Virus record (IMG/VR): IMGVR_UViG_3300035682_000223
Location: 1 to 21,248 of that record
DNA length: 21,248 bases
Strand: one strand, 5' to 3'
Origin: a virus
Numbering within the stretch: position 1 is the stretch's first letter; each line of letters begins with the position of its first letter. The translations under genes were made by a program, and so were the position numbers. Below, one piece after another: positions 1-21,248 of this stretch. The notes beneath the pieces are model-generated. The model did not search any database, was not told the origin of the DNA, and saw only the letters and a program-made list of their open reading frames with translations.

Positions 1-66
1 CTTGACAGTTGGGCACTGACCGTTTTGGCACGCTTGAGCGGTGACGAAAAAGAGTTCTGCGAGCAT
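1..66 (-). CDS. 5' end of an unidentified small secreted or membrane protein (partial)
   Basis: The reading frame starts with ATG at 66 and runs off the left edge of the window after 22 codons. An AAGG ribosome-binding site lies 8 nt upstream of the ATG. The visible residues begin MLAELFFVTAQACQNGQCP. This is a short hydrophobic start followed by two cysteines, which could be a weak signal peptide and a small cysteine-bearing mature part. It continues the minus-strand gene series after the hairpin at 98-127. Function cannot be assigned from 22 residues. Confidence 0.4.
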   Translation of the reverse strand, partial: MLAELFFVTAQACQNGQCPTVK

Positions 67-97
67 GTGATGAGCCTTGTTTTAATGGGAAATAGAG

Positions 98-127
98 GAT
101 GTTCCCGAAACAGATTTCGGGAACATC
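98..127. terminator. Perfect 13-bp hairpin, probable transcription terminator
   Basis: GATGTTCCCGAAA at 98-110 is exactly complementary to 115-127, with loop CAGA. It lies 6 bp past the stop codon of the gene ending at 134 and before the next minus-strand start at 66. No clean U-tract follows on either strand, so it may instead be a processing or pausing hairpin. Confidence 0.5.
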
Positions 128-133
128 ACGAAG

Positions 134-406
134 TCAATCTGGATCGGGAAAGCGTCGCTCAAGTTCTTTGAGTTTCAATTCCTTTTCGATCGCCATTTTT
201 TCACGTTTGAGGCGGATCGAATAGATCGCCTGTATCACTCCCGCCGCTGTTGCCAGCATGGCGGGGATAGACCGAATGAATGCAATCACAACTGATTCCT
301 CCGGCTGAATTGCAACTTCTGCAACCGTCCAGGTGGAATATACAAACCAGATGGGGATGGTGAGAATCGAATAATCAGCCGGCGTGGGAATATCAGTCGG
401 TTGCAT
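134..406 (-). CDS. Small membrane protein, holin-like candidate
   Basis: This 90-residue protein has a hydrophobic N-terminal stretch (about residues 13-33, ILTIPIWFVYSTW onward). A second hydrophobic segment at about 43-64 is IPAMLATAAGVIQAIYSI. The tail is highly charged (RLKREKMAIEKELKLKELERR). One or two membrane spans with a charged cytoplasmic tail fit a phage holin or spanin-like accessory protein. It lies 6 bp after another small membrane gene and near a secreted nuclease. I recognise no specific family, so the holin call rests on size, topology and position only. Confidence 0.6.
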   Translation of the reverse strand: MQPTDIPTPADYSILTIPIWFVYSTWTVAEVAIQPEESVVIAFIRSIPAMLATAAGVIQAIYSIRLKREKMAIEKELKLKELERRFPDPD

Positions 407-412
407 TGGTGA

Positions 413-634
413 TTAGCTCAGTGATGGTGGGAGTTTATCGCCTGAAGCGAGATAACGGGCAAGCTGGGCGACTGCAAATGTGATTGCAATTCCAAGCGGC
501 GCGATGGTATCCACAATCTTAGGCAGATCCGCTTGGATCACGCCGACGGCTGTGATAGCCCCCACAATAGCAGCACGGATGATTGTTGAACGTGCTTGGT
601 CGTAGTTGACTTGACCCAAAATATCTTTGATCAC
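413..634 (-). CDS. Small two-span membrane protein, holin-like candidate
   Basis: This 73-residue protein has two predicted hydrophobic segments: residues about 19-35 (IIRAAIVGAITAVGVIQ) and about 44-62 (IAPLGIAITFAVAQLARYL). A short loop separates them. The length and double-span topology resemble class II holins. Its ATG overlaps the stop of the nuclease gene (ATGA at 631-634), implying translational coupling. No family-specific motif is visible, so holin is an inference from topology and context. Confidence 0.6.
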   Translation of the reverse strand: MIKDILGQVNYDQARSTIIRAAIVGAITAVGVIQADLPKIVDTIAPLGIAITFAVAQLARYLASGDKLPPSLS

Positions 635-1170
635 TTTTTTTCACCTTTCGTTTGCGGTCTCTTGCGATACTCCCAAGGTGCAATCACATTGGGATCTGAC
701 CACAAGCCCCGGCTGGCTGTCTTGGCCTGTGTCTGAGCGGATTGTAATTCTTTATCGCGTTTGGCGTATTGTTCATACCAGTGAGCAGCACCGATTTCAA
801 CCATTTTTGTGTTGATATCGACGCCGTCGCATTTGATGCGGGCGACGGTACGACCGTAAGTCTTGGCATTTGTTTCGGTAATTACCGTCACCTTCTTGCC
901 GTAAACGAGTTGCGACAGCATGGCACGACTCGTAAAGCCGTAAGGCTGAGAGCCCTTGTCATACTTGGTTTCGACCCGTTTTCCGTTCACGGTTTTGGTG
1001 CTGACTTTGATTTCAGGCGCGTCAATTCCGTACAACCGAATTTCGATCTTATCCGGTGACCCCGACACCGTGACTTTAATCGTGTCGCCATCATGCACGT
1101 CGGTGACGGTGGCATCGTATGGAGGTGGGAGAAATGCGAGTATGAGCGTGGCGAGCGTCGCTAAGATCAT
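631..1170 (-). CDS. Secreted thermonuclease (staphylococcal nuclease-like, SNase domain)
   Basis: This 179-residue protein matches the SNase fold, a calcium-dependent nuclease that cleaves DNA and RNA. Residues 1-16 form a hydrophobic N-terminus that could be a signal peptide or anchor. The motif DVHDGDTIKV at about 24-33 carries the metal-binding Asp pair (D27, D29). RLYGIDAPE at about 45-53 gives the catalytic Arg, Asp and Glu. YGRTVA at about 105-110 gives the second catalytic Arg. The C-terminal GLWSDPNVIAPWEYRK is also typical. It sits among small membrane proteins, with ATGA overlaps on both sides. Export suggests a role outside the cytoplasm, such as degrading DNA on lysis or host DNA, but this is inference. 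Confidence 0.9.
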   Translation of the reverse strand: MILATLATLILAFLPPPYDATVTDVHDGDTIKVTVSGSPDKIEIRLYGIDAPEIKVSTKTVNGKRVETKYDKGSQPYGFTSRAMLSQLVYGKKVTVITETNAKTYGRTVARIKCDGVDINTKMVEIGAAHWYEQYAKRDKELQSAQTQAKTASRGLWSDPNVIAPWEYRKRPQTKGEKK

Positions 1171-1382
1171 TCTAAATCAGCTTTCTGGACTAGTAAAAGG
1201 TCGGATACATCAATCCAGGCTGTTTGCTCTCGCATGGACAGGAGCGGCCATTCCAGATCAAGAGCCGCGCGAACCGTTTCGGCATCGCTGGAATCATCGT
1301 TTCCAGCCAATTGCAGATCATGAAGTTTGAGCAGGGATGCCAGACAATTGCGAAATTGGTTCGTTAATGCAGGCTTGATCAT
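1167..1382 (-). CDS. Hypothetical 71-residue protein
   Basis: The ATG at 1382 overlaps the stop of the upstream gene (ATGA), which fixes the start. The product begins MIKPALTNQFRNCLASLLK and is soluble, mildly acidic and leucine-rich. Its C-terminus (QTAWIDVSDLLLVQKADLE) overlaps the start of the nuclease gene by 4 bp. I recognise no domain. Position between a membrane protein and a secreted nuclease suggests an accessory role in the same module, but nothing in the sequence proves it. Confidence 0.65.
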   Translation of the reverse strand: MIKPALTNQFRNCLASLLKLHDLQLAGNDDSSDAETVRAALDLEWPLLSMREQTAWIDVSDLLLVQKADLE

Positions 1383-1588
1383 GTGCCGTTCCCCTTTGGA
1401 ACCGTGAAACAGTGGCCCAGTACAACGCCCATTCCTACGGCAAAGCCTAGGGATCGCTGATTGACTTCCCAGATTGCCTCGCTCCAGGTTGTGCCGCCTG
1501 ACTGCCATTTGTAAAGGTCAACCAACAGCAGCACTATGGCTGCGGTGATTAACGCGATGAAATTTGTGGCAGCAGTCCTGAATTTCAT
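1379..1588 (-). CDS. Small membrane protein, holin-like candidate
   Basis: The start at 1588 (MKFRTAATNF) overlaps the stop of the PEP-CTERM gene by ATGA. The 69-residue product has a strong membrane span at about residues 9-26 (ALITAAIVLLLVDLY). A second, weaker span lies at about 47-65 (LGFAVGMGVVLGHCFTV). It is the third small membrane protein in this 1.6-kb stretch. A holin is plausible from size and topology, but no diagnostic motif is seen. Confidence 0.6.
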   Translation of the reverse strand: MKFRTAATNFIALITAAIVLLLVDLYKWQSGGTTWSEAIWEVNQRSLGFAVGMGVVLGHCFTVPKGNGT

Positions 1589-2103
1589 TTCACGCACCTT
1601 ATGAGGATCGCCAAAGCTGACAGTATGCCAAGCAACCATGTACGAGGCTCTGGCACGGTATTACCGGTGATCTGAAGTGACAAGCCGCTTGCGTTCTGCG
1701 CCCACGCAATTGGGTTATCTGCCGAAATACCAAGGTAGTAAGTCGTATGCGGGACCATCGGAATATCGAGGTGAAAAAATGGGATGTTAGAGAACCCGAT
1801 CAGGCTCACTTGGTCGGATGGAGTGTATTCCAATCGCATCTCGGTTAGCCACCAGTCAACCGGCTTTTGCAGCACGGGATCGTAAAATGACAGGTACAAC
1901 GAACCTGTAAATCCGGCTGGCTTATAAATATTGAGCCTGTAATCCCACAGCTCGGTGGATTCTCCAGAATTGAACGCCTGATATATCCACTGGTCTTTGC
2001 CCGTGTAGACAAGCCCCGTGATCGGATCAGAGAGGTTATCAAACAATATTTCCGAGCCTTGTATCGGCAGTCCCAGAAATAGCAGGAGCAGCAACTTTTT
2101 CAT
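1585..2103 (-). CDS. PEP-CTERM sorting-domain protein
   Basis: This 172-residue protein starts at the ATG overlapping the upstream stop (ATGA at 2100-2103). Residues 1-16 (MKKLLLLLFLGLPIQG) are a clear signal peptide. The body has beta-rich, aromatic segments such as IGFSNIPFFHLDIPM and TTYYLGISADNP. The last 24 residues have the tripartite PEP-CTERM layout: VPEP, a hydrophobic span (WLLGILSALAILI), then a basic end (RCVK). PEP-CTERM proteins are processed by an exosortase and sent to the cell surface or extracellular matrix. Finding one inside a phage structural or lysis cluster is unusual. It may be cargo that alters the host surface, or a captured host gene. Confidence 0.85.
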   Translation of the reverse strand: MKKLLLLLFLGLPIQGSEILFDNLSDPITGLVYTGKDQWIYQAFNSGESTELWDYRLNIYKPAGFTGSLYLSFYDPVLQKPVDWWLTEMRLEYTPSDQVSLIGFSNIPFFHLDIPMVPHTTYYLGISADNPIAWAQNASGLSLQITGNTVPEPRTWLLGILSALAILIRCVK

Positions 2104-2654
2104 GATGTCCCGTTCGCATTTAAAGGTGGTGCCCACAACACGGGCATTTCGGCGGCGAATTGGGCGGGTGTTGGGACTGCCCGTAACCCCGCCAGCACGT
2201 CTGATTCAATCTTGTACGCAACTTCGTAGCACTGCTGACGAAACGACTTAGCGGCAACCCCATCAGCGGCCCATTGCAGGATAGGACTATCAAACCATGT
2301 GATGGCCGATGAAATGCTATCGAAATCGCGGGGTGCAACCTGGGCGTCCATGTGCTGATCCAAGAGTTGCTTGAGGATCGCTTTTTGTGACCTTAAATAA
2401 GCCATTTGCTCATCAGGTGTGAGCGTGACCACAGCCCATGTCTCGGTGACCTTCGAGCCTACCAGTTTCAACGCCTGAAGCAGTCGTGTTGTGGCTGGAT
2501 TGATTGTCGGCTTGACCGAAGGCGTGTAAGGGTAGAAGCCGTATTGAGCGAGAATGTCAGCGTCCAGCGTGTGAAAGTTGCTCACGTTGGCGAAGGTCGT
2601 TGGCAACACTTGAGGTGATCCGATTTGACCGTTTTTGACTTGGCAGAATTGCAT
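2100..2654 (-). CDS. Putative tail-fibre assembly or fibre-associated protein
   Basis: This 184-residue protein lies directly after a run of fibre-like genes. Its N-terminus (MQFCQVKNGQIGSPQVLP), with a YGFYPYTPSVKP segment near residue 38, resembles DUF4376-type or tail-fibre-assembly proteins encoded next to fibres. The C-terminal half has helical segments rich in Asp, Gln and Ala (LRSQKAILKQLLDQHMDAQ) and a GWF-like DSPILQWAADG segment. The start ATG at 2654 lies 8 bp past the LamG gene stop. The function is inferred from context and general resemblance. Confidence 0.6.
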   Translation of the reverse strand: MQFCQVKNGQIGSPQVLPTTFANVSNFHTLDADILAQYGFYPYTPSVKPTINPATTRLLQALKLVGSKVTETWAVVTLTPDEQMAYLRSQKAILKQLLDQHMDAQVAPRDFDSISSAITWFDSPILQWAADGVAAKSFRQQCYEVAYKIESDVLAGLRAVPTPAQFAAEMPVLWAPPLNANGTS

Positions 2655-2662
2655 CTAGAGCC

Positions 2663-3328
2663 TCAAGAGTTTGGGTACGGGGCTGTTGGAACTGTGATTG
2701 TGCGGGCCACTTTAGTAATGCGGAGGTCGTCTATGTGACCTTTGAAATAATGCGCCCCGCTAAAGGCTGAGAACCCAATTGTTGTTGCTGCTATAATGCT
2801 AAAAGCGTTAGTTGCAGATGCCACTTGCGTGCCGTTGACATAGATTTTGTAGTTATTGGAAGTGTCTCTGGTGACTGCAACGTGATACCAAGTTCCTGCC
2901 GTGATTACACCTGTGGCTGAGTTGGCGATAATACCTACGCCTGTTTGGTCGCAAACGATCATGCCGCTAGGTTGCACCCCGATATCAAGACCTCCAGCGG
3001 TGCGGGTGATTGCTCTGTACGCAGAGAGGTCGTCCAGCCTGATCCAGCATTCAATTGTGAAAGCAGTGCCTGTGCCTGATGGCATCCCGCCTGAAAGAGA
3101 CAGGTAATCTCCAGTGCCGTCAAAGTACGCTGCTGCCCCACCAAACTTGCTCTGTGCCGTGCTGATTTGAGCGTTGCCAACCGCAGTCACTGCCAGTGCA
3201 TTCGGCCCAGAATCCGTGAACGTGGTTGATCCATTAGCCCCATCCATGTGCAGGAGCAGAGAAACGCTAGAAAAGTACGGGTCGTTCGTTGCCATCTTTG
3301 TGGCGTTTTTTACAATGTTGGCTAACAT
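2663..3328 (-). CDS. LamG/concanavalin A-like domain protein, probable tail-fibre or receptor-binding component
   Basis: The start is ATG at 3328, overlapping the upstream TAA (TAATG), giving 221 residues. The region from about residue 20 to 215 shows LamG/ConA-like hallmarks: LLLHMDGANGSTTFTDSG, FGGAAAYFDGTGDYL, FTIECWIRL, WYHVAVTRD, YKIYVNGTQVAS and a closing HIDDLRITKVAR. LamG domains fold as jellyrolls and often bind carbohydrate. Beside fibre genes it is probably part of the host-recognition apparatus. Confidence 0.85.
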   Translation of the reverse strand: MLANIVKNATKMATNDPYFSSVSLLLHMDGANGSTTFTDSGPNALAVTAVGNAQISTAQSKFGGAAAYFDGTGDYLSLSGGMPSGTGTAFTIECWIRLDDLSAYRAITRTAGGLDIGVQPSGMIVCDQTGVGIIANSATGVITAGTWYHVAVTRDTSNNYKIYVNGTQVASATNAFSIIAATTIGFSAFSGAHYFKGHIDDLRITKVARTITVPTAPYPNS

Positions 3329-3882
3329 TAGAAATTCTGCCCCCCAACATAACCCGTCCAGCTTGTTCCACCATCGCTCGAAAAGAAGGCAAATGTGTCG
3401 ATCTTGCCAGATGCCGATGTCAGCGTTGGAGCCGTGCCGCCTGCCCACTTGATCGCCGCTGGCCAAGTCACTGCCCGTGCTGTGCCGTCAGCGGTCAGGA
3501 TCAGCGTGAATGAGCCGCCGGAGCCGCTTGCAGGAGGATTACTAATCGTCAGTGTGGTGATCGCAGCGTTGAGCGATACCGTGAAGATATTGGATGTTTC
3601 GAGATTTAATGTCAGCACGCCAGATGAGATTGTCGGGCTGGAAATAGTTTCTGAGTAATCGCGAAGTTTGGCTCGGATCAGTTCGGTGTCCAGCAGATTC
3701 TGCGGCCCCGTCAGATCGCTGTAGGCTCTGGCGGCTGCGTAGCCGAGCGATGTCCATGCCGTCCCGTTGCCAAGTTTGAACTTGCCGGTGTCGGTTTCAT
3801 AGCCGATTTCACCGGATGCCAGCGTGGTGTTGGCGGATGTCCATGCTGCGGCAGTGTCGCGTCTGACTTGAATTAGTGCCAT
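3328..3882 (-). CDS. Tail-fibre-like protein with an IQVRRDT/GEIGYETDTGK N-terminal domain
   Basis: This 184-residue protein starts at ATG 3882, overlapping the previous stop (TAATG). Residues 1-48 (IQVRRDTAAAW, LASGEIGYETDTGKFKLGNG) match the widespread N-terminal module of phage fibre and tropism proteins, such as the major tropism determinant N-terminal region. The C-terminal half is a beta-rich Ser/Thr/Gly domain ending in GTSWTGYVGGQNF. It likely belongs to a baseplate or fibre multimer. No reverse transcriptase or template repeat is visible here, so there is no evidence for diversification. Confidence 0.75.
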   Translation of the reverse strand: MALIQVRRDTAAAWTSANTTLASGEIGYETDTGKFKLGNGTAWTSLGYAAARAYSDLTGPQNLLDTELIRAKLRDYSETISSPTISSGVLTLNLETSNIFTVSLNAAITTLTISNPPASGSGGSFTLILTADGTARAVTWPAAIKWAGGTAPTLTSASGKIDTFAFFSSDGGTSWTGYVGGQNF

Positions 3883-4292
3883 TAGTTTGCGATTGCACTC
3901 CCGCCATCGTAAGAGCCGGTGTTTGTGGTCAAGGCTGTGCCACCGTCAATGGTGGCTGAGATTGCAGCATATCGCCCGTCGGCATAGTCGCGAGTCAGGA
4001 TTGAGTTGGCTGACCAGACTGTGACGTTGTCGAGTGTGGCGTTGGCTGATGAAAGGTTGTAACCTGCGGGAGTCATCTTGATCTCGCAACCGTCGCCCGT
4101 GTCGTCAACCGCATACATCACTGTGGATTGAGGAATATCGTAGATCGCGTAAAGCGGGGTCCCGTTGGCATCCACTTCACCCGTTGGGAGATTGGCTTCG
4201 TAGTATTGCCAGCCGCCGACACAAAATGTGCCGTTGCCCGCTCCTGCAAACGACTGGATCACGCCTTTGTGTTTTGAGGTGAAGACGCTCAT
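3882..4292 (-). CDS. Putative phage structural protein (tail-fibre region)
   Basis: This 136-residue, Gly/Thr/Ala-rich protein has segments typical of phage decoration or fibre proteins. One is GNGTFCVGGWQYYEANLPTG near the N-terminus. Another is the C-terminal DYADGRYAA motif common in fibre subunits. Its stop overlaps the next gene start (TAATG). The start ATG at 4292 directly follows the upstream stop. No enzymatic motif is visible. Confidence 0.65.
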   Translation of the reverse strand: MSVFTSKHKGVIQSFAGAGNGTFCVGGWQYYEANLPTGEVDANGTPLYAIYDIPQSTVMYAVDDTGDGCEIKMTPAGYNLSSANATLDNVTVWSANSILTRDYADGRYAAISATIDGGTALTTNTGSYDGGSAIAN

Positions 4293-4293
4293 G

Positions 4294-5178
4294 TTAGTTG
4301 ATCTTCTGAAAAGGGGCGTAGCGTTCGTCGCACATGCGGCGGTTCATGATCGTCCCGGTCGTCTGATTAGCACTAGCAATGTAGGTCGTTTGAGTGAATT
4401 TCGTGCTGACGATAAACGAGGTTAAATCTCCGGTAATCACCGTGCCCTGACTATTAACCGCAATCTGGCTTAAAGTGGTTGCGTCTCGGTAAGCCAGCCC
4501 CGCCCCGGAAAGTGATGCGCTATAGGTAACCGACCGGTTGATTGTGCCGTTTGCGTATCTGACTTCCAAGGCGGTTTGTGCAGAACTTGGCGTGTATCGT
4601 GTTTCGGACAATTGCAGTGCGGAAGAAGACGAAGAATTGGCGTTAAAACTGCGTGTTCCCACAGACACAGACCCGGCAGACGCCGTGTTTGGGTCTAGCC
4701 CGACATAAGTCTCAATCGCTGCATTAGCCGTTGTCAGATATGCTCGCGACACCCCATAAATCGACCTTGACGTCGATGTGCCGTTACTGATTGTTCCAGA
4801 TACGGGCCCTGCAATCGTTGCATTGCCCGAGGTCACGTTGGCATTGAGCGGGAAATATAGCCCGCCCGCCACGCTAGAAACATCGTTTGCCGTCAAGCTG
4901 ACATTGCCCGCCCGCCCGTTGAACGCTGTCACACCGCCTGCCTGAGCCGACAGCAGCCCGTTGTCGCTGATCGACAGATTATCACCGACAATGACCCCGC
5001 CAAGGGTGGTGGTGGTCGCTGGGGATAGTACGGAGCCGGGGCCTTGCGGTCCCTGTACGCCCACCGTCAGCACTTCGATTTGCTTATCACCAGTGACTTG
5101 GATGGTGTCGGTCGTTCCGCTGCCTGTGACCGTCACCACATCAACGCGGGTTTCCGTGACTACGACTGTATCAGACAC
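4294..5178 (-). CDS. Tail-fibre-like protein with short collagen-like motif
   Basis: This 294-residue protein uses a GTG start at 5178 with GGAGGTGA just upstream, overlapping the previous gene by 8 bp. Residues 1-40 are Val/Thr-rich beta repeats. A short GPQGPG collagen-like motif lies at about residues 42-47, followed by TTTTLGGVIVGDNLSISDNGLLS and GGVTAFNGRAGNVSLTANDV, both hallmark phage fibre segments. The C-terminus ends in MCDERYAPFQKIN, like other fibre tails. It likely forms a trimeric host-contact fibre. Confidence 0.8.
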   Translation of the reverse strand: MSDTVVVTETRVDVVTVTGSGTTDTIQVTGDKQIEVLTVGVQGPQGPGSVLSPATTTTLGGVIVGDNLSISDNGLLSAQAGGVTAFNGRAGNVSLTANDVSSVAGGLYFPLNANVTSGNATIAGPVSGTISNGTSTSRSIYGVSRAYLTTANAAIETYVGLDPNTASAGSVSVGTRSFNANSSSSSALQLSETRYTPSSAQTALEVRYANGTINRSVTYSASLSGAGLAYRDATTLSQIAVNSQGTVITGDLTSFIVSTKFTQTTYIASANQTTGTIMNRRMCDERYAPFQKIN

Positions 5179-5515
5179 GTGTCACCTCCGGCGATACGGT
5201 CAGTGTTCCGCTCAAAAGCCGTGTGACCGCACCGCTGCCAAACAGGACTTCAAGGTCATAGACGCCGTTGACCAGATTGGCAGTCACAGCAGGGTCAAGG
5301 CTGATTGCAATGTTTCCGGTGGTTGCGTTGCTGATCGACAGACAAGCCGATGGGGAAGTGAGTGACAGAGTCGTGTTGGCATCCGCGTAAGAGGTGCGGA
5401 CCATCAACCGTGCCGTGCAGCCGGTCAGATTGACAGCGATATTACCGGACTTCCACTGAAGCGAACGGTTGAATGACGCACCGGCTTCAATCTCAAGGTT
5501 GTATGTTCCGGCCAT
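5171..5515 (-). CDS. Phage structural protein of unknown function (immunoglobulin-like beta sandwich likely)
   Basis: This 114-residue protein starts one base after the portal stop codon. The pattern is beta-rich throughout: AGTYNLEIEAGASFNRSLQW, VNLTGCTARLMVRTSY, then NGVYDLEVLFGSGAVTRLLSGTLTVSPEVTR. The last motif recurs in small phage proteins encoded near head and tail genes. It may be a tail or neck accessory protein. I give no narrower assignment. Confidence 0.7.
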   Translation of the reverse strand: MAGTYNLEIEAGASFNRSLQWKSGNIAVNLTGCTARLMVRTSYADANTTLSLTSPSACLSISNATTGNIAISLDPAVTANLVNGVYDLEVLFGSGAVTRLLSGTLTVSPEVTRV

Positions 5516-6841
5516 TTATTCCGCCTCCATTTCCACATCAGGTGTCTCGGTGTCCGCAGGCTCTTCCGGCTCCACAGCCTCAGCCGCCGGAACTTCCTCC
5601 AGCTCACCGAGTCCCAAAGTCGCACGCGCTTCGTTGATCGTAAAGATTCCTGCACCGACACCCGCCGTGGCGATGTCCATCAGTGCCTTGCGATCAACGG
5701 ATAGCTCTTCAATTTGCGAGGTGTCAAACCGCACGCACATCTCTGGGTTAGGCTGCGATGTCACGCCGTCGCAGGCAATGGGCAAGGTTTGCACGAGTCG
5801 AGTCAGTTCACCGGCCACCAAGTCAAGAAATGGAATCACCGCGTCCCGCCACGACGCCTTGTTGGCCTCAACCAAGTTACTGTAAGTCTTGCCCGTGTCA
5901 GGCTGTTTCAAACTCATAGGTGCCCATCCTAACACGCCACAGATGCGGGCGGTCGCTAAATCGGCCATTTCTGAGACGGATAAATCCTTAGGCGAAAATC
6001 CGGGGCTTTTGATGTCCATTTCGCTAGTCCCAACGAACGGCCTGCCCACTGCTTTACCGCTCACCGCCCGTGCCAGATCAGACTGGACTTGCGATAGTTG
6101 CAGGTCAGATAGATTTCCAAGCGTTTTGAGGCTGACAATCAGCGATGGCACGCCGGATCGACTCAGGACGGTGGTCTCATATTGACCGATGATTTTGACT
6201 AATGCCATTTCAGCAACAACAGAATCGAGCACCGAAACGCCACGACTTTGGGCATAACTGCTGCGGCCCTGACGGTAGGCCAGCATCAATTCGGCTGGAA
6301 CGGAATAGTTGTAAGCACGGCCCCAATCACTGCCCATGACTGGATATTCGATGACTTCGTTAATAGATTCGCCCATCACGGGTCGCATGATCCAGGGCGA
6401 CGGGATCGGCATTAACTCAGTGACCGCATTGCCAGCGGTGTTGGTGATCACCTGCACGTATGCGTTGCCATTGTCGCACAGGCTGGCGTACAGGTGTTCC
6501 AGCACGGTGGCATCCGACTCACCCGGTGACGGACGTTGCCAGAGGTATTGCAAAGGGTGATCGACTGGGATAAACCCGCCATCCTCATCCCAATAGCCTA
6601 CCTGCATGATCGCCTTAGTGGAGTTACGTCGCATCGCCTGAATCGCTGCCTGGACCACAGAAACCTGTGTGTAAGGGCGTGCGAGCGTCATGTAATCGTT
6701 GCTTAGCCCTGTCATCATGTCCACCGACCATGATGAGGCGGCAATATCAGCGGTGTTGGCACTGACGCCGGTCCTGAGGGACTTGGTGAACCGGTCTCGG
6801 ATGCTGTCGAATAGTGTTGGCATAGTGGTCAAGACACCCAT
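5516..6841 (-). CDS. Phage portal protein (HK97-like family)
   Basis: This 441-residue protein forms the dodecameric portal ring through which DNA enters the head. Family features include SVVQAAIQAMRRNSTKA near the N-terminus, HPLQYLWQRPSP, and GNAYVQVITNTAGNAVTELMPI, the classic portal segment. The C-terminal half has FSPKDLSVSEMADLATARICGVLGW and the wing/stem-like TYSNLVEANKASWRD. An acidic tail (EEPADTETPDVEMEAE) ends the protein. The first ATG (6841) overlaps the terminase stop by 13 bp. A second in-frame ATG at 6823 is an equally likely start, since neither has a strong ribosome-binding site. Confidence 0.93.
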   Translation of the reverse strand: MGVLTTMPTLFDSIRDRFTKSLRTGVSANTADIAASSWSVDMMTGLSNDYMTLARPYTQVSVVQAAIQAMRRNSTKAIMQVGYWDEDGGFIPVDHPLQYLWQRPSPGESDATVLEHLYASLCDNGNAYVQVITNTAGNAVTELMPIPSPWIMRPVMGESINEVIEYPVMGSDWGRAYNYSVPAELMLAYRQGRSSYAQSRGVSVLDSVVAEMALVKIIGQYETTVLSRSGVPSLIVSLKTLGNLSDLQLSQVQSDLARAVSGKAVGRPFVGTSEMDIKSPGFSPKDLSVSEMADLATARICGVLGWAPMSLKQPDTGKTYSNLVEANKASWRDAVIPFLDLVAGELTRLVQTLPIACDGVTSQPNPEMCVRFDTSQIEELSVDRKALMDIATAGVGAGIFTINEARATLGLGELEEVPAAEAVEPEEPADTETPDVEMEAE

Positions 6842-8181
6842 CGGAACGGTTGTACTGAGGAGAGATAGCTGAACGTGTCGGCAGCGGCATCGACCTGGTC
6901 ATCATGTTTGCCGGTTGGAAATGAGCACAATTCGTCGATAAAATCGCGGTTCCAGTCGCCACGCTCCAGTTCGATTGAACCAGATTCGAACGCAGCGGCC
7001 ATCGGCATTGCCCGCACTTCCTTGGAGCCTGTTGGCCGTTTGCTGATCACCCCGTAACCGATCAGATTGCGGGTGTCGTGCTGGACCTGATCGACACCAG
7101 CGGAGCCGGGGTCTTGTGCCAAATGGACGATCGTTTCCCGCCCGTCGGTCTCGGCAATCTGACGCTGAATTGTGCGACGGGTAGCAGGCGACCACTGGCC
7201 CCGCGAAACGTGCTTGACCCTGTAGGTATCGCCTGTCCTGCACATCCACACACCGGCAGTGTAATCACCACCACCCACCGTTGCGGCTGTGTCCCACGCT
7301 CGGCATGAGTTGGAGTTGTCTGGTATCGGTGATGGATCGACGATGCGGAACCATTCCGGCCGGAAGAACCCGCCGTCACGTGGTGTTGGTGTCTGTTGAT
7401 ACAGAGCGGAAAAAGCGTAGGAACCAACGGTCTTTTTGATCCGGTCGAAGTCTTCCACGGAATACCGTTCTGGCCACAGCGCCTCACCAGTCTGACGGCC
7501 GATCAGGTCATCTTCCTCGGCAATGGCAGGCAGGCTTACCACTTCCCACTGTTCGCCACCGTCATTAGCCTGTTCTAGCAACTGGCCAGCCAAGTCGAGG
7601 CTGTGCCAGCGGGTCATAATCAGGACGATTGCCGCACCTGGGTGAAGGCGTGTGTACAGGTCATTTTGATACCAATCCATCACCCGAGCACGATAGGTGG
7701 GTGATTCGGCCTCGGCACGCGACTTGACTGGATCGTCAATAATCACCAAGTCGGCACCATAGCCGGTAACACCAGATCCGACACCGACCGCATACAGGCC
7801 ACCACCGTGTTCACTTGACCATTGATTCTGTTTGTTTTGGTCGTCGGAAAACTCGAAACCGAATTCCTTGGCGATCCGGCGTGTTTGTCGGCTGAAGGTG
7901 CAGGCGAGTGAGTGATTGTAAGCCCCGATAATTACCCTTAAACTCTGATCCAGCAATAGCCTGTAAGCCGCGTAATGGATCGTAGCCAGCTCACTCTTGC
8001 CGTGCCTGGGCGGCAAGAACAGCATCAACCGTTTGCAGTCACCGGTCGTCACCCTGTCCAGCGCCCGGCGGCACTCCGCCAAGTGTTCTGGCGACCACTG
8101 GTGTGCTGGTGTTGCCGCTTGCAGGAAGCGGTTTAGGCCCCTTGGGATTAACTGCTTTTCGCGGTGGTGTGTCGCACTCAT
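6829..8181 (-). CDS. terL: Terminase large subunit (ATPase and nuclease)
   Basis: The 450-residue protein is the packaging motor and headful nuclease. Walker A is PPRHGKS at about residues 57-63. Walker B is LVIIDD at about 145-150, with the catalytic acid following. The C-terminal nuclease keeps its three acidic sites: AWDTAATVGGGDYTAG (D about 297), HLAQDPGSAG (D about 357) and KHDDQVDAA (D about 427-428). The chosen start is ATG 8181 (MSATHHREKQLIPRG). It overlaps the small-subunit candidate by about 143 bp, which is unusually long. A later start would remove sequence upstream of Walker A. Confidence 0.95.
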   Translation of the reverse strand: MSATHHREKQLIPRGLNRFLQAATPAHQWSPEHLAECRRALDRVTTGDCKRLMLFLPPRHGKSELATIHYAAYRLLLDQSLRVIIGAYNHSLACTFSRQTRRIAKEFGFEFSDDQNKQNQWSSEHGGGLYAVGVGSGVTGYGADLVIIDDPVKSRAEAESPTYRARVMDWYQNDLYTRLHPGAAIVLIMTRWHSLDLAGQLLEQANDGGEQWEVVSLPAIAEEDDLIGRQTGEALWPERYSVEDFDRIKKTVGSYAFSALYQQTPTPRDGGFFRPEWFRIVDPSPIPDNSNSCRAWDTAATVGGGDYTAGVWMCRTGDTYRVKHVSRGQWSPATRRTIQRQIAETDGRETIVHLAQDPGSAGVDQVQHDTRNLIGYGVISKRPTGSKEVRAMPMAAAFESGSIELERGDWNRDFIDELCSFPTGKHDDQVDAAADTFSYLSSVQPFRWVS

Positions 8182-8470
8182 TATCGAGACTTGCCCAGTC
8201 GATTTGGGGTTTATCGCTGATTTCGATGCTGCTGGCGACCTTGCCGTCACGCCGTTCAAGGTACTCTTTCAGGTAGGCGAAATTACCCTCCAGCATATTG
8301 GCGAGCCACACCCGCGAAATCTCGCGTTCGGTGCCCGGGCTGTCGAGTATCAGTTCCAAAAGGTCGTCGATTTGACGGCGTGATTTGCTGTAGCCTTTCG
8401 GGTTGCCAGATTGCCCTTTGGCCCACGATATGGGCCTCAAGTTTTCAGGTGTTCCTTTGGGGTTAGCCAT
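8039..8470 (-). CDS. Putative terminase small subunit (DUF5681-like N-terminus)
   Basis: The 143-residue protein begins MANPKGTPENLRPISWAKGQ and continues GNPKGYSKSRRQID, the basic Gly-Asn-Pro-Lys-Gly motif typical of DUF5681 proteins encoded upstream of large terminases. A helical middle (DDLLELILDSPG, VWLANMLEGNFAYLKEYLERRDGK) follows. The last roughly 40 residues are Pro/Gly-rich and are read in a frame overlapping terL. Position immediately upstream of terL supports a DNA-recognition role in packaging. The identification rests on context and the N-terminal motif. Confidence 0.7.
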   Translation of the reverse strand: MANPKGTPENLRPISWAKGQSGNPKGYSKSRRQIDDLLELILDSPGTEREISRVWLANMLEGNFAYLKEYLERRDGKVASSIEISDKPQIDWASLDNECDTPPRKAVNPKGPKPLPASGNTSTPVVARTLGGVPPGAGQGDDR

Positions 8471-8514
8471 CGTACTGCTCTATCTATTGCTGTGGTAGTG
8501 GTTTGCGGCGATAT

Positions 8515-8976
8515 TTACTTGAGTTTCCGGCATCGCCGTTTAGCCTTCTTATCCCGCGATTCCGCCTCAGCCTCAGAAGCCTCAGCGAAAATATCGTCAA
8601 TCCGCTCGTTCTCAAGTTCCCGCTCGAACCCCGTGGAATGACATGCAGCACAGTAGAGACGAGACCCGCGTTTGATCCCCCGGCAACGGTCACAAGTGGC
8701 CGGGTCTTGATCCTGATCAGCCGGTGTCCAGTCACCCTGGCCGAACACGACGCCAATCACTTCGGGTGCTTTGCGTGATTTAGTCGGGTCAACCATCTTG
8801 CGATACGTGTTGCGGCAGACACCAAGTATCTGGCAGGCGTCTGTGTCTTTCACGTTTTCGAACAGAAGGAGAAGCGCGAAAGCACGTCGCACAACTGCTA
8901 CATCCACTTTAGTGCTACGCCCGCGGGTGCTGAGATTGCTGAGGGCAACCTTGACGCCAGAAGTGTCAACAAGCAT
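8515..8976 (-). CDS. Helix-turn-helix and zinc-ribbon-like protein, possible packaging or regulatory factor
   Basis: The 153-residue product has a likely helix-turn-helix at about residues 30-60 (RRAFALLLLFENVKDTDACQILGVCRNTYRKM). A four-cysteine cluster follows at about 103-122 (CDRCRG and YCAACH), consistent with a zinc ribbon. The C-terminus is an acidic/basic charged helix (EASEAEAESRDKKAKRRCRK). A GAGGCG ribosome-binding site precedes the ATG. Its position just upstream of the terminase genes suggests DNA binding linked to late expression or packaging, but the exact family is not recognised. Confidence 0.6.
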   Translation of the reverse strand: MLVDTSGVKVALSNLSTRGRSTKVDVAVVRRAFALLLLFENVKDTDACQILGVCRNTYRKMVDPTKSRKAPEVIGVVFGQGDWTPADQDQDPATCDRCRGIKRGSRLYCAACHSTGFERELENERIDDIFAEASEAEAESRDKKAKRRCRKLK

Positions 8977-9073
8977 GGTGTTCGCCTCGCGTTTTACCTA
9001 TAAGGTGTGGTACGTGTTCACTTTCGGTGAAAATAAAGTCGTAAGTCATGGTGTGGTAACGAATTAAAAAATA
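8977..9073 (-). promoter_or_regulatory. Non-coding stretch before the packaging operon with repeats and a hairpin
   Basis: This 97-bp gap contains two GGTGTGGTA copies (9004-9012 and 9050-9058); a third lies just inside the next gene (9098-9106). TTCAC/GTGAA arms around TTTCG form a small hairpin near 9017-9031. TGTTCAC occurs at 9015-9021 and again at 9081-9087. An AT-rich run (9062-9080) lies beside the stop of the upstream gene. These features fit a late promoter or operator, but no convincing -35/-10 pair was found. Confidence 0.4.
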
Positions 9074-9256
9074 TTAATTTTGTTCACGCCTCCTGCGGGT
9101 GTGGTACTCCACCAGACTGGCTGGAGGCAGCGGAATCGGCCCCAGATCAGCCAAGTTGGCCTTGTCACCGTGCAATACCCGAAGCCGCGACCATTTTCGG
9201 CTCCGTTGGGTCAGCTGGCATCGCCATTCCCACTCTGTTCTCGCTTGTTTTTGCAT
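9074..9256 (-). CDS. Small basic hypothetical protein
   Basis: This 60-residue, strongly basic protein (WEWRCQLTQRSRKWSRLR near the start, HTRRRREQN at the end) overlaps the preceding gene by 46 bp in another frame. The ribosome-binding site is weak. A Pro-rich centre (LGPIPLPPASLVEYH) gives it some protein-like character. The end of an ordered minus-strand series favours a real gene. The large overlap and short length keep confidence moderate. Confidence 0.45.
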   Translation of the reverse strand: MQKQARTEWEWRCQLTQRSRKWSRLRVLHGDKANLADLGPIPLPPASLVEYHTRRRREQN

Positions 9257-9429
9257 TTAGGGTTCCACTTCGGCTTGGGTTCTGGATCAGACAGAAAGAC
9301 GGACGAGACTTTGGTGATAATGTCGGGGTCGTCCGTGTCTACTTGGTAGGTCACAATGTGGTTCTCCTGCCTTGCCCCGTGCAGGATCATGTTCCGAAGT
9401 GCGTGAAATGCCACCATGAAACGAGCCAT
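9211..9429 (-). CDS. Hypothetical 72-residue protein
   Basis: The ATG at 9429 overlaps the resolvase stop (TGATG), with an AGGTGG-like site upstream. The product begins MARFMVAFHALRNMILHGAR. It has a central TYQVDTDDPDIITKVSSVFL stretch and a basic tail (KPKWNPKCKNKREQ). No family is recognised. Coupling to the resolvase gene suggests an accessory role in DNA metabolism, without direct evidence. Confidence 0.55.
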   Translation of the reverse strand: MARFMVAFHALRNMILHGARQENHIVTYQVDTDDPDIITKVSSVFLSDPEPKPKWNPKCKNKREQSGNGDAS

Positions 9430-9878
9430 CACACACCACCTGCCCATAGGGCCATGCAAACCGCATCAGCCTCCCCATCGGTCAACTTACCGATCGCTGG
9501 AAAGCGTCCATTGCAATATACGATAGACCGCTTCTTTTTCAGCGTAGAATCAATGCCGTTCAGAATGGATTGCCATTTTTGAGGCGTCACATATTCAAAA
9601 GGCATTGTAATTCCCGCCAGAACACCTTCGATCAGGCCTGCGCCAAAGCCAAAAGTGAACATGGACACGTTACCATTGCCGGGCATCGCGTGAACCCTTT
9701 CGATGACCACCCGGCTGGCGTAATCCCGTTCGATCAGGATCTCCCGAAGGCCCCGTGAGTCCATCACCTTCTTGCCGCCAAACTTAACGACGGGCATCCG
9801 GTGCGTTTCGACGATCCGCCCGTTTTCAATGACCGCAATGCCACCGGATAAGCCGGGGTCGATTCCGATGATGGTCAT
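9429..9878 (-). CDS. RuvC-like Holliday junction resolvase
   Basis: The 149-residue protein has an RNase H-like RuvC fold. The first catalytic Asp is in MTIIGIDPGLSGG (D7). The second acid is in VVIERVHAMPGNGN (E60). The C-terminal acids are in KLTDGEADAVCMALW (D134, E136, D138). Length matches phage RuvC-like resolvases, which resolve recombination and replication junctions before packaging. The start was set at 9878 because ATGA overlaps the upstream stop at 9875; the longer frame adds an unconserved N-terminus. Confidence 0.92.
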   Translation of the reverse strand: MTIIGIDPGLSGGIAVIENGRIVETHRMPVVKFGGKKVMDSRGLREILIERDYASRVVIERVHAMPGNGNVSMFTFGFGAGLIEGVLAGITMPFEYVTPQKWQSILNGIDSTLKKKRSIVYCNGRFPAIGKLTDGEADAVCMALWAGGV

Positions 9879-10189
9879 AATTGCGACTCGTATCTCATAG
9901 CCCGAATAAATCGAGCAAAAATTGATGCACCGGTGATGCCCCGCGTGTTGCAAATCGGGAAGTCTACGCGACTAGGGTTTCTGTCGGGGAATTCGAATCG
10001 AAGGCTCAAGCAGTCCACACCGTCACCGTCACTGTCGATGCCGATTACCCACAGTAAGCTGAGTTTAGAAGGAACGATTGAGTACAATCCGATAGCCGCG
10101 TCCAAAAACTCGACGATCGCTGCGTTGATGCTGTCGTATTCAACGATCGTTAAGTTCTCGCGATAAAGAGGGTCAATGTGGATTTTCAT
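9875..10189 (-). CDS. Hypothetical 104-residue protein
   Basis: The ATG at 10189 (MKIHIDPLYRENLTIVEYD) overlaps the upstream stop by ATGA and follows a GGAGGAG-like site. The protein alternates beta and helical stretches (INAAIVEFLDAAIGLYSI, LLWVIGIDSDGDGVDCLSL) and has an Asp/Gly-rich turn. No family is recognised. It sits between a DUF3310-like and a RuvC-like gene in a coupled operon. Confidence 0.65.
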   Translation of the reverse strand: MKIHIDPLYRENLTIVEYDSINAAIVEFLDAAIGLYSIVPSKLSLLWVIGIDSDGDGVDCLSLRFEFPDRNPSRVDFPICNTRGITGASIFARFIRAMRYESQL

Positions 10190-10506
10190 ACGTCTGACTC
10201 CTCCACACGACTGATTTCCCAATCGAGATATTGCCGTGCTTTTTTAAGGTCTTGCAGCTCGCAACCCTTGTACGGTGCTCGCATGACATATTTGATGACA
10301 TTGCCACGATAAAAAGTCTCGTAAGCACAGATCTCGATTGGTTCAATGCCGCTCGGATGGCTGGTGTAGTGCTTCGGATGCTTGATCGGGTCATCTTTTA
10401 TCAAAGTGTAGTGAGTCGGATTTGGTCCAGCCGTTTTCTCGCGTTCAAGGTGATTGGTGATTTCAGCCCCGAATGCGGATGAAAGTGCGTCTAGGTGCGA
10501 TGTCAT
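10186..10506 (-). CDS. DUF3310-like phage protein
   Basis: This 106-residue protein contains the DUF3310 signature. The core is KHPKHYTSHPSGIEPIEIC, then YRGNVIKYVMRAPYKGC and LQDLKKARQYLDWEIS. The family is common in phages and is sometimes annotated as a nucleotide-kinase-related or SaV-like protein, but its biochemical role is not established. It overlaps both neighbours by ATGA. Position among DNA-metabolism genes supports a nucleotide or replication link (inference). Confidence 0.88.
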   Translation of the reverse strand: MTSHLDALSSAFGAEITNHLEREKTAGPNPTHYTLIKDDPIKHPKHYTSHPSGIEPIEICAYETFYRGNVIKYVMRAPYKGCELQDLKKARQYLDWEISRVEESDV

Positions 10507-10829
10507 GCAATCGGCCTCCAGTGAGTGACAATCCAGTCTTGGTGTTCTGCGTCGTCGTATGCGATTTTTTGGTTAATCCAATCCCAGTTGGTGCTGAGCG
10601 GCATTGACCAGCACCACTCGTTTTCTCCTGCAATAAGCGTCCGGACGCCGAGAAACTCAAAGCCTTGTTCTTCGATCCGTACGGCCATAAGGTCATCCAT
10701 CGGCGGCAGCGTGGCCGGATCGGCGGTTATTTCGATCCACACCGGCGTCATCAGGTTGTAGACCGTCAACGCCGCAGCCTTGGCCTCGCCAGTCAGGCTG
10801 GCGATAAAATCAAGCGGTGTCTCTGCCAT
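10503..10829 (-). CDS. DUF551-like protein
   Basis: The likely start is ATG 10829 (MAETPLDFIASLTGE), with AGGAGG upstream. This gives 108 residues overlapping the preceding gene by 20 bp. The second half resembles DUF551: VWIEITADPATLPPMDDLM, a central AVRIEEQGFEFLGVRTL, and the typical ending DWIVTHWRPIA. DUF551 proteins are small phage proteins of unknown function. It is coupled to the DUF3310-like gene by an ATGA overlap. Confidence 0.7.
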   Translation of the reverse strand: MAETPLDFIASLTGEAKAAALTVYNLMTPVWIEITADPATLPPMDDLMAVRIEEQGFEFLGVRTLIAGENEWCWSMPLSTNWDWINQKIAYDDAEHQDWIVTHWRPIA

Positions 10830-11163
10830 CGTCGTCGTCCTCCTCTTCTGTCTCATCGACGCAATCCGAAAACCCTTCCCAATTGTCTACGCCAGCAGCC
10901 TCTAGGTTGCTAAGCAGACGATCCCGCTTGGACAACTCTTTGTTTTCAAGCACAAAATTGCCTATCAGCTCGGCCTTCACAAAATTGTCACGCCGCAAAA
11001 ACTTGATCTCAGCCTCAAGCAAGCCTACGTATTCCTCCAGTTTCCTGGCTATCTGCGAAGTCCAGATGTAATAGATTTTCATCTGCATCCCATCAACGCC
11101 AGCGGTTTCGCGTCGCTGAAAAAGATCGGCGACCTCGGATTTTATTTCTTCAAGCGGTGTCAT
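10810..11163 (-). CDS. Coiled-coil protein with acidic C-terminal tail
   Basis: The start ATG at 11163 overlaps the upstream stop (ATGA) and has a strong AGGAGG site. The 117-residue protein is mostly helical and charged (KLEEYVGLLEAEIKFLRRDN, ENKELSKRDRLLSNLEAAG). It ends in an acidic run (DETEEEDDDDGRD). The acidic tail could mimic DNA or bind basic partners. No family is recognised and no function is claimed. Confidence 0.65.
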   Translation of the reverse strand: MTPLEEIKSEVADLFQRRETAGVDGMQMKIYYIWTSQIARKLEEYVGLLEAEIKFLRRDNFVKAELIGNFVLENKELSKRDRLLSNLEAAGVDNWEGFSDCVDETEEEDDDDGRDTA

Positions 11164-11441
11164 CTTGCCTCCTGTAACGGTGAAAAGTCTGCCAATTGCG
11201 GATCCAGTTGGCAGATCCAAGATAGGTTGTGTGCGAATTGCAACAGATCGCCATCGTTTGGCCGATCCAGCACAAACCACGCCAGTTGCCCGCGGCGGGT
11301 GAATAATATCTCTGTCCGTTGCGAGCGGGGGTCCAGATAGGCCGCGAAACGCTCGTAACCGATCCTTTGATCCAGCACCGATTGCAGTGCAACCCGCAAT
11401 GAAATAAGTGTTTCGCTGCGAAAGTGCCGGTCATTTTCCAA
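11160..11441 (-). CDS. Hypothetical 93-residue protein
   Basis: The frame runs from a TTG at 11441 to a stop that overlaps the next ATG (ATGA). The product begins MENDRHFRSETLISLRVALQ and has a middle ERFAAYLDPRSQRTEILFT. No clear ribosome-binding site precedes the TTG, so the start is uncertain; the frame is open further upstream to a CTG near 11459. A competing frame at 11150-11434 is rejected because it lacks the coupled stop. No family is recognised. Confidence 0.55.
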   Translation of the reverse strand: MENDRHFRSETLISLRVALQSVLDQRIGYERFAAYLDPRSQRTEILFTRRGQLAWFVLDRPNDGDLLQFAHNLSWICQLDPQLADFSPLQEAR

Positions 11442-11455
11442 CGCCCATAAGCTGA

Positions 11456-11869
11456 TCAGGGGATTGTCGATAGTAATTCGTCCCGTATATCTAGTTCGAG
11501 TGTGTCCACCGCGTCAGGATCGTTCAGGACCGCGTCCTCACCGTATCTCGCAACCGCAGCTGCGTCATATGCCGCAGCCGCTTCCTTGGCCGTGTAGTAG
11601 CCGTGCCGACGTTTTCCATTGCCGACACGGACGCCAAACGATCGGTGCGACCTGCAATAACCGATGCCAATCGTCCCGCCGCTTTTGATCTTGTGCTGCT
11701 GGTGATGTTCGATAATCGTCCCTAGCCGCCTGATCAGTTCGCCGCTGCCTGGCACCTCTTTATCAAGGTCGCGATCGTCGGGGAAGGTGCTGTCAGGATT
11801 CTCGCTTTTGTACTGACAAACGATCGCGATACGTTGGTTTGTCGCGCTGGTGAGGGTCAAGGTTTTCAC
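11456..11869 (-). CDS. AP2 (APETALA2)-domain DNA-binding protein
   Basis: The 137-residue protein has an AP2 domain near residues 72-116. The core is HRSFGVRVGNGKRRHGYY, then TAKEAAAAYDAAAVARYGEDAVLN, matching the usual G-V-R, YF-x-T-x-EEAA-x-AYD-x-AA layout. AP2 domains bind DNA and in phages often accompany HNH homing endonucleases. No HNH motif is seen here, so this is a stand-alone AP2 protein or a decayed homing-type gene. It overlaps the upstream gene by ATGA. Binding of a local repeat is possible but speculative. Confidence 0.8.
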   Translation of the reverse strand: MKTLTLTSATNQRIAIVCQYKSENPDSTFPDDRDLDKEVPGSGELIRRLGTIIEHHQQHKIKSGGTIGIGYCRSHRSFGVRVGNGKRRHGYYTAKEAAAAYDAAAVARYGEDAVLNDPDAVDTLELDIRDELLSTIP

Positions 11870-12303
11870 CTCCCGATGTTTGCTGGCTTCAACATTTCCG
11901 TGGGCGATACCCTGACCGCTTTCAGCGCCATATATTGAGCGGATAATTTGCGAGAATCCAAGTCGAATTCACGCCGCTTTTGTGACGAGAAATAACTGGT
12001 GTCCACGCCTTCCATCCCGGCAATAGCTCGTTTGTATTTGCGATATCCACTCCGCTGACGCTTGCAATTGTGCTCGTAGGCTTCCAGATCTGTCAGAATG
12101 TGCACGGTGCCTTTGTAAGCCTTGACGGTCCATTGCAGGCCGATCCGGTGCAGTTCCTTTTCAACCATGCCCGCAAGTTGCACGTCCGGTGGCATCGCGC
12201 CGGTGTGGTCCTCGTTCGGGTCCACCATCATGATTTTCGCGACCTCATCAGATTCAATGATGTCGCCCTTGGACAGATCGGCCACAAAGTTCAAGTCTGC
12301 CAC
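11866..12303 (-). CDS. Hypothetical 145-residue protein immediately downstream of the hairpin array
   Basis: A GTG start at 12303 is preceded by a strong AGGAGGT site. The product begins MADLNFVADLSKGDIIES. It contains QWTVKAYKGTVHILTDLEAYEHN, and a basic helical centre (CKRQRSGYRKYKRAIAGME) that could bind nucleic acid. I recognise no family. The gene starts 43 bp past the last hairpin of the repeat array, so its translation or mRNA level may depend on it. Confidence 0.75.
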   Translation of the reverse strand: MADLNFVADLSKGDIIESDEVAKIMMVDPNEDHTGAMPPDVQLAGMVEKELHRIGLQWTVKAYKGTVHILTDLEAYEHNCKRQRSGYRKYKRAIAGMEGVDTSYFSSQKRREFDLDSRKLSAQYMALKAVRVSPTEMLKPANIGR

Positions 12304-12345
12304 GCTGCACCTCCTGTTGATTTTTCAATTCCAGAACCGTCGAAT

Positions 12346-12378
12346 CCGCATGGGCAAGTATTTCGTTGCCACATGCGG
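12346..12378 (-). ncRNA. Array hairpin 1
   Basis: This is the most divergent copy. The outer stem is CCGCATG/CATGCGG and the inner stem is GGCAA/TTGCC (plus strand). The inner pair differs from every other copy yet still pairs perfectly. The minus-strand terminal loop is CGAAATAC, keeping the YGARA start. Confidence 0.75.
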
Positions 12379-12449
12379 CCCATGCCAAACCTTGCCAAGC
12401 CCAGCCCGACCCTGCCTTGCCACGCCACGCCGTGCCGTGCCAAGCAAAT

Positions 12450-12481
12450 CCGCACCGATGGAATCTCACCATCATGTGCGG
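12450..12481 (-). ncRNA. Array hairpin 2
   Basis: Outer stem CCGCAC/GTGCGG. Inner stem GATGG/CCATC (plus strand), fully paired. The minus-strand loop is TGAGATT. Confidence 0.78.
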
Positions 12482-12592
12482 CCCTTGCCAAACCGTGCCT
12501 CGCCGGACCTTGACTCGCCTCACCGGACCGTGCCATGCCACACCCTGCCAGACCCGGCCTTGCCCGGCCTCGCCCGGCCATGCCCTGCAAAT

Positions 12593-12624
12593 CCGCACCG
12601 GTAGGCTTTCACTACCTTGTGCGG
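12593..12624 (-). ncRNA. Array hairpin 3
   Basis: Outer stem CCGCAC/GTGCGG. Inner stem GGTAG/CTACC, fully paired and different from copies 2 and 4. The minus-strand loop is TGAAAGC. Confidence 0.78.
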
Positions 12625-12715
12625 CCCATGCCGTGCCCAGCCATACCGGACCCAACCGCACCGTGCCACACCCCGCCGTGCCGTGCCACGCCCAGCCACG
12701 CCTTGCCCCGCAAAT

Positions 12716-12748
12716 CCGCACCGATGAGTGTTTCGTCATCAAGTGCGG
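12716..12748 (-). ncRNA. Array hairpin 4
   Basis: Outer stem CCGCAC/GTGCGG. Inner stem GATGA/TCATC, fully paired by compensatory change. The minus-strand loop is CGAAACAC, eight nt. Confidence 0.78.
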
Positions 12749-12844
12749 CCCTTGCCAGACCTCGCCGCACCTTGCCTTGCCCCGCCAAGCCGTACCTTGC
12801 CACGCCGCGCCAGACCTAGCCGTGCCTAGCCGTGCCTCGCAAAT

Positions 12845-12877
12845 CCGCACCGATGGATATTTCGCCACCTTGTGCGG
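12845..12877 (-). ncRNA. Array hairpin 5
   Basis: Outer stem CCGCAC/GTGCGG. On the plus strand the inner stem GATGG/CCACC has an A-C mismatch. On the minus strand it is GGTGG/CCATC with a G-U pair, which favours minus-strand RNA. The minus-strand loop is CGAAATAT. Confidence 0.78.
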
Positions 12878-12953
12878 CCCTTGCCATGCCAAAACACGCC
12901 CGGCCGTGCCTCGCCCAACCACGCCGTACCGAACCGCGCCTCGCCATGCAAAT

Positions 12954-12985
12954 CCGCACCGATAGGGTTTCACTACCGAGTGCGG
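12954..12985 (-). ncRNA. Array hairpin 6
   Basis: Outer stem CCGCAC/GTGCGG. The inner stem has an A-C mismatch on plus but is GGTAG/CTATC with a G-U pair on minus. This is the second copy supporting minus-strand RNA. The minus-strand loop is TGAAACC. Confidence 0.78.
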
Positions 12986-13061
12986 CCCTTGCCTCGCCAC
13001 ACCTAGCCCTGCCCCGCCAAGCCGTACCTTGCCACGCCTTGCCCCGCCGTGCCACGCAAAT

Positions 13062-13093
13062 CCGCACCGGTGGATTCTCACCACCATGTGCGG
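13062..13093 (-). ncRNA. Array hairpin 7
   Basis: Outer stem CCGCAC/GTGCGG. Inner stem GGTGG/CCACC, fully Watson-Crick. The minus-strand loop is TGAGAAT. The linker beyond it runs straight into the stop codon of the neighbouring gene at 13170. Confidence 0.78.
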
Positions 13094-13169
13094 CCCATGC
13101 CGTGCCTCGCCACGCCAAACCGTACCACGCCTTGCCCGGCCGTGCCGAGCCAGACCGAACCGGACCTCG

Positions 13170-13760
13170 TTAGACAGTCTTGACCTCAGTAACCTCAAAC
13201 AGCCCAAACTTAGGCCGGTAGTCACCGATTCCGATGAATCGGCCCGAGGTCTCCAGAATTGATTTGAAAGTGGATACGTCCAGATCGGACAGCATCGCCT
13301 CGAAAGTGCAGTTCCACGTTGCGAACACAGGCCTGTAACGCATGATCCGAGATCGGCTGATCATCACACCGCGAACATCGCGATACTTTGGGAGTGCCCA
13401 AAAGTCATCCGCTGTAGCCTTTTTACCAGCCGGGTGGTCGTGAACCAGAGTCGGATTGTCGTTGATCAGGATAGAAGCCTTGGCAATCTGGCCTTGCTTC
13501 GACCGCTTGGCACCGGCCACGCAACAGGCTTCGAGCATCGTGCCGAGGATGACTGGCTTTTTGGCATCATCGCAATAAAACGATGAATACCAGTCGATCC
13601 GTGCCAATTCGAGATGGTCGGAATCGGTCTTATTTTTCTTGCCGCTGACAGCTTTTCGAGCCTTGGCCCACTCGGATAGTGGATCGGCACCAGCTGCACT
13701 GTGCATCAATAGGGGACGAACGCCTCGGATATTGACTTTGACCGTTGAAAAATCGCTCAT
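13170..13760 (-). CDS. Conserved phage protein of unknown function (PLLMHS...GDYRPKFG type)
   Basis: The 196-residue protein has features I associate with an uncharacterised phage family. An N-terminal VNIRGVRPLLMHS is followed by the basic linker KKNKTDSDHLELARIDWYSS. Next come a central AGAKRSKQGQIAKASILIND and DVRGVMISRSRIMRYRPVF. The C-terminus is GIGDYRPKFGLFEVTEV. The Gly-rich end and mixed beta pattern could suggest an RNA- or DNA-binding fold, but no catalytic motif is seen. Its stop codon abuts the pentamer array, so the array may be its 3' untranslated region. Confidence 0.8.
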   Translation of the reverse strand: MSDFSTVKVNIRGVRPLLMHSAAGADPLSEWAKARKAVSGKKNKTDSDHLELARIDWYSSFYCDDAKKPVILGTMLEACCVAGAKRSKQGQIAKASILINDNPTLVHDHPAGKKATADDFWALPKYRDVRGVMISRSRIMRYRPVFATWNCTFEAMLSDLDVSTFKSILETSGRFIGIGDYRPKFGLFEVTEVKTV

Positions 13761-13778
13761 TTGTTGAACCTTGCCTTG

Positions 13779-13964
13779 TTACTTAGTTACCGCAATCCTC
13801 TGCTTCCGCTCCCACACTTCCCGCCGATCGACAATGACCGCCGGTGGAGCCACGAATCCCAACTTGACCGCACCGTCCCGAGCCTCAGCCACGACGACCG
13901 TGACCGTGTAGCCGTTGATTGTGATGACGATCTCTTCGTTGACATTCCGTTTTAGCACTAGCAT
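13779..13964 (-). CDS. csrA: CsrA/RsmA-family post-transcriptional regulator
   Basis: The 61-residue protein matches CsrA along its full length: MLVLKRNVNEEIVI, INGYTVTVVVAEARDGAVKLGFVAPPA, then VIVDRREVWERKQ. The N-terminal LVLKR and the C-terminal VDRREVW carry the RNA-contact positions of CsrA, a dimer that binds GGA motifs in mRNA leaders. The start at 13964 has a GGAGG site 9 nt upstream. A longer in-frame start exists but adds unrelated residues. Phage-encoded CsrA could alter host translation or regulate phage mRNAs. The pentamer array downstream shows few GGA motifs, so it is not obviously a CsrA sponge. Confidence 0.92.
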   Translation of the reverse strand: MLVLKRNVNEEIVITINGYTVTVVVAEARDGAVKLGFVAPPAVIVDRREVWERKQRIAVTK

Positions 13965-13989
13965 CTGTTGTAACCTCCATGTTGTGAGT

Positions 13990-14014
13990 GCCGGGGGTGA
14001 TTGAAGCCCCCGGC
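13990..14014 (-). promoter_or_regulatory. GC-rich hairpin in the csrA leader
   Basis: GCCGGGGG at 13990-13997 pairs with CCCCCGGC at 14007-14014 around a 9-nt loop. It lies 26 bp upstream of the csrA start. No U-tract follows, so a leader regulatory or processing element is more likely than a terminator. The rest of 14015-14134 shows no gene. It contains a second hairpin with GTCAG/CTGAC arms near 14106-14132. Confidence 0.5.
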
Positions 14015-14134
14015 GCGAGTATGAACGGTCAACTCCCCCTGGTATCCTTGTGAGTTCGACAGGCTGATTGCCCATGAACAAACTCGAATCAACCAACTAG
14101 GAGTCAGTCAGCAGGGTGGATTTACCCCCTGACA

Positions 14135-14195
14135 AGCCGCTGGCAGGAATCGAACCTGCCCGGGGGGTTTAGTGCCCCTCAGACCACTTAACGGC
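14135..14195 (-). tRNA. D-arm-less tRNA-like RNA, possible CUA anticodon
   Basis: On the minus strand the 61-nt element has a perfect T arm (GCAGG, loop TTCGATT, CCTGC). The acceptor pair is GCCGTTA/CAGCGGC, with six of seven positions paired including one G-U. The anticodon-type arm has GGGG/CCCC around loop CACTAAA. Read in register the anticodon is CUA (amber), but position 33 is A rather than U. Only about 8 nt replace the D arm, and no CCA is encoded. It may be a degenerate tRNA, a tRNA mimic or an unusual suppressor tRNA. Confidence 0.6.
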
Positions 14196-14210
14196 GGATG
14201 CAGCCCCGCT

Positions 14211-14297
14211 TATCGGTCGCTCAGTTCCCAGCCTGATCACTCTTGCCCCTCTCATGTAGGGGCGGGTGGTAAGGATTCCACCGAGCCACGACCGATA
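14211..14297. ncRNA. 87-nt cloverleaf-like structured RNA
   Basis: TATCGGTCG at 14211-14219 pairs with CGACCGATA at 14289-14297 (9 bp). Inside are three further hairpins: TCAG/CTGA (14221-14236), GCCCCT/AGGGGC around a 7-nt loop (14245-14263) and GGTGG/CCACC (14265-14282). Size and four-stem plan resemble a tRNA, but no T loop is present on either strand. The plus-strand loop CTCATGT would place a CAU anticodon after a U, so strand is uncertain. It lies 16 nt from the tRNA-like element. Confidence 0.55.
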
Positions 14298-14342
14298 CCG
14301 CCTAGAAATCGGAGCAAAGATGGCGGCTTACGGGTGCTGATC

Positions 14343-14693
14343 TTATGTCAACTGTTCTGGGTGGGCTGTCCAGTGACGACTTGCCTGGGACTCCTCCACC
14401 AAAAACTCGTTCCCGTCCTTGTCAGAACCGAGCGAGACGATGCGGTCGTAAGGGTGGTGATTCATGGCCCGCACGATTTCATCAGGATCAGCGTCAGGAT
14501 CGGCAGCCAGGTTGCGAGCCAGTGCCAGTTCGGTTTCCTTGCGAGCATAGTCGATGGCGAACTTGTACTTGCCCGCCCGTTCGGGCCACATACTGATCAG
14601 GGTGATTTCGGCCATGTTGAATTTCAATTCGCGTGCGGCCAGAAATGTTTCGGCGGCTGTAAACAGCGGTGCTGTCAGTGTTGCGGCGGTCAT
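14343..14693 (-). CDS. Hypothetical 116-residue protein
   Basis: The start ATG at 14693 overlaps the previous stop (ATGA) and follows GAGGTG. The protein is helical in its N-terminal half (AAETFLAARELKFNMAEITL, KYKFAIDYARKETELALARN). It has an Asp-rich turn (DPDADPDEIVRAMNHHPYD). No family is recognised. Its end marks the start of the 378-nt RNA-rich, protein-free interval. Confidence 0.65.
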   Translation of the reverse strand: MTAATLTAPLFTAAETFLAARELKFNMAEITLISMWPERAGKYKFAIDYARKETELALARNLAADPDADPDEIVRAMNHHPYDRIVSLGSDKDGNEFLVEESQASRHWTAHPEQLT

Positions 14694-14896
14694 GATTGCA
14701 CCTCGTCAATTTCAATGGACGGCTGAAACGGTATGCGGTCGGAGGTTTTGGATTCGATCCGTCTCCATAGCCGACGCACATCGCCCATCGCCTCCGAGAG
14801 CAATTCCTTGTCAAATTCTGGCACCAAGATTGCCAGTCGGTTTCGTTGCAAACATCGCTCAAGTTCGGTTTGTAGCAGCTCTAAATCAGTGTTCAA
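14690..14896 (-). CDS. Hypothetical 68-residue protein (TTG start)
   Basis: A TTG codon at 14896 with an AAAGG site about 9 nt upstream is the only well-placed start. The product (MNTDLELLQTELERCLQRNR at its start) is a charged, probably helical protein. Its stop overlaps the next gene's ATG. No family is recognised. Confidence 0.6.
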   Translation of the reverse strand: MNTDLELLQTELERCLQRNRLAILVPEFDKELLSEAMGDVRRLWRRIESKTSDRIPFQPSIEIDEVQS

Positions 14897-14929
14897 CTTA
14901 CTTACCTTTCAGAATGGTGTGGTGAAAAT

Positions 14930-14959
14930 CCCAGGCTGGCTGCGTATGACCAGCCTGGG
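14930..14959 (-). terminator. Intrinsic terminator after the SSB-like gene
   Basis: CCCAGGCTGG at 14930-14939 pairs perfectly with CCAGCCTGGG at 14950-14959 around a 10-nt loop. On the minus strand it is followed by GATTTTCA. It sits 14 bp past the stop of the SSB-like gene at 14974, as expected for a rho-independent terminator. Confidence 0.75.
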
Positions 14960-14973
14960 CGACCGTCCGTGGA

Positions 14974-15705
14974 TCAGAATGGGGGATCGTCGTCTCTTGT
15001 AACTCTGGCCGATGGGTTTTGGTGCGAACCGCTAACAGCACGCATCATCATTGAGTCCGCATCGGACTGCGTGTAGACTGGTGCTGTTTGGTGCTGCACA
15101 TAGGCAGGCTGGATTACTTCGGATCGCAGATATTCAGGCACAGCGTACTCAATAGCGGGTGGCTCAAAGTCACTATTTCCAAACTTAGCTGCGTCAGCCA
15201 CCTTGGTTAGCCCGTTCAGCCACAGTTTGACGCCTTTGATCTTAAGATTGTTATTGCCATCGCCTTTTGTCTCGTAAGGGAACGCCTGCACATGGATTGC
15301 GCCGATCATACCACCATAGATCTCAGTTTGGTTTTGGATCGGCTTGTTATTGCGGTCTAGGAGTCGTGGGGCCGGTTTGCCCGAGACGTTCACAGACGCG
15401 GATAGGACGACTTTTCCGAAGGCTGGATCACCTTCGATTTTGGTTTCGACATCCCTGTTTTTAATTGGCCAGTGCTCCTTGAAGCTGGCATGATTTCCGC
15501 TCCAGCGTGAGCCGAAAAACTCTTTCGCAGCCGCAACGCAATCGTCATAAATCACTTTGACCATTGGGTCCTGAGGGTCAAGAATAAGAGAGACTGAGTA
15601 GCGAGGCTTGCCTTTGCCATCATTGGACTCGCGTGGAGTCCAGACATATGGGTAGCTGATACGTCCGACTGGGGAACGGTGTGGGCCGAATACGAGATCT
15701 GACAT
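14974..15705 (-). CDS. DUF2815-like single-stranded DNA-binding protein
   Basis: The 243-residue protein starts at ATG 15705 with AAGAGGT upstream; the longer in-frame N-terminus is not conserved-looking. It has the DUF2815/phage SSB layout: RISYPYVWTPRESNDGKGKP, RYSVSLILDPQDPMVKVIYD, a central AFGKVVLSASVNVSGKP, and a YGGMIGAIHVQAFPYETKG segment. The C-terminus is disordered and ends acidic-aromatic (TRDDDPPF), as in T7 gp2.5-like and other SSBs, where it binds partner proteins. It likely protects ssDNA made by the primase-helicase. Confidence 0.85.
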   Translation of the reverse strand: MSDLVFGPHRSPVGRISYPYVWTPRESNDGKGKPRYSVSLILDPQDPMVKVIYDDCVAAAKEFFGSRWSGNHASFKEHWPIKNRDVETKIEGDPAFGKVVLSASVNVSGKPAPRLLDRNNKPIQNQTEIYGGMIGAIHVQAFPYETKGDGNNNLKIKGVKLWLNGLTKVADAAKFGNSDFEPPAIEYAVPEYLRSEVIQPAYVQHQTAPVYTQSDADSMMMRAVSGSHQNPSARVTRDDDPPF

Positions 15706-15765
15706 GGGATACCTCTTTGCTTGTCTACGTGGTAAATCTGTTGAATCTGTTGAAACGTACTTGAA

Positions 15766-15799
15766 AACACGCCACGGCCAAAAACTGATTGACCGTGGC
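15766..15799 (-). terminator. Intrinsic terminator between small-gene operon and SSB-like gene
   Basis: On the minus strand GCCACGGTCAA pairs with TTGGCCGTGGC (11 bp including one G-U) between 15771 and 15799. A GTGTTTTC stretch follows the hairpin. The G-U pair forms only on this strand. It lies just past the stop at 15809, with the rest of the 103-bp gap holding the next ribosome-binding site. Confidence 0.75.
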
Positions 15800-15808
15800 T
15801 TCGCGGAG

Positions 15809-16120
15809 TTACACCAACGAAGGTGTCTGGTTGGCGATCGCCTGTTTGCACAAAGCGATCGCGTGATTGATAAAGTGCGGCTGAACGGCTGGGGCGCCAT
15901 ATTCAAGCCACTCTAACTGTCCGGTGAGCCAGTTCAGTTCACGACCGGATTCTGCGGCGGAGATGATTCTCAAAATCAACCTGCAGTCATTATGCGATTC
16001 CATCGTTCGCTCAAGTCGAGACTCAAGCGCTTTTTTGATGGTCTTTTGTGTCTCGTAATTGCGAGCGGCATAATCACGCAGCTCGGCCTTGATGTTTGCT
16101 GTGTCGAGTTCGTTGATCAT
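15809..16120 (-). CDS. Hypothetical 103-residue helical protein
   Basis: The product begins MINELDTANIKAELRDYAAR and is predicted helical and charged throughout (KKALESRLERTMESHNDCR). It has a more hydrophobic end (HFINHAIALCKQAIANQ). The ATG overlaps the upstream stop by ATGA. No family is recognised. It is the last gene before the terminator at 15766-15799. Confidence 0.65.
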   Translation of the reverse strand: MINELDTANIKAELRDYAARNYETQKTIKKALESRLERTMESHNDCRLILRIISAAESGRELNWLTGQLEWLEYGAPAVQPHFINHAIALCKQAIANQTPSLV

Positions 16121-16335
16121 GGCTTGGCCTCCAATAATGCTTCTGCGGAGTCCACTTCAGATCGGAGCACGCCAAGATCACAAGCAGTCATTGCCTCGCC
16201 ATCAGGCAGCGAGAGCGGGATGTGTGCCGCCCAAATGAGCGTGGTGAGCTGTTTCTTCAGGCGGATGATTTCTTCGGCTTGGCGGATCACTAGGCGGTTC
16301 GTTCGGTCCACGTCTCGCATGTCGATGGTGTTCAT
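16117..16335 (-). CDS. Hypothetical 72-residue protein
   Basis: Both ends overlap neighbours by ATGA, supporting a real, coupled gene. The product has a coiled-coil-like stretch (RLVIRQAEEIIRLKKQLTTL) and an acidic C-terminal helix (SEVDSAEALLEAKP). No family is recognised. Confidence 0.65.
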   Translation of the reverse strand: MNTIDMRDVDRTNRLVIRQAEEIIRLKKQLTTLIWAAHIPLSLPDGEAMTACDLGVLRSEVDSAEALLEAKP

Positions 16336-16643
16336 CGTGTCACCTCCGTAAGTCGGCTGCGGAGCCGTGCGATGGTGACGGCGGCGTGTGACAGGTTTGC
16401 CGTGTGGTCATCGTCCAATAAGGCCGATTCGATCGTGATGAGCAAACGCTGTTCGGACTGAAAAGCAGTGTCCAGGAGCCGAGCGGTTTGCTCTTCCTCA
16501 CGCTGCCGGGACGATTCAAACCGCTGTTGTAGCTCGTTAGCCATTCGCTCCCTCTCGATCCATTGGTCATCGTAATCACGCAGGCCAGCCGTCAAGCGGG
16601 CTTGGTGGTCTGCGGATAGGTCTTGATCTAACGTGGTGTTCAT
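16332..16643 (-). CDS. Hypothetical 103-residue helical protein, first gene of its operon
   Basis: The start chosen is ATG 16643 (MNTTLDQDLSADHQARL), which has a GGAG site. The longer frame would run into the operator region. The protein is highly charged and helical (RERMANELQQRFESSRQREEEQTARL), consistent with a coiled coil. It is the first gene after the promoter at 16724-16752 and its leader repeats. No family is recognised. Confidence 0.65.
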   Translation of the reverse strand: MNTTLDQDLSADHQARLTAGLRDYDDQWIERERMANELQQRFESSRQREEEQTARLLDTAFQSEQRLLITIESALLDDDHTANLSHAAVTIARLRSRLTEVTR

Positions 16644-16665
16644 TGTGTGTGCTCCGCGAAGAGTG

Positions 16666-16703
16666 TTACTTACTGGGCTGACTGTTTTACTTACTGACGT
16701 CAG
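16666..16703. promoter_or_regulatory. Candidate operator: paired direct repeats and a palindrome
   Basis: TTACTTACTG occurs at 16666-16675 and 16687-16696, exactly 21 bp apart (two helical turns). The second copy runs into the perfect palindrome CTGACGTCAG at 16694-16703. They lie just downstream of the -10 element, in the leader of the small-gene operon, where a repressor would block transcription. Confidence 0.5.
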
Positions 16704-16723
16704 AATCAACTGACTGCAAAATC

Positions 16724-16752
16724 AATATACGTTTTTACAGATTAGACGTCAA
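16724..16752 (-). promoter_or_regulatory. Sigma-70-type promoter for the small-gene operon
   Basis: On the minus strand TTGACG (16747-16752) and TATATT (16724-16729) are separated by 17 bp. The -35 element overlaps the last codons of the gene ending at 16735. The same TTGACGT core occurs in the divergent promoter region near 20676. Confidence 0.7.
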
Positions 16753-17049
16753 GCCTAAAGTAAAAAATTTTGTCGATTTTGTGCAGATCCATTCGGCGGC
16801 CTCGATTTCGCCGTGGTTCTTGATGATCCAATCCAGCATCGGCCACGCCTTTACGGTCATCGCCGGAGTCCAATGCTTGACCACCGACACCCAGGCGGTC
16901 GTCATGGTCGGTTCTGGCACCTCTGGCAAATGTTCCAAGTTTGTTCCAAGTTCCGAAGGGGTGTCTTTTTTGTCACAAGTACCATGCAGATCATCATCTT
17001 GCGTCCATGACGGAAGCGAAATGTTCCGTATGTTCCAAGTTTTTTCCAT
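16735..17049 (-). CDS. Hypothetical 104-residue protein overlapping TGTTCCAAGT repeats
   Basis: The start at 17049 (MEKTWNIRNISLPSWTQ) is fixed by a strong AAAGGAG site 7 nt upstream. A longer frame is less likely. Residues about 34-45 (LGTNLEHLPEV) are encoded by repeats of the DNA motif TGTTCCAAGT. The C-terminal part has a helical segment (AMTVKAWPMLDWIIKNHGEI). No family is recognised. It follows the primase-helicase gene and may work in replication, or may simply carry the repeats. Confidence 0.65.
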   Translation of the reverse strand: MEKTWNIRNISLPSWTQDDDLHGTCDKKDTPSELGTNLEHLPEVPEPTMTTAWVSVVKHWTPAMTVKAWPMLDWIIKNHGEIEAAEWICTKSTKFFTLGLTSNL

Positions 17050-17219
17050 TGTTATCTCCTTTTCTGATTCTGCCATTCCTGGCCTCTTTCTCTCTCTTTT
17101 TGTTTTTACTAAATGTTTCGTCTAAAACATGGAACACGGAACATTATGATATAAATCCTATGACAGTATAGAATTAAAATGTTCCAATGTTGTTCCAAGT
17201 ACCTTTCAGACTTGGAACA
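16931..17219. repeat. TGTTCCAAGT repeat cluster around an AT-rich stretch, candidate replication origin
   Basis: Exact 10-mers lie at 16931-16940, 16942-16951, 17031-17040 and 17191-17200 (plus), and 17210-17219 (minus). Near copies occur at 17022, 17131, 17138 and 17180. The non-coding part (17050-17223) has an AT-rich core at about 17141-17179 flanked by GGAACA and TGTTCC arms. It is immediately downstream of the primase-helicase. Iterons plus an AT-rich unwinding region are typical of origins, but a repressor operator would look similar. Confidence 0.55.
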
Positions 17220-17223
17220 TTTA

Positions 17224-19647
17224 TCAGTCTGACTTCTTCTCGATTCCAACGTAACCCCATGTGACGGAGTCGGTTGAGCGAATTTTTTTCTTGCTGACGG
17301 AGGGGTAAGCATCCGTCAGATCTTTGACAAAACGGTGTACAGATCCCGGAAAATGCCCCGTTTCTTCGCACCATTGCTTCCAATTGGCCTGAATATTGTC
17401 TGCCGGGATCCGATCTTTGTCGCTTCCAGTGACAAGATAGTGGTCAGAAACGAACGCGACGATCGGGGAGCAGAGTTCCTCGAGCACCTTCAGACGCACT
17501 TTTCCGGACTCCGGTTGGGTAAATCGACCCGCTTTTGCGAGTTTCTGAAAACCGTCAATCGCCCAGGTCACGATGCCTGGCAACTCCTTCAAGATGTCTG
17601 ATTCCAGTTCTCGATCTTCAGATCCGAGAAACGACTTGGTCATGGGCAACACGATATATCGGTTTGGCAAAGCTCCGGTGGTGTCCTGCAATCGTGGCAA
17701 TTCGTTTGAGCAGATCATGAGACGGGTGGGCAATCGGCCTTCCCACGATTCCCGATACTTACGGTCGATGGCCACGCGGTCCTCACCGCTGATAGACAAG
17801 AGACGTTCCACGATCACAGCTTGGTCGATCCTATTCCCGATTCTGGCGTCTGGGATGATAGCAAGCGGCCTGCCGATGCACCTGGCCAGTCCAAACGGCT
17901 GCGCTAAGTCGCCAAGCGATGGGCTTGCGACATTGCCTGTACCGACCATCGCGGTGATGATCCGCGAAATCGTACCTTTGCCTGATCTGGGTGGACCGAT
18001 CAGGAGCAGGATTTTTTGCATCCGCGTGTCTTGTGTCAGGACATACCCGAACCACATCTGTAAAGCCTCAATGCAGTCCTTTTCGTCAGGCCAGATCCCC
18101 CTGAGGAATTCCAGCCATCGTTTCGGCTTTGCAGCATCGTTGATCCAGTCGTAATCCGTCCGGTATCGTGAGAAAAGGTTGGGCGTGAGTGTTTCGATCC
18201 CACCTAGTCGAGGATTGATAATTGCATTTCGCATACACACCACATCACGAACGTCCCAATCGTCCCGTGGTATGATCCATGCAGGCATGGCATCAATTTC
18301 ACGCACCTCTTTGGTCGTCAGGCTGGCGATCGCTTTCCTGACCGATTCGACCACGCCCGGCGTGACTGATTTAACTCTGATTTTAGCCCGCTCTTTTGGG
18401 TCTTGAGTCTGGAAGAATTGATCCTTCGCAGCTGTAGCGAATACCCCGTCAATCCAGCGTGATAATCGGCTATCCATTTCCTCGTCCGGGATCGACTCGT
18501 AACGACCCATTGACCATTGCCAGAATTCCCCTTGCCAGTAAATGACCTGTTCAATGGACTGAGCGGCGATCCAGTCGCGAGCCAGTTTGTGAGGGTTGGA
18601 AAAGCTGACCAGATCAGGATCTTCCCTGACAATTGGATCGACCTGTTCCGCAGCTGCGAGATCATGTGCCTCTTCGACCGATTCTTTTGAGTACGGCATT
18701 CCCTTTTGCTTTCTTATAATCCAGTTGGGTAGAAGAGATTCCCGGGATCCGATTGTCCAGGCTGTTTCAGGAGTCATTCCTAACACAAGTGGACTGACTT
18801 CCGGTTTGGCGTATTTATGAGCCTCACGAACCCTTGATGTGGCCCATTCTCTGAGATGGTGGCAACCGATCCCGGTGGCATATCCGGCAAGTACGAAGGC
18901 TCCATTCCGAAATTTCTTGTGTCGTTCCGGATGCAAAGCCCGGGCGATCCCGTCAACAATCTTTTCAGTGTGTCGCCTGTACCAATCCTCTTCATCGGAT
19001 CCGCTGGCGACATTACGAACAGCGGCAGGAAAGATGCTTTTCTTCGGTGGTAACAGGTGAAATATGATCGAATCAACCGCCCAATCCGGCAGCATCACCG
19101 GTTCCATCTCAACTTCGATCGCTTTACCGTCCGATGGTGGAACAGCCACTTGCGTCTGTTTTGTCGCAATACCGAGGAAGATTTCGGCAGCACCACCGCT
19201 TGGCAGTTTAATCTCCTGTTTCCCTTTGTCTCCCCAGAATTCAATCAATGATTTTGGAGCGATAAACCAAAGATGCCGCCCGCCCTGAGTTCCGATGGTC
19301 AGGGTGGGCGGCATGTTCCCAGCGAATACGATTGCTCTTGTCTCTTCGGTTGCGGTGTCAATCAGTTCGCGATCTTTGTTTGGCGTGTCAATGTCGATAA
19401 CAACATAGCCGATCGGCTGGCAGCCTAGACCCACCTTTCGACCTTTGGCGATGCTATCAACCAGCCGTTTCCGCCGTTGTTCAATTGTCGAAACGCCCCA
19501 TCCTTTGCCATTGACGCCGGGATCCTTGTATTTCCCCTTTTCGTCGGCACCGATCATTAGTGGTAAAGCACCAACACTAACGAGGGCATCGAATGCCCTC
19601 GTCAAGTCGTTCGCTTCAACCGCCCGAAAATAGTCTTCCCACGACAT
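17224..19647 (-). CDS. Primase-polymerase/superfamily 3 helicase (D5/P4-like)
   Basis: The 807-residue protein combines an N-terminal prim-pol domain with a C-terminal D5-type helicase. Prim-pol motifs are YVVIDIDTPNKD (D85 and D87) and GGRHLWF (H about 125). The helicase Walker A is GPPRSGKGT at about 551-559. The following IIPDAR and the sensor-like LMICSNELPRLQD, with ALPNRYIVLPM, match the P4/D5 family. It would make primers and unwind DNA at the phage origin. Start is ATG 19647 with AAAAGGA upstream, one base after the previous stop; the longer frame overlaps that gene. Confidence 0.93.
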   Translation of the reverse strand: MSWEDYFRAVEANDLTRAFDALVSVGALPLMIGADEKGKYKDPGVNGKGWGVSTIEQRRKRLVDSIAKGRKVGLGCQPIGYVVIDIDTPNKDRELIDTATEETRAIVFAGNMPPTLTIGTQGGRHLWFIAPKSLIEFWGDKGKQEIKLPSGGAAEIFLGIATKQTQVAVPPSDGKAIEVEMEPVMLPDWAVDSIIFHLLPPKKSIFPAAVRNVASGSDEEDWYRRHTEKIVDGIARALHPERHKKFRNGAFVLAGYATGIGCHHLREWATSRVREAHKYAKPEVSPLVLGMTPETAWTIGSRESLLPNWIIRKQKGMPYSKESVEEAHDLAAAEQVDPIVREDPDLVSFSNPHKLARDWIAAQSIEQVIYWQGEFWQWSMGRYESIPDEEMDSRLSRWIDGVFATAAKDQFFQTQDPKERAKIRVKSVTPGVVESVRKAIASLTTKEVREIDAMPAWIIPRDDWDVRDVVCMRNAIINPRLGGIETLTPNLFSRYRTDYDWINDAAKPKRWLEFLRGIWPDEKDCIEALQMWFGYVLTQDTRMQKILLLIGPPRSGKGTISRIITAMVGTGNVASPSLGDLAQPFGLARCIGRPLAIIPDARIGNRIDQAVIVERLLSISGEDRVAIDRKYRESWEGRLPTRLMICSNELPRLQDTTGALPNRYIVLPMTKSFLGSEDRELESDILKELPGIVTWAIDGFQKLAKAGRFTQPESGKVRLKVLEELCSPIVAFVSDHYLVTGSDKDRIPADNIQANWKQWCEETGHFPGSVHRFVKDLTDAYPSVSKKKIRSTDSVTWGYVGIEKKSD

Positions 19648-19648
19648 T

Positions 19649-20380
19649 TTAGGTCCTTTTAAGAGTTGAATGACACGGCCTGCATAACGCTCGCAACCCG
19701 TCAACCGTTGATTCTCTGTGGTAGACGGTCCACTCTAACTTAATTGACTGGTCAACGAAGTCGTCACCGACCTGCAAATCCCTTTCGCCACACACCTTGA
19801 TCTTATCGCAATCCCGATTCGTGGCTAAAAACCATTCCTCAACAATCCGCTTAAATGGTTTAGGGTGGTGGTCAATATCAGTCTCTTTCCCAGATAGCGA
19901 AACTCCACAAATCTGGCATCCCTGTTCCGGCTTGATCGCGTCCAGGAATTCCCTGATCTGTGGGCGCACGGAGTTCCTCATAGCATTCAGCATCTTGGCC
20001 CGGTCGTGAGAAGGTGATAAGCATTCCCGCCACGAAACATCAACTATCGAACCGTCTGTCCTCTTGACGTACATGCAGCACGGTATCCGCTTTGCTGTCC
20101 GGGATGCGAAACGGCTATTCCTGCCGAACGCGATCTCCGATATTCCACACCCAATCTTTATTGATGCCGATCCGTGTCGCGGAATCAATACAGTGGTGAT
20201 CCACTCGAAGTCTTCAGGGCATACCGGCACCCAACTCATCTGAAGTTTGTTCTCGATCTCCCAATCCGTCCGGTTTACATACTGGCACTTGATCGCGATC
20301 GCGTAGATTTTCTCGGTGGCCTCACTGACTGTGAGACCACCAATCAGGTTTTTAGTTCTCGCTTTGACTGGTTTACTCAT
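19649..20380 (-). CDS. DUF3223 (DCL-type) and HNH endonuclease-like fusion
   Basis: The 243-residue protein has a DUF3223-like region at about 55-122: DFEWITTVLIPRHG, IKIGCGISEI and RTDGSIVDVSWRECL. The C-terminus has an HNH/zinc motif: CQICG (C155, C158), TDIDHHP (D170, H171, H172) and CRPCH (C233, C236, H237). It may cut or bind nucleic acid. It is coupled to the ribbon-helix-helix gene by ATGA and directly precedes the primase gene. The biological role is unknown. Confidence 0.8.
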   Translation of the reverse strand: MSKPVKARTKNLIGGLTVSEATEKIYAIAIKCQYVNRTDWEIENKLQMSWVPVCPEDFEWITTVLIPRHGSASIKIGCGISEIAFGRNSRFASRTAKRIPCCMYVKRTDGSIVDVSWRECLSPSHDRAKMLNAMRNSVRPQIREFLDAIKPEQGCQICGVSLSGKETDIDHHPKPFKRIVEEWFLATNRDCDKIKVCGERDLQVGDDFVDQSIKLEWTVYHRESTVDGLRALCRPCHSTLKRT

Positions 20381-20580
20381 TTGGCAACTGCTTTGCTAAA
20401 TCGCGTCTTGCGACGATCTTGGGTTTTAGGCTGAAACGGCTTACCGACATAAATCTCAGTCAAGTCGGTCAAGATTGAGCACATGGTCGTGTCGTGTTGT
20501 ACGCACGCAAACCGTAGCTGTTTCCTGAGGTCTTGAGGAAGATAGAACGTAACCTTTTCGAGCTTCAACGAACTTTGCAT
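20377..20580 (-). CDS. Ribbon-helix-helix DNA-binding protein
   Basis: The 67-residue protein starts at ATG 20580 (MQSSLKLEKVTFYLPQ), preceded by AGGGGA. KVTFYLPQDLRKQLRFACVQ is a beta strand plus first helix of a ribbon-helix-helix domain. HDTTMCSILTDLTEIYVGKP completes the second helix. Such small dimers (CopG/ParG/Arc-like) bind direct or inverted repeats near their own promoter. Its own upstream region has CTATTTGACGT repeats that are obvious candidate sites. The C-terminus is basic (KTQDRRKTRFSKAVAK). Confidence 0.8.
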   Translation of the reverse strand: MQSSLKLEKVTFYLPQDLRKQLRFACVQHDTTMCSILTDLTEIYVGKPFQPKTQDRRKTRFSKAVAK

Positions 20581-20604
20581 AGACAAATCCCCTGTGTGCG
20601 TCAC

Positions 20605-20682
20605 CTATTTGACGTCTATTACCAACTTACGCCTTTTTAGTCCGTAGGTCAAGAACAAAATGACGTATTTTCTATTTGACGT
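20605..20682. promoter_or_regulatory. Operator-like CTATTTGACGT direct repeats
   Basis: CTATTTGACGT occurs identically at 20605-20615 and 20672-20682, and a related TGACGTATTT at 20661-20670. The repeats lie between divergent genes and overlap promoter elements, as expected for the binding site of a small regulator. Confidence 0.6.
20624..20652 (-). promoter_or_regulatory. Probable minus-strand promoter for the replication operon
   Basis: On the minus strand TTGACC (20647-20652) is 17 bp from TAAGTT (20624-20629). The -10 match is modest. It would drive the ribbon-helix-helix, HNH and primase genes. Confidence 0.5.
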
Positions 20683-20704
20683 ATTTGTCTTTTTGGCATA
20701 CTAT
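20676..20704 (+). promoter_or_regulatory. Plus-strand sigma-70-type promoter
   Basis: TTGACG (20676-20681) is 17 bp from TACTAT (20699-20704). It is about 40 bp upstream of the GTG start of the plus-strand gene. The -35 lies within one CTATTTGACGT repeat. Confidence 0.7.
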
Positions 20705-20743
20705 GAATATGGAACAGAAACCGTAGTGAAAGAGGTGAGACTA

Positions 20744-21070
20744 GTGAGCGTACATATGATGGTGAATGTAATGAGTAAGCAAGATGCCTTATCCGGGCGT
20801 GTATCCCTGAGGGTGTTTCCCGAAATTTGCGACTTGATTGACATGGAGTCAATCCGGTTGCGGCGTGCCGGTGTCACCTTTGGTGGCCGCAAAGCCAAAC
20901 AGGCTGTCGTGATCATGGCGGCGGTGGAGGAATTCCTTTCGATCCCTGAGGAGATCCGAAACAAGCTGTACGAAAAACGGGTCGAGCAATACGAGAAAAG
21001 ACTCGCTGAGCCAGCCCCGAAATTGTTCGCTTTACCAAACCCGCCGTCTGCGGTTGGTACGTCTAACTAA
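20744..21070 (+). CDS. Small regulator-like protein, unidentified
   Basis: This is the only clear plus-strand gene. A GTG at 20744 with GAGGTGA upstream gives 108 residues (MSVHMMVNVMSKQD at the start). The central SGRVSLRVFPEICDLIDMES is followed by GGRKAKQAVVIMAAVEEFLSIP. This suggests a strand followed by helices, perhaps a ribbon-helix-helix or excisionase-like protein, but no family is certain. The C-terminus is charged (NKLYEKRVEQYEKRLAEP) then Pro-rich. It diverges from the replication operon, as a lysogeny or copy-control regulator would. Confidence 0.65.
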   Translation: MSVHMMVNVMSKQDALSGRVSLRVFPEICDLIDMESIRLRRAGVTFGGRKAKQAVVIMAAVEEFLSIPEEIRNKLYEKRVEQYEKRLAEPAPKLFALPNPPSAVGTSN

Positions 21071-21154
21071 CCCGTCCTCCCCCTTTAAACTCGCAATCCG
21101 TTGGTGACACATGGGTTACACGCCGAGAAGAAATGAACCGAACCTCTTGCAAAT

Positions 21155-21196
21155 CTCCGGAGCAAAAGGTCGCATGTTCGAATCATGCCGGGTGTA
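21155..21196 (+). other. 3' half of a tRNA-Arg(CCG): probable attachment-site remnant
   Basis: The segment has an anticodon loop CTCCGGA, the 3' anticodon stem GCAAA, variable loop AGGTC, a perfect T arm (GCATG, TTCGAAT, CATGC), acceptor strand CGGGTGT and discriminator A. All spacing is canonical for a tRNA from position 32 to 73. The upstream sequence does not supply a proper 5' half. No CCA is encoded. This is the pattern left when a phage or island integrates into a tRNA gene. The rest of 21071-21248 shows no gene. Confidence 0.65.
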
Positions 21197-21248
21197 TTGC
21201 GGTAAGTCTTTAGGATTAAGGCTTTTAAGACAAGACGTTAAGTGTTCG

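Follow-up and report, generated by a model that had tools for sequence, protein, structure and literature searches.

Hairpins of a viral DNA stretch as the 3' tails of a seven-guide VIPR array

A region of viral DNA that carries seven hairpins is, together with its flanks, very probably a VIPR locus, and the hairpins are neither an independent RNA family nor free-standing repeats, but the 3' tails of seven guide RNAs (vrRNAs). The region occupies positions 12346-13093 of the window, that is, of the whole 21,248-nucleotide stretch analysed here (positions 1 to 21,248 of IMG/VR record IMGVR_UViG_3300035682_000223). VIPR, the Viral Interference Programmable Repeat, is a CRISPR relative used by phages against rival viruses and has been proposed to be older than CRISPR (PMC13142463, a bioRxiv preprint of April-June 2026). 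Its RAMP protein, Vipr, binds vrRNAs of about 100 nt, in which 9-16 YNNGG repeats precede a structured 3' tail that does not vary. Double-stranded DNA is read through the NN dinucleotides, with one base skipped, and the complex silences the genes of competing phages (PMC13142463). The window locus is assigned to this system because the RAMP gene upstream of its array matches the Vipr of Escherichia phage SUSP1, and because 49 of 50 array-bearing records tested, against 0 of 14 control genomes, contain the family of this gene, phrog_4652. New here are a family of tails unlike that of SUSP1 and a guide repertoire that is reshuffled among close relatives.

Organisation of the locus

All parts of the locus lie on the minus strand and follow one another leftward, from vipr (13760-13170) through the seven vrRNAs (13168-12340) to a probable gene for the Vipr accessory protein, vap (12303-11866). 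The features are, in this order:

13779..14096, minus strand: csrA-like gene, directly upstream of vipr (Pfam CsrA, E 1e-12)
13170..13760, minus strand: vipr, encoding a 196-aa RAMP (Csm3/Cas7-like) protein (phmmer to PDB 36pp_D; phrog_4652)
13094..13168, minus strand: vrRNA1 guide, 15 NNGGY units (GA CC TC CT TC AC CG AA GT AC TT GT GA AC AT)
13056..13093, minus strand: vrRNA1 tail, hairpin 13062-13093 and ATTTGC
12986..13055, minus strand: vrRNA2 guide, 14 units
12948..12985, minus strand: vrRNA2 tail, hairpin 12954-12985 and ATTTGC
12878..12947, minus strand: vrRNA3 guide, 14 units, 12 of the 14 NN common to a guide in record L003
12839..12877, minus strand: vrRNA3 tail, hairpin 12845-12877 and ATTTGC
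12749..12838, minus strand: vrRNA4 guide, 18 units
12710..12748, minus strand: vrRNA4 tail, hairpin 12716-12748 and ATTTGC
12625..12709, minus strand: vrRNA5 guide, 17 units
12587..12624, minus strand: vrRNA5 tail, hairpin 12593-12624 and ATTTGC
12482..12586, minus strand: vrRNA6 guide, 21 units
12444..12481, minus strand: vrRNA6 tail, hairpin 12450-12481 and ATTTGC
12379..12443, minus strand: vrRNA7 guide, 13 units
12340..12378, minus strand: vrRNA7 tail, divergent hairpin 12346-12378 and ATTCGA
11866..12303, minus strand: probable vap (Vipr accessory protein), 145 aa (homologs beside vipr in records L349 and L030; Vap1 profile match)

The Vipr of the window has a single sequence match in the PDB, the 'SUSP1 Vipr protein' 36pp_D (phmmer E 5.7e-29, residues 7-191), and is a member of phrog_4652 (E 5.6e-46). 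Its AlphaFold2 model (pLDDT 90.4, pTM 0.84) finds its best folds in Csm3 and other Cas7-like RAMPs (Z up to 11.6, 158 aligned, rmsd 3.5 A), and 19 homologs conserve its C-terminal glycine-rich loop, GIGDYRPKFG. The linkage between protein and array is also seen in a survey that starts from Vipr: GGY arrays lie within the flanks at 31 of 33 related loci, all of them on the sense strand and none antisense. A PADLOC search gave no match.

The gene at 11866-12303 is probably vap, as judged from the sequences and positions of its relatives: a homolog with 48% identity follows vipr in L349, another lies immediately behind vipr in L030 (E 9.5e-24), and the profile of its group aligns over near full length with nine SUSP1-type Vap1 proteins, each encoded directly after vipr elsewhere (hhalign 62%, E 7.4e-5). 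The gene has no PHROG or Pfam match, and the fold of the candidate has no significant match in the PDB (best Z 6.4). Each of the seven window-family records tested has the csrA-like gene, as do L030 and L278, which amounts to 9 of 48 array phages; the gene is a possible partner of the system.

Two other genes of the window may be recorded here, both on the minus strand. The one at 11456-11869 is HNH endonuclease-like (phrog_99, E 6.5e-6), and a few bases at its start are shared with the end of the probable vap; the one at 1585-2136 encodes a protein with the C-terminus VPEPRTWLLGILSALAILIRCVK, a PEP-CTERM-like sorting signal and a hint at the host.

Guides and hairpin tails

The initial annotation described the hairpins and missed the nature of the spacers between them, which are runs of 13-21 NNGGY pentamers in a strict 5-nt register. 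Read on the minus strand, a spacer consists of ATTTGC and a whole number of NNGGY units, the final pentamer ending in GGG directly before the next hairpin; the inter-hairpin lengths (76, 76, 96, 91, 111 and 71) are all of the form 6+5n. Over the 790 pentamers of the window family, the two G positions retain G in 788 and 782 cases, and the fifth base is C or T except in six units with A and in the last unit, which has G; internal deviant units number only 16. The predicted vrRNAs measure 104-143 nt, and the window guides of 17, 18, and 21 units exceed the reported range of 9-16 (PMC13142463), with relatives reaching 24. Guides 4 and 2 have a run in common, GT AA AC TT GG (12779-12803 and 13011-13035), perhaps because part of a guide was duplicated or because the targets are related.

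GGG stands before each hairpin and ATTTGC after it, except that the last is followed by ATTCGA. Because the first guide directly follows the vipr stop without an ATTTGC, and the last hairpin ends in ATTCGA, the ATTYG element travels with the hairpin that precedes it; the unit order is guide then tail, with the tail on the 3' side of each unit. By analogy with the SUSP1 work (PMC13142463), Vipr and the vrRNA would assemble into a ribonucleoprotein in which Vipr subunits line up along the guide, each GGY being held and each NN exposed, and the NN pairs would read double-stranded DNA as NNxNNx, with one skipped base between dinucleotides; the guides would thereby direct Vipr to rival DNA and silence genes of competing phages or satellites. 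The tail closes the guide tract, like a crRNA handle, and probably fixes the 3' end of the vrRNA and positions the first Vipr subunit.

The seven hairpins listed above are built as first annotated, with a structure that acts on the minus strand. The outer stem is CCGCAC/GTGCGG in six copies and CCGCATG/CATGCGG in the copy at 12346; the inner 5-bp stems differ among copies, with pairing always kept, and two copies (12845 and 12954) require G-U pairs on the minus strand. The loop starts with YGARA in all seven; TGCGA and TGGAA starts are also found among relatives. An IMG/VR scan with a short anchor found further copies, the CCGCA form being represented by 68 (35 distinct) in 12 contigs including the window, and these 35, with three related CTGCAC copies, make up an alignment of 38 distinct copies. 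Counted on the fold CCGCAC..GRTRR-loop-YYAYC.GTGCGG, all 418 cells (38 copies, 11 pairs) are standard pairs, and double-sided changes occur in 7 of the 11 pairs (50 cells), bearing in mind that relatedness among copies can inflate such covariation counts; none of 500 shuffles matches the alignment in pairing, in covariation score, or in either double-change count, and sliding the partner by 1-3 columns lowers pairing to 26-56%. In 28 cells the minus strand forms G-U pairs where the plus strand would have A-C mismatches; it is therefore the minus-strand molecule that is under selection, in agreement with the selection on RNA structure originally proposed.

The accompanying proposal of a new structured-RNA family survives in part: the hairpins are structured and selected, and no named family matches them in an Rfam search, but they are not orphans, being the vrRNA tails of a system described in 2026, so that the statement that no such family was known has been overtaken by the preprint (PMC13142463). 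A search of planctomycete genomes, which had been suggested with it, returned one match to the hairpin model in 392 Planctomycetota genomes; with an E of 4e-4 and no adjoining pentamer array, this match is attributed to chance, and a planctomycete origin was dropped as unsupported in these genomes.

Within the tail, the ARA of the loop can pair with UUU to form a pseudoknot in 29 of 37 cases, without covariation support. In L349 the tail is built alike, from a closing stem, a YGARA loop and AUUUG, with an outer stem that is entirely different, and the tail of L030 has a similar loop. The divergent tail at 12346 sits in the leader of the next gene and is near-constant in most relatives.

Known systems and alternative readings

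With the type II VIPR of SUSP1 (PDB 36pp; PMC13142463) the window has in common the RAMP protein Vipr (33% identical), GGY/NN guides, a structured 3' tail after GGG, a probable vap beside vipr, and intergenic arrays on the sense strand. It differs in the number of vrRNAs (seven, against four in SUSP1), in the length of the guides (13-21 units, against the range reported), in the position of the array, which lies between vipr and the probable vap instead of flanking the vipr-vap pair as in SUSP1, and in the csrA upstream of vipr. The tails differ as well: in the window they are hairpins of a simple two-part build, with YGARA loop and AUUUGC, whereas in SUSP1 they run GGGTAG...TGAGACT with a reported pseudoknot. 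The locus offers a natural seven-guide array with a distinct and well-supported tail fold and what is probably a SUSP1-type vap. The VIPR arrays of Gordonia phages and of phages in Mycobacterium cluster F1 (Mattes, Saal, Brocalys and UmaThurman among the two groups) are alike in having GGC/GGY pentamer guides beside a Vipr homolog, on the sense strand, but their separator is a 4-nt GGCA unit where that of the window is a hairpin. Class 1 CRISPR-Cas, with its Csm3/Cas7 RAMPs, resembles the locus in the fold of the effector (Z 11.6 to Csm3) and in a guide capped by a structured element; unlike it, the window has no identical repeats with unique spacers, and its guide code is interrupted every five bases. 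A CRISPR array proper was rejected, the spacers being NNGGY arrays and the inner stems variable, with neither adaptation nor additional cas genes showing up in the scanned ORFs of the window.

The csrA-like gene (13779-14096), given its place beside vipr and its recurrence in the window family, L030 and L278, would fit a sponge of the CsrB/RsmZ kind, in which the array titrates the protein encoded next door, and GCGGAUUUG does occur in every tail except the last. However, GGA stands at the foot of the stem and not in the loops, which are YGARA; it is nearly missing from the spacers, where 6 of 790 units end in A, and 39 of the 48 array phages have no CsrA, all of which renders a sponge very improbable. 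It is harder still to sustain that the hairpins are REP-like structured DNA or RNA repeats, acting as recombination hot spots only and having no guide function: array blocks are indeed common piecemeal to phages with 76-93% identical flanks, but GGY is strictly conserved while NN is free, G-U pairing is confined to one strand, the sense orientation is constant, and the linkage to a RAMP gene is near-universal. Stops in every frame in all ten of the other family arrays that were tested, three of which were measured with additional flanking sequence, leave practically no probability to a protein-coding repeat, for which the 323-aa minus-strand ORF at 12254-13225, the product of one open frame in the window array, might be taken; nor is there stop avoidance in 94 other segments, with 138 stops against 147 expected.

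Beside the VIPR reading, some further candidates were tried and abandoned: G-quadruplexes (a ViennaRNA G4 in 2% of segments), a diversity-generating retroelement (RVT_1 absent from all 48 array records, although these may be fragments), and transcription pausing and tRNA-Gly sponging, both dropped after Vipr was identified. The tetrapeptide repeats of Tweety gp54 (PMC2884959) are different, being a coding 12-bp repeat.

Guide turnover, target searches and the wider class of arrays

Among relatives whose flanking genes are 76-93% identical, the number of vrRNAs ranges from 3 to 10, and the guides differ in order and content. Homologous guides are almost identical or absent, which argues for cassette exchange by recombination, not for gradual change. 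Some guides are common to relatives behind a different tail, for example in L014 and L020; in the window, the vrRNA1 guide is nearly common to L020 and the vrRNA3 guide to L003. One may speculate, tentatively, that the hairpin tail makes the vrRNA an exchangeable cassette, and that the lineage swaps a shared guide repertoire by recombination, updating an anti-rival weapon without adaptation machinery; the linked CsrA may belong to the system as well. Such close relatives make guide turnover traceable, and the change of a repertoire without Cas1-like adaptation testable.

Four of the seven window guides were searched in IMG/VR in the NNx code. Those of vrRNA1 and vrRNA3, nearly shared with L020 and L003, were the natural first choices; their exact ten-unit cores have no IMG/VR match. 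The eight-unit core of vrRNA6 has 4 matches there, with extension at chance level, and that of vrRNA2 has 21, the best of which extend over 6 of 12 further bases (3 expected) and are unconvincing. A mismatch-tolerant comparison of 55 family guides with 3.1 Mb of retrieved DNA, allowing for the one-base skip, did no better than shuffled guides. The NN frequencies of other arrays track codon positions 1-2 (r 0.65, p 0.007, best of six phases), an indirect sign that agrees with a wobble-skipping code; in the window family alone, the correlation is weak (r 0.33, p 0.21). Given the unconvincing target scans and the weak result for the family, the one-base skip is a property that the window guides would have on the strength of PMC13142463.

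A scan of IMG/VR for ten GGYNN units gave at least 120 stretches, and an unbiased scan for GGNNN again found mainly GGY arrays; in bacterial genomes, the same pattern corresponds mostly to perfect microsatellites, with a median NN entropy of 0.72 bits against 2.72 in viruses. The separators vary by lineage: some are hairpins, others tRNA-like elements or short words that shift the phase. VIPR arrays that lack annotation are present in cultured cluster F1 mycobacteriophages and in some Gordonia phages, where the 4-nt GGCA unit cuts them, often into 54- or 59-nt segments; in Mattes, the array lies at 2501-2745 of L263, and the Vipr homolog at record positions 37148-37711 (E 1.3e-60). In an alignment of the Mycobacterium cluster F1 phages that leaves out Quico, 0 of 115 GGY columns are variable, compared to 22 of 78 NN columns; GGY is thus constrained and NN free. 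As these phages are in culture, their arrays, which are either unannotated or labelled hypothetical, are directly testable.

Several features of this wider class deserve mention. Separators with a T-arm GGTTCRANTCC and an acceptor-like stem are found in L048 (4284-4640, minus strand), L278 (1511-1800, plus strand) and L324 (around 9661, minus strand), where release of the vrRNAs might be the work of tRNA-processing enzymes; arrays interspersed with hammerheads are named in the main text of PMC13142463, but tRNA-like separators are not. Arrays in which GGANN replaces GGYNN, with separators of their own, occur in L306 (13441, plus strand), directly downstream of a phrog_4652 gene, and in L294 (5816, plus strand). 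In 543 segments from 166 loci outside the window family, the NN beside the 3' separator is AA or AT in 36%, against 13% inside, an excess that fades over 3-4 units; the last units before a separator may not be read as guide. Finally, among array units of all viral loci, the base after GGC is rarely C or T (12% and 18%), while after GGT it is unrestricted (28% and 25%).
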